DNA of 64,000 bases, from assembly GCF_002868735.1 (NCBI RefSeq), contig NZ_CP025611.1, positions 1-64,000 on the forward strand, read 5' to 3'. The notes beneath the pieces are model-generated. The model saw only the letters and a list, made by a program, of their open reading frames with translations, did no database searches and had not been told where the DNA came from. Numbering within the stretch: the first letter of the stretch is position 1; each line of letters begins with the position of its first letter. Shown in pieces: positions 1-64,000 of the stretch. The translations under genes were made by a program, and so were the position numbers. This DNA is from Niveispirillum cyanobacteriorum (lineage in GTDB: Bacteria; Pseudomonadota; Alphaproteobacteria; Azospirillales; Azospirillaceae).

Positions 1-255
1 CTTGTCCACCATTACCTGCGAGGGTTCGCGCAGACCGTTTTCGGGACTTGGTTCGATGGTGACGCGGAAGTCCGGGTCATCGGCCCGTTGGCTGGTGATC
101 TGGCAGATAATGACGGGTGCATGCGTTCCAGGAAATACATCGGTTTGGACGATTATGGCTGGCCTGGGCGTGCCATCTTCCCCGGTGACGGCAACAACAA
201 TGACGTCACCGCGTTTTATCGAATTCGGTTGCCCGTTCGATCCAGTCCAGCGCAT
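1..255 (-). CDS. PemK/MazF-family toxin, C-terminus cut by window edge
   Basis: Reading the minus strand gives a frame with the family's N-terminal RGDVIVVAV signature, then GTPRPAIIVQTD, PVIICQITSQ and ENGLREPSQVMVDK near the edge. These are the conserved strands of MazF/PemK mRNA interferases. The protein would be an endoribonuclease neutralised by the antitoxin encoded just upstream. The start is odd: no ATG, GTG or TTG lies directly before the RGD motif. The nearest in-frame ATG is at 255, inside the antitoxin gene and 14 codons ahead of the arginine of RGD; the codon two before RGD is ATA. Either translation is coupled to the antitoxin from position 255, or the start was altered. The family is clear; whether the toxin is active cannot be judged without the missing C-terminus. 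Confidence 0.75.
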   Translation of the reverse strand, partial: MRWTGSNGQPNSIKRGDVIVVAVTGEDGTPRPAIIVQTDVFPGTHAPVIICQITSQRADDPDFRVTIEPSPENGLREPSQVMVDK

Positions 256-389
256 CCTGTTCGTCTGCGGGCGACAGGCGCGCGACCTGCAAGGCCAAGC
301 GGTGCCTGATATCGGCGATACGCGTGTCCGGCACAACGAGGCGCACTTCGCGCAAGCCCCGCGCGTTGTCGCTTCCTCATCTCCTTCAT
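206..389 (-). pseudogene. MazE-like antitoxin, frameshifted
   Basis: The downstream part reads ARGLREVRLVVPDTR followed by IADIRHRLALQVARLSP and ends EFDKTR at a TGA overlapping the toxin frame. This resembles MazE-like antitoxins paired with PemK/MazF. The upstream part, MKEMRKRQRA from an ATG at 389, lies in another frame. The two join naturally if two bases are restored near 360-366 in the CGCGCGGGGC run. Family-like residues continue upstream of the ATG to about 425 without a start codon in that frame, so the 5' end may carry a second lesion. As given, the gene cannot make an intact antitoxin, which would be hard to reconcile with an active toxin next to it. A sequencing error is therefore a serious alternative. 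Confidence 0.6.
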
Positions 390-657
390 CCGTTCGGCTG
401 CACTGGCAATAGCTGACGCTTTCCGTCACGCATTACGTAAACTTAACGCGTGACGGCCCTAGAACCACCCTTAGTCCGCGAACACTTCATCCACGCTTTC
501 AGCCCTGTCGGTGCCGGGGATGTTGGTCGGTCATAGCTCTTCTTTCGTCATAACTGAAGAGGTACCGTGAAAACTCCCTTTATGATGGCTCTTTCGCACC
601 TTGCAGCTGTTAGCGGATGGATGACACTGGCCCTGTTCCACCAAAGGAGGGCGGGTT

Positions 658-800
658 ATGGCATTTCCAACTGCGGTTAACGGCCAGATCACGGATGCGG
701 TGACGCAGGCCAACGTGAAGGTGACCGGCGAGGCGCGGCCATGGCGATGGGCAACCTCAATCAGACGATCGCCAACAATGTCGCGAAGGCAGAATCGCCG
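658..800 (+). pseudogene. RebB-family R-body protein remnant
   Basis: A strong ribosome binding site (AAAGGAGG at about 642-649) precedes ATG 658. The first residues, MAFPTAVNGQITDAV then TQANVKVTGEA, match the start of RebB-type R-body proteins, small proteins that assemble into coiled ribbons in some alphaproteobacteria. Near 737 one base is missing from a GGCGCGGCC run. The frame shifts, while the expected continuation AMAMGNLNQTIANNV sits in the neighbouring frame. After about residue 45 the family resemblance stops and the sequence runs into the next broken gene, so the C-terminal half appears lost. No other reb gene is visible. The N-terminal match is clear by eye; the exact end of the remnant is a guess. 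Confidence 0.65.
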
Positions 801-860
801 CCCGACCTTCCGCCACCGCGCCCGCTGAGACACTGTGAGCAACGGATCGACACGCGGGAC

Positions 861-1226
861 ATGCTGCTGGCCGCTGGTGCCGCTCTCGCCCTGGCCGGTA
901 GTGGCTCGGTTGCCGCAGGGGCGCAACAGGGACAAGCATGTATGGATTTGATCGGTCGCATGATCGCGGTGCCCGCAAGCGGGATGAGTTGGCGTCCATC
1001 CTGCTGGAAGGCACCGGCGCCATGCCGGGGTGCCTGTCCTATATCGTCGCTGCCGACCCCACGAACCCCGATGCGCTGTGGATCACGGAGGCGTGGGACA
1101 GCAAGGATAGTCCACGCGGCAAGCCTGAAACTTCCGTCGGTTCAGGCGGCCATTGCCAGGGGCCGTCCCCTGATTGCCGGGTTTGACAGCCGCTCAGAGA
1201 CCACGCCCCTGGGCGGCCATGGTCTG
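861..1226 (+). pseudogene. Antibiotic-biosynthesis-monooxygenase-like (YgiN type) protein, two frameshifts
   Basis: Three fragments in two frames add up to one small protein. A hydrophobic leader (MLLAAGAALALAGSGSVAAG) is followed by LIGRMIAVP. In another frame come KRDELASILLEGTGAMPGC, LSYIVAADPTNPDALWITE and AWDSKDS. Back in the first frame come HAASLKLPSVQAAIARGRP and LIAGFDSRSETTPLGGHGL. This order fits the ferredoxin-like ABM domain of small quinol or heme-degrading monooxygenases, here with an export leader. Breaks lie near 970-985 and 1108-1118. No stop codon follows the conserved GGHGL end, so the frame runs into the convergent gene. The substrate is unknown. Genuine decay and sequence error cannot be separated here. 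Confidence 0.55.
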
Positions 1227-2385
1227 GTCAAGGCGGGTAGGGGCCCCGAAGAAGTGCTGGAACGCCAGATCGGTGCGCACTGCATATTCGTTCTCAAACG
1301 ATAGGATGCGGCGGGCCCATTGCTTCTGGCTGTCCAGCACCTTCTGAAAGAAGGGATCGGCCGACTTTGCAGCGATCACCTTGTCCAGGCGGCGAGCTGC
1401 GCCAACAGGACGCTGTCGGGTGTCTTGACGACGTTTACGCCCTCGGCCTTCAGCGCCTCCAGATCGGCGGAATAGCGGTCCATGGCCTTCCAGGCCATGT
1501 CGGCGGATGATGCCTCTGCGGCAACGCGCAGGATGGTCTGCATCTCTTCGGGCAGACTGTCGTACCGCTTCTTATTAAAGATGATCTCGAACATCTCCGC
1601 GACTGGTGGTAGGAGCCGACCATATAGGTGCGGGTGACGTTCTGGAACCCCAGCGCCCGGTCGGAGGAGGGGTTGTTGAATTCCGCTCCGTCCAGCAGCC
1701 CCCGGTCCAGGGCCGGCACGATATCGCCCGCCCCATCACCGTGACGGCCACCCCATCTCGCGCGCCAGTTCGGCGGCCAGCCCCACGGTGCGGTAGCGCA
1801 TGCCCTGCATATCTGCCGGCCCGGTGATTTCGCGTCGGAACCAGCCCAGCGGCTGGCTGGGCATGGGGCCGGTGAGAAAGCCGACAAGGTCGAGCTTCAG
1901 CACCTGCTGCACCAACTCGTCATAAAGCGCCTGACCGCCGCCATATTTCACCCAGCCCAGCACATGGTCGGCCTTCCAGCCCAGCGCCGGGGGCGTGCCG
2001 AACAGGGAGAAGGCAGGGTGGCGGTTATACCAATAGGCGGTAACGCCGTGCCCACCATCCAGTGTGCCCTTCACCACCGCGTCCTGCAATTGCAGCGGCC
2101 CGACCACGGCACCCGATGGCAGCATGTCCAGGCGCAGCCGCCCACCCGCCAGCTTGTTGACCAGACTGGCATAATCGCCGGCGAATTCATGGAAGATGTC
2201 GCGGGCGGGCCATGTGGATTGGAAGCGGAGGCTGACCGTCTGCGCACGCGAGACATTGGCATGGCGATGCCCGCCACCGCAATGCCGGCGGCGGCCCCGC
2301 CCGCCCCCGTGATGAAGCGCCGCCGTGAGGCCCGTTCCGGCGTCTCTGCCGCTGCCGTCGCTGGGCATTGGATGGGCTGCTTCAT
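1194..2385 (-). pseudogene. TRAP transporter solute-binding protein (DctP family), four frameshifts
   Basis: Five consecutive minus-strand fragments make one DctP-type periplasmic binding protein. The first is a twin-arginine leader (SRRRFITGAGGAAAG) from ATG 2385. It is followed by AQTVSLRFQSTWPARDIFHE through GMRYRTVGLAAELAREMG, then GDIVPALDRGLLDGAEFNNP, then MFEIIFNKKRYDSLPEEMQ, and a tail ending AAQGRGL at 1194. Frame changes fall near 2235, 1750, 1605 and 1385. Apart from these the coding sequence looks well preserved, with family-typical residues throughout and no internal nonsense codons in the used frames. Such proteins capture organic acids for tripartite DctPQM importers; no membrane subunits are in the window. 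It is non-functional as written. Confidence 0.75.
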
Positions 2386-2619
2386 GCGGCGGAACCTCCC
2401 GGCTTAACTCCTTTGATGGCGGGGATGGTAAACGCGAAGCGTGCCGCGTTCAAATTCCCGTGCATCGCACAAATGAATCTCGCGACTGCACAGTCGACCT
2501 GACCGAAAGAACCATCTCGAAAGGATGGTTAACGGGTGGTCCCGCGCGAATTTGCCCATCCGTGGGATGGGGGAATTATGGTAGGGTGACCTATTGCTTT
2601 CGTTTGGAGTCTTTCGACA

Positions 2620-3819
2620 GTGACCGTGCCCACCGATACCGGACGCAATCCTGCGCGCCCTGCCGCCGACACGATGGCGGACGACAAGATCCAGTACAGC
2701 ACCATGATCCCCTTCATATTGGTCCATATTGCGTGCTTCGGCGCCATCTGGACCGGTGTGGCCTGGGAACATGTGGTTCTCGCCCTGGTCCTGTACGGCG
2801 CCCGCATGTTCGGCATCACGGGTGGGTATCACCGTTACTTCTCCCACCGCTCCTACAAGACGGGCCGGGTGGTGCAGTTCCTGCTGGCCTTCCTCGCGCA
2901 AAGTTCGGCCCAGCGTGGGGCGCTGTGGTGGGCGGCGACGCATCGCCATCACCATAAATATTCCGACACGGAACATGATGTGCACTCGCCCCGCCATAAG
3001 GGCTTCTTCTATTCGCACATGGGCTGGATCTTCACGGAAAAGCACAATGGGGCGGATTACAAGACCATCGGCGACCTGACGAAATTCCCGGAACTGGTCT
3101 GGCTGGATAAATACTACTATCTGCCGCCGGTCCTGCTGGGCTTTGCCACCTGGGCCTTGTTCGGCTGGGGCGGTCTGGTCGTCGGCTTCCTGTGGAGCAC
3201 GGTGGCGCTCTACCATGCCACCTTCTGCATCAATTCGCTGGCCCATGTGCTGGGCCGTCCGCGTTACCTGACGGGCGACGACAGCCGCAACAACTGGGCA
3301 CTGGCCATCGCCACTATGGGCGAGGGCTGGCACAACAACCACCATCACTATCAATCGGCGGCCCGTCAGGGCTTCCGCTGGTGGGAGATCGACACCTCCT
3401 ATTACATCATCAAGGCCATGCAGGCCGTGGGTCTGGTCTGGGACGTGCACGAGCCGCCGGCATCAGTGGTCCGCAACGAACAGCGCCTGGGCACCAAGGT
3501 GATTGAGGCCGCCGCCGCGCAGCTGGCCGCCAGCTTCCAGGTGGAAAAGCTGACCCAGCAGGTGCGTGAGGCCCTGGCCCATACGCCCACCCTGGCCGAA
3601 ATTGAGGAACGAGTGCGTCAGGCCCGTGATCAGGCCAAGGTCCGGGTGGAGGCGCTGGTCGCCAATATCCACCTGCCGCATTTGCCGACCACTGATGAAC
3701 TGCGTCAACGCGCATCGAACATGTTCGTCCGTACCCCCAGCATGGATGACATTGTGGAGCGTGCGCGCCAGATCCTCGTGGCCAATATCTGCACACGTCT
3801 GGCCGCCGTTCCGGCCTGA
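2620..3819 (+). CDS. Membrane acyl-CoA/acyl-lipid delta-9 desaturase
   Basis: A 399-residue integral membrane di-iron desaturase. The three histidine boxes are all present: HRYFSH at 71-76, HRHHH at 108-112 and HNNHH at 238-242, with hydrophobic hairpins between them. The layout is that of stearoyl-CoA-type desaturases, which insert a cis double bond into fatty acyl chains. I use the GTG at 2620 with GGAG about 10 bases upstream; the methionine at residue 19 is an alternative. After the usual catalytic domain (to about 285) comes an extra tail of about 110 residues, predicted helical and charged. It holds three similar units (HTPTLAEIEERVRQ, LPTTDELRQRA, RTPSMDDIVERARQ). The tail's role is unknown. 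Confidence 0.9.
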   Translation: MTVPTDTGRNPARPAADTMADDKIQYSTMIPFILVHIACFGAIWTGVAWEHVVLALVLYGARMFGITGGYHRYFSHRSYKTGRVVQFLLAFLAQSSAQRGALWWAATHRHHHKYSDTEHDVHSPRHKGFFYSHMGWIFTEKHNGADYKTIGDLTKFPELVWLDKYYYLPPVLLGFATWALFGWGGLVVGFLWSTVALYHATFCINSLAHVLGRPRYLTGDDSRNNWALAIATMGEGWHNNHHHYQSAARQGFRWWEIDTSYYIIKAMQAVGLVWDVHEPPASVVRNEQRLGTKVIEAAAAQLAASFQVEKLTQQVREALAHTPTLAEIEERVRQARDQAKVRVEALVANIHLPHLPTTDELRQRASNMFVRTPSMDDIVERARQILVANICTRLAAVPA

Positions 3820-3837
3820 TTGCCCAGGATGGAGTAC

Positions 3838-3864
3838 ATGGCCGGCGCCGTCGGTGCCGGCCAT
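3838..3864 (+). terminator. Hairpin after the desaturase gene
   Basis: A 12-base-pair stem (ATGGCCGGCGCC against GGTGCCGGCCAT, one G-U pair) with a three-base loop lies 19 bases after the desaturase stop. The following tract is only weakly T-rich, so termination is likely but not certain. Confidence 0.55.
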
Positions 3865-3940
3865 CACAATTGTTCCCTATGGGTGCTGCATATCCGACCC
3901 GTTGAATTACCTCGGGCTTTCCCCTTCCCTTCGCGGGTGC

Positions 3941-3960
3941 GGGACGTTAATTTACGTCCC
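3941..3960 (+). promoter_or_regulatory. Palindrome just upstream of the small exported protein
   Basis: GGGACGT and ACGTCCC flank a six-base AT loop, ending 28 bases before ATG 3989. It could be a leader hairpin affecting translation or an operator. The sequence alone does not decide. Confidence 0.35.
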
Positions 3961-3988
3961 TAGGGGCGCCTTTCGACGATATGGATTT

Positions 3989-4297
3989 ATGAACATGACC
4001 CGTTTTACCACCAGCCTGCTGCTTTCCGCAGCGCTGATCGCCGCGCCGGCAACGGCCCTGGCCCAGTCGACCACGGCCGCCCCGGCTGCTGATGCTCCGC
4101 GCGTCACCGGTGCCGCCGCCGGCGCCAACAAGGCCTCTTTCTTCGCCTCCGGTAACCTGATCCCGCTGGCCGGTGTTGCCGCTGTGGCGGCTGCTGGCGT
4201 TATCGCCGCGACCGTTGGCGGTGGTGATGATGAAAGCGGCCCGCCGGTCGCCACCAGCACCACGACCTCGACGACGACGGCCACCTCGACCCGCTAA
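3989..4297 (+). CDS. Small exported glycine-rich protein of unknown function
   Basis: A 102-residue protein. A typical Sec signal peptide (TRFTTSLLLSAALIAAPA, then ATALAQ) is followed by an Ala/Thr-rich stretch. One Ala/Gly/Val-rich hydrophobic segment follows (LIPLAGVAAVAAAGVIAATV, about residues 58-77), then a GGGDDE turn and a Ser/Thr repeat tail (TSTTTSTTTATSTR). Short proteins of this shape, with a small-residue membrane segment after a signal peptide, occur in alphaproteobacteria without assigned function. The in-frame ATG two codons later is an equally possible start. A strong terminator follows directly, so it looks monocistronic. Confidence 0.7.
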   Translation: MNMTRFTTSLLLSAALIAAPATALAQSTTAAPAADAPRVTGAAAGANKASFFASGNLIPLAGVAAVAAAGVIAATVGGGDDESGPPVATSTTTSTTTATSTR

Positions 4298-4322
4298 CTG
4301 GTCGGGCCGTTACAGGTCTGGA

Positions 4323-4360
4323 AGCCCCGCCATCCCCGGATGGCGGGGCTTTCTTGTTTT
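4323..4360 (+). terminator. Rho-independent terminator
   Basis: A perfect 13-base-pair stem (AGCCCCGCCATCC with its complement), two-base loop and a T-rich tail (TTCTTGTTTT) lie 25 bases after the small exported-protein gene. Confidence 0.9.
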
Positions 4361-4384
4361 GTGATGCCGGGTTAGGAACAAGCC

Positions 4385-5506
4385 ATGGAACAGACTGCCG
4401 ATCTTGAGATTTTCGTGGTGACGACGCCCGGCCTGGAACCCGCCTTGTGCGCGGAGATGCAGGAGAAGGGCTTCGCCAAGCCGGTCATGGCCAAGGGCGG
4501 TGTCACGACGCATGGCCCCTGGTCAGAGGTCTGGCGCGCCAATCTGGAACTGCGCGGCGGTGCCCGCGTCCTCGCCCGCATCGGGTCCTTCCGCGCCATG
4601 CATCTGGCACAGTTGGACAAGCGTGCGCGCAAGTTCCCCTGGGGCGACGTGCTGCGCGCCGATGTGCCGGTGCGGGTGGAGGCCAGTTGCAACAAGTCGC
4701 GAATCTATCATGCCGGTGCCGCCGCCCAGCGCATCGCCAAGGCCATTGCGGAGGAGTTGGGCGCCCCCATCACCAAGGATGCCGAACTGGTGGTGAAGGC
4801 GCGCATCGATGATGATCTCTGCACCTTTTCCATCGATACCTCGGGCGAGGCGCTGCACAAGCGCGGCTATAAGGAGGCCGTGAACAAGGCGCCGATGCGG
4901 GAGAATCTGGCCGCCATGTTCCTGCGCCAGTGCGGATACACCGGCACGGAACCGGTGGTCGACCCCATGTGCGGTTCCGGCACCTTCGTGATTGAGGCGG
5001 CAGAGATCGCCGCCGGCCTGCATCCCGGCCGCGCCCGGCCCTTTGCTTTTGAACAGCTGGCCAGCTTCGATGCCGCAACCTGGGCCACCCTGCGCGGCAC
5101 GCCCACCGCCGCCGACACGCACCTGCGCTTTTATGGCAGCGACCGCGACGCCGGGGCCGTGAAGATGAGCACGGCCAATGCGGAGCGGGCGGGCGTGGGC
5201 GCCATCACGACGTTCCGCGCCCATGCCATCAGCGACCTGGAACCGCCCGAAGGCCCCCCCGGCCTCGTCATCGTCAACCCGCCCTATGGCGGCCGCATCG
5301 GCGATACCCGACAGCTCTACGGCCTCTACGGCGCCTTCGGCAAAACCATGCTGAACCGCTTCAAGGGCTGGCGCGTCGGCGTGATCACCAACGAGGCGGC
5401 GCTGGCCAAGGTCACGGAACTTCCCTTCCTGCCCACCCTGCCGCCTGTGTCGCATGGCGGGTTGCCAGTGACGCTCTATCGGACGGGGGTGTTGGGGGGA
5501 GTTTGA
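4385..5506 (+). CDS. THUMP-domain RNA methyltransferase (RlmL N-terminal type)
   Basis: A 373-residue protein. An N-terminal RNA-binding THUMP region (to about 150) is followed by a Rossmann methyltransferase. The SAM-binding loop VVDPMCGSGTFVIEAAE lies near 190-205 and the catalytic IVNPPYGGRIGD near 298-309. The NPPY tetrad is typical of enzymes methylating an exocyclic amino group of a base. The size and order fit the stand-alone homologue of the N-terminal half of E. coli RlmL, which makes m2G2445 in 23S rRNA; the exact target here is inferred. The gene sits between a terminator and the DUF29 gene. Its last 230 bases are repeated in decayed form at 6173-6388. Confidence 0.88.
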   Translation: MEQTADLEIFVVTTPGLEPALCAEMQEKGFAKPVMAKGGVTTHGPWSEVWRANLELRGGARVLARIGSFRAMHLAQLDKRARKFPWGDVLRADVPVRVEASCNKSRIYHAGAAAQRIAKAIAEELGAPITKDAELVVKARIDDDLCTFSIDTSGEALHKRGYKEAVNKAPMRENLAAMFLRQCGYTGTEPVVDPMCGSGTFVIEAAEIAAGLHPGRARPFAFEQLASFDAATWATLRGTPTAADTHLRFYGSDRDAGAVKMSTANAERAGVGAITTFRAHAISDLEPPEGPPGLVIVNPPYGGRIGDTRQLYGLYGAFGKTMLNRFKGWRVGVITNEAALAKVTELPFLPTLPPVSHGGLPVTLYRTGVLGGV

Positions 5507-5644
5507 CGCAGGAGCGGGCTGGCGGTACCGGTTTGATTGCCTGTGGCTGCTCGTGTCAGGCTGCCCCCTGACCGCAACCAAGATGGGCAGACGATCCCAA
5601 GGCTGTGCTATGATAGCCCCGTTTCAAAAGAGGGAAACGTTTGC

Positions 5645-6085
5645 ATGAGCGAAAATCTCTATGAGACGGATTTCTACGCTTGGGCCAACCAGCAAGCGGC
5701 ATTGCTGCGGGCCGGCAAGCTGTCAGCGGCGGATATTGAGCATATTGCTGAGGAAATTGAGAGCATGGGCAGGACGGAGAAGCGGGAACTGGTCAGCCGT
5801 TTGACCGTGCTTCTCCTGCATTTGCTGAAATGGCAGTTCCAGCCTGGATTGAGGTGCAATAGCGGGCGGCTGACGGTCAAGGAACAGCGGTACCGACTGT
5901 CCGACCATCTGGCCGACAACCCCAGCCTCAATGCCCGCCTCCCGGAGGCCATCTGCAATGCCTACCGCCTTGCCCTGGTAGAGGCAGAGCGGGAAACCGG
6001 CCTGCCCGAAACGACCTTCCCGGTTGAGTGCCCCTGGTCCTTTGATCAGCTTTCAAGCCCGTCATTCTGGCCGGATCAGCACTAA
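5645..6085 (+). CDS. DUF29 family protein
   Basis: A 146-residue protein starting at ATG 5645, with GAGGGAAA about 10 bases upstream; the same frame is open further upstream but lacks a better start. It contains the features of DUF29: YETDFYAWANQQAALLRAG, the DIEHIAEEIESMGRTEKREL helix, and LLLHLLKWQFQP. DUF29 proteins are small, helical, abundant in cyanobacteria and some alphaproteobacteria, and have no settled function. The gene lies between the complete methyltransferase gene and its decayed tail copy, so the duplication and this gene may have arrived together. Confidence 0.85.
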   Translation: MSENLYETDFYAWANQQAALLRAGKLSAADIEHIAEEIESMGRTEKRELVSRLTVLLLHLLKWQFQPGLRCNSGRLTVKEQRYRLSDHLADNPSLNARLPEAICNAYRLALVEAERETGLPETTFPVECPWSFDQLSSPSFWPDQH

Positions 6086-6172
6086 GCGGCTTCGGTCCCG
6101 CCTGCGCCTGAGTTTCTCGTTGCCGGTTATGGCTTTGTGCCCAGCGCCGTTGGCAGGCCAGACGCCCCAATG

Positions 6173-6388
6173 CCCGGCCTCGTCAACCCTCCCTATGGCG
6201 ACCGCATTGGTGACACGCGACAGCTCTACGGCCACTAAGGCGCCTTCGGCAAAACCATGCTGAACCGCTTCAAGGGCTGGCGCGCCGGCGTGCTCACCAA
6301 CGAGGCGGCGCTGGCCTAGGTGACGGAACTGCCATTCCTGCCGACCCTGCCCCCGTGTCGCATGGCGGGCGGCCGGTGACGCTGTATG
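6173..6388 (+). pseudogene. Decayed duplicate of the methyltransferase 3' end
   Basis: This stretch aligns by eye with about 5258-5484, the C-terminal part of the THUMP methyltransferase gene, over about 215 bases at roughly 85-90% identity. It still encodes VNPPYGDRIGDTRQLYG and AFGKTMLNRFKGWRAGV. It carries two in-frame stops (TAA near 6236, TAG near 6317) and a one-base loss in the CTGCCCCCGTG segment, and the upstream half of the gene is absent. It is an untranslated relic. With the intact gene it brackets the DUF29 gene. Confidence 0.85.
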
Positions 6389-6427
6389 GTGCTGAACTAT
6401 AGTAAAATTCATATAGATTTTAGTAAA

Positions 6428-7558
6428 TCACTTTTTATACCCTGTTGCTGGGGCTTGGATAGTAAGTAATGACCAATCTCCTGGAGCGCGAGGGCTAAAT
6501 TTGATTGCATTATTGAGTTTCAATCCTGATCCGCCTTCATCGGTTTTAATAATAAGAAAATCAGGTATAAGTTTAACGGCTTCACCAATAAAATTTTTTA
6601 TTTTTTCATCTGGAATGAAGATGCCAGATTTAAATGACAAAAACTCATCAATAATGTCCACCAGAGTTGCATCTCCATCATTAACTCTATTACTATTTTT
6701 AAATATAATGTCCTGAAATGGTTTAGTTACGGGAAATCCGTCGCCGTACTTTGTATTTTCTGAATGATTCCAAATAACATAGTATATCCACTTTTGACCG
6801 AAATCTATTGAATAGGAAAACAACCTAGCAAGAGACTCATACTGGGTGTGGGTCTCTTGCAGTTCAGTTTTATGTAGCAGTCTTCTGAAATTTTCCCATG
6901 AATTTTGATTATATTTATTCTTTATATTTTCGATATATGTAGACATACATTTTGCACGATCAACTGCCTCTTTCTTGAGTAGATCTATTCTTTCACGATT
7001 TTGTTCCTCTATTTCTCCTTTTTCCACTTTATCTGATGCCTTTTCTTTATCTTTAACACGCCCCTTCACGAGATGATTAACGGAGAAGGCTGCCGTTTTG
7101 TGGGCTGACTTTGCTTGAAATACAATCAATCTATAGCCGCCCTCTCTTTTTTCGCCACAACTACATTTTTTTAGGTCTGACTTACACCTATTGCAAAATG
7201 GTAGGGTTAACGCGAAATCCGTACCCAACCTACTTTCATGACTGCCAGAATGGCCCCAGCCGATTTCAGGTGCAATCACCTCTGATTGTGAGTAAGAAGC
7301 TGCAAAAACCCAAGAAAATAACGACGTCGACAAATGCCCCATGAAACTTGCAGTATGCGTTTCTTCGTCTAGATTTGATCTTGTGGAGGTCCAGAATGTC
7401 TCGAATATAGCCTGAACAAACGCACACCCCATCAAATCACTACTAGAAATATTGCCTATATTTTCATCTACCTTAAATTCGTATAATTTAGAACCACCCG
7501 ATAATGATTCGATTTTGTAATTCATACTGCCCTTGAGTAAATTCAATATTGATGTCAT
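6428..7558 (-). CDS. AT-rich orphan protein; possible PD-(D/E)XK nuclease with zinc knuckle
   Basis: A 376-residue protein of no family I recognise. Its base composition is far more AT-rich than anything around it, and it is rich in Lys, Asn and Ile, so it was almost certainly acquired. The start at 7558 has GGGGA seven bases upstream; M12 is an alternative. Residues 108-150 are suggestive: E108, a strand with D114 (RLGTDFALTL), four cysteines C122, C125, C132, C134 (CNRCKSDLKKCSC), then a strand ending in Q148-A-K150 (YRLIVFQAKSA). D followed by (E/Q)xK across a beta hairpin is the catalytic layout of PD-(D/E)XK nucleases, here with a zinc-binding insertion. A lysine/glutamate-rich helical region follows (165-215). 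No membrane segment or signal peptide is seen. The nuclease idea is inference. It is a single gene beside tRNA-Glu, a common insertion site. Confidence 0.7.
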   Translation of the reverse strand: MTSILNLLKGSMNYKIESLSGGSKLYEFKVDENIGNISSSDLMGCAFVQAIFETFWTSTRSNLDEETHTASFMGHLSTSLFSWVFAASYSQSEVIAPEIGWGHSGSHESRLGTDFALTLPFCNRCKSDLKKCSCGEKREGGYRLIVFQAKSAHKTAAFSVNHLVKGRVKDKEKASDKVEKGEIEEQNRERIDLLKKEAVDRAKCMSTYIENIKNKYNQNSWENFRRLLHKTELQETHTQYESLARLFSYSIDFGQKWIYYVIWNHSENTKYGDGFPVTKPFQDIIFKNSNRVNDGDATLVDIIDEFLSFKSGIFIPDEKIKNFIGEAVKLIPDFLIIKTDEGGSGLKLNNAIKFSPRAPGDWSLLTIQAPATGYKK

Positions 7559-7647
7559 TTTAAAGTCCCCGATTCCAAGCTGCGATCGAATTTTATTATT
7601 AAATCAACAGGCTTTTGCAAGATTAAATGCCGTTAACCGCCAAACGC

Positions 7648-7681
7648 AAAAAGCCCCGCTGGTCACCAGCGGGGCTTTTTT
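7648..7681 (-). terminator. Terminator of the tRNA-Glu transcript
   Basis: A long GC-rich stem (AGCCCCGCTGG with its complement) is flanked by A and T runs on both sides, so it can work in both directions. It lies 11 bases past the tRNA 3' end and separates it from the AT-rich gene. Confidence 0.9.
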
Positions 7682-7691
7682 GATGATCGCT

Positions 7692-7767
7692 TGGCGTCCC
7701 CAAGGGGATTCGAACCCCTGTTACCGCCGTGAGAGGGCGGTGTCCTAGGCCTCTAGACGATGGGGAC
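7692..7767 (-). tRNA. tRNA-Glu (anticodon CUC)
   Basis: The minus strand folds as a full cloverleaf. The acceptor stem is GTCCCCA with TTGGGGAC, the anticodon arm CCGCC-CTCTCAC-GGCGG puts CTC in the anticodon position, and the T arm is AGGGGTTCGAATCCCCT. CCA is encoded at the 3' end (7694-7692). The identity is glutamate, reading GAG. A terminator follows. tRNA 3' ends are frequent integration sites and the AT-rich gene lies directly downstream; I did not find a second copy of the tRNA 3' end marking an element boundary. Confidence 0.95.
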
Positions 7768-7803
7768 TAGAGCCGTGCGAGGCGCGCTTTCTATGCGAAA
7801 GGG

Positions 7804-7836
7804 CCGGGGGTGATCAAGCGGTTTTTTCACCCCCGG
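7804..7836 (-). terminator. Terminator after the TlpA-like gene
   Basis: A perfect 10-base-pair stem (CCGGGGGTGA with TCACCCCCGG) lies 16-48 bases past the stop of the thioredoxin-like gene. The loop is 13 bases and there is no clean T run after the stem, so efficiency is uncertain. Confidence 0.55.
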
Positions 7837-7851
7837 TCCATTTTTCTGTCA

Positions 7852-8478
7852 TCAACGTATGGCCCAGCCGATCAGGGCTTTGGCCTCTGCTCCGTCCCAA
7901 TGCGCGGCGCCGGCCAGACGGCCAACTTCGCGCCCCTCGGCATCGACCAGGATCGACAAGGGCAGGCCTTCCTTCAGGGGGAAGGCCTTCATGCTGGTCA
8001 TCTTCTGGTCCAGATAGATGGGCAGGGATTTGATGCCCGCCTTCTCAAAAAACGGCCCGACCTCGTTCATGCCACCCCGGTCCACGGAGATGGCGACGAC
8101 CTGGAACTTGTCACCGCCAAGGTCGGCCTGCAACCGGTCCAGCGCCGGCATTTCGCGGATACAGGGCGCGCACCAGGTGGCCCAGAGATTGATCAGCAGC
8201 GCCTTGCCCTTGAAGGACGCCATATCGACCGGGTTGCCATCCTTGTCGGTGATGGTCATGGGCGGCAGGGCAGGGCGGTCGGGGCTGGCCACGAAGGGGC
8301 GTGCCTCCCCTTGGAAAACCGGCATGGCGGCGGGGGTTGCCGGGGCTTCGGCGGTGGTTGCGGGGGCCGCCGCCGGTGTGGCCGGCGCGGAACTTTCCTT
8401 CTTCTCGCCGCAGCCCCCCGTTACGAGAATTGCTGTACCCACGGCCACGATTGTTGCGATGCGTCGGAAAATCGCCAT
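7852..8478 (-). CDS. TlpA-type thioredoxin-like lipoprotein
   Basis: A 208-residue protein starting at ATG 8478. The N-terminus is a lipoprotein signal with a lipobox ending at C23 (ILVTGGC), followed by an Ala/Pro/Thr-rich linker to about 55. Then comes a thioredoxin fold with the active site WCAPC (C103, C106) after the strand [12 protein letters not shown]. The cis-proline region is [15 protein letters not shown]. TlpA/ResA-like proteins reduce disulfides in periplasmic partners, often for cytochrome c or oxidase maturation; the partner here is unknown. The gene is divergent from argH with a 76-base gap that must hold both promoters. In alphaproteobacteria such a gene beside argH is a common arrangement. 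Confidence 0.88.
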
Positions 8479-8554
8479 TCTGCCCTCTATCGAACTTTGT
8501 GCGACAGAGTTCGTGCCCGACGGCCCCGCCGTCAACCCCGCAAACCGACGCAGA

Positions 8555-9979
8555 ATGACGATGACCGAGAAAACCGCCCAGAAAGCCGCCGCCGGAACCG
8601 ACGCCAACGCGCTGTGGGGCGGGCGATTTGGCTCTGGTCCCGCCGCCATCATGCAGCAGATCAACGCCTCCATCGGCTTTGACCAGAAACTGTGGGCGCA
8701 GGATATTGCGGGATCGAAGGCGCACGCCACCATGCTGGCAGCCCAGGGCATCATCTCTGTTGGGGACTGCGACGCCATCCTGTCCGGCCTGGATCAGGTT
8801 GCGGCAGAGATTGCCGAGGGCCGTTTCACCTTCACGGTGGAGAATGAGGATATCCACATGAATGTGGAATCCCGCCTGAAGGAGATCATCGGGGAGCCGG
8901 CGGGTCGTCTGCACACCGCGCGGTCGCGCAATGATCAGGTGGCGACCGATTTCAAGCTGTGGGTGCGCGACGCGTTCGACCGGCTGGACAAGGATTTGCA
9001 GGCGCTGCAGGCAGCCCTGATCGACCGCGCGGAACAGTTCCCGGACCTGATCATGCCGGGCTTCACGCATTTGCAGACGGCACAACCCGTTACCTTCGGC
9101 CACCATCTGCTAGCCTATGTGGAAATGCTGGGCCGTGACCGGGCGCGCATGCGCGATGCCCGCGCGCGGCTGAATGAATGCCCGCTGGGGTCTGCCGCGC
9201 TGGCCGGCACCCCCTATCCCATTGACCGCGACGCCACGGCGGCGGCCCTGGGCTTTGACCGGCCCACGGCCAATTCGCTGGACGCTGTGTCCGACCGCGA
9301 TTTCGCGCTGGATTACCTGGCCGCCGCCAGCATCTGCGGCACGCATCTGTCGCGTCTGGCCGAAGAGATTGTGATCTGGTGCACCAGCCAGTTCCGCTTC
9401 ATCCGCCTGACCGATGCCTTTACCACCGGCAGCTCCATCATGCCGCAGAAGCGCAACCCCGACGCCGCCGAACTGGTCCGGGCCAAGGTGGGCCGCGTCA
9501 TCGGCGCCCTGAACGGGCTGCTGATCGTGATGAAGGGTCTGCCGCTGGCCTATTCCAAGGATATGCAGGAAGACAAGGAACCGGTCTTCATGGCGGATGA
9601 GACCCTGGCTTTGTGTCTGGCGGCCACCACCGGCATGATCCGCGACCTGACGCCCGATCCGGCCGCTATGCGCCGCGCGGTGGAGGCCGGGTTCCCCACG
9701 GCCACCGACCTTGCCGACTGGCTGGTCCGGTCCCTGGGCGTGCCGTTCCGCGATGCCCACCACATCACGGGCCGCATCGTGAAGCTGGCGGAGGAGGCGG
9801 GGACGGGTCTGGCCGAGGTGCCGCTGGACAAGATGCAGGCGGTGCATGCCGGCATCACCGACGCCGTCTATGGCGTGCTGACCTTGGAAGCGTCGGTCAA
9901 CAGCCGCACCAGCTTTGGCGGCACCGCCCCGTCGCGCGTTCGTGCGGCGGTGGAAGCCGCCAAGGCGCGGTTCCTGTAA
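8555..9979 (+). CDS. argH: Argininosuccinate lyase
   Basis: A 474-residue enzyme that splits argininosuccinate into arginine and fumarate, the last step of arginine synthesis. It belongs to the fumarase/aspartase superfamily. The signature [12 protein letters not shown] is present near 290-301, as are the N-terminal LWGGRF and the substrate-loop sequence [17 protein letters not shown] near 116-132. Two ATG codons, at 8555 and 8561, are possible starts; I use the first. The open frame extends much further upstream but that part overlaps tlpA antisense and lacks family residues. It begins a plus-strand run of argH, a small lipoprotein gene, lysA and a TIGR02302 gene. Confidence 0.97.
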
Positions 9980-10002
9980 CCCGCCCCGGAAGGAGCAAGC
10001 CC

Positions 10003-10167
10003 ATGCGCAAAGCCATCCTTTTCGTTGCCCTTCTGGCGCTGGCCGGGTGCGGGATGAAACCGCATTTCCCCAAGGCCCCGCCGGGCAGCCCGCCGCCCAA
10101 GACCTATCCCGATCCGGCCAGCGATCCGAAGCCGGTCCCCCCTTCTTCTGAGAAGCCGCAACAATGA
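10003..10167 (+). CDS. Small LptM-like lipoprotein
   Basis: A 54-residue lipoprotein. The signal MRKAILFVALLALAGC ends in a lipobox at C16 and is followed by GMKPHFPKAPPGSPPPKTY and a proline-rich tail. A ribosome binding site, AAGGAGC, sits 7-13 bases before the ATG. Short lipoproteins of this kind (YifL/LptM family, linked in E. coli to maturation of the LptD lipopolysaccharide translocon) are commonly encoded just before lysA. Here the stop overlaps the lysA start by four bases (ATGA). The family link rests on size, lipobox context and location; the protein is too short for stronger evidence. Confidence 0.75.
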   Translation: MRKAILFVALLALAGCGMKPHFPKAPPGSPPPKTYPDPASDPKPVPPSSEKPQQ

Positions 10168-11447
10168 CCTGCTTCCCCGTTCCCGGTTTCCACTACACCG
10201 ACGGCGCGCTGCATGCCGAGGGTGTGGCCCTGTCTGCCATCGCCGCCGCGGTCGGCACACCCACCTATGTCTATACGACAGAGGGGCTGACCGCCGCGTG
10301 GCGCGCCTATGCCGACGCCTTTGCCGGCCAGGATGTCACCATCTGCTACGCGTTGAAGGCCAATTCCAATCTGGCCGTCATCCGCACCCTGGCGCAGCTG
10401 GGGGCCGGCGGTGACGTTGTGTCGGTGGGGGAGATGCGCCGCGCGCTGGCCGCCGGCATTCCCGCCGATAAGATCGTGTTCTCCGGCGTGGGCAAGACGC
10501 GGGATGAACTGGTCGCGGCGTTGAAGGCCGGTATCCACCAGATCAATGTGGAAAGCCTGCCCGAGTTGGAGGTTCTGTCGGCGGTTGCCGTGGAACTGGG
10601 CGTCGATGCCCCCATCGCCATCCGCATCAATCCCGACGTTGATGCCGAAACCCATGGCAAGATCGCTACGGGCCGCAAGGAGGACAAGTTCGGCATCGAT
10701 TTCGCCCATGCGGGAGAGGCCTATGCCCGCGCCATGGCGCTGCCCGGTATCAATCCGGTCGGCATTGCGGTCCATATCGGGTCCCAGCTTTTGAAGACCA
10801 CGCCGTTCCGCAAGGCGTTCGGTAAGCTGGCCGAACTGGTGCGTGATCTGAAGGCCCACGGCGTGCCGTTGAGCCGTATTGACCTGGGCGGCGGTCTGGG
10901 TGTGCCGTATAAGCCGGAAGATCAGGCCCCCGATTACCCCGCCTATGCCAAGGCCATTGCCGAGACGGTGGGCGGCCTGGGTTGCCATGTCACGCTGGAA
11001 CCGGGCCGGTCGCTGGTGGCCGCTGCCGGCCTGCTGCTGACCCGGACCATCTTTGTGAAGGAAGGGTTGCACCGCCGCTTCCTGATCGTCGATGCCGCCA
11101 TGAATGATCTGGTGCGCCCGGCCATGTATGAGGCCTGGCACACGGTCATCCCTGTGGCACAGCCGGCGGCGGATGCCGTGTTGGCGGATGCCGACATTGT
11201 CGGCCCGGTTTGCGAAACGGGGGACACGTTTGCCCGCCTGCGCCCCATGCCGCCCGTGGCGCCGGGCGATCTGCTGGCCTTTTTGACCGCGGGTGCCTAT
11301 GGCGCCGCCATGTCTTCGACATATAATTCCCGTCCATTGGTGGCCGAGGTTCTGGTGTCGGGCGCGAAATTCGAGGTGGTCCGCCGCCGCCCCAGCTTCG
11401 AGGACAGCCTGACGCTGGAGCAGATGCCCGATTGGCTCTCCCCTTAA
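10164..11447 (+). CDS. lysA: Diaminopimelate decarboxylase
   Basis: A 427-residue PLP enzyme with an alanine-racemase-like barrel. It makes lysine from meso-diaminopimelate. The PLP lysine lies in CYALKANSN near residue 61, the family motif GVGKTRDELVAAL near 110, HIGSQL near 200, the glycine-rich phosphate-binding GGGLGVPY near 240, EPGRSLVAAAG near 280 and the active-site CETGD near 350. Its length is standard. The start overlaps the stop of the lipoprotein gene, which implies translational coupling. Confidence 0.97.
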   Translation: MTCFPVPGFHYTDGALHAEGVALSAIAAAVGTPTYVYTTEGLTAAWRAYADAFAGQDVTICYALKANSNLAVIRTLAQLGAGGDVVSVGEMRRALAAGIPADKIVFSGVGKTRDELVAALKAGIHQINVESLPELEVLSAVAVELGVDAPIAIRINPDVDAETHGKIATGRKEDKFGIDFAHAGEAYARAMALPGINPVGIAVHIGSQLLKTTPFRKAFGKLAELVRDLKAHGVPLSRIDLGGGLGVPYKPEDQAPDYPAYAKAIAETVGGLGCHVTLEPGRSLVAAAGLLLTRTIFVKEGLHRRFLIVDAAMNDLVRPAMYEAWHTVIPVAQPAADAVLADADIVGPVCETGDTFARLRPMPPVAPGDLLAFLTAGAYGAAMSSTYNSRPLVAEVLVSGAKFEVVRRRPSFEDSLTLEQMPDWLSP

Positions 11448-11499
11448 GCGGTGAAAGCGGGGTAGGCTGTCGGCCAGACATGTAAGGTGTGAACGACAG

Positions 11500-14202
11500 A
11501 TGCCTCCCCGCCCGACCCCGCCCCGTGATCCCGGCCAGCGCGCCGCCGGCCAGAGTCCCGCCCGGACGTTGGCCGCGCGGCTGCGGTCGCTGCTGGGCCG
11601 GTATCGGGTGGGATCGGTGCCGGTCCTGGCCAGGGCGCCCCTGCCGGGCGATAGTGGCAGCCGGCCCCTGAAACTGGCCCGCGCCATCCTGTGGTGGGAG
11701 GCGCTTTGGCCCCCATTCTGGCGACCCTTGTCGATGCTGGGCCTGTTCCTGGCCGTGGCCTGGATGGGCCTGTTTGTGCATCTGTCGCCCTGGCTGCATG
11801 TGCCGCTGCTGCTGCTCATGCTGGGCGGGGTCGGTTACCTGATACGGGAAGGGCTGCGGTCGCTGCACCTGCCGACGGAGGCGGACGCCCGTCGCCGCCT
11901 GGAACGTGACAGCCGGCTGGCACACCGACCGCTGTCGCAATTGCAGGATGGCATTGCCGGCGGGGCCGGCGATCCGCTGGCCCACGCGCTGTGGCGGCTG
12001 GCGCAGGAACGGGCGAAGGGGCAGTCGCGGGATTTGCGCGTCGGCCTGCCCGACAGCAATCTGACGAGCCGGGACCCCTGGGCTCTGCGCGTCGCTGTTG
12101 CTTTGCTGATGGTGGTGGGGGCGACGGTCGGCTGGGGCGACCTGGGCGGGCGCACGTTGAGTGCTTTTGTGCCGGCCGTGGGGCTGGGGGGGGTGTTCAC
12201 GCCCACCCGTCTGGATGCCTGGGCCACGCCGCCGGATTATACCGGGCAACCGCCGGTGTTTCTGACGGGCCTGAAACCCGCCAATGCGGCCGATGGCGGG
12301 ACGGAAGAGGGGGAGGAGAAGCCCCTGTTCCTGCCGGCGGGGACCAAGCTGGTGGTGCGGCTTGACGGCGGGCTGGGCACGCCGACCTTACGCGCCAACA
12401 ACCAGGATGTGGATTTCCAGCCTGTGGCCGGTGGTGGTCATCAGGTGGAACTGGCCCTGACGGAGGGGGAAGGCGTCTCTGTGCGGCAGTTCGGGCGGGA
12501 GGTGGCCTCCTGGCCCATCCGTCTGATCCCCGATCAGCCGCCGGGCATCGCGTTTCGCACCCCGCCGGCGGCCACGGAACGCAATGCGCTGCGCATCGAT
12601 TATACCGGGGCCGATGATTACGGCATCCATGCCGTCACGGCGACGGTGACGCTGGCGACCGACCTGCCGATGGGCATCGACAAGACGCCCTTTGATCTGC
12701 CCCTGCCTGTCCCGGCCAAGAACAAGCGGGAGATTACGGGCACTGGCTATCACGATCTGTCGGGCCATCCCTGGGCCGGGATGCCTGTGACCGTCCGCCT
12801 GCGCGCCACCGATGGCGCCGGGCAGGTGTCGCAGAGTGCCGAACAGGCCATCACCCTGCCGGAGCGGCATTTCAACCACCCCGTGGCCCGCGCCATCATC
12901 GAACAGCGCAAGACCCTGATCCTGATGGGTGACACGGTGCGCCCGCTGGTGGGCCGTGCCCTGCATGACCTGTCGGTCAATCTTGACGGCTATGGCGGCG
13001 ATCCGCTGGCCTTCCTGGCGCTGCGCAGTGCGGTGGGCCGCCTGATGCGCAATGCCGGGCCGGATACGGTGCCCAGTGCTATCGCCATGCTGTGGGATGT
13101 GGCCCTGCGTATCGAGGATGGGAACCTGTCGCTGGCGGAGCGCGAGTTGCGCGATGCGCAGAAAGCACTAATGGACGCGCTGGACCGCAACGCCCCGGCG
13201 GAAGAGATCGACCAGGCCATGCAGCGGCTGGAGCAGGCCATGCGCGATTTCATGGATGCGCTGGAACAGCAGGAAGCCAAGAATCCTCAGGCCCAGAATC
13301 AGCCCCAGAATCAGGGCGAACCCGACCCCAATGCCCAGTCCATGAGCCGGGACGAGGTGGAGGAGATGGTGCGCCAGATGCGCGATCTGGCCGCGTCTGG
13401 CAACCACGAGGCAGCGCGCGAGATGCTGTCGCAGCTTCAGCAGATGATGGAAAATCTTCAAAACGGGCAGCCGCAGCAGCAACAGGACGCAGAGGCGAAC
13501 CAGCAGGGTCAGGCACTCGCCGAACTGAACCAGAAGCTGCGAGATGTGCAGAAGCAGCAACAGCAGCTTATGGATGACACCTTCACCCGTCAGCAGGAAC
13601 AATTTGACGGGGCCGGGGAGCTGCCCCCCAACCAGATGCCGGGCCTGTCCATGCCCAACCGCCAGGGGCGCCGCCCCGGTGACCAGGGCGCGCAGCCGGG
13701 TAAGGCGGATGCCCATGCCGGCGCCATGGCCGGGCGTCAGGAAGAGTTGCGCGGCGAGTTGGGCGATATCATGCGCCGGCTGGGTGAGATGGGCGGCGAC
13801 ATCCCCCGTCCCCTGGGTCGGGCCGAACGCGCCATGAAAGAGGCCACCGACGCCCTGCGCAGCGGTGCACCAGATCAGGCCGTGGCCTCTCAGGGGGAGG
13901 CGCTGGAACAGCTGCAGCAGACGCTGAAATCCATGCAGGAACAGATGGCCAAGGCCAGCCCCGGACAGGCCGGCGGCCAGCGTAACCGCACCGGGCGGCA
14001 GCAGGGCCGCGACCCATTGGGCCGTCCGCTGCCCGGTTCCGGCACCCTGGACGGCGAAGAGGTTAAAATCCCCGCCGAGGCCGACATGCAGCGCGCCCGC
14101 CAGATTCTGGAGGAACTGCGTCGCCGGGCCGGGGAACAGAACCGGCCCAAGGCGGAGCGGGACTATATCGACCGTCTGCTGGACCGGTTCAAACGTTATT
14201 GA
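11500..14202 (+). CDS. TIGR02302/DUF4175-type large membrane protein
   Basis: A 900-residue protein of the alphaproteobacterial TIGR02302 (DUF4175) type. After a basic N-terminus (to about 65) come two hydrophobic segments near 85-115 and a third near 195-215. A large presumably periplasmic region with beta-like segments follows (about 220-460). The long C-terminal half (about 560-900) is dominated by Gln, Glu and Asn, with coiled-coil-prone helices such as LSQLQQMMENLQNGQPQQQQ. Function is unknown. Its recurrent position near lysA and polA in this group points to a conserved but undescribed role, perhaps in the envelope. It starts 52 bases after lysA. Confidence 0.85.
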   Translation: MPPRPTPPRDPGQRAAGQSPARTLAARLRSLLGRYRVGSVPVLARAPLPGDSGSRPLKLARAILWWEALWPPFWRPLSMLGLFLAVAWMGLFVHLSPWLHVPLLLLMLGGVGYLIREGLRSLHLPTEADARRRLERDSRLAHRPLSQLQDGIAGGAGDPLAHALWRLAQERAKGQSRDLRVGLPDSNLTSRDPWALRVAVALLMVVGATVGWGDLGGRTLSAFVPAVGLGGVFTPTRLDAWATPPDYTGQPPVFLTGLKPANAADGGTEEGEEKPLFLPAGTKLVVRLDGGLGTPTLRANNQDVDFQPVAGGGHQVELALTEGEGVSVRQFGREVASWPIRLIPDQPPGIAFRTPPAATERNALRIDYTGADDYGIHAVTATVTLATDLPMGIDKTPFDLPLPVPAKNKREITGTGYHDLSGHPWAGMPVTVRLRATDGAGQVSQSAEQAITLPERHFNHPVARAIIEQRKTLILMGDTVRPLVGRALHDLSVNLDGYGGDPLAFLALRSAVGRLMRNAGPDTVPSAIAMLWDVALRIEDGNLSLAERELRDAQKALMDALDRNAPAEEIDQAMQRLEQAMRDFMDALEQQEAKNPQAQNQPQNQGEPDPNAQSMSRDEVEEMVRQMRDLAASGNHEAAREMLSQLQQMMENLQNGQPQQQQDAEANQQGQALAELNQKLRDVQKQQQQLMDDTFTRQQEQFDGAGELPPNQMPGLSMPNRQGRRPGDQGAQPGKADAHAGAMAGRQEELRGELGDIMRRLGEMGGDIPRPLGRAERAMKEATDALRSGAPDQAVASQGEALEQLQQTLKSMQEQMAKASPGQAGGQRNRTGRQQGRDPLGRPLPGSGTLDGEEVKIPAEADMQRARQILEELRRRAGEQNRPKAERDYIDRLLDRFKRY

Positions 14203-14281
14203 GGGCCAACAGTCTCGACATCACGGCCCTGTTGCGCCATGTTCCGGGGCCTAGAACACAGCCGGAACGACAGGCCGCCCC

Positions 14282-17197
14282 ATGCCGACCGACAGCGCCC
14301 CCAGCACCGCCCTTCCGCCGGCCGACGGCACGCCGCTTTATCTGGTGGATGGGTCGGGCTTCATCTTTCGGGCCTATCACGCGCTGCCGCCGCTGAACCG
14401 GCCCGACGGGACGCCGGTGAATGCCGTCATGGGCTTTACCAATATGCTGATGCGGCTGCTGGCAGAACTGAAGGCCGATGCGGTGGCCATCATCTTTGAC
14501 AGCAAGCGCCTGAATTTCCGCAATGAATTCTATCCCGACTACAAGGCGCACCGGCCCGAGCCGCCGGAGGATCTGCGGCCCCAGTTCGCGATCATCCGCG
14601 AGGCGGTGGAGGCCTTCAACCTGCCGCGCATCGAGCTGGAAGGGTATGAGGCCGACGACCTGATCGCCACCTACGCCCGGCAGGCCCGTGCCCAGGGACG
14701 GCCCGTCACCATCGTGTCGTCGGACAAAGACCTGATGCAGCTTGTGGATGACGGCATCCGCATGCTGGACCCGATGAAGAACAAGATGATCGGGCCGGAT
14801 GAGGTGTTTGAGAAGTTCGGCGTCGCCCCCGACAAGGTGGTGGATGTCCAGGCCCTGGCCGGCGACAGCGTCGATAATGTCCCTGGCGTGCCCGGTATCG
14901 GCATCAAGACAGCGGCCCAACTGATCACCGAGTACGGCTCTCTGGAGGCGCTGCTGGAGCGGGCGGGGGAGATCAAGCAGGCGGGCCGCCGGCAGAAGCT
15001 GATCGAAAATGCCGACCTTGCCCGCATCTCCAAGCGGCTGGTGAAGCTGGAAGAGAATGCGCCGGTGCCGGTGCCGGTGGAAGAGTTGAAGGTGCGGGAG
15101 CCGGATGTGAACCGGCTGCTGTCCTGGCTGGGTGTACAGGGGTTCCGGTCGATCATCGCCAAGGTGAAGGCCGAAATCGCCGCCGACGGCACCCTGGCCG
15201 ATGGGGCCGCCCTTCATGCCGCCGCCGGGGACGGCGGTGAACAGCAGCGCCGCGACCTGCGCGCCGCCCTGGACGGCCGGTCCTATGCCCCCTCTGCCGC
15301 CCCTGCAGTGGTGCGGGCCGATGCGCATATTCCCCGTCCCGACAAGGTGGAGCATGTCCTTGTCGATACGGAGGAGGCGCTGGCCGCCTGGGTGGCAGAA
15401 GGTTTGGAAGCCGGTGTCGTTGCCGTCGATACGGAGACCGATGGCCTGACCCCGATGCGCGCCAGTCTGGTGGGCATCTCCCTGTCCACCCGTCCGGGCC
15501 GTGCCTGCTACATCCCCGTGGCCCATATCGATCCATCCACGCCCAAGGAAGGGGCGGGGGGACTGGATTTCGGCGATGGCGCGCCGCCGCCCAAACAGGT
15601 GCCGCTGACCCGCGCTCTGGACATCCTGAGGCCGCTGCTGGAACATCCGGGCGTGCTGAAGGTCGGGCACAATATTAAGTTTGACCTTCAGATGTTCGCC
15701 AAGCATGGCGTCACGGTCGCGCCCATCGACGACACGATGTTGCGCTCCTACGTCATTGGCGGTGGGCGGCATGGCCATGGCATGGACGAACTGGCGCAGC
15801 GCCATCTGGGCGTCACCACCATCTCCTTTGATGAGGTGACGAGGACTGGCAAGAGCCGCATCACCTTTGACCGTGTACCGCTGGATAAGGCCACGGCTTA
15901 TGCGGCTGAGGATGCGGATATCACCCTGCGCCTCTGGCATGTGCTGCGCCATGACGTGCTGGCCGACCGGATGGTGACGGTTTACGAGACCATTGAGCGT
16001 CCCCTGGTGCCCGTGGTGGCGCGGATGGAGATGGAGGGCGTGCTGGTCGACAGGCAGGTCCTGAAGGAACTGTCCAACGATTTTGCCAAGCGGCTGGTGG
16101 AGCTGGAGGCAGAGATCCATGTCCTGGCCGGTCGCACCTTCAATGTCGGCAGCCCCAAGCAGCTGGGCGAGATTCTGTTCGACGAGATGAAGCTGTCGGG
16201 CGGCAAGAAATCCGCCAAGACCGGCGCCTGGTCCACCGACAGTTCGGTGCTGGAGGAACTGGCCGACCTGGGCATTCCCATCTGCCAGAAGGTCATGGAC
16301 TGGCGGCAATTCGCCAAGCTGAAATCCACCTACACGGATACGCTGGGCGAACAGATCAATCCCGGTACGGGCCGTGTCCATACCAGCTTTGCCCTGGCCG
16401 CGACCTCTACCGGCCGCCTGTCCTCGACCGATCCCAACCTGCAGAACATTCCAATCCGCACGGAAGAGGGACGGAAAATCCGCCGCGCCTTCGTGGCCGC
16501 CCCCGGCAACCGCATTATGTCCGTGGATTACAGCCAAATCGAATTGCGCATCGTCGCGGAAATGGCGGGCATCCCGGCCCTGCAACAGGCCTTCCGCGAT
16601 GGCATCGACATCCATGCCATGACGGCGAGCCAGGTGTTCAATGTGCCGCTGGATCAGATGACCTCGGAAATCCGTCGCCGGGCCAAGGCCATCAATTTCG
16701 GCATCATCTATGGCATTTCCAGCTTCGGCCTGTCACGGCAGTTGGGCATTGCCGCAGGCGAGGCCGGGGCCTTCATCAAGGCCTATTTCGAACGCTTCCC
16801 GGAGCTTCAGGCCTATATGGAAAAGACCAAGGCCGAGGCGGCACGAGACGGCTATGTCCGCACCCTGCTGGGCCGCAAATGCTGGATCCAGGGCATCCAG
16901 GAAAAGGGTGCACGCAAGTCCTATGCCGAGCGTCAGGCCATCAACGCCCCTATTCAGGGCACCGCCGCCGATATCATCAAGCTGGCCATGATCAAGCTGC
17001 CGGGGGCGCTGGCGGATGCCGGTCTGAACGCCCGCATGCTTTTGCAGGTGCATGACGAATTGCTGTTTGAGGTGCCGGAGGCGGAGGTGGAGGCGACATC
17101 CGCCCTGGTCCGCCAGGTGATGGAGGGGGCGGTGGATATCGGCATCCCCCTGGTCGCCGAAGCCGGCGTCGGCCTGTCCTGGGCCGAGGCACATTGA
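14282..17197 (+). CDS. polA: DNA polymerase I
   Basis: A 971-residue three-domain enzyme. The 5'-nuclease domain (about 13-300) has LVDGSGFIFRAYHAL, GYEADDLIATYA and the helix-hairpin-helix GVPGIGIKTAAQLI. The 3'-5' proofreading domain has its first acidic motif intact (VAVDTETDGLTP, near 380) and the later YAAEDADITLRL. The polymerase domain carries motif A VDYSQIELRI (near 745), the O-helix RRAKAINFGIIYG (near 800) and motif C QVHDELLFEV (near 920). It fills repair and Okazaki gaps. The ATG at 14282 is 79 bases after the TIGR02302 gene. Confidence 0.98.
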   Translation: MPTDSAPSTALPPADGTPLYLVDGSGFIFRAYHALPPLNRPDGTPVNAVMGFTNMLMRLLAELKADAVAIIFDSKRLNFRNEFYPDYKAHRPEPPEDLRPQFAIIREAVEAFNLPRIELEGYEADDLIATYARQARAQGRPVTIVSSDKDLMQLVDDGIRMLDPMKNKMIGPDEVFEKFGVAPDKVVDVQALAGDSVDNVPGVPGIGIKTAAQLITEYGSLEALLERAGEIKQAGRRQKLIENADLARISKRLVKLEENAPVPVPVEELKVREPDVNRLLSWLGVQGFRSIIAKVKAEIAADGTLADGAALHAAAGDGGEQQRRDLRAALDGRSYAPSAAPAVVRADAHIPRPDKVEHVLVDTEEALAAWVAEGLEAGVVAVDTETDGLTPMRASLVGISLSTRPGRACYIPVAHIDPSTPKEGAGGLDFGDGAPPPKQVPLTRALDILRPLLEHPGVLKVGHNIKFDLQMFAKHGVTVAPIDDTMLRSYVIGGGRHGHGMDELAQRHLGVTTISFDEVTRTGKSRITFDRVPLDKATAYAAEDADITLRLWHVLRHDVLADRMVTVYETIERPLVPVVARMEMEGVLVDRQVLKELSNDFAKRLVELEAEIHVLAGRTFNVGSPKQLGEILFDEMKLSGGKKSAKTGAWSTDSSVLEELADLGIPICQKVMDWRQFAKLKSTYTDTLGEQINPGTGRVHTSFALAATSTGRLSSTDPNLQNIPIRTEEGRKIRRAFVAAPGNRIMSVDYSQIELRIVAEMAGIPALQQAFRDGIDIHAMTASQVFNVPLDQMTSEIRRRAKAINFGIIYGISSFGLSRQLGIAAGEAGAFIKAYFERFPELQAYMEKTKAEAARDGYVRTLLGRKCWIQGIQEKGARKSYAERQAINAPIQGTAADIIKLAMIKLPGALADAGLNARMLLQVHDELLFEVPEAEVEATSALVRQVMEGAVDIGIPLVAEAGVGLSWAEAH

Positions 17198-17234
17198 TCA
17201 ATCGAGACGATGATTTCCGTTTGAGGACAGGTTT

Positions 17235-18275
17235 ATGACTCTTCGCCGCCTTGGCCGCACCGACCTGATGGTTCCCGCCCTCTGCCTGGGCACCATGACC
17301 TGGGGCCGGCAGAACAGCCCGGAGGAAGGCTTCGCCCAGATGGACATGGCGCTGGATCGCGGCCTGTTCTTCTGGGACACGGCGGAGATGTATTCCGCCC
17401 CGCCCATCGCCGCCACCTATGGCCGCACGGAAGAAATCATTGGCGACTGGTTCGCGCGCACGGGCCGCCGCAATGAGGTGCTGCTGGCCAGCAAGGTGGT
17501 GGGCGACGGGTCGGGAATGGATTATCTACGCGGTGGCAAGGCGCGGGCCGACCGGAAGAACATTGTGGAAGCGGTGGAGGCCAGCCTGAAGCGGCTGCGT
17601 ACCGACCATATCGACCTGTATCAGTTGCACTGGCCTGACCGGCAGGCCGACCGCTTTGGCCGCACCGTGGCCCATCCGGCCGCCCAGCCGGGTGAGGTGC
17701 CGATTGAGGAGACGCTTTCCGTCTTCGCCGACCTGATCAAGGCCGGCAAAATCCGGCATGTCGGGGTATCGAACGAAACGCCCTGGGGCACCATGCGCTA
17801 TGTCGCGGCGGCTGACCATCTGGGGCTGCCCCGCATTGCCAGCATCCAGAACCCCTATTCCCTGCTGAACCGGACCTTCGAGATGGGGCTGTCGGAGGTG
17901 GCGCTGCGCGAGGATGTGTCGATGCTGGCCTATTCGCCGCTGGCCGCCGGCACCCTGACGGGCAAGTATCTGGATGGCGCGCTGCCGGCGGGATCACGCC
18001 GGACCGTGGATCATCGCAAGTCGCGCTACGACCTGCCGCGCGGTGATGCAGCGACGCGCGACTATCTTTCCATTGCTCGCGACCATGGTCTGGACCCCGC
18101 CGCCATGGCCATCGCCTTTGTCGTCTCCCGCTCCTTCGTGACCAGCACGATCATCGGGGCCACCAGTATGGACCATCTGAAGGTCGCCATTGATGCCGGG
18201 TCACTGACCCTGTCGGCGGAGGTGCTGGCCGCCCTGGACGCCGTCCATGCCGCTAATCCCAACCCCTGCCCCTGA
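17235..18275 (+). CDS. Aldo/keto reductase (Tas-like)
   Basis: A 346-residue NADPH-dependent oxidoreductase with a TIM barrel. It begins LRRLGRTDLMVPALCLGTMT. The catalytic tetrad can be placed: Asp in FFWDTAEMYS, Tyr in the same segment, Lys in LLASKVVG and His in IDLYQLHWPDRQ. The length and the insertion after HWPDR resemble E. coli Tas-type proteins rather than short xylose-reductase-like members. The natural substrate cannot be told from sequence. It follows polA by 37 bases and precedes thpR by 9. Confidence 0.88.
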   Translation: MTLRRLGRTDLMVPALCLGTMTWGRQNSPEEGFAQMDMALDRGLFFWDTAEMYSAPPIAATYGRTEEIIGDWFARTGRRNEVLLASKVVGDGSGMDYLRGGKARADRKNIVEAVEASLKRLRTDHIDLYQLHWPDRQADRFGRTVAHPAAQPGEVPIEETLSVFADLIKAGKIRHVGVSNETPWGTMRYVAAADHLGLPRIASIQNPYSLLNRTFEMGLSEVALREDVSMLAYSPLAAGTLTGKYLDGALPAGSRRTVDHRKSRYDLPRGDAATRDYLSIARDHGLDPAAMAIAFVVSRSFVTSTIIGATSMDHLKVAIDAGSLTLSAEVLAALDAVHAANPNPCP

Positions 18276-18284
18276 GGCTTGGTC

Positions 18285-18833
18285 ATGCTGCGTCTGTTCG
18301 TCGGGATACCGATGCCGGAGGCGGTGGTGGAACGGCTGTCCAGCCTGGCCCACGGCCTGCCCGGCGCCCGCTGGGTTCCGCCAGAGAATTATCACCTGAC
18401 CCTGCGCTTCCTAGGGGAGATCGACGAGGGCACGGCCCATGACGTGGATGAGGCGCTGGACCTTGTCACCGGCCCGTCCTTTCCGCTGACCCTGTCAGGC
18501 CTGGGCAGTTTCGGCAGCGGGCACAAGCAGCATGCGCTTTGGGCCGGCTTGGTGGACAGCGATCCGTTGCTGCATCTTCAGGCCAAGGTCGAATCCGCCC
18601 TGGTCCGGTCGGGTCAGCCGCCGGAACAGCGCAAATACAGCCCACACGTGACGCTCGCCTATCTGACCGACACGCCGCCGGCCAAGCTGGCCAATTATAT
18701 GGGGGCCAACGGTCTGTTCCAGGCGGGGCCGTTTACGGTGGACCGTTACTGCCTGTACGAAAGCGTGCTGGGCAAGTCCGGTGCGACCTACCACATCCTG
18801 CAGGAATACCCGCTAGGGGGATGGGGGGTGTGA
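18285..18833 (+). CDS. thpR: RNA 2',3'-cyclic phosphodiesterase
   Basis: A 182-residue 2H-phosphoesterase. Both active-site HxT motifs are present: HLTLRF near 36 and HVTLAYL near 121. LRLFVGIPMP at the start is typical of ThpR/LigT, which opens 2',3'-cyclic phosphates on RNA. I start at ATG 18285; an in-frame TTG two codons earlier is possible. Its stop touches the stop of the convergent aldolase gene with no gap and no hairpin between them. Confidence 0.92.
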   Translation: MLRLFVGIPMPEAVVERLSSLAHGLPGARWVPPENYHLTLRFLGEIDEGTAHDVDEALDLVTGPSFPLTLSGLGSFGSGHKQHALWAGLVDSDPLLHLQAKVESALVRSGQPPEQRKYSPHVTLAYLTDTPPAKLANYMGANGLFQAGPFTVDRYCLYESVLGKSGATYHILQEYPLGGWGV

Positions 18834-19859
18834 TCACCCCGCCAACCGCCGCGCCGCCGTCAGCAGGGCTTCCACGGCTGCTTCATCGCTGTTCCAGGCG
18901 GCGACCAGCCGGACGACGTTGCCGTCCCAGCGATAAAAGCCGAAGCCCGCCGCCTCCAGCCCCGCGATCACCGGTTCCGGCAGGGCGATGAATATCTCGT
19001 TTCCGTCCACGGGGTGGGCCAGATGCGCGCCGGGCAGGGCCGACAGCCCGTCGGCCAGCCGCATCGCCATGCGGTTGGCATGGCCAGCCAGCCGCAGCCA
19101 CAGCCCGCCCTGCACATAGGCTTCAAGCTGTGCCGACAGGAACCGCATCTTGGAGAACAGGTGGGCGGCGCGTTTGCGGCGATAACCGAAATTCTCCGAC
19201 AGTTCGCGGTCAAAGAACACTACCGCCTCCGCCCCCAGCGCCCCATTCTTGGTGGCGCCGAAGGACAGGACATCCACACCGGCCCGCCAGGTGATGTCGG
19301 CAGGCGAACAGCCCAGCGACGCCACGGCATTGGCAAAGCGTGCCCCGTCCATGTGCACCCGCAGACCATGGTGCCGGGCGACGGCGGTCAGCGCCGCGAC
19401 CTCGGCCGGGCTGTAGGCCGTGCCACATTCGGTGAGCTGGCTCAGCGACAGGGCCGCCGGCTGCACCACATGCACGAAGCCCTTATGCACCCGGTCCAGT
19501 GCCGCTGACAGGGTGGACGGCGTCAGCTTGCCATGCTCGCCGGGAAGGGTGACCAGCTTGGCCCCGCCCGTAAACATCTCCGGAGCGCCGCATTCATCGG
19601 CCTGGATATGCGCTTCGGCATGGCAATAGATGCTGCCCCAGGGCGGGGTCAGGGCCGCCAGTGCCAGTGCATTGGCAGCGGTCCCGGTGGCCACGGGAAA
19701 GACGGCGACGTCGCGTTCGAACAGGTCCGACAGAGACTGCGTCAGCCGCTTTGTCCAGTCATCATTGCCATAGGACGGGGCGGTGCCGCCATTTGCCTTG
19801 ACGATGGCATCCAGGATTTCCGGTGCTGCCCCCGTCACATTGTCGGACATGAAATTCAT
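18834..19859 (-). CDS. Low-specificity L-threonine aldolase
   Basis: A 341-residue PLP enzyme of the beta-eliminating lyase group. It interconverts threonine or allo-threonine with glycine and acetaldehyde. The N-terminal NFMSDNVTGAAPEILDAI, the substrate/PLP region VHMDGARFANA (near 168-178) and the PLP lysine K204 in LSFGATKNGA are as expected for LtaE-type enzymes. It is tail-to-tail with thpR. The 44 bases upstream of the ATG are AT-richer and lie before the end of the next minus-strand gene. Confidence 0.92.
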   Translation of the reverse strand: MNFMSDNVTGAAPEILDAIVKANGGTAPSYGNDDWTKRLTQSLSDLFERDVAVFPVATGTAANALALAALTPPWGSIYCHAEAHIQADECGAPEMFTGGAKLVTLPGEHGKLTPSTLSAALDRVHKGFVHVVQPAALSLSQLTECGTAYSPAEVAALTAVARHHGLRVHMDGARFANAVASLGCSPADITWRAGVDVLSFGATKNGALGAEAVVFFDRELSENFGYRRKRAAHLFSKMRFLSAQLEAYVQGGLWLRLAGHANRMAMRLADGLSALPGAHLAHPVDGNEIFIALPEPVIAGLEAAGFGFYRWDGNVVRLVAAWNSDEAAVEALLTAARRLAG

Positions 19860-19903
19860 TTAACGTCCATTTCCCCTGGGAATCGGTTCTATTGTGACCA
19901 GGA

Positions 19904-20293
19904 TCACGGCGCGGATGTCACAAGCACCGCATGTTCGCCCGTGGCCGGATCGACGAGAAGTACCTGTGTGCGGCCGTCGGTCAGTTTCACCTGCACGGCG
20001 ATGCGGCCATTCACGGCGGCGATGCCGGGCAGCAGGACCGCTCCCGGCGGCAATGTCACCGCCTCGGTCGGCATTGGTGCCTTCACAGGTGCCGGGGCCG
20101 TTGGCGCAGGCGGGGCCGCCGGCGGTTCGGCTTCGGGGGCTTTCCCCTGCATGCCGAAGCGGGCCGAAAACGTGCGCGGATGATTGGGGTCCGTGGAGCG
20201 TTTATAGACTTCATAGCCCAGGAACGCGAACCCGGCCGCGATGATCACGGCCCCGATGATAAGGATGTTCTTCAGTGCCTGCACGTTCGGCAA
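19904..20293 (-). CDS. Single-pass membrane protein, DUF6476-like
   Basis: A 129-residue protein. One N-terminal membrane segment (ILIIGAVIIAAGFAFLGYEV, about 10-29) is followed by a basic stop-transfer, a Pro/Ala-rich linker (about 52-80) and a small C-terminal domain that ends VQVKLTDGRTQVLLVDPATG. It looks like the alphaproteobacterial DUF6476 proteins, which are often encoded back to back with rluD as here. No function is known. The family assignment is from memory of length and context and is moderate. Confidence 0.65.
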   Translation of the reverse strand: MPNVQALKNILIIGAVIIAAGFAFLGYEVYKRSTDPNHPRTFSARFGMQGKAPEAEPPAAPPAPTAPAPVKAPMPTEAVTLPPGAVLLPGIAAVNGRIAVQVKLTDGRTQVLLVDPATGEHAVLVTSAP

Positions 20294-20340
20294 ATCCCCA
20301 GTTGAAGGCCACCGGCCGGACGGATATCCCGCCCGCCGGC

Positions 20341-21390
20341 ATGGAACTCGACCTGGATGACGATCTGTGCGACGAGGAATTCCTGCCCGCCGCTGATGAT
20401 GCCCCTGTCCAAGGTGCCGGCCCCGCCGACCATGACACCATCATCGATGGCGACCGGGACGGGGACCGTCTGGACAAGGCGCTGGCGGATCTGCTGGCCG
20501 CTGCCGGCCTGTCGCGTTCCCGCCTGCGCGCCCTGATCGATCAGGGGCATGTCTCCACAGGTGGGCAGACCATAGACGACGCGTCCCGCCGGGTCAAAGC
20601 CGGCCAGACCTTCCGCGTGCATGTTCCGGCCAGCGCGCCGGCCTTGCCGGTGCCGCAGGATATCCCGCTTGTGATCATCCATGAGGATGAAGACTTGCTG
20701 GTCATCGACAAGCCGGCGGGCATGGTGGTGCATCCAGCGGCCGGCAATCCGGACGGCACGCTGGTCAATGCCCTGCTGCACCATTGCGGCGACCGGCTGT
20801 CGGGCATCGGCGGCGTGCGGCGGCCCGGCATCGTGCATCGGCTGGACAAGGATACAAGCGGTCTGATGGTGGTGGCTAAGAATGACCGCGCGCATCAGGC
20901 CCTGTCGGCGCAGTTTGCCGACCGGTCACTGTCGCGCACCTATCAGGCGGTGGTTTGGGCCGTGCCCAACCCGCGCACGGGTGAGATCAACGCTAATATC
21001 GGTCGCCACCCGACCGACCGCAAGCGCATGGCTGTGCTGGACCGGGGTGGCAAGGTCGCCATTACGCGCTACAGCACTCTGCGCGCGCTGGGCCCGGCTG
21101 CAGCCCTGATCGAATGCAAACTGCTGACGGGCCGTACGCATCAGATCCGGGTGCACATGACCCATGTGGGCCATCCGCTGGTCGGCGACCCCGTCTATGG
21201 CCGCGTCCGCACGGGCCGCACGCGCGGTCTGTCGGAAGGGGTCAAACAGGCGCTGGAGACGTTCCCGCGTCAGGCCCTGCATGCCGCTGCCATCGAGTTC
21301 ATCCATCCGGCCACGGGCGCCAAGGTGCGCTTTGAAACTGTGTTGCCGGATGATTTCAAGGGCTTAATTCATGCGTTGGAGGTGCTATAA
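20341..21390 (+). CDS. rluD: Ribosomal large subunit pseudouridine synthase, RluD type
   Basis: A 349-residue RluA-family enzyme. An S4-type RNA-binding segment comes first ([20 protein letters not shown], about 43-62). The catalytic domain then has the essential aspartate in [18 protein letters not shown], plus [13 protein letters not shown] and [11 protein letters not shown]. RluD makes pseudouridines in helix 69 of 23S rRNA. I start at ATG 20341; an in-frame GTG at 20275 would overlap the divergent membrane-protein gene. An acidic N-terminal extension ([12 protein letters not shown]) precedes the S4 part. It is followed by rpoH, a conserved pair in this class. Confidence 0.92.
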
Positions 21391-21391
21391 T
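21386..21391 (+). promoter_or_regulatory. Possible -10 box of rpoH at the rluD stop
   Basis: A perfect TATAAT overlaps the rluD stop codon, 126 bases before the rpoH start. No good -35 hexamer is seen at the right spacing (CTTAAT at 21363), so this is only a candidate promoter for rpoH. Confidence 0.3.
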
Positions 21392-21516
21392 GCCATCGCG
21401 CATGATGACCGGGCCTCTTCTGGACGGGCGCTGTGCGTGTCCGTTCAGGACCTATTCATCGCTGTCGGTGCCAGTTGGGCCGATGGTGTCAACCAGCCTT
21501 ATGCAAGGGGGTTAAC

Positions 21517-22401
21517 ATGACCGCTTCTGTTCCCGCCATTCCGGTCGTCAGCTCGGAAAGCAGCCTCAGCCGCTATCTCCAGGAAATCCGCAAGTTCCCC
21601 ATGCTGGAACCTGGTGAGGAGTATATGCTGGCTAAGAGCTGGCGCGAGCATGAGGATACCAAGGCCGCCCATCGTCTGGTGACCAGCCATCTGCGCCTTG
21701 TGGCGAAGATTGCCATGGGCTATCGCGGTTACGGCCTGCCCGTATCGGAGCTGATCTCCGAAGGCAATGTCGGCATGATGCAGGCCGTCAAGCGGTTTGA
21801 GCCTGACCGTGGCTTCCGTCTCGCCACCTACGCCATGTGGTGGATCAGGGCCGCTATCCAGGAATATATCCTGCACAGCTGGTCGCTGGTGAAGATGGGC
21901 ACCACGGCGGCGCAGAAGAAGCTGTTCTTCAATCTGCGCAAGCTGAAGGGCCAGATGCAGGCCATCGATGATGGCGATCTGCCGGCCGACGTGGTGACCA
22001 AGATTGCCACTACGCTGGACGTGCCGGAAGCCGACGTCGTCTCCATGAATCAGCGTCTGGCCGCCGGTGACCATTCCCTGAATGCGCCGCTGCGCGTGGA
22101 TGGGGAAGGCGAGTGGCAGGACTGGTTGGTGGATGAAAGCGAAAGCCAGGAAATCCGCCTGGGCGACCAGCAGGAACTGGGCAAGCGCAAGGCCCTGCTG
22201 GCCGGTGCGATGAAGGGTTTGAACGAGCGCGAGCGCCACATCCTGATCGAACGCCGCCTGCGCGAAGAGCCGACGACCCTGGAGGACCTGTCGCAGCATT
22301 ACGGCATCAGCCGTGAGCGTGTGCGCCAGATCGAGGTTCGGGCCTTTGAGAAGCTTCAGAAGGCCATCAAGACCGCCGCGATCCAGCAGCAACTGGCCTG
22401 A
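21517..22401 (+). CDS. rpoH: Heat-shock sigma factor sigma-32
   Basis: A 294-residue group 3 sigma factor. It starts at ATG 21517 after an AAGGGGG ribosome binding site. Region 2 shows LVTSHLRLVAKIAMGYRGYG and the core -10-binding sequence RLATYAMWWIRAAIQEYI. The RpoH box is present as QKKLFFNLRK (near 130), which sets it apart from other sigma factors and links it to chaperone and FtsH control. Region 4 has LEDLSQHYGISRERVRQIE. It directs transcription of heat-shock genes. Confidence 0.97.
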   Translation: MTASVPAIPVVSSESSLSRYLQEIRKFPMLEPGEEYMLAKSWREHEDTKAAHRLVTSHLRLVAKIAMGYRGYGLPVSELISEGNVGMMQAVKRFEPDRGFRLATYAMWWIRAAIQEYILHSWSLVKMGTTAAQKKLFFNLRKLKGQMQAIDDGDLPADVVTKIATTLDVPEADVVSMNQRLAAGDHSLNAPLRVDGEGEWQDWLVDESESQEIRLGDQQELGKRKALLAGAMKGLNERERHILIERRLREEPTTLEDLSQHYGISRERVRQIEVRAFEKLQKAIKTAAIQQQLA

Positions 22402-22425
22402 TCGCGCAGGGGCGCGGGCGCCACT

Positions 22426-23958
22426 TCACCCCGCCGCCCTTTCCAGCGCCACCACCTCTTCGCGGGGCAGGTGGCGGGGAAGGGTCAGGGTGAAGCAGGT
22501 TCCCCGGCCTTCAGCGGAACTGACGCTGATCACGCCTTGCAGTGATTGCGTCACCAGATTGAACACGATGTGCAGGCCCAGGCCGGAACCGCCCCGGGCG
22601 CGGTTGGTGGTGAAGAAGGGTTCGAACAGCCGGTCCATGTTGGATGCAGGCACGCCCTTGCCGTCATCCTGGAACCGCAACTCCACCTGATCATCGGGCA
22701 GCTCGCGTACCGTGATCTTCATGGTGCCCTGGCGGTCCGGGCCGAAGGCGTGAATCAGGGCGTTGATGATCAGGTTGGTCAGCACCTGGAACAGGGCACC
22801 GGGATAGCTGTCCATATGGATGCCGGTGGGGCATTCGACCAGGACACGGTGCGGTTCCCCACGCAGCCGTGGCGCAAGGCTTTGCAGCACCTCGTCAATA
22901 TAGGCGCCCAGCAGGAAATCGCGCCGCTCCTCACTGGCCTGATCCACGGCCACCCGTTTGAAACTTTGCACCAGTTCAGCGGCGCGACCGATATTGGTGT
23001 GGACCAGATGGGCACTGTCGCGCAGCGTGCCTTGATGCTCCGTCAACTGGCTGCGGGTCAGCTTGCCGGCGGCCACCGCCTTGTCCAGGGAGGTGACGAC
23101 ATCCTCCAGATGGGTGATCGCGGTCAGGGCGATGCCGATAGGCGTGTTCAACTCATGCGCCACCCCGGCGACCAGCCGACCCAAGCTGGCCAGTTTCTCT
23201 GCCTGGGTCAGACTGTTGCGGGTTTCGCCCAACTGTTGCTGCGCCTCTTCCAGTTCCGAGACCTTGTGGGCCAGTTCGTCGCGCTGGTTGGCGATGATGG
23301 CTTCGCGGCGAAGCAGCTCGGTATTGGCTTCCTTCAGACGGGCCTGTTCGGCCTGCAAGGCGCGCAGGCGTTGAAACTCCATGCGGCGCAAGGTTGACAG
23401 CTGATAGGCCGTGAAGGCGCCGAAGATATTGGCCAGCGACTGCATGACCGTTGCGGTGCTCATCTGTGACGCGGTGGCGCCCGATGCCGGCATGAACAGG
23501 CCGATATAAAGGCCGCTGGCTGCCACACCCCAGGGGATCATGTAGATCACCCGTGTCGGCAGGAACAGATAGTTCATCAGGACGACGATCATCACAAAGA
23601 AGCTGACCGTCAGGCCAACCTGCCCCCCGCGATGGATCAGAAGCGCCCCCGCTGAGGTGATTGCCCATATGTAGGTCATCGTCAGCAGCACCAGGCCATA
23701 GCGCAGGCCCACGAACTTTGTCTTCACCGGCACCAGCATGGTGGCGATGATCAACACATAGACGATACCGCGCAGCGGCATCATGACGGTCAGGACCGTC
23801 TCAAGGCTGAAGTAGACAAAGTCCAGTGAGGCGGCCATCAGGTAAAAGATGGCCAGGGCCAGGAGATTGCGCCGCAGGCCCTTGGCTTCCGCCTCCAGCA
23901 TGTGCTGGCGGAAATCCTGCTCCATCGCCCTATCGGCGAACTCCGCAAATTTCAGCAT
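22426..23958 (-). CDS. Membrane sensor histidine kinase, orphan
   Basis: A 510-residue protein. About six membrane segments fill residues 28-190, with no large periplasmic loop. A coiled coil (about 195-260, with LKEANTELLRREAIIANQRD) leads to the dimerisation helix with the phospho-histidine in VAGVAHELNTPIG. The ATP-binding domain has N box NLIINALIHAF, G1 FQDDGKGVP, F box RLFEPFFTTN and G2 GSGLGLHIV. All catalytic boxes look intact. No response regulator gene is adjacent, so partner and signal are unknown. It is convergent with rpoH, with a 24-base gap. Confidence 0.92.
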   Translation of the reverse strand: MLKFAEFADRAMEQDFRQHMLEAEAKGLRRNLLALAIFYLMAASLDFVYFSLETVLTVMMPLRGIVYVLIIATMLVPVKTKFVGLRYGLVLLTMTYIWAITSAGALLIHRGGQVGLTVSFFVMIVVLMNYLFLPTRVIYMIPWGVAASGLYIGLFMPASGATASQMSTATVMQSLANIFGAFTAYQLSTLRRMEFQRLRALQAEQARLKEANTELLRREAIIANQRDELAHKVSELEEAQQQLGETRNSLTQAEKLASLGRLVAGVAHELNTPIGIALTAITHLEDVVTSLDKAVAAGKLTRSQLTEHQGTLRDSAHLVHTNIGRAAELVQSFKRVAVDQASEERRDFLLGAYIDEVLQSLAPRLRGEPHRVLVECPTGIHMDSYPGALFQVLTNLIINALIHAFGPDRQGTMKITVRELPDDQVELRFQDDGKGVPASNMDRLFEPFFTTNRARGGSGLGLHIVFNLVTQSLQGVISVSSAEGRGTCFTLTLPRHLPREEVVALERAAG

Positions 23959-24105
23959 CTAAACGGCGCGCCCTTCCCCCTTGGTCGCGCCACAGCGCGC
24001 CTAAACGCGGGAAGCATTCTAGGCAAGAAGGTCGAGCGCGGCAACAGAAGTGCAACCAAAGGCGGGCGGTGGCAAAGGGCTTTCCACCGCCCGATAGACA
24101 CCTGC

Positions 24106-25473
24106 TCAATAGGCATATTCCTTATAGATGGGATCAATGTTCCCACCCCAGGCGCCCTGGTACTTCTCCAGCATCTCGGTCGAGAGGGACCGGCCCGACT
24201 CCGCAATGGCGATCAGCGGTTCGATGAAGTGGGTTTCATCATCGCCCATGCCGGCGGTACGGGCCCGGCTGCGCAGACCTTCGCGGGCGATATCGACGAC
24301 GCGGCGGGCCACATCCTGCACCGTTCCGCCCTGGAATGGCGTGGACAGACCCAGACGCGGCACATCGCGGCGCAAGGTGGCGCGGTCTTCCTGGGTCCAG
24401 CCCTTCACCAGATCCCAGGCGGCATCCAGCGCACTGGTGTCATAGAGCAAGCCAACCCAAAGCGCGGGCAGGGCGCAGAGACGGCCCCAGGGGCCGGCAT
24501 CGGCCCCACGCATTTCCAGATACTTCTTCAGGCGCACTTCCGGGAACATGGTCGTCATATGATCCGACCAATCGGTCATCAGCGGCAACTCGCCCGGCAG
24601 GATCGACAGCTTGCCATCCAGGAAGTCACGGAAGGACAGGCCCGAGGCATCCAGATACTGGCCGTCGCGATAGGCGAAATACATCGGCACATCGAGCGCG
24701 TAATCGACATAGCGCTCGAATCCGAACCCATCCTCGAACACGAAGGGCAGGTCGCCGGTGCGGTCCTTGTCCGTGTCGGTCCAGATATGAGAACGGTAGC
24801 TCTGGAACCCGTTGGGCTTTCCTTCCGTAAAGGGACTGGCCGCGAACAGGGCCGTGGCGATGGGCTGCAGGGCCAGCGACACCCGGAACTTCTTCACCAT
24901 GTCGGCTTCCGACGCGAAGTCCAGGTTCACCTGTACGGTACAGGTCCGGGTCATCATATCCAGGCCCAGCGTGCCGACCTTGGGCATGTAGGAACCCATG
25001 ATCTTGTACCGACCCTTGGGCATCCAGGGGATGTCCGACCGCTTCCATTTCGGGTTGAAGCCCATGCCCAGCATGCCGAAGCCCAGATCCTGGCCGATGG
25101 CCCGGACCTCTGCCAGATGCTCTCCAACCTCACCACAGGTCTGGTGGATGCTGACCAGCGGCGCGCCGGACAGTTCGAATTGCCCGCCCGGTTCCAGGCT
25201 GATATTGGCCATGCCCTTGGTCAGGGCTATGATGTTATCGCCCTCGCGCACGGGCTCCCAGCCGAATCGACGCTGGAACTCGCCCAGAATTTCACCGATT
25301 CCACCAGGGCCGGCATAGGGCACGGGGGCGTGGTCGGGGCCACGGAAAACAAACTTCTCATGCTCGGTGCCGATGCGCCAATCGCTGGCCGGCTTTGACC
25401 CTTTTTCCAGATACTCGACCAGTTGCCGGCGGTCGGTGATCGGTTCGCCGCGCGACGTCGGAGGTGCGGACAT
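24106..25473 (-). CDS. gshA: Glutamate-cysteine ligase, plant/alphaproteobacterial type
   Basis: A 455-residue enzyme that makes gamma-glutamylcysteine, the first step of glutathione synthesis. IGTEHEKFVF near 40, GGQFELSGAPL near 108, and the long central GFNPKWKRSDIPWMPKGRY segment are characteristic of the plant-like GshA class used by alphaproteobacteria. That class is unrelated in detail to the E. coli enzyme. The ATG at 25473 is 54 bases after the rsmE stop, so an rsmE-gshA operon is likely. Confidence 0.95.
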   Translation of the reverse strand: MSAPPTSRGEPITDRRQLVEYLEKGSKPASDWRIGTEHEKFVFRGPDHAPVPYAGPGGIGEILGEFQRRFGWEPVREGDNIIALTKGMANISLEPGGQFELSGAPLVSIHQTCGEVGEHLAEVRAIGQDLGFGMLGMGFNPKWKRSDIPWMPKGRYKIMGSYMPKVGTLGLDMMTRTCTVQVNLDFASEADMVKKFRVSLALQPIATALFAASPFTEGKPNGFQSYRSHIWTDTDKDRTGDLPFVFEDGFGFERYVDYALDVPMYFAYRDGQYLDASGLSFRDFLDGKLSILPGELPLMTDWSDHMTTMFPEVRLKKYLEMRGADAGPWGRLCALPALWVGLLYDTSALDAAWDLVKGWTQEDRATLRRDVPRLGLSTPFQGGTVQDVARRVVDIAREGLRSRARTAGMGDDETHFIEPLIAIAESGRSLSTEMLEKYQGAWGGNIDPIYKEYAY

Positions 25474-25527
25474 AGATGATGTTCCTTAACGCGAAGGACG
25501 TTGCAGAGACGGCGGGCGGGATAACGC

Positions 25528-26310
25528 TCAGGTGCGATTAGGTGGCCTTGCATCACCATCGGCCGATCGCCAGTCACCCCCCGCCGCCTGCCAGACGGCA
25601 AGCGCGGAGAAGGCGGCGGTATCGGCGCGCAGCACACGCGGCCCCAGGCCCACGCTTACCACAAAAGGCAGACGGCGCAGGGCATCAAGTTCCTGTTGGT
25701 CAAATCCCCCCTCCGGACCCACAAGAAATGCGACGGGCTTTCCCGCCGACGCAGTGACGGCGGTCACCAGGGGCTGTGCCACCCCGCTTTCCGCCGCCAC
25801 GAATAGGGTACGGGCAGGGTCCCAATCGGACAGCAATTTCTGCAGATCGATCCCGTCGGCGACGTCCGGCGCGTCCAGTCGTTCGCATTGTTCGGCCGCC
25901 TCAAGCGCGTTGGCGCGCAGCCGGTCGATATTGACGCGATTGACGTCGCCGCGCCGGGTGAAGACGGGCACCAGACGGCCCACGCCCAGCTCCACCGCCT
26001 TTTCCACCACATATTCGGTACGCCCACCCTTCAGCGGCGCGAACAGCAGCCAAGGGGCGGGCGGCGCATCGTTGGCGGGGCAGCGCGTCTGCCGGTCCAT
26101 GCGCAGGGTGCCGACGGATTTGGACAGGGTCTCGATATGGGCCAGAAACTCCCCATCCCGGCCATTGAAGGCCAGAACCCCATCCCCCGGACCCTGGCGC
26201 AGCACGGCCCGCAGATAATGCGCCCGATCCCCATCCAACGCCGCCACCCCACCAGGGCTCAACGGCTGGTCAATGAACAGGCGGGTGCGGGGTAGGGCGT
26301 CGGCAGCCAT
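25528..26310 (-). CDS. rsmE: 16S rRNA (uracil-1498-N3) methyltransferase
   Basis: A 260-residue SPOUT-class methyltransferase. It has the PUA-like N-terminal part (TRLFIDQPLSPGGVAAL), LLFAPLKGGRTEYVVEKAVELG, the SAM-binding knot sequence VAFLVGPEGGFDQQELDALR and the C-terminal LGPRVLRADTAAFSAL. It methylates U1498 of 16S rRNA. It lies directly upstream of gshA on the same strand. Confidence 0.95.
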   Translation of the reverse strand: MAADALPRTRLFIDQPLSPGGVAALDGDRAHYLRAVLRQGPGDGVLAFNGRDGEFLAHIETLSKSVGTLRMDRQTRCPANDAPPAPWLLFAPLKGGRTEYVVEKAVELGVGRLVPVFTRRGDVNRVNIDRLRANALEAAEQCERLDAPDVADGIDLQKLLSDWDPARTLFVAAESGVAQPLVTAVTASAGKPVAFLVGPEGGFDQQELDALRRLPFVVSVGLGPRVLRADTAAFSALAVWQAAGGDWRSADGDARPPNRT

Positions 26311-26379
26311 GGGTCATCCGGAAAGCTGATCTCCACAACAGGGATAGGCTTTCAGGCGGAAAAGTCCAGTGTTGTGGGG

Positions 26380-26407
26380 CAAAACGGGGGCCTTTGCCGG
26401 CCCCCGT
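26380..26407 (-). terminator. Terminator after ppdK
   Basis: A nine-base-pair stem (ACGGGGGCC with GGCCCCCGT) and six-base loop, followed on the minus strand by TTTTG, lies eight bases past the ppdK stop. Confidence 0.8.
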
Positions 26408-26414
26408 CTGTACA

Positions 26415-29096
26415 TCACGCTTCACTGGCGCGTTTCTCGCCCTCGATGGCGGCCTGTGCGGCGGCCAGGCGGGCGATGGGGACGCGGTAGGGGGAGCAGG
26501 AGACGTAATCCAGCCCTACCTTCTCGCAGAAATAAACCGATGACGGGTCGCCACCATGTTCGCCGCAGATGCCCAGCTTGATGTCGGGGCGGGTCTTGCG
26601 GCCGCGTTCGGCGGCGATCTGCACCAGTTCGCCCACGCCCTCGGTATCCAGGGTCACGAACGGGTCATGCTCCAGGATACCGGCCCGCTGATAATCGGGC
26701 AGGAAGGCGCCGGCATCGTCGCGGCTGATGCCAAACGTGGTCTGGGTCAGGTCGTTGGTGCCGAAGCTGAAGAACCCGGCGGTTTCCGCGATCTTGGCGG
26801 CCTGTAGGGCGGCACGCGGCAGTTCGATCATGGTGCCGACCAGATAATCGACCTTGTGGCCTGACGCGGCGATGACTTCCGCGCCAACGCGGTCGATCAC
26901 CGCCTTCAGGATATCCAGCTCCTTCTTGGTGCCGACCAGCGGGATCATGATCTCCGGGATCACGGTCTCACCGGTTTCCTTGAACACTTCCACCGCCGCC
27001 TCAAAAATGGCGCGGGCCTGCATCTCATAAATCTCGGGGTAGGAGATGCCCAGGCGGCAACCGCGATGGCCCAGCATCGGGTTGGCTTCATGCAGCTGCA
27101 AGGACCGATGCTGCACCTTCTGCAGATCGGTGCCGGCAGCCTTGGCCACCTCCACCATCTCGGCTTCCGAATTCGGCAAGAATTCATGCAGCGGCGGGTC
27201 CAGCAGGCGGATCGTGACGGGCAGGCCCTTCATGATCTTGAACAGCTCGACAAAATCCTTGCGCTGCATCGGCGCAATCTTGGCCAGCGCGGTGCGGCGG
27301 CCCGCCTCGCTTTCGGCCAGGATCATCTCGCGCACGGCGATAATGCGGTCAGCGTCAAAGAACATATGTTCGGTGCGGCACAGGCCGATGCCTTCGGCCC
27401 CGAACTTGCGCGCGGTACGGGCATCCAGCGGGGTTTCGGCGTTGGTGCGCACCTTCATGCGGCGATGGGCATCGGCCCAGCCCATCAGTTCGGCAAAGTC
27501 GCCCGACAGTTCCGGCTGAATGGTCGGCACCTCGCCCAGCATCACCTCACCGGTCGAGCCATCGATGGTGATGATGTCGCCGGCCCGCACCTCGACATTG
27601 CGGACGGTAATAATACCGCGCTTGTAATCGATGCGCAGTTCACCGGCACCGGCCACGCAGGACCGGCCCATGCCACGGGCCACCACCGCCGCGTGGCTGG
27701 TCATGCCGCCACGGGTGGTCAGGATCCCCTTGGCGGCGTGCATGCCGTGAATGTCTTCCGGGCTGGTTTCCACGCGGCACAGGATGACATTCTCACCCAG
27801 GCCCGCCTGCTTCTCCGCCTCTTCCGCCGTGAAGACCACCTTGCCGCTAGCGGCACCGGGGCTGGCCGGCAGGCCCTTGGCGATGATCTGCTTGGTGGCC
27901 TTGGGGTCCAGCGTCGGGTGCAGCAGCTGATCCAGCGACTTCGGCTCGATCCGCAGGATGCCTTCCTTCTCGCTGATCAGGCCTTCGCGCACCATATCGA
28001 CCGCGATCTTCAGCGCCGCCGGGGCCGTGCGCTTGCCCGACCGGGTCTGGAGCATATAAAGCTTTGACTGCTGGACCGTGAATTCGATGTCCTGCATGTC
28101 GCGGTAATGCCGCTCCAGCTTCAGGCGCACCGCGTTCAGCTGCGCGAACACTTCCGGCATGCTTTCTTCCATAGCCGGCAGGTCGGAACCGTTGGCGATC
28201 TTGCCGGCGATGGTCAGGTGTTGCGGCGTGCGGATGCCGGCCACCACATCCTCACCCTGGGCATTGATCAGATATTCGCCATAGAAGGCGTTCTCGCCCG
28301 TGGACGGGTTGCGGGTGAAGGCCACGCCAGTGGCGCAGTCGCCGCCCATATTGCCGAACACCATGGCCTGGATATTCACCGCCGTGCCCCATTCGGCCGG
28401 GATGTCATGCAGCTTGCGATAGGTAATGGCGCGGGCATTCATCCAGGAACCGAACACGGCCCCGATGGCACCCCACAGCTGTTCCTGCGGGTCCTGCGGG
28501 AAGGGGCGGCCCAGGGCCTCCTGCACCACTTCCTTATAGCCCTTGATCACTTCCTGCCAATCTTCGGCGGTCAGCTCGGTATCCAGGTTCAGGTCATGGC
28601 CGCGCTTGTGATCTTCCAGCACTTCTTCAAAGTGATGGTGATCCACGTCCAGCACGACATTGCCGAACATCTGGATGAAGCGACGATAGCTGTCATAGGC
28701 GAAGCGGGCGTCACCCGACCGGCGGGCCAGACCCGCGACGGTTACATCGTTCAGGCCTAGGTTCAGAACGGTATCCATCATGCCCGGCATCGACGCGCGG
28801 GCACCGGAGCGGACGGAGACCAGCAGCGGGTTTTCCGCATCGCCGAACTTCATACCCACGATCCGCTCAATCTCTGCCAGGGCGGCGCCAACCTCGGCGC
28901 GCAGGCTGTCGGGATATTGGCGGCCATGGGCATAAAAGTAGGTGCAGACCTCCGTCGTGACCGTAAAGCCAGGGGGCACCGGCAGGCCGAGATTGCTCAT
29001 CTCCGCCAGGTTGGCGCCCTTGCCGCCCAGGAGGTTCTTCATCTCCGCGCGACCTTCGGCCTTGCCTTCACCGAAGCTGTAGACCCACTTCGTCAT
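26415..29096 (-). CDS. ppdK: Pyruvate, phosphate dikinase
   Basis: An 893-residue enzyme that interconverts pyruvate, ATP and phosphate with phosphoenolpyruvate, AMP and diphosphate. The ATP-grasp domain comes first ([20 protein letters not shown] near 25-44). The swivelling phosphohistidine domain has [19 protein letters not shown] near 450-468. The C-terminal PEP/pyruvate barrel has [30 protein letters not shown] and the active-site cysteine in [11 protein letters not shown]. The length is standard. Downstream of glyQ-glyS is its usual position in this bacterial class. Confidence 0.97.
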
Positions 29097-29250
29097 GATC
29101 TTGGTCCCGTTTGATTATGGGGTTGGTCTGGTGGTGACGCTGTGAAACACCATGCAACACTCTTGATGGTGTTGTTGCACGGGATACGGGCCGGAGCCCG
29201 ATGGGTGGATTTGGGGTAATGCCGCGCCCCGCGAAACCGGTTATCGCCTC

Positions 29251-29359
29251 CCCGGCGAAGGCCGGGGCCCAGGATCACGGGCGCGACGAACGGATTTGTG
29301 GGGGCAAAAGGCGGCTGAACGGTCGGGCGCTTGGCCCCTGGGTCCCGGCCTTCGCCGGG
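29251..29359. repeat. Interspersed inverted-repeat element
   Basis: The 431-base gap between ppdK and glyS contains two 23-base arms in inverted orientation, 29251-29273 and 29337-29359. They differ at one position, contain CCCGGCGAAGGCC, and flank a 63-base centre. Short GGCGAAGGCC-type palindromes are dispersed between genes in many alphaproteobacteria. No coding sequence is seen in the gap. Copy number in this genome cannot be judged from one window. Confidence 0.7.
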
Positions 29360-29528
29360 AAGGCGGGAAGGAACCGCGTCGATGCAAATGGCGTGGCACG
29401 GCCGGACAGCACCCGACGCCACTACCAAACTACCGCACTGCAACAAGGATAGCGTAATTCCACTACCTTCACCGCCGCACCGCGCCCGCCGTAGGGGGCG
29501 GGGCGTGCGGGGGCGAAGGTTCATGGGG

Positions 29529-31589
29529 TCAGCCTTCGATCTTCGAGAAATCGGCGATCAGGTTCAGCGTCGCGCGGATCTGGCTCAACAAGCGCAGGCG
29601 GTTGGCGCGCACCGGCGCTTCCGGCGCATTCACGGTGACCTTCTCGAAAAAGGCGTCGACGGGCGCGCGCAGGGCTGCGAAGGCCGCCATGGCGCCGGTG
29701 AAGTCCTCCGCCTCGATCAGGGGGGCCGCCTGTTTGTGGGCGGCGACCAGGGCGTCGGCCAGGGCCTTTTCCTCATCCTGGGTCAACAGGCCGGCATCGA
29801 CGGCGCCATCATGCGGGCCGTCCTTCTTTTCCTCGATACGCAGGATATTGCTGGCGCGCTTTGATGCTGCCAGCAGGTTCTTGCCGTCATCGGTGGCGAT
29901 CAGGCCGGACAGAGCCTCAACGCGGGCCAGCAGGCGGACGAAATCATCCTCACCACCCAGGGCCAGAACGGCGTCAATCAGGTCGTGACGGACGCCCTTT
30001 TCCTTCAAGCTGACCTTCAAGCGGTCGTTGAAGAAGGAGAGGAGGTCAGCGGTAACCGGGTCTGTGGCACCAGCGGCCAGCAGGAGCGCGCCCAGCTTCA
30101 CCCGCAGCCCATTCTCCACAATCAACCGGATCACGCCCAGCGCCGCACGGCGCAGGGCGAACGGGTCGCGGGAGCCGGTGGGCTTTTCGTCGATACCGAA
30201 AAAGGCGACCAGCGTGTCGATCTTCTCGGCCAGGGCCACCGCCACCGACACCTTGTCGGTCGGTACGCGGTCGCTTGGTCCCAGCGGCTTGTAATGGTCG
30301 GCAATCGCCTCGGCCACGGAGGCGGGCAGCCCTTCGTGATAGGCGACATAGCGGCCCATGATGCCCTGGACCTCGGGGAACTCCCCAACAACGCCCGTGG
30401 TCAGGTCGGACTTGGACAGGCGGGCGGCCAGGGCGGCCTGTTCAATCGTTGCTTCGTCCCAGTTCAGGGCCTTGGCGATGGCGACCGACAGGGCCTGAAT
30501 CCGCTCCACCCGCTGTGCCAGGGTGCCCAGCTTGGCATGGAAGGTGATGTCCTTCAGGCCGGGCACCCGGTCTTCCAGCTTCACCTTCAAATCCTGGTCC
30601 CAGAAGAACTTGGCATCCGACAGGCGGGCGCGCAGGACGCGTTCATTGCCGGCGATGACGGCCTTGCCGCCGTCAATGGTGGTGCGGTTGGCGACCACCA
30701 CGAAGCGCGGGGCCAGCTTGCCGTCGGCGGTTTCCAGGGCGAAGTAACGCTGATGCGTGCGCATCGAGGTGGTCAGCACCTCCGCCGGCACGTCCATGAA
30801 TTGATTGTCGATGGCCCCGGTCAGGACGACGGGCCATTCGACCAGACCCGCCACTTCTTCCAGAAGGCCCGGATCATCCTTCAGAACGAAGCCTTCCGCC
30901 GCCGCTGCCTTTTGTGCACCGGCCAGGATCAGGCGCTTGCGCTCCTCCCGGTCCAGAACGACATGGGCTGCCGCCAGCTTGGCCGCATAGTCTGCGAAGC
31001 TGCTGACGGTGAGGACGCCCGGCGACAGGAAGCGGTGGCCTTCGGTCTGGTTGCCATAGGCGATGCTTTTGCCGCCCAAATCCAGGGCACCGGGGATAAC
31101 CGCGCCATCGAACAGGGCGATGATGGAATGCAGCGGGCGCACCCAAAGGAATTCGTTGGCACCCCAGCGCATGGACTTGGGCCAGGGCAGTTCGCGGATG
31201 GCGGCATCGATGATGCCGGGCAGGGCGTCGATGGTGGCGCCGCCCTTCTTTTCGATCACCGCGAAATAGAACACGCCCTTGCCGGTGTCGCGCTGTTCGG
31301 CCTGATCGATGCTGGACAGGCCCGCGGATTTCAGGAACCCGGCCAGCGCCTGTTCGGGCGACCCGACGCGCGGCCCTTTCTTTTCCTCCCGCACATCCGC
31401 CTGTGCCGTCGGCAGACCATCGACCAGAAGGGCCAGACGGCGGGGGGTGGAATGAACCTCGGCCTTGGTGAAACCAATACCCGCCGCCGACAGCTTGTCC
31501 GTTACCAGACGCTTGAAATCCTCACCCGCACGCACCTGCATGCGGGCCGGGATTTCTTCCATGAACAGTTCGATCAGCAGTTCGGCCAT
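29529..31589 (-). CDS. glyS: Glycine-tRNA ligase beta subunit
   Basis: A 686-residue subunit of the heterotetrameric glycyl-tRNA synthetase. It opens with [16 protein letters not shown], the hallmark GlyS start, so I use ATG 31589 rather than the in-frame GTG three codons upstream. [17 protein letters not shown] is near 453 and the C-terminal anticodon-binding helical domain ends at about 680. It follows glyQ by 51 bases. Confidence 0.96.
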
Positions 31590-31640
31590 TTTGGTCACAA
31601 GCGTCCGGAGATTATTGTTCTGGTGTCGTAATGATCAGGG

Positions 31641-32537
31641 TCAGGCGGCTTTACCCTTGCGGTAGCCATCGGCCAGCCACGCCTCACAGCAGGCCTTGGC
31701 AAGCGTGCGCACCCGCAGGATATAGCTCTGTCGTTCCACCACCGAAATGACCCCGCGCGCATCCAGCAGATTGAACAGATGGCTGGCCTTGATGCACTGA
31801 TCATAGGCTGGCAGGGCCAGACCATGGGACAGCAGGGCAGCGCACTCCTTCTCCGCGTTCTGGAAATGCTGCAACAACATCTCCGTGTTCGCATATTCAA
31901 AATTATGCGCCGAGTATTCCTGTTCGGCGCGGTGGAACACCTCGCCATATTTCACGGCCGGGCGGTCGCCCACGGGATCGTTGAAGCGCAGGTCGTAAAC
32001 GTTCTCCACGCCCTGGATATACATGGCCAGACGTTCCAGGCCATAGGTCAGCTCAGCCGCCACCTTCTCCACGCCGATGCCGCCCACCTGCTGGAAATAG
32101 GTGAACTGCGACACTTCCATGCCATCGCACCAGACCTCCCAGCCCAGGCCCCAGGCGCCCAGGGTCGGGCTTTCCCAGTCATCCTCAACAAAGCGGATAT
32201 CGTGCAGGGCCGGATCGACGCCCAACGCCACCAGGGACTGTAGATACAGGTCCTGGATGTTGGCCGGCGACGGCTTCATGATCACCTGGAACTGGTAATA
32301 ATGCTGCAAGCGGTTAGGGTTTTCGCCATAGCGGCCATCCTTGGGACGGCGCGAGGGCTGAACATAGGCGGCATTCCAGTTGTCAGGACCCAGTGCGCGC
32401 AGGGTGGTGGCCGGGTGGAACGTGCCCGCACCCACTTCCATGTCGTAAGGCTGCAAAACCAGGCAGCCCTGGGCCGCCCAGAAATTCTGCAGGGTCAGGA
32501 TAACGCCCTGGAAGGAGAGGGGTTCTTTCGCCGCCAT
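31641..32537 (-). CDS. glyQ: Glycine-tRNA ligase alpha subunit
   Basis: A 298-residue catalytic subunit. [18 protein letters not shown] and [20 protein letters not shown] hold the class II motif region. [20 protein letters not shown] follows, and [14 protein letters not shown] lies near 140. It activates glycine. It is first of the glyQ-glyS pair. About 140 bases upstream are non-coding. Confidence 0.97.
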
Positions 32538-32674
32538 GGTCCCGATACTTCACACGCTTGTTACACTGCATCGCACCTTAGAGGGCGCCAAGGGCCAAAT
32601 CAAGGCAACGACCTGACTACGTTCTGTGCGGGGAACGCAGGGCTGACGGTTGGTTTGTTGCGCGGGGCGTTGTA

Positions 32675-34267
32675 TCAGCCCACCGACAGATACCGCGCCG
32701 AATGCAGATCCAGCGGGTTGTCGATCCAGCCTTTCAGCTTCGGGCTGACCAGACGGCGGCTGGCCTGACGCATGACGGGGATCATGGGCATGTCGGCCAT
32801 GGCGATCTTTTCCGCCACGGCCAGCTTGGCGCGGAAATCATCCAGGGTCAGGGCTTGGTCCACATCCTCCATCGCCCGGTCCAGGGCGGGGTTGATATAG
32901 CCGGGGCCGACGGTATTGGCGCGTGAGCGCAGCAGGTTCAGATATTCGGTGACCAGCCCGACGGCCCAGGTGATGCGGACAATATCCGGGTAGGTATGTT
33001 CCTTCATCCGGCTGACCACGATCTTGAATTCCTGGTTCGACAGGGTGGTCTTCACGCCCAAGGTCTGCTGCCACATGGCGGCGACGGCGACGGCCACCTG
33101 CCGGTTCAGCTCGTTGGTGTTGTACAGCAGTTCCAGCGACAGCGGCTTGTCCGGACCGTATCCGGCCTTGGCGAACAGGGCCTTGGCCTTTGCGATGCGC
33201 TCGGCGGGGGGCAGATCGGCCCAGTCCGGCTTGGGCGGGGTGTAACCAACCAGCCCCTCTGGCGTCATGGCATAGGCGGGCAACTCGCCGCCCTTGGTGA
33301 TCTTCTCCACAATCACCTTGCGGTCGATGGCCATGGACAGGGCCACGCACAGGTCGGGATTGTCCTTCCAGGGGGCCTTGGTCAGGTTGGGGATCAGGAA
33401 GAAGGTGCTGGCGCGGTAGGCCAGCCGCAGACTGTCGGCCAGATTGGCGCGTGCCCAGTCTAGCTGTGTCGGCGGCACCTCCTTGGTGGCCAGCAATTCG
33501 CCGGCGCGGAACCGCTTCAACTCCGTCTGCAAATCCTCCGTCACATGATATTTGGCGCCGCCGACCGCGATGGATTTTGCCCCGTGATAATGCGGGTTCA
33601 CCGCCAGGGTATAATGGCTCTGCGGCATCGCCCCCGTCAGCATGAACGGCCCATTACCGATCAGCTTTCCCGGCTGCGCGAAGCCATCACCATGCTGGGT
33701 GACCGAGGCGCGGTGCAGGGGGGAGAGGATCCAGTAGGCGGTATAGACGGTCAGGTCGGGCTTGGGATGTTCCAGCGTCACCTTCAAGGTGCGGTCATTC
33801 ACCGCTTCCACGCCCAGGCTGGCTGGGTCCTTGCCATTTTGCAGGATGGGCAGGGCATTCTTGATGGGGGCGATCCATTCCGGCAGGCCCAGAAGCGTGG
33901 TGGGTGTCACGGCCCGGCGCCAGGCAAAGACGAAATCCGCCGCCGTCACGGCGCTGCCATCCGACCATTTGGCATCGCCACGCAGATAGAAGGTCCAGGT
34001 CAGGCCATCGGCGCTGGTGTCCCACCGTTCCGCCACGCCGGGGACGATGGCGCCATCGGCGGCAAAGCTCGTCAGGCCCTCCCACAGCTCAATAAACAAC
34101 TGTCCGGCCACGATGGTGGTGGATTTATGCGGGTCCAGCGTATCCACATCCGGGCCCAGGCCAATATCGACCACGGGCTTGCCCTGCGCCAGTACGGGGG
34201 AGGAGGGGGTGAGAAAGGGCAGGGCAGCACCAGCCGCCAGAACGCCACGCCGGGTAATTCCACGCAT
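32675..34267 (-). CDS. Peptide/nickel-type ABC transporter substrate-binding protein
   Basis: A 530-residue family 5 (OppA-like) periplasmic binding protein. It starts at ATG 34267 with a twin-arginine leader, ITRRGVLAAGAALPF. Family features are LDPHKSTTIVAGQLFIELWE near 43, VAERWDTSADGLTWTFYLR near 77 and KWSDGSAVTAADFVFAWRR near 99. No permease or ATPase genes are adjacent, so it either works with a distant transporter or is an orphan. Ligand identity is unknown; oligopeptides are the usual guess. Confidence 0.9.
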   Translation of the reverse strand: MRGITRRGVLAAGAALPFLTPSSPVLAQGKPVVDIGLGPDVDTLDPHKSTTIVAGQLFIELWEGLTSFAADGAIVPGVAERWDTSADGLTWTFYLRGDAKWSDGSAVTAADFVFAWRRAVTPTTLLGLPEWIAPIKNALPILQNGKDPASLGVEAVNDRTLKVTLEHPKPDLTVYTAYWILSPLHRASVTQHGDGFAQPGKLIGNGPFMLTGAMPQSHYTLAVNPHYHGAKSIAVGGAKYHVTEDLQTELKRFRAGELLATKEVPPTQLDWARANLADSLRLAYRASTFFLIPNLTKAPWKDNPDLCVALSMAIDRKVIVEKITKGGELPAYAMTPEGLVGYTPPKPDWADLPPAERIAKAKALFAKAGYGPDKPLSLELLYNTNELNRQVAVAVAAMWQQTLGVKTTLSNQEFKIVVSRMKEHTYPDIVRITWAVGLVTEYLNLLRSRANTVGPGYINPALDRAMEDVDQALTLDDFRAKLAVAEKIAMADMPMIPVMRQASRRLVSPKLKGWIDNPLDLHSARYLSVG

Positions 34268-34476
34268 GATCAAGCACTTGATCCTTATCCAATCCACCTG
34301 GGGAGACTGGACCGTTGCGGCACCCCTGTCGAGGGCCTATAGCACGAACACACCCTTTTCCCGCCCTGATGGCGCCCTTGGCCCGCCATAAAGCGGGGGA
34401 AGGATGAAGCATCAGGCCGGGATCATCCGGCCCTTGTGGGAGCGGCGGCCCGACAGGAAAGGCCGCCGGTTTGGGG

Positions 34477-35112
34477 ATGAAACGCTGGGTGGCCGCAATG
34501 GCCGGGTTGATGGTGATGGGGCAGGCAGGTGCCGCCCTGGCGGGTTCGGTGACCTTGTTCTCCGAACCCTATTTCCGGGGGGACCGGATCACCATCCATG
34601 ACAATATCGACTCGCTGGCCAAGCTGCCGCCCTGGAACGACCGCACCCGCTCCCTGATCGTGAATTCCGGCACCTGGGAAGTGTGCAAGGACAAGAAATA
34701 CGACCATTGCCGCACCCTGATGGACGGTGCCCGCGTCGCCGACGTGGCGGAGGTGAAGAACCTGCGTGGCGGCGTCAGTTCCCTGCGCGAGGTCGGGCGG
34801 CGCCGGGATTGGGATGGTGGTCACTATGACGATTGGGGTCGCCCGCCGCCCCCACCCCTGCCGCCCCCGCCGCCGCGCCGGCATGATGACGACATCATCT
34901 GGAATGGTGGTGGCGGTGGATATGGCGGTGGCTATGTCACCAAGAAGCCGCAGAATAGCTGCCAGAACGAGGTAGAGCGGGCCTTCATCCAGCGTTATGG
35001 CTATCGCGGCCGCAGCGAGTTCTCGGGCAACAGCATCGAGGGCACGATCTGGTGGGAAGGCGAGCCCTGGCAATATCGCTGTGCCGGTGGGCAGACGAAT
35101 ATCTGGCGGTAA
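34477..35112 (+). CDS. Secreted beta/gamma-crystallin-like protein
   Basis: A 211-residue protein. A signal peptide (KRWVAAMAGLMVMGQAGAAL) leads to one crystallin-type Greek-key domain: VTLFSEPYFRGDRITIHDNI, then TWEVCKDKKYDHCRTL and NLRGGVSSLREV (about 23-110). A low-complexity hinge follows with two proline runs and a Gly/Tyr stretch (about 120-160). A C-terminal part contains CQNEVERAFIQRYGYRGRSE. Cysteines are paired in number. Greek-key domains of this type often bind calcium or inhibit proteases; neither is shown here. I use ATG 34477. Confidence 0.7.
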   Translation: MKRWVAAMAGLMVMGQAGAALAGSVTLFSEPYFRGDRITIHDNIDSLAKLPPWNDRTRSLIVNSGTWEVCKDKKYDHCRTLMDGARVADVAEVKNLRGGVSSLREVGRRRDWDGGHYDDWGRPPPPPLPPPPPRRHDDDIIWNGGGGGYGGGYVTKKPQNSCQNEVERAFIQRYGYRGRSEFSGNSIEGTIWWEGEPWQYRCAGGQTNIWR

Positions 35113-35116
35113 TGCA

Positions 35117-35144
35117 AAAGGGGCGGCCAATGAGCCGCCCCTTT
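35117..35144. terminator. Bidirectional terminator between convergent genes
   Basis: An 11-base-pair stem (AAAGGGGCGGC with GCCGCCCCTTT) around a six-base loop lies between the crystallin-like gene and the M16 gene on the opposite strand. A and T runs at the stem base let it serve both. Confidence 0.85.
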
Positions 35145-35165
35145 CGCTTCCACGATAGCGCCGGA

Positions 35166-36521
35166 TCACGGCTTATACAGCGTCCCGTCCGGCGTGATGC
35201 CCGTCGGCTGTCCCACCAGAATGGTGGTTAGCCGGGCGGGGTCCAGCAGGCGGGCGGCCACCCGCTTGACGTCGGCGAGCGTGACGGCGTTCAGCAGGTC
35301 GTTGCGCTTGTTCAGGTAATCAATGCCCAGATTGTCTCGCTGCACCTGCAACAATAGGCCGGCAATGGCGCCGTTATTGGTGAATTGCAGGGGGAAGGAG
35401 CCGGTCAGATAGGTCTGGGCATCGCGCAGTTCCGCCTCGGTAATGCCGTTCTTGGCGACATCGCCCCAGATCTGCTTGGTGACGCTGATCGCCTCTGCCG
35501 CCTTGTCATTGACGGTGGAGCCGCTGACCGTGACCAGATTGGCGTGGTCAAAGCTTTGCAGGCTGGAACCGATGCCATAGGTCAGGCCGCGCTTTTCCCG
35601 CACCTCGTCCATCAGGCGGGAGGAGAAGCCACCACCGCCCAGCGAATAATTGAGGATGGTGGCCGCGTACCAGTCCGGGTCCGACCGGTCCATGCCGGCA
35701 TGGGCCAGGATCATCACGGTCTGCGGAATGGGGCGGGGGACCAGGATGGTCTTGCCCGGTGCCGCCGCCGTAATGTTGGCGACCGGCGTCAGCTCGGCCT
35801 TGGCGGGCAGGGCACCGAACAGGCTGTCCAGCAGCGGGGCCAGTTCTTCACCCGTGATATCGCCCGACACGGCAACCTTCAGCCCCTCGCGGGCCAGACG
35901 CGTGCGGGCGAAATTGACCAGATCGTCGCGGGTGATGGCAGCCAGGGTCTGGGCCGTGCCCCGCTGCGGCCGTCCATAGGGGTGGCCGGGGAACAGCGTC
36001 TCCCCGAACGCCATCTGGGCCCAATAATTGGGATCGGCCTGCGACCGGCGCAGGCTGGTCTGCAACTGCCCCCGGATGCGTTCCACCGCTTCGGTATCAA
36101 AGCGTGGCTTGGTCAGGGCCAGACGCATCAGGTCGAAGGCGGTGTCCTTGGTCTCACGCAGGGTGGTCAACTGCCCCACAAAGCCATCGCGCCCGGCGCT
36201 GAAGGACAGCTGGATGGAGTTTTCATCCAGCTTGCCCTGGAATGCCTGACTGTCCAGATCGCCGGCCCCTTCATCCATGGTGCTGGCCGTCATAATGGCC
36301 AGACCCAGCTTGCCGTCCGGGTCGCGTTCAGTGCCGCCGGCAAAGGCGAACTGCATGGCGATGATGGGGTTCTTGGTGTCGCGCACCAGCCAGGCCTCAA
36401 TCCCACCGGGGCTGACCACCTTTTCGATATCGACGGCGGCAGCCGGCAGGCTGGTGAAAGTAAGCGCGAAGGCCGCGAGCAGCAGCAGGCCCGTGCGGCG
36501 GATCATCTTCATGGCGTCCAT
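35166..36521 (-). CDS. M16-family peptidase homologue, inactive partner type
   Basis: A 451-residue exported protein (leader IRRTGLLLLAAFALTFTSLP). Its two M16 halves are recognisable, with IQLSFSAGRDGFVGQLTTL and GGGGFSSRLMDEVREKRGLT. The zinc motif HxxEH is absent: the aligned stretch reads KLGLAIMTASTMDEGAG. Such proteins pair with an active M16 subunit, as in mitochondrial processing peptidase-like heterodimers. The ATG overlaps the stop of the active partner gene by one base (TAATG), so the two are probably made together. Confidence 0.9.
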   Translation of the reverse strand: MDAMKMIRRTGLLLLAAFALTFTSLPAAAVDIEKVVSPGGIEAWLVRDTKNPIIAMQFAFAGGTERDPDGKLGLAIMTASTMDEGAGDLDSQAFQGKLDENSIQLSFSAGRDGFVGQLTTLRETKDTAFDLMRLALTKPRFDTEAVERIRGQLQTSLRRSQADPNYWAQMAFGETLFPGHPYGRPQRGTAQTLAAITRDDLVNFARTRLAREGLKVAVSGDITGEELAPLLDSLFGALPAKAELTPVANITAAAPGKTILVPRPIPQTVMILAHAGMDRSDPDWYAATILNYSLGGGGFSSRLMDEVREKRGLTYGIGSSLQSFDHANLVTVSGSTVNDKAAEAISVTKQIWGDVAKNGITEAELRDAQTYLTGSFPLQFTNNGAIAGLLLQVQRDNLGIDYLNKRNDLLNAVTLADVKRVAARLLDPARLTTILVGQPTGITPDGTLYKP

Positions 36522-37963
36522 TACTTGGTCCCCCCCTTGGCCGGGGCGGCGGGTGCGGCAGGCGGTGCCGCCGGGGCGGCGGCCTGTACCGGGGCCGGTG
36601 TGGCAGCGGGCAACAGGATGCCCGTGACATGGTTGTCCTGACCCAGTACCAGCTTGGCGGCCTGTTCGACCTGTTCGCGGGTGACGGCGGCGATGCGGTC
36701 GGGCCAGGCCTCCACATCCGCAACCGTCTGCCCCGTGGTCAGGGCCACGCCGAACGCGTAAGCCGGACCCTGCAGACTGTCGCGCGCGAAGACGGCATCG
36801 CGGCGCAGGCGCACCTTGGCCGACGCCACCTCTGCATCGGTGACGCCGCCCGACAGCAGCTTCGCCAATTCCGCATCCAGCGCCTTTTCCACGGCGGCCA
36901 CATCCTGTCCCGGCGCCGGTGTGGCGGAGATGGACAGGGTGCCCAGGTCGAGCGCGTTGGGATTGTAGGACAGGTTCACACCCGCCGCGATCTTCTGTTC
37001 CACCACCAGCGACTTATAGAGGCGTGAGGTGGCACCGTCGGCCAGGATGCTTTCCAGCACCTCCAGCGCGGACGCATACTGTTTCTCGCCAGCGCTGTAG
37101 CTGGGCGCCTTCCAGATGCGCATCCAGTTGGGCTGCCGCACCTGATCATCGGTCAGGGTGATGCGCCGCGCCCCCTCCGTCGGCGGCTCCGTCACACGCA
37201 CGCGGGCAGGGATGTCCTTGGATGGCTTGATCTTGCCATAGGTTTTTTCGGCCAGCGGCTTCAACTCCGCCGCTGTTATGTCGCCCGCCACCACCAGGAT
37301 GGCATTGTTGGGCGCGTAGTGGCGCTTGTAGAAATCGAGCGCGTCCTGCGTGGTCAGCTTCTCGATCTCATGCATCCAGCCAATGATGGGCGTGCCATAG
37401 GGATGATGCACGAACAGCAGGCTGTAGAGCTGTTCATAGAGGCGCGACGCCGGCTCATTCTCTGTGCGCTGGCGGCGTTCCTCCTGGATCACCTTGCGCT
37501 CTGGCAGGACGATATCGTCCGTCAGGCGCAGATTGACCATGCGGTCGGCCTCCATCCCCATGACCAGTTCCAGCCGGTCGCGGGCGATATTCTCGAAATA
37601 GGCCGTGTAGTCATAGGCCGTGAAGGCATTGTCGCGCCCGCCATTGCGGGCCACGGTGCGGGAAAACTCTGACGGCTTCATCTTGGCCGTGCCCTTGAAC
37701 ATCAGGTGCTCAAGATAATGGGCCAGGCCGGATTTGCCCGGCTCCTCATCCGCCGAACCGACCTTGTACCAGACCATATGGCTGACGACGGGCGCGCGGG
37801 GGTTGTTCACCACCACCACCTGCATGCCGTTCTTCAGGGTAAAGGTCTCAGGATCGAAAACGCGGGCTGCGGCGGGGAACACCGCCAGCGCCGACAGGGC
37901 CACGCCGGCCACCAGGGCGCGCCAGCGGCGTCGTTGCGTTACGGGACGTGCATCATGGGTCAC
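36521..37963 (-). CDS. M16-family zinc peptidase, catalytic subunit
   Basis: A 480-residue exported protease. I start at GTG 37963 because GGGAGGA sits about 11 bases before it; an ATG at 37987 would place that site inside the gene. A signal segment (LVAGVALSALAVFPAAA) is followed by the zinc-binding inverted motif HYLEH (H82, E85, H86) and the distal glutamate region LELVMGMEADRM. The second half carries RLYKSLVVEQKIAAGVN. The C-terminus is Ala/Pro-rich. It likely degrades or processes peptides in the periplasm with its inactive partner. Confidence 0.92.
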   Translation of the reverse strand: MTHDARPVTQRRRWRALVAGVALSALAVFPAAARVFDPETFTLKNGMQVVVVNNPRAPVVSHMVWYKVGSADEEPGKSGLAHYLEHLMFKGTAKMKPSEFSRTVARNGGRDNAFTAYDYTAYFENIARDRLELVMGMEADRMVNLRLTDDIVLPERKVIQEERRQRTENEPASRLYEQLYSLLFVHHPYGTPIIGWMHEIEKLTTQDALDFYKRHYAPNNAILVVAGDITAAELKPLAEKTYGKIKPSKDIPARVRVTEPPTEGARRITLTDDQVRQPNWMRIWKAPSYSAGEKQYASALEVLESILADGATSRLYKSLVVEQKIAAGVNLSYNPNALDLGTLSISATPAPGQDVAAVEKALDAELAKLLSGGVTDAEVASAKVRLRRDAVFARDSLQGPAYAFGVALTTGQTVADVEAWPDRIAAVTREQVEQAAKLVLGQDNHVTGILLPAATPAPVQAAAPAAPPAAPAAPAKGGTK

Positions 37964-38070
37964 GGGTAAAAAATCCTCCCGGCACAACAGGGCTGTTGGC
38001 CCGTACTGTGGCGCGGAGGATGCGGAAAGCCAATGGATTTAACGTGAACGAATTGTAATGTGAAAACGCA

Positions 38071-38096
38071 ACGGGCCGGCGCGATGGCCGGCCCGT
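38071..38096 (-). terminator. Terminator after purF
   Basis: A perfect 10-base-pair stem (ACGGGCCGGC with GCCGGCCCGT) around six bases is followed on the minus strand by TGCGTTTTC. It lies 24 bases past the purF stop. Confidence 0.75.
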
Positions 38097-38119
38097 AACA
38101 ACAGACTTTTTGACAAACC

Positions 38120-39622
38120 TTACGCCCGCTTGGCGCCGATATAGGCCACGTCGCTGCGCGTGGCCTCGAAATCGGTCAGCTCAATCGGGTATTCGCCGGT
38201 GAAGCAGGCGTCGCAATATTGCGGCATGTCGCCGTCGCGCTTGGCATGGTTCAGCGACTTGTAGAGACCGTCCAGGCTGATGAAGGCCAGGCTGTCTGCG
38301 TTGATATACTGCCGCATTTCTTCCACCGACATGCGGTGGGCCAGCAGCTTTTCCTTCTCCGGCGTGTCGATGCCATAAAAGCAGGGGTTGCTGGTCGGCG
38401 GGCTGGAAATGCGCATATGCACTTCCTTGGCACCGGCATCGCGCATCATTTCCACGATCTTCACAGAGGTGGTGCCGCGCACGATGCTGTCATCGACCAG
38501 GATGATACGCTTGCCTTCAATGAAATGCCGGTTGGCATTGTGCTTTAGCTTCACGCCCAGGCGGCGGATCTTGTCCGTCGGCTGAATGAAGGTACGGCCC
38601 ACATAATGATTGCGGATAATGCCCAGATCGAAGGGGATGCCGCTTTTCTCCGCGTAACCCAGTGCCGCCGGCACGCCCGAATCCGGCACAGGGATCACCA
38701 GGTCGGCATCGATATGGCTTTCCACGGCCAGCTGCGCGCCAATCTTCTTGCGCACGCCGTAAACCGAATGGCCTTCCATGAAGCTGTCGGGGCGGGCAAA
38801 GTAGATATATTCGAAAATGCAGAACTTTGACCCGGTCTGCTGGAACGGGCGCAGCGACTGCACCCCGTTCTTGTCCAGAACCACCATTTCGCCGGGTTCG
38901 ATATCGCGCACATAATCAGCGCCGATAATGTCCAGCGCTACCGTTTCCGAGGCCAGCACATGGGTGTCACCCAAGCGGCCCAGCACCAGGGGGCGCACAC
39001 CATGCGGGTCGCGCACGCCGATTACCTGATCCTTGGCCATACAGACCAGGGAATAGGCGCCTTCAACCTGACGCAGGGCATCGACCAGACGGTCGATGAC
39101 GGAGCCGTTCCGGCTGGTGGCCATCAGATGGATGATGGTTTCGGTGTCGGACGTTGACTGGAACAGGCAGCCGCGGCGCACAAGCTGCCGGCGCAGCTGC
39201 ATGGCGTTGGTCAGGTTGCCATTATGGGCCAGCGCGAAGCCGCCAAACTCAAACTCCGCGAACAGCGGCTGCACATTGCGTAGCGAGCGTTCGCCCGTGG
39301 TGGCATAGCGGACATGGCCGATGGCGATGTCACCGGTCAGGTTGCGCATGACCGTTTCGCTGCCGAAAATGTCACCGACCTGCCCCAGCGCACGATGCTG
39401 CGGGAAGTCCTGGCCGTCGAAGCTGACGATGCCGGCGGCTTCCTGGCCGCGATGCTGCAACGCGTGCAGACCCAGCGCCACCAGTGCTGCCGCATCCTGG
39501 GGACCGTACACACCGAAGACGCCGCACTCCTCGCGCAGCTTGTCGTCGTCGAAGGGATGGGTCGTAAGCATGGGCTTCGCACCTTTCGCGGGGGAGATGG
39601 TGTCCGGTTGGGTCATGTTCAT
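38120..39622 (-). CDS. purF: Amidophosphoribosyltransferase
   Basis: A 500-residue enzyme for the first committed step of purine synthesis (PRPP plus glutamine to phosphoribosylamine). The Ntn-type glutaminase nucleophile is C33 in REECGVFGVYG, preceded by a 32-residue stretch expected to be removed as a propeptide. The phosphoribosyltransferase PRPP loop is IILVDDSIVRGTTSVKIV. The gene follows cvpA by eight bases. Confidence 0.97.
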   Translation of the reverse strand: MNMTQPDTISPAKGAKPMLTTHPFDDDKLREECGVFGVYGPQDAAALVALGLHALQHRGQEAAGIVSFDGQDFPQHRALGQVGDIFGSETVMRNLTGDIAIGHVRYATTGERSLRNVQPLFAEFEFGGFALAHNGNLTNAMQLRRQLVRRGCLFQSTSDTETIIHLMATSRNGSVIDRLVDALRQVEGAYSLVCMAKDQVIGVRDPHGVRPLVLGRLGDTHVLASETVALDIIGADYVRDIEPGEMVVLDKNGVQSLRPFQQTGSKFCIFEYIYFARPDSFMEGHSVYGVRKKIGAQLAVESHIDADLVIPVPDSGVPAALGYAEKSGIPFDLGIIRNHYVGRTFIQPTDKIRRLGVKLKHNANRHFIEGKRIILVDDSIVRGTTSVKIVEMMRDAGAKEVHMRISSPPTSNPCFYGIDTPEKEKLLAHRMSVEEMRQYINADSLAFISLDGLYKSLNHAKRDGDMPQYCDACFTGEYPIELTDFEATRSDVAYIGAKRA

Positions 39623-39630
39623 GCGCCGGG

Positions 39631-40356
39631 TCAGCGTTGGTCCCCTTCGGGACGTCGATCCGGTTGGTTGGTTTGCGGCTGATCGGTGCTTTTAATCACC
39701 TGGTCGAGACGGCCAAGATCATCGGCATTATAGCCGCGATCCTTTTCCGGCACAGCCGCGTTCCCCGCAGATGTGGGGCGCGGATTGGCAAGCCGTTCCA
39801 GGGTGCGCCGCGCATTCTCCGCCTCATCCAGCCGGTTCTGCGCGCGCTGCGCCTCCCGTTGGGCCGGCGACAGATCAGCATTGGGCAGGAATCCGCGCAG
39901 AATGTCCGCACCCGTCTCCAGGAAGGGCTTAGCCTTCGCCTCACGCAGCCAGACCGGCTGTTCCGGCCAGAGCCAGGCCGCGAACAGGTAGGCCAGCGAG
40001 ACCAGCACGGCCCCACGCACCACGCCGAACGCGAAGCCCAGTGAGCGGTCGATGGCCGAGAGGCTGCTTTCCTGGACCTTGCCGGAAATGGTGCTGGTCA
40101 CAACAGAGAGCGCGATCAGTGACAGGGTGAAGACACCCAGGATGGTGACGCCATCGGCCACATACTGGGTGCTGATATAGATCCGTGTATAGGGGGCGGC
40201 CAGCGGGAACAGCCACAAGGTGGCCAGGGCCGCGCCGATCCATGCCGCAACCGACAGCACCTCGCGCACGAATCCACGCGCGAACGCCATCAGGGCCGAG
40301 ATCAGAAGGACCGTGACGACGGCAACGTCAACGGGGTTCAGGCTGCTGCCTTCCAT
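39631..40356 (-). CDS. cvpA: CvpA family membrane protein
   Basis: A 241-residue protein. Four membrane segments occupy about residues 8-130 (VDVAVVTVLLISALMAFARG, then AAWIGAALATLWLFPLA and others), followed by an Arg/Glu-rich cytoplasmic tail. CvpA is needed for colicin V production in E. coli and lies next to purF there as well. I start at ATG 40356, with GGGGAG just upstream; a longer frame lacks a ribosome binding site. It sits between radA and purF as part of one operon. Confidence 0.9.
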   Translation of the reverse strand: MEGSSLNPVDVAVVTVLLISALMAFARGFVREVLSVAAWIGAALATLWLFPLAAPYTRIYISTQYVADGVTILGVFTLSLIALSVVTSTISGKVQESSLSAIDRSLGFAFGVVRGAVLVSLAYLFAAWLWPEQPVWLREAKAKPFLETGADILRGFLPNADLSPAQREAQRAQNRLDEAENARRTLERLANPRPTSAGNAAVPEKDRGYNADDLGRLDQVIKSTDQPQTNQPDRRPEGDQR

Positions 40357-40366
40357 GCGGCTCCCC

Positions 40367-41767
40367 TCAATCCCGGCCACGCGGCGGGCGCGGTGGCGCG
40401 TCCGCCTGGAACAATGGCAGCAGATCGGACAGATGGTCCAGTTCGATGCGCCGCAACCCTTCTGCCGATCCATCGCCGCGCGACCGGCGCGGCTGTGGCA
40501 TCAGGGCGCGGTTGAAGCCAAGTTTGGCGGCTTCCTTCAGCCGCTGATCGGTCTGGCTGACGGCGCGGATATCACCCGACAGGCCAATTTCGCCGAACAC
40601 TACGGCATCCGCGGGCACGGGTTCTCCCGTCAGCGAACTGATCAGGGCGGCGGCAACGGCCAGATCGGCGGCGGGTTCGGAGATTTTCAGGCCGCCCGCC
40701 ACCGACAGATAAACATCGTTGGCCCCAATGGCGACCCCGCACCGCGCCTCCAGCACGGCCAGAACCATGGCAAGGCGGGATGTGTCCCAGCCCACCACGG
40801 CGCGGCGCGGCGTGCCCAGCGGCGAGGGGGCGACCAGGGCCTGCACCTCTACGAGTACAGGTCGCGTGCCTTCCAAACCTGCGAAGACGGCGGTGCCGGT
40901 AATGTCGCGGCGGCGATCGGCCAGGAACAGTTCGGACGGGTTCGGCACCTCGATCAGCCCATCCTCCCCCATCTCGAAAACACCGATCTCATCGGTGGCG
41001 CCGAAGCGGTTCTTGACGGCGCGCAGGATGCGGAACTGGTGCCCGCGCTCGCCCTCGAAATACAGCACTGTGTCGACCATGTGTTCCAGCACACGGGGGC
41101 CAGCGATCTGTCCGTCCTTGGTCACGTGACCGACGATCAGCAGGGTGATGCCCTTGCGCTTTGCCACGCGGATCAGCTCCGCCGAACAGGCGCGGACCTG
41201 TGCCACGGTGCCCGGCGCGCTGTCCAGATTGTCGATATACATGGTCTGGATCGAATCGATCACCGCCACCTGCGGACCGTCGGCGGCCTCCAGGCTGGCC
41301 ACGATATCGCGGACATTGTTGGCGGATGCCAGTTGGACAGGCGCGTTGGCTAGGCCTAAGCGGCTGGCGCGCATGCGCACCTGATCCACGGCTTCCTCGC
41401 CGCTGATATAGGCGCAGCGCGTTTCCTGGGCCAGACAGCAGGTGGCCTGCAGCAGCAAGGTGGATTTGCCGATGCCAGGATCGCCACCGACTAGCAGGGC
41501 GGAACCATGGACAAGGCCGCCGCCGCACACCCGGTCAAATTCCTGAATGCCCGTCATGCGGCGGGGCGCGTCGGCGGGTACGCCCGACAGGGCGACGAAT
41601 TCAATCTTGCGTCCGCCGCCAGCCTTGCCCAGCCCCTTGGGCATGGCGTCGGCAACCTGTTCTTCGACCAGGGTGTTCCATTCACCACAGGCGTCGCACT
41701 TGCCCGACCATTTGGGATAGCTGGCGCCGCAATTCTGGCAGACATATTTGCTGGTGGCGCGGGCCAA
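40367..41767 (-). CDS. radA: DNA repair protein RadA
   Basis: A 466-residue RecA-like ATPase with branch-migration activity in recombination. It has an N-terminal zinc finger (CQNCGASYPKWSGKCDACG), Walker A LVGGDPGIGKSTLLLQ, the RadA-specific KNRFG motif (VKNRFGATDEIGVFEM) and a C-terminal Lon-like domain (DLAVAAALISS). The only plausible start is TTG 41767, with GGGAG about a dozen bases upstream, since no ATG or GTG lies before the zinc finger. A weak start may keep expression low. radA, cvpA and purF run together. Confidence 0.96.
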   Translation of the reverse strand: MARATSKYVCQNCGASYPKWSGKCDACGEWNTLVEEQVADAMPKGLGKAGGGRKIEFVALSGVPADAPRRMTGIQEFDRVCGGGLVHGSALLVGGDPGIGKSTLLLQATCCLAQETRCAYISGEEAVDQVRMRASRLGLANAPVQLASANNVRDIVASLEAADGPQVAVIDSIQTMYIDNLDSAPGTVAQVRACSAELIRVAKRKGITLLIVGHVTKDGQIAGPRVLEHMVDTVLYFEGERGHQFRILRAVKNRFGATDEIGVFEMGEDGLIEVPNPSELFLADRRRDITGTAVFAGLEGTRPVLVEVQALVAPSPLGTPRRAVVGWDTSRLAMVLAVLEARCGVAIGANDVYLSVAGGLKISEPAADLAVAAALISSLTGEPVPADAVVFGEIGLSGDIRAVSQTDQRLKEAAKLGFNRALMPQPRRSRGDGSAEGLRRIELDHLSDLLPLFQADAPPRPPRGRD

Positions 41768-41932
41768 GGTCGTGACAGCTCCCAGGGGTGGCGGACGCGG
41801 CCCCTATATAGACGCTGTAAGGGCCCATGGGGAGCCCTTCATAACACGAATGCAATATGCGCGGGATGCGTGCCGGACGGGTTACGTCGCCCGGTCAGGT
41901 CGAGTTGGCGGCGAGGCCTGTCTCCGCGATAC

Positions 41933-42868
41933 TTACCCCACCCGGCGCGGATCGCGGGCGGGGGCCGTGATGATCGGTTCGCGCCGGCCAGTCGGGCCAG
42001 GGGCGGGACCGCCCAGGGTCGGTTCGCGGCGGACGCCACCACCGGCGGGCTGCGGGGGCGTGGCCGGTCGGCGGCCCTTGGCCTTTGCCGCCGGCTTCAC
42101 CTGACGGCGGCCACTGCCCCACCAGAAGCCCAGCATGCCGACCAGAAGCGCACCGATAGCCCCCATCAGGCCATAGCGCACCCAGTCGGGCAGGCTGTCC
42201 GGACTGAAGCCACCGGCCTCCTCCGGGGTCTCATGTGTCACTTCGGTTTCAACCGAGCTGCGCGGGGCGGCGTCGGGCTGCGCATTGCTGCTGCTGATGG
42301 GGGCGGCGGGGCTGCCGGAGGGGGCAGGGGCTGCCGTCTGTGGCAAGACCGCCTGCTGCTGGTGCGTGGTCGCCGGCAAATCACCGCCGCCGCGTGACAC
42401 ACCCAGGACCGTGCTTTCGGTGCCGGTGCCGCGATCGACCGAGGCGGCGACGGGGGCGGCCTGCGGCTTCACATCGGCTTCACGCAGGTTCACGGGCGCG
42501 CTGGCCTTGGCGCGGCTGGTCGGGTCGGCCAGATTGCCCACGCCGGTACGTTCAGGCCGGCCCCGCATCATGCTGTCGATGGTGCCCTGGTCCAGACGGC
42601 CCGTGGCCTTCAACCCGTTCTTCTTCTGATAGGCGGCGATGGCGGCGGCGGTGGCGCTGTCCATCTTGCCGCTGGCCCGCCCCTGATAGAAACCCTGCTG
42701 ATCCAGGATCTGCTGCGCCCATTGGATGGTGGCAGCATTGGGTCCCTGGTCCTGCGCGGTCGCAGCCGGAACCGCCGACAGCAGCAGCAGGGCCAGCATT
42801 GCCATGCCGGCCTTGGAACGGTGGTGACGGGCAGGACGGGTACGGACCGGCGCGGACAAGACGAACAC
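41933..42868 (-). CDS. Peptidoglycan-binding-domain membrane protein
   Basis: A protein of about 311 residues. An export signal (AMLALLLLSAVPAATA) is followed by a type 1 peptidoglycan-binding domain: IQWAQQILDQQGFYQGRASG, then KMDSATAAAIAAYQKKNGLK. A long Ala/Pro/Ser-rich linker leads to one membrane segment near the C-terminus (YGLMGAIGALLVGMLGFWWG) and a basic Pro/Arg tail. The start is uncertain: GTG 42868, GTG 42901 or the internal ATG before AMLAL. The arrangement suggests a wall-facing domain tethered by its tail. The gene is divergent from the receiver-HPt gene. Confidence 0.75.
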   Translation of the reverse strand: MFVLSAPVRTRPARHHRSKAGMAMLALLLLSAVPAATAQDQGPNAATIQWAQQILDQQGFYQGRASGKMDSATAAAIAAYQKKNGLKATGRLDQGTIDSMMRGRPERTGVGNLADPTSRAKASAPVNLREADVKPQAAPVAASVDRGTGTESTVLGVSRGGGDLPATTHQQQAVLPQTAAPAPSGSPAAPISSSNAQPDAAPRSSVETEVTHETPEEAGGFSPDSLPDWVRYGLMGAIGALLVGMLGFWWGSGRRQVKPAAKAKGRRPATPPQPAGGGVRREPTLGGPAPGPTGRREPIITAPARDPRRVG

Positions 42869-42976
42869 CCCTGTGATAGACGGGACGGAAAAAGGCCACA
42901 CTGTTGTTGCGGCGCATCATCAAGGGATGACACCGCCATTATCCGTTGGCAAGTGCGACAGGGGTGCGGCCGCATC

Positions 42977-44563
42977 ATGGCAGATGCGGATGATGGACCG
43001 GCCCGCCGCAGCAGCCTATACATGGATATGGATCATGTCCTTTCGAAGGCCGAATTGACGAATTCCAGCAACGATAGGCTGCCTGCCGCAACTGTGCCCG
43101 AACCGGCCCCACCGCCCGACCTGATGCTGGCGGGTGGGGCGTGGCTGGCCATCATGGCGCTTCTGGATGCGCTGCTGCTGGGCATTGCCCCCTTCATGCT
43201 GGGCCTGCGCCTGCTCGGTCTGGCCTTGCTGGTCCTTTGGTGGTGGCGGGGGCCGCGTGCACCGCGCTGGTTGCCGCCTCTCTGGCTGGTGGGTACCGTC
43301 ACGGGCCAGGTGGCGGCGACATATTTCTGGGTTGATGCCGGTGTGGGGGCGACGGCCATGGCGGGCGGCACGCTGGCCGGGTTCCTGCTGCTGCCCGTGG
43401 CGGCACCGCTGCTACGGGAGGTGTCGCATCCGCTGCCGCCGGTTGCACCGCCGACCGTGCCCGCCGATGCAGCGGTGCCACTGCCCGTGCTGCGGCTTGC
43501 CGCCGACAGCCTGAATAGTCGCCTGAACGCCATGGCGCAGGAACTGGACGGGTTGACCAGCGGCCCGGTATCGCCGGCCCAGGCCATCCAACTGCGCCTG
43601 CTGCGGAACGAGGTGTCCGGCATGCAGGCGCTGGTCCGCCAACGATTGGGCGGCGGGGCGGTTGGGAAGGTGGAGCCGTTGCGTGCCACGGTGACGCCGC
43701 CCGCCCAGGCCCCCCTTTCTGTTCCTGGCCCTGCCCCTTCACCTGTGCGACCGGTGGGCGCCGCCAATGGCCGTTCCGCCATGGTGGTGGATGACGATGC
43801 CGTGGGCCGCACCCTGACGCGGTTGCTGTTGGAGCAGGCGGGGTACAGGGTGGAGGAGACGGACGATGCCAAGATGGCGCTGGAAATGGCGCTGATGGAG
43901 GGGCCGGACATTGCCCTTGTCTCCGCCCGCATCGGCCAGCACAGCGGACTGGCCCTGGCCTGGTGCATCCGGCGCGGCGGGGGGCCGCCTGTTGTCCTGC
44001 TGCGGGGGCGGGCCGACCGGATCACCGACCGGCAGCGGCAGCGTAGTGGACTGGCCGCTATCCTGGGCAAGCCGGCAACCCCCGACACGCTGGCGGCGAC
44101 GCTGGACCCGTTGTTGCCACAGCATGTTGCCGTCATCGCTGTCGCGCCGCCTGCCGCTCCGCCATCACCCCGTGCCCGCCCCGTGGCTGCGGCGGATACA
44201 GGGCCGGTCCTGGATCTGGGCGTGCTGGAGGAACATCTGTCGATTCTGGGGGCCGAACGGGTGGCGCAGATCATCGACAGCTTCAGCCGCAACGCGCCGG
44301 CCACATTGACAGCCGTGGCGCAGGCGCTGGACCGTGGTGATGTGCCGGAGGTGGGCAAGGCCGCGCATAAGCTGGCGTCGGGTGCGCTAACCGTGGGGCT
44401 GGGCGTGCTGGCGCGGCTTGCCAAGCAGGCGGACAGCGCCGCCCGGAATGGCGATGGCGATACGGCCTTGGATGCTGCCCGGCAGTTCCCCGCCGCCTTC
44501 GCCGCCGGTCAGGCCGCCCTGGCCGGTTACCGCCGTGACCGGCTTACGGCTGCTGGTCCGTAA
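42977..44563 (+). CDS. Membrane protein with degenerate receiver and HPt domains
   Basis: A 528-residue protein from ATG 42977 (alternative ATGs at 43022 and 43028; none has a good ribosome binding site). Four hydrophobic segments (about 52-148) are followed by a coiled-coil-like stretch (175-225), a Pro/Ala linker, a receiver-like domain (265-380) and a C-terminal HPt domain (about 410-528). The receiver keeps the acidic pocket (VVDDDAVGR, D272-D274) and the lysine K365 (ILGKPATPD). The phospho-acceptor aspartate is replaced by S316 (DIALVSARIG). The HPt has a normal site, H464 in AAHKLASGALTVG. There is no kinase domain. It may relay phosphate through H464 from an unknown kinase. Its end overlaps the convergent regulator gene by 20 bases. 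Confidence 0.75.
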   Translation: MADADDGPARRSSLYMDMDHVLSKAELTNSSNDRLPAATVPEPAPPPDLMLAGGAWLAIMALLDALLLGIAPFMLGLRLLGLALLVLWWWRGPRAPRWLPPLWLVGTVTGQVAATYFWVDAGVGATAMAGGTLAGFLLLPVAAPLLREVSHPLPPVAPPTVPADAAVPLPVLRLAADSLNSRLNAMAQELDGLTSGPVSPAQAIQLRLLRNEVSGMQALVRQRLGGGAVGKVEPLRATVTPPAQAPLSVPGPAPSPVRPVGAANGRSAMVVDDDAVGRTLTRLLLEQAGYRVEETDDAKMALEMALMEGPDIALVSARIGQHSGLALAWCIRRGGGPPVVLLRGRADRITDRQRQRSGLAAILGKPATPDTLAATLDPLLPQHVAVIAVAPPAAPPSPRARPVAAADTGPVLDLGVLEEHLSILGAERVAQIIDSFSRNAPATLTAVAQALDRGDVPEVGKAAHKLASGALTVGLGVLARLAKQADSAARNGDGDTALDAARQFPAAFAAGQAALAGYRRDRLTAAGP

Positions 44564-45269
44564 TCTCGGCAGCCAGACGGTAGCCCAGGCCCTTTTCGGT
44601 GATGATCACGTCCAGCGAGCCGCTATCCTGCATTTTGCGGCGCAGGCGGCTGACCAGCACGTCGATGGTGCGGTCATTAGGGTTGCGGTCGGTGCCGCTG
44701 ACGGCATCAATCAACTGATCACGCGTCACCACGCGCCCGCCGGACCGGACCAGCAGGCCCAGCAGCTCAAACTCGCCTCGCGTCACCCTTACCTCGATCC
44801 CCGCCGGATCGACCAGGCGGCGGCGGGCCAGATCCATGGTCCAGCCGGCGAAATAGCGCACCGCCCCCTCGGCTTTGTACATCTTGCTCGGATGGGTCCG
44901 GCGCAGCAGGTTGCGGGCACGGGCCAGCAGTTCGCGCGGGTTGGGCGGCTTGGTCACATAATCATCGCCCCCGGTTTCCAGTCCGAAGACGCGGTCGCCA
45001 TCATTGGCGCGCTGGGTGACGATGATGATGCCGACATTGGAAATTTCGCGGATGGAGCGGGCCAGGCTGAACCCGTCCTCGTCCGGCAGCTCGATATCGA
45101 GCAGCACCAGATCGGGCGGCTGACGCAGCATGACCTCGCGGGTCTGCTTGCCATCTTCCGCCTCGGCCACAAGGAAACCAGCCTCATGGAAATAGCCGGC
45201 CAACAGGGCGCGCGTCGCCGGCTCATCCTCGACGATTAGAACCAGCGGGGCATCGGCGATCTCGGACAT
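44544..45269 (-). CDS. OmpR-family response regulator
   Basis: A 241-residue regulator starting at ATG 45269. The receiver has the acidic pair in LVLIVEDEPATRA, phospho-acceptor D58 in DLVLLDIELPDEDGF and lysine in DDYVTKPPNPREL. The winged-helix DNA-binding domain has VRVTRGEFELLGLLVRSGGR and VLVSRLRRKM, then GLGYRLAAEI. The PNPREL pattern resembles TorR-like regulators. No kinase gene is adjacent; the convergent receiver-HPt protein is a candidate partner. A 46-base region with an inverted repeat lies about 100 bases upstream. Confidence 0.93.
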   Translation of the reverse strand: MSEIADAPLVLIVEDEPATRALLAGYFHEAGFLVAEAEDGKQTREVMLRQPPDLVLLDIELPDEDGFSLARSIREISNVGIIIVTQRANDGDRVFGLETGGDDYVTKPPNPRELLARARNLLRRTHPSKMYKAEGAVRYFAGWTMDLARRRLVDPAGIEVRVTRGEFELLGLLVRSGGRVVTRDQLIDAVSGTDRNPNDRTIDVLVSRLRRKMQDSGSLDVIITEKGLGYRLAAEITDQQP

Positions 45270-45371
45270 CCGGAAGGGAACTCCATCCAGCGGGTGCGGG
45301 ATGCCGGTGCGGAAACAGCGCCCGGCGCGGAACGTTCTTCCGGCTATAGTCCTTTTTCGCAGAAAAATGAA

Positions 45372-45417
45372 GCCGTTGGGCGATGATCCCCCGCATGGGA
45401 GACCACCGCCCAACGGC
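45372..45417. repeat. Inverted repeat upstream of the response regulator
   Basis: GCCGTTGGGCG at 45372-45382 and its exact complement at 45407-45417 flank 24 bases, between the divergent regulator start and the putA end. It could be an operator or a leader hairpin. A weaker GC hairpin near 45500-45525 may terminate putA. Confidence 0.5.
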
Positions 45418-45532
45418 GCGGTACGCGGACTGCTGTCTTACAGTTGTATTTTTATTTAAGACGGAAACACCAGATTGTCGGCGTTGCCGCCACCCAGGCC
45501 GGGGTGCGGGGCTTGCGCCCCGGCGGGTCCTT

Positions 45533-48500
45533 TTACGCTCCCAGTTCCAGAAGCGAAGCATTGCCGCCGAAGGCCGTCGTGTTGACGGTCAGCGTCTTTT
45601 CCGTGACGAAGCGGTGCAGATAGTGCGGGCCGCCGGCCTTGGGACCTGTGCCCGACAGGCCCTGGCCGCCGAACGGCTGTACGCCGACCACCGCACCCAC
45701 CATGTTGCGGTTGATGTAGGTGTTGCCCACCGGCAGCGTCTTGAACAGGTTCTGGGCGCGGCCTTCCAGGCGGCTATGCACACCGAAGGTCAGGCCATAA
45801 CCGGTGGCCGCGATCTCCGCCGCGACCTTGTCCAGCTCCGATGCCTTGAAGCGCACGATATGCAGGATGGGGCCGAACACTTCGCGCTTCAGACGCGACA
45901 GGTTGTCGATCTCATAAAGGCGCGGGCCGAAGAAGGTGCCGTTCTGTACCGCATCGGGCACGCTCACGGCCTTGATCAGGCGCGCCTCGCCGTCCATGCG
46001 GCTGGCATGCGCGATCAGGATGTCGCGGGCGTCATTGTCGATGACGGGGCCGACATCGGTCGCCACATCCATCGGGTCGCCCAAACGGATCAGGTCCATG
46101 GCGCCGGCCAGCATGTCGGCCAGCTTGTCCGCAATCTCTTCCTGCGCGAACAGGACGCGCATGGCCGAACAACGCTGGCCCGCCGACTGGAACGCCGAGG
46201 TCACGCAATCATCCACCACCTGCTCCAGAAGGGCCGTACTGTCCACGATCATGCAGTTCTGGCCACCCGTCTCCGCGATCAGGGGCACGATGGCGCCGTC
46301 GCGGTCGGCCAGGCTGCGGTTGATCAGGCGGGCGGTTTCGGTGGAACCGGTGAAGCAGACGCCGGCGATGCGGGTATCGGCGACCAGGGCCGCCCCCACC
46401 GTCGCGCCGTCACCGGGCAGCAGATGCAGGACATCGCCCGGCACGCCGGCCTTGTGCAGCATGCGCACGGCCTCTGCTGCGATCAGCGGGGTCTGTTCGG
46501 CGGGCTTGGCGATCACGGCGTTTCCGGTCACCAGGGCGGCCACCACCTGACCCACGAAAATGGCCAGCGGGAAGTTCCAGGGGCTGATGCAGGCAAAGGT
46601 ACCGCGACCGGTCAGATGCAGCTCGTTACGCTCTCCCGTTGGGCCGGGCAGCAGCACGGGCTTCAACCCGGTGCGCGCCTGGGCCGCATAGTAACGGCAG
46701 AAATCCACGGCCTCGCGCACCTCGGCGATGGCGTCGGGCAGGGTCTTGCCCGCCTCGCGCACCAGCAGGGCCATCAGGGCGGGCGTGTCGGCTTCCATCA
46801 GGTCGGCGGCGCGGTCCAGGCAGGCGGCGCGATGATCGGCCCCCTCGCGGTCCCACTGCTTCTGTGCGGCAACCGACAGGGACAGGGCGCGTTCAACCGC
46901 CGGCTTGTCTGCCAGCACCACCGTCCCCACGGTACGGGCGCGGTTGGCCGGGTCGGTCACGGGCTGGGTGGGGCCGGACAGTTCGACACCGCCCACAATG
47001 GGGCCAGCGGTCCAGTTGCGCGACAACGCCGCCTGCATCTGTTCGGTCAGGGCCGCCACCTTTTCCGGGGCCGTCAGGTCGAAGCCTTTGGAATTGGGAC
47101 GCTCGGCACCATAAATGTCGGCGGGGGTGGGGATGCGCGGATGACGCAGCATGCCATTATTCTCCAGGAAGGCGGCCGGGTCGGCGACCACGTCACTGAC
47201 GGGCACGTCCGGGTCCATGTAGGCGTTGACGAAATTGCTGTTCGCGCCGTTTTCCAGCAGACGGCGTACCAGATAGGGCAGCAAATCCTCATGGGTACCC
47301 ACTGGCGCATAAATGCGCACACGCGGGAAGGCGGGCAGGACCTCGCGCGCCGCCGTGTACAGCAGCTCGCCCATGCCATGCAGGCGCTGGAACTCCAGAT
47401 CGCGATTGTCGCCGGCCAGATGCAGGATGGCGGCGATGGTATAGGCATTGTGGGTCGCGAACTGCGGATAGATCGCGTCCTTGGCCGCCAGCATCTTGCG
47501 GGCACAGACCAGATAGGACAGGTCCGTCGCCGCCTTGCGCGTGAAGACCGGATAGTCCGGGTGGCTGGCGATCTGGGACATCTTGATCTCGGTGTCCCAA
47601 TAGGCCCCCTTGACCAACCGCACCATCAGGCGGCGGTTGGCAGCGCGTGCCAGATCAACCAGCCAGTCGACCAGCAGATGCGTGCGCTTGGAATAGGCCT
47701 GGATGGCCAGACCCAACCCGTTCCACCCGGCCAGATCGGGATCATGGGCCAGCGCCGCCAGGATATCCTGCGACAGTTCCAGGCGGTCCGCCTCTTCGGC
47801 ATCGATGGTCAGGTTGATGTCCCAGCGCTTGGCCTGAAGCGCCAACCCCTTCACGGCGGGCACCAGCTTTGCCATCACATCTTCATGCTGCGCCTGGACA
47901 TAGCGCGGATGCAGGGCCGACAGCTTGATCGACACGCCGGGGGCGGCCACGGGGCCACGGCCCGCCGCCTCTGCCCCCACGGCATCAATGGCCTTCACAT
48001 AGGCATCCAGGTACCGCGTCGCCTGTTCCCAGGTGCGGGCCCCTTCGCCCAGCATGTCATAGGAATGGACGGTGCCGGTGGGTCGGGCCTTGCGCGCCTC
48101 CGCCATGGCTTCCTTGATGGTGCGGCCCAGCACGAAATGCCCGCCCATGACGCGCATGGCCTGACCCATGGCTGTACGGATCACGCTTTCGCCCGACCGC
48201 GCCACCATACGCTTCAGGAAGTTGCCGGCATCCCGCTCGCCACCGCGCTCCAGATCAGTGATCTTGCCCGTCAGCATCAGGCCCCAGGCGGCGGCATTCA
48301 CAAAGGCGCTGTCGCTGCGGCCCAGATGCGCATCCCACTGACCCTGCGCGATCTTTTCGGCGATCAGCCGGTCTGCCGTCTCCGGATCGGCGATGCGCAG
48401 CAGGCATTCAGCAATGCACATCAGGGCCACGCCCTCATTATTCGACAGGCCGAATTCCTGCAGGAAGTTATCCAGCGGTCCCAGTTCCCGCCGGCGCAGA

Positions 48501-48649
48501 CGTGCCGCCTCCACAATCGCCACGGCCCGGTCATGGATCCCCGCGCGCTCTGCAGTGGTCAGCCCATGGCTGCGCAGCAGGCCGGTGACAACAGTGACCT
48601 CATCGGCATGCTTGGCCTTGCGCAGGTCGTTCAGAACGGTGCCGGACAT
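45533..48649 (-). CDS. putA: Bifunctional proline dehydrogenase / glutamate-semialdehyde dehydrogenase
   Basis: A 1038-residue enzyme that oxidises proline to glutamate in two steps. I start at ATG 48649, with GGAG eight bases upstream; an in-frame TTG upstream is unlikely. The flavin-dependent proline dehydrogenase barrel fills about 150-470 (VSIKLSALHPRY, then VRLVKGAYWDTEI). The aldehyde dehydrogenase half has GRGTFACISPWNFPLAIF, the FTGSTETARLI motif, glutamate in LIAETGGQN and the catalytic cysteine in SAGQRCSAMRVL. There is no N-terminal ribbon-helix-helix domain, so it does not repress itself; the divergent Lrp-type protein takes that role. Confidence 0.97.
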   Translation of the reverse strand: MSGTVLNDLRKAKHADEVTVVTGLLRSHGLTTAERAGIHDRAVAIVEAARLRRRELGPLDNFLQEFGLSNNEGVALMCIAECLLRIADPETADRLIAEKIAQGQWDAHLGRSDSAFVNAAAWGLMLTGKITDLERGGERDAGNFLKRMVARSGESVIRTAMGQAMRVMGGHFVLGRTIKEAMAEARKARPTGTVHSYDMLGEGARTWEQATRYLDAYVKAIDAVGAEAAGRGPVAAPGVSIKLSALHPRYVQAQHEDVMAKLVPAVKGLALQAKRWDINLTIDAEEADRLELSQDILAALAHDPDLAGWNGLGLAIQAYSKRTHLLVDWLVDLARAANRRLMVRLVKGAYWDTEIKMSQIASHPDYPVFTRKAATDLSYLVCARKMLAAKDAIYPQFATHNAYTIAAILHLAGDNRDLEFQRLHGMGELLYTAAREVLPAFPRVRIYAPVGTHEDLLPYLVRRLLENGANSNFVNAYMDPDVPVSDVVADPAAFLENNGMLRHPRIPTPADIYGAERPNSKGFDLTAPEKVAALTEQMQAALSRNWTAGPIVGGVELSGPTQPVTDPANRARTVGTVVLADKPAVERALSLSVAAQKQWDREGADHRAACLDRAADLMEADTPALMALLVREAGKTLPDAIAEVREAVDFCRYYAAQARTGLKPVLLPGPTGERNELHLTGRGTFACISPWNFPLAIFVGQVVAALVTGNAVIAKPAEQTPLIAAEAVRMLHKAGVPGDVLHLLPGDGATVGAALVADTRIAGVCFTGSTETARLINRSLADRDGAIVPLIAETGGQNCMIVDSTALLEQVVDDCVTSAFQSAGQRCSAMRVLFAQEEIADKLADMLAGAMDLIRLGDPMDVATDVGPVIDNDARDILIAHASRMDGEARLIKAVSVPDAVQNGTFFGPRLYEIDNLSRLKREVFGPILHIVRFKASELDKVAAEIAATGYGLTFGVHSRLEGRAQNLFKTLPVGNTYINRNMVGAVVGVQPFGGQGLSGTGPKAGGPHYLHRFVTEKTLTVNTTAFGGNASLLELGA

Positions 48650-48700
48650 CGCCGTAACTCCGAGAAACGCGGGGGTTTTGAATTGCTCGGAGTATGGCAA

Positions 48701-48778
48701 ATTCTCTGGACGATTTTTCTCCAAAGAAAGGGTTTTGACAGGATATCATCTGGTCATAGTGACATTTTGCCAGAGAAT
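48701..48778. promoter_or_regulatory. putA-putR intergenic operator region
   Basis: In the 132-base divergent gap, ATTCTCTGG (48701-48709) and its exact complement CCAGAGAAT (48770-48778) face each other across 60 bases, as paired half-sites for an Lrp-type regulator could. A TTGACA at 48735-48740 points towards putR; its -10 partner is weak (TAGTGA). Confidence 0.5.
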
Positions 48779-48781
48779 ATC

Positions 48782-49270
48782 ATGCCCGCTGATTCCGCAG
48801 CTGCGAAGCTGGACCGCATCGACCAAAACATCCTGCGCATCCTGCAGGAAGATGGCCGCATCTCGAACGTGGAACTGGCCCGGCGGGTGAACCTCTCCCC
48901 CACGCCCTGCCTGGAACGGGTGCGCCGGCTGGAACGCGATGGCTTCATTCGCCAGTATGTGGCCCTGTTGGACCCCGACCTGCTTGACCGGTCGCTTGCG
49001 GCCTTTATCGAGGTGCGCCTGGACCGCACCACCCCAGACGTCTTCCAGATCTTCGCCGACGCCGTCCGCCGGTTGGATGAGATTCAAGAGGCCCACATGG
49101 TGGCCGGTGGCTTCGACTATCTGATCAAGGTCCGCGTCGCCGACATGGCCGCCTACCGCGCCTTCCTGGGCGACAAACTCTCCTCCATCCAGGGGGTCGC
49201 GCAGACCCACACCTATATTGTGATGGAGGAAGTGAAGAATACGCATGTGGTGCCGGTGGTAGGGCGATAG
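48782..49270 (+). CDS. putR: Lrp/AsnC-family regulator of proline use
   Basis: A 162-residue regulator. The N-terminal helix-turn-helix (KLDRIDQNILRILQEDGRIS, then NVELARRVNLSPTPCLERV) is followed by a RAM ligand-binding domain (AFIEVRLDRTTPDVFQIFAD and GGFDYLIKVRVADMAAYRAF). It is divergent from putA, the standard place for PutR, which activates putA in response to proline in other alphaproteobacteria. The gene symbol rests on that context. A much longer open frame continues upstream antisense to putA and is not coding. Confidence 0.93.
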   Translation: MPADSAAAKLDRIDQNILRILQEDGRISNVELARRVNLSPTPCLERVRRLERDGFIRQYVALLDPDLLDRSLAAFIEVRLDRTTPDVFQIFADAVRRLDEIQEAHMVAGGFDYLIKVRVADMAAYRAFLGDKLSSIQGVAQTHTYIVMEEVKNTHVVPVVGR

Positions 49271-49384
49271 GGCGGCGGGCGGACTATGGTTCGGCAACAA
49301 AATCCAGACAAGCCTGAATAACTGAGGTTTGACAAAATGCATAACATTTGACATGGTGAATGGCCGCAGCATGAGGACTAAGAG

Positions 49385-49888
49385 ATGCAGATCACCGCTG
49401 ACCAATGCCGTGCCGCACGCAGCCTATTGAACTGGACACAAGACCAACTTGCCACCAACGCCGCTGTATCCCGTGCTACCGTCGCCGATTTTGAGTCCAG
49501 CGCGAGACAGCCAATGAAGAACAATCTCCGCTCCATCGCGGATTGTATGTTCGCTGCTGGGGTCGACTTTATCCCTGAGGAAGGCGATCTCGGTGTTGGT
49601 GTTCGGTTTAGCAAACGCAAGATCACCTACATTAACAATGTAAAAATCAACCGATTTGATCGCATTGCAACAATCCCGATGCGTTACTCAAGCGAGGACT
49701 TTGTTTGCGTTATCGGTCTCGACGACGTGGACGACTATTATCGAACTAACTTTTCTACTGACGGAGAAATCTCGAAAGCAATCAGTGATATGCTTCATAT
49801 TGTTCTGACCGCAGCCGAGCGTTATGCACCGACTAACATCAAGGACAGGAAGCTGATTGTTACCTATGACATGTTGGACAGCAGATGA
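49385..49888 (+). CDS. XRE-type helix-turn-helix protein with unknown C-terminal domain
   Basis: A 167-residue protein. The Cro/CI-type helix-turn-helix lies at about 4-58 (QCRAARSLLNWTQDQLATNA, then AVSRATVADFESSARQPMKN). The remainder (about 75-167) is a separate domain with INRFDRIATIPMRYSSEDFV, then GLDDVDDYYR and a final KDRKLIVTYDMLD, which I do not recognise. GAGGA lies about 12 bases before the ATG. Base composition is clearly less GC-rich than the core genes, which suggests recent arrival. No obvious target operon is adjacent. Confidence 0.82.
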   Translation: MQITADQCRAARSLLNWTQDQLATNAAVSRATVADFESSARQPMKNNLRSIADCMFAAGVDFIPEEGDLGVGVRFSKRKITYINNVKINRFDRIATIPMRYSSEDFVCVIGLDDVDDYYRTNFSTDGEISKAISDMLHIVLTAAERYAPTNIKDRKLIVTYDMLDSR

Positions 49889-50053
49889 GGAGAAGCAGGG
49901 ATGGCTTCAATGTCTGCTGCCGGAAAGCAGCGGGGACTCGTCGAACGACCACGATGGGGCGAAATGCAGCCAGCAGGGCCAGTCTCCTCCTTGTTCCGAA
50001 CCCGACCCTGGCCTATATCATGGTATCTATCGCCCACTCGCCGGGAGACAGCC

Positions 50054-50314
50054 ATGAGCCAAACAGCAAAACTGTTCACCAATGGCAGGAGCCAAGCAGT
50101 TCGGCTCCCGGCGGCGTTTCGGTTCGATGCCAAGGAAGTGTTCATCCGGCAGGACCCGGTGACGGGTGACGTGATCCTGTCACGCAAGCCGGCGGATTGG
50201 GCAGGATTCCTGGACCTGCTTAAAGGGACCGACGTTCCGGATGATTTCCTGGGAGCCGGTGACCGCCAACAGGATGCTCATGCCCGAGACCCGTTCGAGG
50301 GATTGGACGGTTGA
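50054..50314 (+). CDS. vapB: VapB-type antitoxin (AbrB fold)
   Basis: An 86-residue protein. The swapped-hairpin DNA-binding part reads [20 protein letters not shown] and the toxin-binding tail is acidic and short. CGGGAGA sits nine bases before ATG 50054. It should bind its own promoter and block VapC. Its stop overlaps the vapC start (TTGA). Confidence 0.9.
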
Positions 50315-50712
50315 CTCGCCATATGCTGGACACCAACAGCGTCAACCACCTGCTGCGGGAGCATCCGGTGGTGGTCCGGCGCGTTGTGGCAGCCCCCATG
50401 GCCTCGCTGTGCCTTTCTGCCGTCACCGAAGCGGAGTTGCGCTATGGGCTGGCCAAACGACCTGAAGCGACCCGACTGCACCGCGTCGTGGGTGAGTTGC
50501 TGTTGCGCCTGGATGTCCTGCCCTGGGAGAGTGAGGTGGCGCGGACCTATGGCGCGTTACGGGCGGGGATGGAGCGGCAGGGCAAGGTTCTGGCACCGCT
50601 GGACCTGATGATCGCCGCACATGCCATCGCCACAGGCTGCACCCTGGTCAGCAACGATCAGGCATTCGCGCATCTGCCCGATCTTGACCTGGAGGATTGG
50701 ACCATCGGGTGA
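50311..50712 (+). CDS. vapC: VapC-type PIN-domain toxin
   Basis: A 133-residue PIN-domain RNase. The four acidic positions are visible: D in [13 protein letters not shown] in [12 protein letters not shown] in [12 protein letters not shown] and D in TLVSNDQAF. These proteins cleave tRNA or rRNA when VapB is lost. The start is TTG 50311, coupled to vapB; ATG 50323 also leaves the domain whole. The gene looks intact, in contrast to the broken pair at the left edge. Confidence 0.92.
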
Positions 50713-50941
50713 GGACGGCACGCTGTCCCCCACCGGCCATGTGGTGCCAAGGCTGACTTTTCCGCCCGTTTGTGCCATACTGTCCGCAACGATGTCGCTG
50801 CGCGTGCGCACGCCGGAGCCGTCGATGCGGATACTCCGTCGGTCGTGAAACACCCCCTTATTTTATGTTGCATCATGTTGCACGTCGCGCCGCCGGACGC
50901 GCCCTTCCTTACCACCAGGATCAAAGCCCGAAGGCACCGAC

Positions 50942-51310
50942 ATGACCCAGGACGCAACCTATCTCGCGGTTTTCACCAGCAATAAGAACAGTCCGCGCTG
51001 GCGGGCCTGGTACGCGATGAGTGAGGCGGAGAAGCGGGCCACGGATGAGCGGGGGCTGGCGGCACTTGCCGCCTGGGATGAAGCGCATAAGGATGTGATC
51101 GTCTATCAGGGCGGACCGCTGGGGCCGACCAAGCGCACCTCACCCGATGGCATCGCCGATGTGGTGAATGAGCTGACCGTGTTCGTGGTGGTGCGGGCCC
51201 CGTCGCATCAGGCGGCGGCGGAGATGTTTGCGGGGCACCCGCATTTCACCATCTTCCCCTGCGACAGCGTCGATGTCATGCCGCTGCTGGGGCCGAAACA
51301 GGATGCTTGA
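50942..51310 (+). CDS. YciI/YCII-related protein
   Basis: A 122-residue protein with the YCII (DGPF) alpha-beta fold: TYLAVFTSNKNSPRWRAWYA, then YQGGPLGPTKRTSPDGIADV and AAAEMFAGHPHFTIFP. The family has small enzymes and unknown members; some are encoded beside ECF sigma factors, but none is adjacent here (the DUF6596 sigma factor is 12 kb away). The 229 bases upstream hold no gene I can support. Confidence 0.85.
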   Translation: MTQDATYLAVFTSNKNSPRWRAWYAMSEAEKRATDERGLAALAAWDEAHKDVIVYQGGPLGPTKRTSPDGIADVVNELTVFVVVRAPSHQAAAEMFAGHPHFTIFPCDSVDVMPLLGPKQDA

Positions 51311-51319
51311 GGGGTTGTC

Positions 51320-51667
51320 GTGACGCATCGAGTTTACGCCATGAGCTTCGCCAACCTGTACCCGCTCTATGTCGCCAAGGCGGAGAAGAAGGGGCGCACG
51401 AAGGTGGAGGTGGATGAGATCCTCCGTTGGTTCAGCGGCCACAGCCAGGAAAGCCTGGAGGCGGAGATTGCGGCTGGGACGAACCTCCAGGACTTCCTGA
51501 CCCAGGCCCCCGCCCTGAACCCGGCCCGCAGCCTGATTACCGGTGTCGTCTGTGGTGTGCGGGTAGAGCAGGTGGAAGAACCGCTGATGCGGGAAATCCG
51601 CTATCTGGACAAGCTGATCGACGAGTTGGCGAAGGGCAAGGCGATGGAGAAAATCCTGCGCGGATAA
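51320..51667 (+). CDS. DUF2200 family protein
   Basis: A 115-residue protein starting at GTG 51320 ([20 protein letters not shown], then [20 protein letters not shown] and a short helical C-terminus with [16 protein letters not shown]). It matches the DUF2200 pattern, a small cytoplasmic family of unknown function related to E. coli-type YdhH/TfoX-neighbour proteins only by size. It is nine bases after the YciI gene, so they are likely co-transcribed. Confidence 0.82.
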
Positions 51668-51677
51668 GGCGTTGGCC

Positions 51678-52427
51678 CTAATCCAACACCCGCGCCACCT
51701 TGCGCAGGCCCAGCGCATTGGTCAGGACCATATCGTCGGCGCGGCGCAGTTCCTCCACGGTTACCGCCCGCTCCTCCGCCCGCCAGTTCTTGAGAAGGGC
51801 GGCGCGCATGGTGCCGGGCAGGGCACCTTCGGCCACGGTCGGCGTCACCCAATGCCCGTCCAGAGACAGGAAGATGTTGGCGGCAGTCGCCTCGGCCACG
51901 CGGCCCTGACTGTTCAGCATCACGGCATCATCGGCGCCCCGCGCCGTCGCCTCCCGCCTTGCGATGATACTGTCCAGATAGTTCAGCGTTTTCAGCCGCG
52001 ACAAGGGCGATTTCTCGTTCCGGCAGGTGGTCCGCGCGATGACCAGCCGGGCCGGCGGTGCCTCTGCCGGGATACGGCCGGCGGCCAGCATCAGGGTGGG
52101 GGCGGGGGTATCGGGTCGGGGCAGGCCCCGCGGGCCGGGGCCGGCGGTCAGGGTCAGGCGCACCGCCGCCTCCCCCTCCATCCCGTTGGCCCCCAGCAGA
52201 CCCAGGATGGCATCATGCAGGATCTGGTCGCTCAACGGGACCGGTAGGCCTAAGAAATCCGCGCCGTCGCGCAGACGCTTCAGATGGGCGTCCAGGCGCA
52301 GGGGCACGCCGGCCTTGACCGCGATGGTCTCAAACAAACCATCGCCCAGGGTCAGGCCCCGGTCATGGGCCAGCAGGGCCGGCTTGTCGGCGGCGACGAA
52401 ATCGCCGTTCAGCCAGATGACGCTCAT
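51678..52427 (-). CDS. pabC: Aminodeoxychorismate lyase (class IV aminotransferase fold)
   Basis: A 249-residue PLP enzyme of fold type IV. It has WLNGDFVAADKPALLAHDRG, DGLFETIAVKAGVPLRLDAH, the PLP lysine in SRLKTLNYLDSIIARREA, and GRVAEATAANIFLSLDGHWV. It releases pyruvate from aminodeoxychorismate to give p-aminobenzoate for folate. Branched-chain aminotransferases look alike, but the four-base overlap with pabB makes PabC the likely role. Confidence 0.88.
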   Translation of the reverse strand: MSVIWLNGDFVAADKPALLAHDRGLTLGDGLFETIAVKAGVPLRLDAHLKRLRDGADFLGLPVPLSDQILHDAILGLLGANGMEGEAAVRLTLTAGPGPRGLPRPDTPAPTLMLAAGRIPAEAPPARLVIARTTCRNEKSPLSRLKTLNYLDSIIARREATARGADDAVMLNSQGRVAEATAANIFLSLDGHWVTPTVAEGALPGTMRAALLKNWRAEERAVTVEELRRADDMVLTNALGLRKVARVLD

Positions 52428-53890
52428 GCCGCCCGCTCCCCCGCCTCATCCACCGCGATGGCGGGGGGCCAGGCCATGGCGGGATCAAGGGCGGTCAGGA
52501 TGGCCTTGGCCTTGGTCAGGCTTTCCTGATACTCCGCCTCCGGCTCGCTATCGGCCACGATGCCGCCGCCGGCCTGCACCTGTACCCGGTCGCCCGAAAT
52601 CGCGGCGGTGCGGATGATGATGGAGCTGTCCATGGCCCCGTCCCAGCCGATCCACATCACCGACCCGCAATAGGGGCCGCGCCGGGCGGGTTCCAGCTCA
52701 TGGATGATCTCCATGGCCCGGATCTTCGGCGCGCCGGTGATCGACCCCCCGGGGAAGCTGGCGCGCAGCAGATCGACGGGGCCCAGGTCCGGTTTCAACT
52801 GGCCCGTCACGACGGAGGTCAAGTGATGGACGGTGCGGTAGCTTTCCAGACCCCACAGGCTGGGCACCTTCACCGACCCGATCTGCGCCACCCGTGACAG
52901 GTCATTGCGCAGCAGATCGACGATCATCAGGTTTTCCGCCCGGTCCTTTTCCGACGACAGCAGTTCAGCGGCCAGTTCGGCATCGCGCGCCGCATCGGCA
53001 TGGCGGGGACGGGTTCCCTTGATGGGCCGCGTCTCAATCGCACCATCGGCGGACAGTGACAGGAACCTTTCCGGCGACCCCGACGCGATGGCCCGACCGT
53101 TCCCGAGGTTCAGGAAGGCGGAGAAGGGGGCGGATGTGCGCGGGCGCAGGCGACGGTATGCGTCCCAGGGGGTGACACCGGGGCGCAACCGGCCCAGAAA
53201 ACGCTGGGTCATGTTGGCCTGATAGATGTCGCCGGCCCGGATATAGTCCAGGATGCGCGCCACCCGGTCACGGTAGGTGGCGGGCGACAGCTCCGCCTCC
53301 CACCCCGGCCTGCGCAGCAGACCGTCGCCATTGTCACGGGCGAGTGGTGGGGCCTTGGTCAGTTGATCGTGAAGCGAGCGTGCCAGTTCCTTCGCACGGT
53401 CGGGCCGGCGGGCCGGATCTGATTCGCGTTCCCCGCCAGAGATGACCCAGGCCCTGTCCTGCGCATGGTCGATGACGGCGACAGTATCGTACAGGCCGAA
53501 GGCCATGTCGGGAAGGTCGATGCCGGTCTTCTGCGGCACGGGCAGCCGCTCCAGATACCGGCCCAACTCGTACCCCATCACACCCACGGCACCGCCGGTG
53601 AAGGGGGGCAGGCCCGTGGGCAGGACCCGCGCAAAGGGACGCAGCGCCTGTTCCAGGGCCGTGAAGGGGTCGACGGTTAGCCGGGTGCCGTCTTGCGTCA
53701 CCGTCCCGTCGCCCGCCACTTCGATCCAGGAGAACGGATCGGCTGCCAGGATGGAATAGCGCGCGCGGCTCCCATCCGCTGCACCACCATCCAGCAGTAT
53801 GGCCCCCTTCTGCCCCGCCAGCACCGCAAACGCGGCCAGCGGGTCGGGCAGGGTCAGGGGCAGGACATGGAGGGTCGTGGCGGCGGTCAT
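52424..53890 (-). CDS. pabB: Aminodeoxychorismate synthase component I
   Basis: A 488-residue chorismate-using enzyme. The C-terminal domain has IETRPIKGTRPRHADAARDA, SEKDRAENLMIVDLLRNDLS and PGGSITGAPKIRAMEIIHEL, plus DSSIIIRTA at the end. TrpE is similar, but the overlapping pabC gene argues for PabB. Start choice is between ATG 53890 and ATG 53902. No pabA is in the window, so the glutaminase must be encoded elsewhere. Confidence 0.92.
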   Translation of the reverse strand: MTAATTLHVLPLTLPDPLAAFAVLAGQKGAILLDGGAADGSRARYSILAADPFSWIEVAGDGTVTQDGTRLTVDPFTALEQALRPFARVLPTGLPPFTGGAVGVMGYELGRYLERLPVPQKTGIDLPDMAFGLYDTVAVIDHAQDRAWVISGGERESDPARRPDRAKELARSLHDQLTKAPPLARDNGDGLLRRPGWEAELSPATYRDRVARILDYIRAGDIYQANMTQRFLGRLRPGVTPWDAYRRLRPRTSAPFSAFLNLGNGRAIASGSPERFLSLSADGAIETRPIKGTRPRHADAARDAELAAELLSSEKDRAENLMIVDLLRNDLSRVAQIGSVKVPSLWGLESYRTVHHLTSVVTGQLKPDLGPVDLLRASFPGGSITGAPKIRAMEIIHELEPARRGPYCGSVMWIGWDGAMDSSIIIRTAAISGDRVQVQAGGGIVADSEPEAEYQESLTKAKAILTALDPAMAWPPAIAVDEAGERAA

Positions 53891-54109
53891 GAGCGGGACC
53901 ATAACCGGGGTGGGCGGGTTCAACAATGGCCCGCTTTCGCACGCCAACCCCTGGCATCATGCCCTGCCCAACCCATATCCCATGGGCGTTTCCTTTCGCG
54001 CCCTGAGTGCGGGATGGGGAACTTCATCGTAACGGGGTTGTTTCACCTCTGGTCGTGCGGCTGCCTTCGCGGTTAGTGTGGGCGGGTTCGGTATCAATCG
54101 GAACGGGTC

Positions 54110-55921
54110 ATGCGGATCATCCTGCGCGTTTTCGCCATCATTGGCTTTCTGTCTGTGCTTCTCGTCGCCGGTGCCATCGGCCTTGGTGTGCATCTGGCCA
54201 ACCGGCAGCCCAAGCTGCCCGACAGCATCGTTCTTGAACTGGACCTGGAGAAGCCGTTGGCCGAGGCGCCGGCGAACAGCCCGGTCGCAGGCCTGCTGGG
54301 TGACCATCGCACCACGGTGGAACAGGTGGTCCGCACCCTGAACCGGGCGTCCAAGGACCCGCGCGTCAAGGGCATCATCGCCCGCACCGGCAATGGCGTG
54401 CATTCCTTTGCAGTGACGCAGGAACTGCGCGACAGCATCGCCAAGCTGCGCAAGGAAGGCCGCTTTGCCATCGTCCATGCCGAAAGCTTCGGGGAGATGG
54501 GCAATGGCATGCAGCCCTACTACCTTGCCACGGCGTTTGAGCAGGTGTGGATGCAGCCGATGGGCGACATGGCCATCACGGGCATGCAGGCGGAACTGAC
54601 CTTCCTGCGCGGCACGCTGGACAAGCTGAAGGTGGAGCCGCAGTTCCGCAAGCGCGAGGAATACAAGTCCTTCGCCGAGCAATATACCGAAACCGGCCCG
54701 ACCCCGGCCAACCGCGAGGCCATCGACAGCCTGATCGGTGATCTGTTCAATCAGTGGGTGAGCGATGTGGCGCTGGCCCGTGGCATCAATGATGCCGCCG
54801 TCCGCGCCGCCGTCGACAAGGCCCCGCTGATGGACAAGGAGGCCCTGGACGCCAAGCTGGTCGACAAGCTTGCCTATTGGGACGAGGCGGTTGACTGGGC
54901 CATCGAGAAGGCCAAGGGCGCCGATGGCGCAGGGGCCAAGCCGGAACTGGTCAGCCTGCAGGATTATAACCGCGCCCCGCCGGAAGGGATCGACATGTCG
55001 ATCACCGATGCGCCGCTGGTCGCGATGATCGTCGGTGACGGCGCCATCATGCGCGGGGACAGCCAGGCCGACCCCCTGTCGGGTGACGAAAGCTTTGGTG
55101 CGGCCACCATCGCCGCCGCCTTTGACCAGGCCATCGATGATGACAATGTGAAGGCCATCCTGTTCCGCGTGAACAGCCCCGGTGGCAGCGCCGTCGCGTC
55201 GGAGGTGGTACGCCGCAAGGTGCTGAAGGCAAAGGCCAAGGGCAAGCCGGTCATCGTCTCCATGGGCGCCGTGGCGGCATCAGGCGGTTACTGGGTTTCC
55301 ATGGGGGCCGACCGCATCGTGGCTGAACCGGGCACCATCACCGGTTCCATCGGCGTCATCGCCGGCAAGATGGTTCTGCGCGGCCTGACCGATTGGGCCG
55401 GCGTGAATATCGAACCGATCAGCCGTGGCGCCAATGCCGGCATGTGGTCCTCCAACACGCCGTTCAGCGACACCCAGGAAGCCCGCCTCAATGCCTTCCT
55501 GGACAGCACCTATGCCGCCTTTACACAGGGCGTGGCGGAAGGGCGCAACCTGCCGCTGGACAAGGTGAAGGAGATTGCCAAGGGCCGTGTCTATACGGGC
55601 CGTCAGGCCAAGGAACTGGGCCTTGTGGATGCGCTGGGCGGTTATGCCACCGCCATGGGCGAGGTGCGCAAGGCCCTGAAGCTGGCCGAGGATGCGCCCG
55701 TGCGCGCAATCACCCTGCCGCATAAGCGCTCGCAGTTCGACTTCCTGATGGACCTGCTGTCGGGTGATGCGCGCGCGACCGTGAGCAATGCCGTGACGGC
55801 CGAAGTGGCCGACCGGACGCTTGCCCCGTTCCGCCCCGCCCTGTCCACCCTGGCCCCCTACCTGAAGGCGGACCAGGACATGGTGGTGCTGATGCCGGCC
55901 ATGGTGCGGCACGGGTTCTGA
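54110..55921 (+). CDS. sppA: Signal peptide peptidase SppA, 67 kDa type
   Basis: A 603-residue membrane-anchored serine protease that degrades leftover signal peptides. One N-terminal membrane segment (FAIIGFLSVLLVAGAIGLGV) is followed by two tandem S49 domains. The catalytic dyad is split between them: K186 in EEYKSFAEQY and S391 in GAVAASGGYW. NSPGGSAVASEVV lies near 355. A terminator follows 24 bases later. Confidence 0.96.
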   Translation: MRIILRVFAIIGFLSVLLVAGAIGLGVHLANRQPKLPDSIVLELDLEKPLAEAPANSPVAGLLGDHRTTVEQVVRTLNRASKDPRVKGIIARTGNGVHSFAVTQELRDSIAKLRKEGRFAIVHAESFGEMGNGMQPYYLATAFEQVWMQPMGDMAITGMQAELTFLRGTLDKLKVEPQFRKREEYKSFAEQYTETGPTPANREAIDSLIGDLFNQWVSDVALARGINDAAVRAAVDKAPLMDKEALDAKLVDKLAYWDEAVDWAIEKAKGADGAGAKPELVSLQDYNRAPPEGIDMSITDAPLVAMIVGDGAIMRGDSQADPLSGDESFGAATIAAAFDQAIDDDNVKAILFRVNSPGGSAVASEVVRRKVLKAKAKGKPVIVSMGAVAASGGYWVSMGADRIVAEPGTITGSIGVIAGKMVLRGLTDWAGVNIEPISRGANAGMWSSNTPFSDTQEARLNAFLDSTYAAFTQGVAEGRNLPLDKVKEIAKGRVYTGRQAKELGLVDALGGYATAMGEVRKALKLAEDAPVRAITLPHKRSQFDFLMDLLSGDARATVSNAVTAEVADRTLAPFRPALSTLAPYLKADQDMVVLMPAMVRHGF

Positions 55922-55944
55922 TCAAGGTACCTGCTTGGTGAGGC

Positions 55945-55978
55945 AAGGCCCGCCATGGTGCGAACCATGGCGGGCCTT
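55945..55978. terminator. Terminator between sppA and the LysE-type gene
   Basis: A perfect 15-base-pair stem (AAGGCCCGCCATGGT with its complement) and four-base loop lie between two convergent genes. A short T run after the stem serves sppA. Confidence 0.85.
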
Positions 55979-55985
55979 GTCATTT

Positions 55986-56582
55986 TCAGTGGCCGGCCAG
56001 CATGGCGACAGCGCCGATTGCCAACAGAACCGCCATGGTGCGGTTGAAAAGGCGCATCCGGTCCGCCGTGCCGATGACACGCGACGCCCAGGTGCCGGCA
56101 TAGGCCCAGAGCGCGATGGACGCGTAGCAGATGATGAAATAGAGGCCGGCGAAGATCAGAACGCTGACCATACCGTCCTGCAATCCATAGGCGCCCATGC
56201 CAGCCACCGCCGCGATCCAGGCCTTGGGGTTCAGCCATTGCAGGCTGGCTCCGGCCCAGAGCGATGGCGCCACCGGCACCTCACCCGCCGCCATGCCGCC
56301 GGCGGCCCGCCAGAGGCGTAAGGCCAGATAGAACAGGAACCCGGTTCCCGCCACCCGCATGGCCATGTCCAGCATGGGCAGCCGCGCCACCGTCTCCGCC
56401 ATGCCAAGACCGGCCAGCAGCAGCAGGGCCGTGAAGCCGACCGTGGCACCGGTGACGAAGGCCAGGCTACGCCGGAACCCGTGCTGCACGCCGCTGGCCA
56501 GCGCCATGCTGTTGACGGGGCCGGGCGTGATGGAGGCGACAAGCGCGAAGCTGGCCATGGCCAGCAGCAGGGTGCCGTTCAT
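55986..56582 (-). CDS. LysE/RhtB-family amino-acid exporter
   Basis: A 198-residue inner-membrane protein with about six helices. The signature SITPGPVNSMALASGVQHGF follows the first helix, and LNPKAWIAAVAGMGAYG is near 125. I start at ATG 56582, with GGGGACGGG just upstream. Substrates in the family include lysine, threonine and homoserine; this one is not predictable. Confidence 0.9.
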   Translation of the reverse strand: MNGTLLLAMASFALVASITPGPVNSMALASGVQHGFRRSLAFVTGATVGFTALLLLAGLGMAETVARLPMLDMAMRVAGTGFLFYLALRLWRAAGGMAAGEVPVAPSLWAGASLQWLNPKAWIAAVAGMGAYGLQDGMVSVLIFAGLYFIICYASIALWAYAGTWASRVIGTADRMRLFNRTMAVLLAIGAVAMLAGH

Positions 56583-56725
56583 GCCCGTCCCCGTTTGTCG
56601 ATGATGGCGGGCCGGCATTGTCTATTGTCAAAGGATCGGGTCACGGGTGGCGTCTCCGGGGCTGTTTGCCCGTTTATCGCCACCCGGCCCGATCCGGTAT
56701 TGAAGGAAATTGACCTGATGAAGGC

Positions 56726-59041
56726 TTAGAACTTCGCCCCCAATGTCACGCCCCATTCACGCGGGCGTCCATAGGAGGCCTCAGCCAGACCGAAGGCGGC
56801 ACTGGCATTGCCCGACACGAAATAACGCCGGTCGGTCAGGTTGGTGGCGAACAGGGCCAGGGTCCAGCTGTCGTCCGGCGACGTATAGGTCAGGCGGCTG
56901 TTGACGATGCCATAGCCGGACTGCGCCACCAGTTCGGTATTGGCCACGTCATTGTAGAACTTGGAATAGGCCGACAGATCGCCACGCAGGCTGAGCGTGC
57001 TGCCGTCACCCATGGCGTAGGTATATTGCAGGCCCGTGCTGACCGTCCATTTCGGGGTCTTCACGAACTTTGCTGCCTTGGTGATGGGCAGGACCTGCGT
57101 GGGACCCAGGCCCGTCCCGACTTCGTCATACTGGGCGTCGGTGTAGCCGACGGCCAAATCGAAATCGAGGCCCTTGGCCGGCTTGGCCCGCACCTCCAGT
57201 TCCGCCCCCTTGATGGTGCCCTTCGCGGCGTTGGCCACGAAGTTGCGGGGCGTCTGGTTCACGGTCAGCTGAATATTGTCATATTTGCTGAGATATCCCG
57301 CGACATTGACGATCAGGCGGTTGTCCAGCCAGCCGGTCTTGGCCCCGACCTCATAGGTCCAGATGGTTTCCGGTTCATACTGCGTCACTTCCGAGGCATC
57401 GGCCAGCGGACGGGCATTGTAGCCGCCACTCTTGAAGCCCTTGCCGGCGGAAGCGTAAAGCATCGCATCGCTGGTGGCCTTGTATTCCAGGCCAAGCTTG
57501 GGTGTGAAGGCGTTCCAGTCGCCCGACCGCTGCACGTCGGTGAACACCACCTGATCGCGCTGACGGCGGTTGAAGACGGAAATCCACTTCTTGTCGCGGT
57601 TCCAGCGCGCACCCGCCGTGACCGACAGATCGTCCGTCAGCTTGAAATTGCCCTGGCCGAACACCGCGTAGGAGGTGTTGTCGATACGGTTCAGGATCAA
57701 TGTGGCAGGCGACAATGCCGGCCCCAACGGCGGCCACAGGCCCATGGCCAGATCGGCGCGGGCATTGTCGGTGCCTTCCTCGGTGAAGTAATAGACACCC
57801 CCCACCCAGGTGAAGCGCCCATCCATGCCATCGCCGCTCAACTGGAATTCCTGGCTGAACTGCCACTGGTCGTCGTCGTTGAACGTCTCGCGATAGGTGA
57901 AAGGCGTGTTGTCGCCGTCGCGGGCAAAGGTTGCCTGCAGCTCACGATAGGCCGTGATGCTCTTGGCTTCCACAGTGCCCAGGTTCCAGGTCAGGGTGCC
58001 GGCCAGGCCCCAGAGGTCCAGATCATTGACATTGGGGCCGGTGGCCCAGGTGGTGAAGGGGCTGTCGGTGAGGAAAGAGCTGTTCAGCGTCTTCTGACCA
58101 TTGGGCGCGGTGACGCCGCGTGTTGGAGCCACAAGGTTGTTGTAGTTCACCAGGAAGGGCACGCCGGTCAGACCCGGCGCTGGCGCGATGGCCAGCAACT
58201 TGTTCGGGGCGGAATGTTCGCGGGCCCGCGTAACATCGCCAACCAGATGAAAATCGATATCTTCCGTAACATTCGTCGTGATCTGCAACCGCGCGCTGTC
58301 GGCATTGCGGTCGCCCATGTCCTGGCCGTCGGACAGGCGCTTGGCATAGCCATCGCGGTTCAGTGAGGAAACCGACAGGCGGGTCAGCACCTTGCCATCG
58401 GCCAGGGGCACATTCACCACGCCCTTCACATCCAGCCGGTCGAAGCGACCCGTGGTCAGTTCTACCCGGCCCGACAGATCATCCGTGGGACGCTGCGTAC
58501 TGATCAGGACGGCACCGCCGATTGTGTTCTTGCCAAACAGAGTGCCCTGCGGCCCGCGCAACACTTCAACGCTGGCCAGATCCACCGCATCCATGATGCC
58601 GCCGATGGAGCGTGCATAATAGACGCCATCGACATAAAAGCCGACGCCAGGATCGCTAAAGATCGCGAAGTCGTTCTGGCCGATGCCGCGAATGAAGACG
58701 GTGGCGTTGTAATTGCCCCCCGACAGGGCGGCGGCACCATCAAAGCGAATGTTCGGCGTGAAGCGGGCGATATTGTCCAGCGTTTCCACGCTGCGCGCTT
58801 CCAGCGCTTCCGCCGTGAAGGCCGTGACGGCCACGGGCGTGTCCTGCAACGCCTCCGACCGGCGCCGCGCCGTCACCACGATCTCTTCCAGCGTCGCGCC
58901 GTCATTCTGGGCCGGGGCCGTCTGGGCGGCGACCGGGGCCGCCATGGCCAGCATCAGGCCCGTTGACAGCAGCAGACGATGGATGGAGCGGGCGCGCAGG
59001 TCCCCCTTCGCCGGGCACGCCCGGCGTTCCGCGATAGACAT
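56726..59041 (-). CDS. TonB-dependent outer-membrane receptor
   Basis: A 771-residue receptor. A signal peptide (LLLSTGLMLAMAAPVAAQ, ending near 40) is followed by a TonB box (TLEEIVVTARRR). The plug domain has RGIGQNDFAIFSDPGVGFYV, DGVYYAR and LRGPQGTLFGKNTIGGAVLI. The barrel follows and ends in the outer-membrane terminal phenylalanine (GVTLGAKF). The plug type with DGVYYAR is common in sphingomonads and Azospirillum relatives for siderophores, sugars or aromatics. A palindrome 74 bases upstream (59115-59129) may be an iron-responsive operator. No ABC transporter genes are next to it. Confidence 0.93.
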   Translation of the reverse strand: MSIAERRACPAKGDLRARSIHRLLLSTGLMLAMAAPVAAQTAPAQNDGATLEEIVVTARRRSEALQDTPVAVTAFTAEALEARSVETLDNIARFTPNIRFDGAAALSGGNYNATVFIRGIGQNDFAIFSDPGVGFYVDGVYYARSIGGIMDAVDLASVEVLRGPQGTLFGKNTIGGAVLISTQRPTDDLSGRVELTTGRFDRLDVKGVVNVPLADGKVLTRLSVSSLNRDGYAKRLSDGQDMGDRNADSARLQITTNVTEDIDFHLVGDVTRAREHSAPNKLLAIAPAPGLTGVPFLVNYNNLVAPTRGVTAPNGQKTLNSSFLTDSPFTTWATGPNVNDLDLWGLAGTLTWNLGTVEAKSITAYRELQATFARDGDNTPFTYRETFNDDDQWQFSQEFQLSGDGMDGRFTWVGGVYYFTEEGTDNARADLAMGLWPPLGPALSPATLILNRIDNTSYAVFGQGNFKLTDDLSVTAGARWNRDKKWISVFNRRQRDQVVFTDVQRSGDWNAFTPKLGLEYKATSDAMLYASAGKGFKSGGYNARPLADASEVTQYEPETIWTYEVGAKTGWLDNRLIVNVAGYLSKYDNIQLTVNQTPRNFVANAAKGTIKGAELEVRAKPAKGLDFDLAVGYTDAQYDEVGTGLGPTQVLPITKAAKFVKTPKWTVSTGLQYTYAMGDGSTLSLRGDLSAYSKFYNDVANTELVAQSGYGIVNSRLTYTSPDDSWTLALFATNLTDRRYFVSGNASAAFGLAEASYGRPREWGVTLGAKF

Positions 59042-59114
59042 GAAGTTCCTCCCTTGGAAGCTTTTATGTTTGCTTGGGCGTGGCTGTTGGCACGTTTTCA
59101 GCCATCGTATATTT

Positions 59115-59129
59115 GCATAATGATTATGC
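59115..59129. promoter_or_regulatory. Perfect palindrome upstream of the receptor gene, Fur-like
   Basis: GCATAAT-G-ATTATGC is an exact palindrome around one central base, 74-88 bases before the receptor start within an AT-rich 287-base gap. Its core (ATAATGATTAT) resembles Fur-type iron boxes. The resemblance is by eye only. Confidence 0.5.
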
Positions 59130-59328
59130 GATATTACATTTCACCGCGCAAGAGATAATGTTGGTCCGATATAGTCCAGCGGGTGTGCTGGTTTTGGGGA
59201 TGTTCAACTAATTTAAAATATAAACCGTTGTATTTATCTACTAAATGCCGGGTTCTGAACTAGGGCCGGGGATATCACCGCAGGTCAGGTCGAGCTGCAG
59301 GAGAGCCCTGACCGATATGGACTGGTTG

Positions 59329-59703
59329 TCAGTCCCGATATTTCCGCCCGGCCTTTGCATGGTCCTTGGCGCGGAAGGTCACGGCGGTGAATTCCGGGGG
59401 TTTGCGGGCCACCCATTGGATGAAGGCGGCGATGTCGGGATGGGCACGCAGGGCGTCCAGCGTGGTGTAACCGCGCGCCAGTTCCTTTTCCGACAGTTCG
59501 GCATGGATTTTCCGGTGGCAGACGCGGTGCAGTGGCACCTTTTCCTTGCCACCCTGGCTGCGGGGCAGCAGGTGGTGTTCCTCCACACTGGGCCCCGCGA
59601 TCAGGGGCCGGCCGCACAGGCCGCAATCGCCCAGGACCTTGCCCGCCGGTGCGGTACGCACGGGCGGGGCCAGATCCGGGGGCAATGGCTTCAGGCGTGT
59701 CAC
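59329..59703 (-). CDS. HNH endonuclease-like protein
   Basis: A 124-residue protein with a compact HNH domain. There is a CxxC knuckle (CGLCGRPLIAG), then the catalytic region VEEHHLLPRSQGGKEKVPLH, RVCHRKIHAEL with the second metal site, and a helical tail. Small HNH proteins cut DNA in many settings; stand-alone chromosomal ones are of unknown role. It begins 16 bases after the superoxide dismutase stop and is probably on the same transcript. Confidence 0.85.
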   Translation of the reverse strand: MTRLKPLPPDLAPPVRTAPAGKVLGDCGLCGRPLIAGPSVEEHHLLPRSQGGKEKVPLHRVCHRKIHAELSEKELARGYTTLDALRAHPDIAAFIQWVARKPPEFTAVTFRAKDHAKAGRKYRD

Positions 59704-59719
59704 GGCCAGCCTCGCATGG

Positions 59720-60475
59720 TCAGATCACTTCCCCCTTGGTGATGCGGGCCAGCCGGTCATTGACCGCCTGCCAGTTCACCAGATTCCACCAGGCCGCCAG
59801 GTAGTCGGCCCGGCGGTTCTGATATTTAAGATAATAGGCATGTTCCCAGACGTCATTGCCCATCAGGACGGGCTTGCCCTCCATCAGGGGCGTATCCTGG
59901 TTGGGCTTCGCCTGGATCAGCAATTTGCCGTCGGGTGCAAGCGTCACGAACACCCAGCCGGACCCGAACTGCTTGGCACCGGCCTCATTGAAGGCCTTCT
60001 TGAAGGCGTCGAACCCGCCGAAGCTGCCATCGATGGCCTTGGCGACAGCGCCGGTGGGGGCGCCGCCGGCGCCCGGTCCCATGATCGACCAGAACATGGA
60101 ATGGTTGGCATGGCCGCCGCCATTGTTACGCACCGCAGTGCGCACGGATTCCGGCAGTTCCGACAGCTTGGTCAGCAGTTCGGCCAGGGACAGTTTCTGC
60201 AGCTGACCATGATCGGCCAGAGCATTGTTCAGGTTGGTGACATAGGCCTGGTGATGCTTGCCATGGTGGATTTCCATGGTCTGAGCATCGATATGCGGCT
60301 CCAGCGCGGTCGGGGCATAAGACAGGGCCGGCAAAGTGTAGGGGGAGGGAGCCTGTGCCATTGCAGGGACGGCGCCCGCCATGCCCGCCACGCCGGCGGC
60401 AAGGCCGGTGACCAGGAGCTGCCGGCGGTCCAGGGTGATACCCTGTCCCTGCGGGGCTTTCACAAAACGCGTCAT
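59720..60475 (-). CDS. Exported Fe/Mn superoxide dismutase
   Basis: A 251-residue enzyme starting at ATG 60475. A twin-arginine leader (DRRQLLVTGLAAGVAGMAGA) precedes the mature protein, which starts about residue 43. Metal ligands can be placed: H70 (AQTMEIHHGKHHQAY), the histidine of HANHSMFW, and Asp and His of DVWEHAYYLKYQ. The AGGAP stretch favours an iron or cambialistic type. Most bacterial Fe-SODs are cytoplasmic; the leader points to the periplasm. The gene is divergent from rluE. Confidence 0.92.
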   Translation of the reverse strand: MTRFVKAPQGQGITLDRRQLLVTGLAAGVAGMAGAVPAMAQAPSPYTLPALSYAPTALEPHIDAQTMEIHHGKHHQAYVTNLNNALADHGQLQKLSLAELLTKLSELPESVRTAVRNNGGGHANHSMFWSIMGPGAGGAPTGAVAKAIDGSFGGFDAFKKAFNEAGAKQFGSGWVFVTLAPDGKLLIQAKPNQDTPLMEGKPVLMGNDVWEHAYYLKYQNRRADYLAAWWNLVNWQAVNDRLARITKGEVI

Positions 60476-60578
60476 GGTCTGATCCTTCCATTCGTGGTTT
60501 GGTGATGCGCCGGGCGACCGCCCTCGCCTATACAGCGGGGGGCGACCCTGGACCCTCCTTCCACGCAATGCAATTCAG

Positions 60579-61193
60579 ATGACCCGCATCATCCTGTTGA
60601 ATAAGCCATTCGACCTATTGTGCCAGTTCACCGACGAAGGCACAGGTGCGCGCACCTTGGCCGAATGCGTGGACGTGCCCGGCGTCTATCCGGCGGGCCG
60701 GCTGGACCGCGACAGCGAGGGGCTGGTGGTGCTGACCGATGATGGCGGCCTGATCGCCCGCATCAGCCAGCCGCGCCATAAATGGCCCAAGACCTATTGC
60801 GTGCAGGTGGAAGGTGTGCCCACTGACGAGGCGCTGGCGGCCTTGCGCCAAGGGGTTACACTGAAGGATGGCCCGACCCTGCCGGCAGAGGTGCGGCGGA
60901 TCGAGGAACCGTCCTGGCTGTGGCCCCGAAATCCGCCGGTGCGGTTCCGGCAATCGATCCCCACCAGCTGGATCGAGATCGTGCTGCGCGAGGGCAAGAA
61001 CCGGCAGGTGCGGCGTATGACGGCTTCGGTGGGTTTCCCGACCCTGCGCCTTATCCGCCGCGCCGTCGGTGCCTGGACCTTAGACGGAATGGAGCCGGGC
61101 CAGTGGCGGGACGTTAGCGTCGGGTCCATAGCTGCCGCACCGCGTCCACCAGCGCCGCGGCCCCCTGCAGGAAAGCCACGGCGGCCCGGTTGA
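60579..61193 (+). CDS. rluE: Pseudouridine synthase RluE type
   Basis: A 204-residue RsuA-family enzyme without the S4 domain. It starts [20 protein letters not shown]. The catalytic aspartate is in [20 protein letters not shown], and [20 protein letters not shown] lies near 145. RluE makes pseudouridine 2457 in 23S rRNA. The proline-rich C-terminal 27 codons overlap the antiporter gene on the other strand. Confidence 0.92.
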
Positions 61194-62412
61194 TCATCGC
61201 GATCTCCCCCCGGTAAATCTGCTTCAGGGCGCCGCGCATGCTGCCGATGCCGCCCTCGGCCAGGACATGGAAGCGCCGGGCGCTGACAAGCCAGATGGGG
61301 CTGAACAGCCAGGACAGCGCGATCACCGTCACCGCCATCTGCTGTGCGTCGCGGTCGATAGCGCCGATGGACAGGCCGGCGGCGGCCAGCACGAAGCTGA
61401 ATTCGCCCAGACTTCCCATAATGACGCCGGCGGGAAATGCCCGCTCCCACGGCTCGCCCAGCAGGTGCAGGGTGCCGACATTGATGGCCGATTTCACCGC
61501 CGTCACTGCGAACAGCAGCAACAGCACCTCGCCCAGATGCGACCAGACGAAGGACAGGTCGATCATCAGGCCGATGGACAGGAAGAACACCACGATCAGC
61601 ACCGACTGGATCGGGTGGGTGGCGCGCAGGGCCTGGGCCCGTCCATCGGAATTGCCCAGCATGAAGCCCGCGACAAAGGCGCCAAACGCCGCTGACAAGC
61701 CCATGACGCCCGTCGCCGCCGCCATGGTGAAGCAGAATGCCATGGCGGCCAGCGGAATGACCTCATGGTTGCGCTTGAACCATTCGCCATAGGGAACGGC
61801 CAGCCGTTCGCGGCGCGACAGGAACCAGACCAGCCCGCCCAGGGCCGCCATGGCGGCCCCCAGCTTGAAGAACACCGCCGCCGACAGGCCGGCCCCGCTG
61901 CCCATGCCATTGGTGATCAGCAGCAGCGGCACGAAGGCCAGATCCTGGGCGATCAGTACACCGACGGTGACGCGGCCCGTCTCCGTCTTCAGCTCCCCCA
62001 CATCCTCCAGCATCTTGATGGCGACCGCCGTGCCCGACAGTGCCATCACGAAGCCCATGACGATGGCGCGCGGCCAGGGCCAGCCCAGCAGCAGGCCGGC
62101 CAGCCCGGTGACCAGCAGCGACAGGCCGATCTGACAGGCGACTGCCGCCAGCGCCACCTTCCACACCGCCTGGAACGCCTTTACTGACAGTTCCATGCCG
62201 ACCAGGAACAGCAGCATCAGCACGCCCAGCTCCGCCAGTGCGCTGATGCTTTCCGACGGGGAGACAAGACCGAAGCCGCCCGGCCCCAGCACGATGCCCG
62301 CCACGATATAGCCGACGATGGCCGGCTGTTTCAGCCGCGAAAGGGCCAGCCCGCACAGCAGCGCGACGGACATAACGATGGCGATGCCGGTCAGATCAAA
62401 ATGATGCTGCAA
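61114..62412 (-). CDS. Kef-type cation:proton antiporter (CPA2)
   Basis: A 432-residue membrane protein with about 12 helices: [40 protein letters not shown] and [20 protein letters not shown]. The conserved ion-site region is [14 protein letters not shown]. It lacks the C-terminal nucleotide-binding TrkA-N domain, so it resembles the short YbaL/KefB-core members. The C-terminal 26 codons overlap the 3' end of rluE by 80 bases, an unusually long convergent overlap. Confidence 0.9.
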
Positions 62413-62607
62413 GGGTTTTTCCTGGTCTCCGGTTGGTCAGGGCACCGGCACAGTTTCCCAACCATGGCGCTGCATCGCAACCACCAATCACCGCAGACAG
62501 GTCCAATCGTCACAGGTCGCAGAGGGGCGCCCCGCAGGGCCGGGGGATGGGTTCCCGGTCACCTGCGGGGCGGCTCGTCACCCGTGCCTCCACAGGTGAC
62601 GGTCGGA

Positions 62608-63072
62608 TCAGCAGCCGTTGGTGACAACCGCACCGGGCTTGCTGGGTGTGGAGAAGGCCCAGAGATGGCCGTAAGGGTCACGGACCTGACCGTAACGGTC
62701 GCCCCAGAACATGTCGGCGGGCTTCATCGCCTCCGTGGCGCCGGCGGCCACCGCCTGGGCGAAAGCCGCGTCGATATCGGGCACCGCCATGTGCAGCGTT
62801 ACGGGCGGACGCTTTGGATATTCGGTGGGCTGACCGCCGCAATATTCAGGGAAATCGTCACACATCATGATGGTGCCGCCATTCATGATGGTGCCGCCAT
62901 TGATGATCAACTGGGCATGCAGCAGCCGCTTGCCATCCTCCGCCGGCATTTCCATGACCTTCGTGGCGCCGAAGGCCTTGATATAGAACTCAATGGCTTC
63001 ACGCGCGCCATTGACCACCAGATGCGGGATTACGCCGGGGATGTTGTGCGCGTATTCGGGCTTGTCGGTCAC
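62608..63072 (-). CDS. VOC-family (PhnB/glyoxalase-like) protein
   Basis: A 154-residue protein with the VOC metalloenzyme fold: IPHLVVNGAREAIEFYIKAF, then GGTIMMCDDFPEYCGG and VTLHMAVPDIDAAFAQAVAA. GGAGG lies five bases before GTG 63072, so I prefer that start to ATG 63084. A nine-base unit (AACGGCGGC with ACCATCATGA) repeats in tandem, giving NGGTIMNGGTIM. The gene is downstream of an ECF sigma factor; PhnB-like genes are frequent neighbours of such factors. Confidence 0.85.
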   Translation of the reverse strand: MTDKPEYAHNIPGVIPHLVVNGAREAIEFYIKAFGATKVMEMPAEDGKRLLHAQLIINGGTIMNGGTIMMCDDFPEYCGGQPTEYPKRPPVTLHMAVPDIDAAFAQAVAAGATEAMKPADMFWGDRYGQVRDPYGHLWAFSTPSKPGAVVTNGC

Positions 63073-63154
63073 GGTTTCCTCCATGGGTTGGGAAGGGGTG
63101 ATAGCCCAAGGACGAAACACCCGTGCCCGTCCCGACAAGACATCTCAAAAAAAT

Positions 63155-64000
63155 TCACGGACCCTGCAAACCGTCCAGAATCTGGCGGATATGGGCGGCT
63201 TCCGCCGGGCTGTGGGCCAGCGCGATGGCACGGCCAAAGGCATCGCGCGCCTCCGCCATACGGCCCAGTTGCTTCAGCAATCCCCCGCGCAGCCCATGGA
63301 AATGGAAATAGCCGGACAGACGGTCGCCCAGCGGCTCCACCATGGCCAGGGCGGCCTCCGGCCCCCGCGCCTTTGATACCGCGACGGCGCGGTTCAGGGT
63401 GATGACGGGGGAGGGGGATAGGTTTTCCAACCCGCCATAGAGCAGGTCGATCTGCGCCCAGTCGGTTTCGGCAGCGGTGGCGGCGCGGGCATGCAAGGCC
63501 GCGATGGCCGCCTGTATCTGATAGGGGCCGGACCGGCGGTGGCGCACGGCCTTGTCCAGCAAGGCCAGTCCCTCATTGATGGCGGCGCGGTGCCACAGGG
63601 TGCGGTCCTGATCCTCCAGCAGGATCACCGACCCGTCGGGGGCAAAGCGGGCGGGGCGGCGGGCATGCTGCAACAGCATCAGGGCCAGCAGCCCCATCAC
63701 TTCCGGTTCCGCCGGGAACAGGCGCAGCAGCAGGCGGCCCAGGCGGATCGCCTCCTCGCACAGGGGCGCGCGGGCCGGCTGTTCGTCGGCACTGGCGGAA
63801 TAGCCTTCGTTGAAGACCAGATAGACCATGGCGGCCACAGGCCCCAGCCGTTCTGGCCGGTCGGCCGCACCCGGCGCCTCAAACGCCACCGGGTTGGTGG
63901 CAATGCGGGCCTTGGCGCGGGTGATACGCTGTTCCATGGCGCTGTCGCCGACCAGGAAGGCGCGGGCAATCTGCTTCACCGACAGGCCCGACACGATCCG
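63155..64000 (-). CDS. ECF sigma factor with DUF6596 domain, N-terminus off the window
   Basis: The visible 281 residues begin at region 4 (GLSVKQIARAFLVGDSAMEQ, then RITRAKARI), followed by the large C-terminal domain of the DUF6596/SigJ-like ECF class. That domain includes VYLVFNEGYSASADEQPARA, a PEVMGLLALMLLQHARRPAR helix pair, and TPR-like repeats (SPVITLNRAVAVSKARGPEA). In this class the C-terminal domain is thought to regulate the sigma factor in place of an anti-sigma factor. The usual neighbour is a YCII or VOC protein, and a VOC gene lies immediately downstream. Region 2 and the start lie beyond 64000. Confidence 0.9.
   Translation of the reverse strand, partial: RIVSGLSVKQIARAFLVGDSAMEQRITRAKARIATNPVAFEAPGAADRPERLGPVAAMVYLVFNEGYSASADEQPARAPLCEEAIRLGRLLLRLFPAEPEVMGLLALMLLQHARRPARFAPDGSVILLEDQDRTLWHRAAINEGLALLDKAVRHRRSGPYQIQAAIAALHARAATAAETDWAQIDLLYGGLENLSPSPVITLNRAVAVSKARGPEAALAMVEPLGDRLSGYFHFHGLRGGLLKQLGRMAEARDAFGRAIALAHSPAEAAHIRQILDGLQGP

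Follow-up and report, generated by a model that had tools for sequence, protein, structure and literature searches.

The AT-rich orphan gene beside tRNA-Glu in the window (the whole stretch of DNA analysed, the first 64,000 nucleotides of the Niveispirillum cyanobacteriorum contig NZ_CP025611.1) belongs to a rare family without a name, in which a nuclease-type signature is well preserved and which has a suggestive connection to a membrane domain from conflict systems. On balance, and with modest confidence, we read it as a horizontally acquired effector of a counter-invader system, a nuclease of PD-(D/E)XK type that stands here without a membrane partner. Taken separately, that the protein is a nuclease appears likely from its motifs, and a role against invaders is fairly probable. 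The gene and the features within and around it are:

6428–7558, minus strand: orphan gene (376 aa), predicted PD-(D/E)XK-type nuclease with a C-terminal domain of unknown function (intact ORF, composition, family alignment).
7109–7366, minus strand: predicted nuclease core, residues 65–150, with E65/E66 (motif I), D114 (motif II) and Q148-A-K150 (motif III), invariant in 4/4 full-length proteins.
7157–7195, minus strand: C122-x2-C125-x6-C132-x-C134, a possible zinc-binding insertion between motifs II and III, in the window protein only.
6764–6895, minus strand: conserved part of the C-terminal domain, with E222, R226, W257, Y260, W263 and H265, invariant in 4/4 full-length proteins.
6388–7637, no strand: foreign AT-rich segment with the orphan as its sole gene (composition; similarity breakpoints against the sister species G1188 and G1190).
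6158–6387, plus strand: degenerate copy of the 3' end of an rlmL-like gene, with one TAG and one TAA, forming the left border of the foreign segment.
7648–7680, no strand: terminator-like hairpin with a T run, between the orphan and tRNA-Glu (self-complementary match and blastn; common to the sister species).
7692–7767, minus strand: tRNA-Glu (CTC), found by ARAGORN; in G1188 and G1190 an integrase-type gene comes after a copy of its 3' end.

The orphan frame runs for 376 codons from an ATG with no internal stops, and an SD-like GGGGA lies ahead of its start (by eye). Its GC content is 0.372 (GC3 0.32), which corresponds to z = -10.2 against 1131-bp stretches outside the gene in the 64-kb window (mean 0.646, s.d. 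0.027, minimum 0.536). The gene is present once in its own 6.05-Mb genome. Searched at E values up to 1, the protein had no match in Pfam or PADLOC and a single noise row each in NCBIfam and PHROGs (E 0.18; E 0.23); the PDB sequence search was empty both for the protein and for a 4-row family profile. The first-pass annotation, made from the letters of the sequence, had described a gene of alien composition, of no known family and standing alone beside a tRNA, and had placed D114, Q148, K150 and the four cysteines where we find them; all of this was borne out. In a promoter scan of positions 5400–8000, two promoter-like sites were found, both on the plus strand, and none on the strand of the orphan (shuffles gave a mean of 2.4). 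A missing promoter match says little for an AT-rich foreign gene.

Similarity to the sister species G1188 ends at about 6388 and restarts at 7638, inside the hairpin before the tRNA (the restart is also seen against G1190), so the segment of about 1.25 kb in between, which holds the orphan only, is foreign. On its left stand, in order, an rlmL-like gene (4385–5506; Pfam UPF0020 and RlmL_1st), a DUF29 gene (5645–6085) and the degenerate rlmL 3'-end copy. When translated, this copy (6158–6367) is 83% identical to the window's own rlmL-like protein; at the DNA level (matched over 6180–6386) its identity is 90.0% with rlmL of the window, 90.4% with rlmL of G1188 and 90.9% with rlmL of G1190. These near-equal values do not point to one source. 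On the right, the tRNA-Glu gene shares the orphan's strand and lies 133 bp from the orphan's start, behind a hairpin that was called a terminator by eye and is absent from the list of the terminator scan.

The tRNA-Glu has a history of its own in the genus. The arrangement of a tRNA 3'-end copy followed by an integrase-type gene was traced in two sister genomes of ten searched, G1188 (L023:9829–11457) and G1190 (L073:1315–2925), with the full tRNA region about 17 kb further on in G1188 and about 8 kb in G1190, the sizes of the marked elements; hence the tRNA is an attachment site in the genus. The integrase-type gene of G1188 carries DUF6538 over the Pfam cut-off and matches Phage_integrase weakly (E 0.023), and that of G1190 was named by eye. 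In the genome G551, a single contig holds rlmL and the tRNA region, which are oppositely oriented and separated by about 21 kb. The parts of the elements that were read have a GC content of 0.48 in G1188 and 0.57 in G1190, and a serine-recombinase-like ORF was noted by eye in G1188. In the interval from rlmL to the tRNA hairpin, which is the orphan's place in the window, G1188 carries a frame of 279 aa (L023:8817–9656) that drew no Pfam match up to E 0.1; its G1190 copy is near-identical (274/280 positions, stop counted).

The orphan itself sits on the far side of the hairpin, outside the place of the sister-type integrase element. The 17-bp tRNA end has one exact copy within the 64-kb window, the other match (39641) having three mismatches, and no integrase or transposase was spotted by eye in the ORF list from rlmL to the tRNA, where Pfam was run on the orphan and the DUF29 ORF. 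Lacking a second tRNA end and an integrase, the orphan was ruled out as cargo of a tRNA integrase, a scheme that the sister loci do fit. The earlier argument, that single-gene nucleases at tRNA sites are a common form of phage-defence system, is thereby weakened: this tRNA-Glu is used for integration in two sister species, but the orphan, beyond the hairpin and with no second tRNA end, falls outside such an element.

The family looks very rare. Three full-length relatives were found, on a Neorhizobium plasmid, in one Rhizobiaceae genome and in one Azospirillaceae genome, with about 20–29% identity to the window protein; a fourth relative is an Agrobacterium fragment consisting of the C-terminal half only. 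A tblastn search of 72,556 plasmid records with the single protein gave one match, on the conjugative Neorhizobium plasmid (E 7e-10, 26%), and the Neorhizobium protein used as query led to the Agrobacterium fragment (45.5% over 156 residues). Profile searches of whole genomes returned a single member, in G1104 (E 2.3e-18), from 394 of Rhizobiaceae, and a single one other than the window, in G1195 (E 8.7e-15), from 82 of the order. No relative besides the window's own, where included, emerged from 398 phylum genomes searched with the single protein, 385 class genomes searched with a 2-row profile or 347 genomes of another order searched with a 4-row profile; the genome samples overlap and the searches differ in sensitivity, so counts of relatives are not additive. 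Nor was a relative found by tblastn in phages with two family members, or by scanning viral contigs with a few short peptide patterns each, which can miss distant ones; a viral origin was rejected on these searches, within the limits of short-pattern scans. Peptide-pattern scans of genome contigs with two single members, which share this blind spot and are no proof of absence, also returned none.

None of the four family members matched PADLOC (PADLOC-DB 2.0.0) at E up to 1, and none exceeded a Pfam cut-off, where two unrelated noise rows appeared (E 0.034 and 0.07). The Azospirillaceae relative is foreign in composition (GC 0.42 versus 0.62 around it); the two Rhizobiaceae relatives differ less from their surroundings (0.53 and 0.54 versus 0.58 and 0.59). 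Some other matches were discarded. That in G079 (Rhizobiaceae profile search, E 5.8e-4) contains nine internal stops. Rows from Halarchaeum, Arthrobacter, Thermus, two Sinorhizobium and Cupriavidus (E 0.9–7) were taken as chance, two of the six loci being inspected: the annotated gene beneath most of the Halarchaeum match lies on the other strand, and the Arthrobacter match shares its strand, though not its frame, with a small annotated gene that it overlaps. A weak profile match on an unannotated Halarchaeum frame (E 0.045) was likewise set aside. The Agrobacterium fragment (L003:5977–7684, on a pAt plasmid) keeps the family's C-terminal domain without the nuclease core and adjoins a DUF6602 gene, which looks by eye to be spread over two frames.

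Evidence on the family as such comes from n = 4 full-length sequences: the window protein, L002:7971–9089, L007:1387–2568 and L009:727–1932 (minus strand). Residues invariant in all four are M1, T57, S58, E65, E66, T69, S71, G74, P97, W101, E108, G112, D114, Q148, A149, K150, E222, R226, W257, Y260, W263, H265, L335 and G345, and E222, R226, W257, Y260 and W263 are also kept in the Agrobacterium fragment (compared in L002 numbering). Conservation of D114 and K150 in homologues had been proposed as a check on the nuclease assignment, and D114, Q148 and K150 are indeed kept in 4/4 proteins. With an upstream acid, the conserved residue set of PD-(D/E)XK enzymes is present in all four sequences. 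Its order, E, then GxD, then QxK, is that of motifs I, II and III of the superfamily, and it is on this motif alone that we infer a nuclease, presumably of PD-(D/E)XK fold. For the superfamily, the order of the motifs and their roles are set out in PMC1913061, and a restriction-endonuclease-fold family with QxK is given in PMC3482391. The arrangement of invariant residues into motifs I, II and III recurred in 52/100,000 column shuffles, the pattern (E, GxD, QxK) having been written after the alignment was seen. AlphaFold2 models of the window sequence alone, without relatives, reached mean pLDDT values of 32.2 and 41.5, too low to yield a usable fold.

As a nuclease of the PD-(D/E)XK superfamily, the orphan protein would be a phosphodiesterase that depends on metal. 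Within a predicted N-terminal catalytic core of about residues 40–165, E65/E66, D114 and Q148-x-K150 would bind metal and activate water; trigger sensing or partner binding is the probable task of the C-terminal domain, which has roughly 200 residues. Although the family shares with the superfamily an invariant E, D and Q-x-K in motif order, it differs in having no profile match to any curated family searched and in possessing an extra C-terminal domain (W257/Y260/W263); moreover, an insertion with four cysteines, private to the window protein, lies between motif II and motif III. In 3/3 full-length relatives the linker between these motifs is shorter and lacks cysteines 122, 125, 132 and 134, which is why the cluster is regarded as private to the window protein. 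These four cysteines may bind zinc. A zinc knuckle is, however, unlikely as an essential feature of the family and was rejected as a common one, and the initial view of it as part of the enzyme's design finds no support.

Mrr was picked for profile comparison because it also has G-x-D and Q-x-K. Seven aligned Mrr proteins (E. coli Mrr and six plasmid homologues, two further Mrr loci being left out) keep G-I-D and Q-x-K (D203, Q219, K221), where the orphan family has GxD and QAK. Beyond this likeness the two differ in that no profile–profile similarity is seen: hhalign of the family profile against the seven proteins gave a Prob of 0.2, with 51/200 column-shuffled profiles equally good, and membership of Mrr was ruled out on this comparison. 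Among the Pfam rows of the four members, taken to E = 1, there was neither Mrr nor any other nuclease family.

In 2/3 full-length relatives, a gene for a PF20712 (CyanoTRADDas_TM) protein lies within 1.5 kb of the nuclease gene. PF20712 is a scarcely described membrane domain whose Pfam name derives from TRADD-N-associated proteins of cyanobacteria. In the Rhizobiaceae genome (L021, G1104) it is the ORF before the nuclease gene, 0.56 kb off (E 4.4e-16), and in the Azospirillaceae genome (L022, G1195) it faces the nuclease gene at 1.4 kb (E 6.5e-16), with an IS3-type element (by eye) standing between the two; both matches are over the Pfam cut-off. The PF20712 gene is the only gene besides the nuclease that Pfam finds to be common to these two genome loci, and direct blastp of one against the other at E 1e-4 matched the nuclease alone. 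Gene order and orientation differ between the loci and in one of them the IS3-type element intervenes, so there is no conserved operon.

Matches to PF20712 over cut-off occur in 2/11 hand-picked genomes or records (G1104 and G1195, once each, at the nuclease loci), 1/180 Rhizobiaceae genomes (G1104, the centre of the draw), 3/81 genomes of the order (one being G1195), 1/98 phylum genomes and 0/14 control genomes; these counts leave out matches under the Pfam cut-off (G768, G796, G1177 and G042). That two such rare genes lie so near each other at two separate loci is not easily ascribed to chance, though the number of loci is small and their gene orders differ. The window differs from both: PF20712 was not found in its genome, nor on the Neorhizobium plasmid record. 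At L022 there is also, some 3.8 kb away from the family's gene, one for pP_pnuc_2 (a predicted pPIWI-associating nuclease, E 8.3e-8), which is unmatched in PADLOC. At L021, two ORFs 5–8 kb away match PADLOC viperin models (1.7e-10 and 1.9e-9) and were read as other radical-SAM proteins, not viperins.

The comparison of homologue neighbourhoods that the first-pass annotation had called for supports it in part: a membrane gene of conflict-system type lies near two of the three full-length relatives, and a gene for a predicted pPIWI-associating nuclease also near one of these; the window genome and the Neorhizobium plasmid lack PF20712. The orphan, which that annotation took for a single-gene system, is not necessarily one. 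According to the available part of PMC8195603, the effectors fused to bacterial TRADD-N include restriction-endonuclease-fold domains; a pairing of this nuclease with PF20712 is not described in that part. The words 'CyanoTRADDas' and 'PF20712' occur in no paper of the collection covered by full-text search.

On the reading we prefer, this rare, horizontally moved family would be the cutting effector of a counter-invader system, with the PF20712 protein of two relatives as the putative membrane anchor, sensor or co-effector of the nuclease and a window copy that travelled or survived alone. The foremost of its rivals, in itself unlikely, holds that the conserved residues are structural and that the protein is no nuclease, being for example a DNA-binding or scaffold protein of a different fold. 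Such a protein would fit the lack of profile similarity to a PD-(D/E)XK family (Pfam, PDB, Mrr hhalign) and the single-sequence AlphaFold2 models, which gave no fold. It leaves the invariant E...GxD...QxK, in the right order and spacing and rare by chance, to coincidence, and the other invariant residues point to no other known enzyme.

Next in rank, and improbable, is the view that this PD-(D/E)XK-type nuclease works for a mobile element, in recombination, transposition, plasmid competition or plasmid maintenance, and not for host defence. On its conjugative plasmid the Neorhizobium relative directly follows repC, and genes annotated as transposase and TniB come 3.5–5 kb downstream; the Azospirillaceae relative adjoins the IS3-type element recognized by eye; and the window gene stands as a lone insertion close to the tRNA at whose end integration occurs in sister species. 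All three settings would suit such a role, against which stand the missing second tRNA end, the failure to see an integrase or transposase between rlmL and the tRNA, and the PF20712 gene as the one other gene common to both genome loci. The least probable rival overlaps our preferred reading for the family and sets the window copy apart as a stranded remnant of a nuclease and membrane-protein pair, either inactive or in the course of being lost. In its favour, PF20712 has no match in the window genome, just a C-terminal fragment is left of the Agrobacterium relative, the left border is a degenerate gene copy and the promoter scan found nothing on the orphan's strand. Decay sits poorly, however, with an intact frame of 376 codons that keeps all family-invariant residues and an SD-like sequence before its start, and the Neorhizobium plasmid copy is intact though it too has no partner on its record.

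If the counter-invader reading is true, it adds a nuclease family that all four profile libraries searched miss and ties PF20712 to a nuclease effector in alphaproteobacteria. It would also name residues for mutation (E65/E66, D114, Q148 and K150) and a candidate partner gene. Were the orphan merely one more stray restriction-like nuclease, it would still be a useful seed for a family model.

A wider and more speculative proposal, possible at best, is that of an undescribed membrane-linked counter-invader family of alphaproteobacteria. Here a PD-(D/E)XK-type nuclease, equipped with a sensor domain of its own, would be controlled by, or act with, a CyanoTRADDas_TM two-helix membrane protein; the effector slot would be exchangeable (this nuclease, TIR/SLOG or PDC-S42), and in the window lineage only a self-sufficient nuclease, enlarged by a zinc-binding insertion, would remain. 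Among the other PF20712 loci read, 3/4 have a defence-type gene nearby: a PDC-S42 phage-defence-candidate gene adjoins that of G1137 (E 2.9e-111), a TIR/SLOG gene lies about 1.4 kb away in G030, and a gene annotated as an AbiGi antitoxin lies about 1.2 kb away on a Rhodococcus plasmid. At the fourth (L067, G1152), three ORFs scanned with Pfam or PADLOC included no recognisable defence gene, and the membrane protein itself gave a weak PADLOC row (E 0.0021). Directly beside the PF20712 gene of this Azospirillaceae locus is a 339-aa protein (L067:4614–5633) with no match in Pfam or PADLOC, which by eye resembles HEPN-type proteins and may be another partner.
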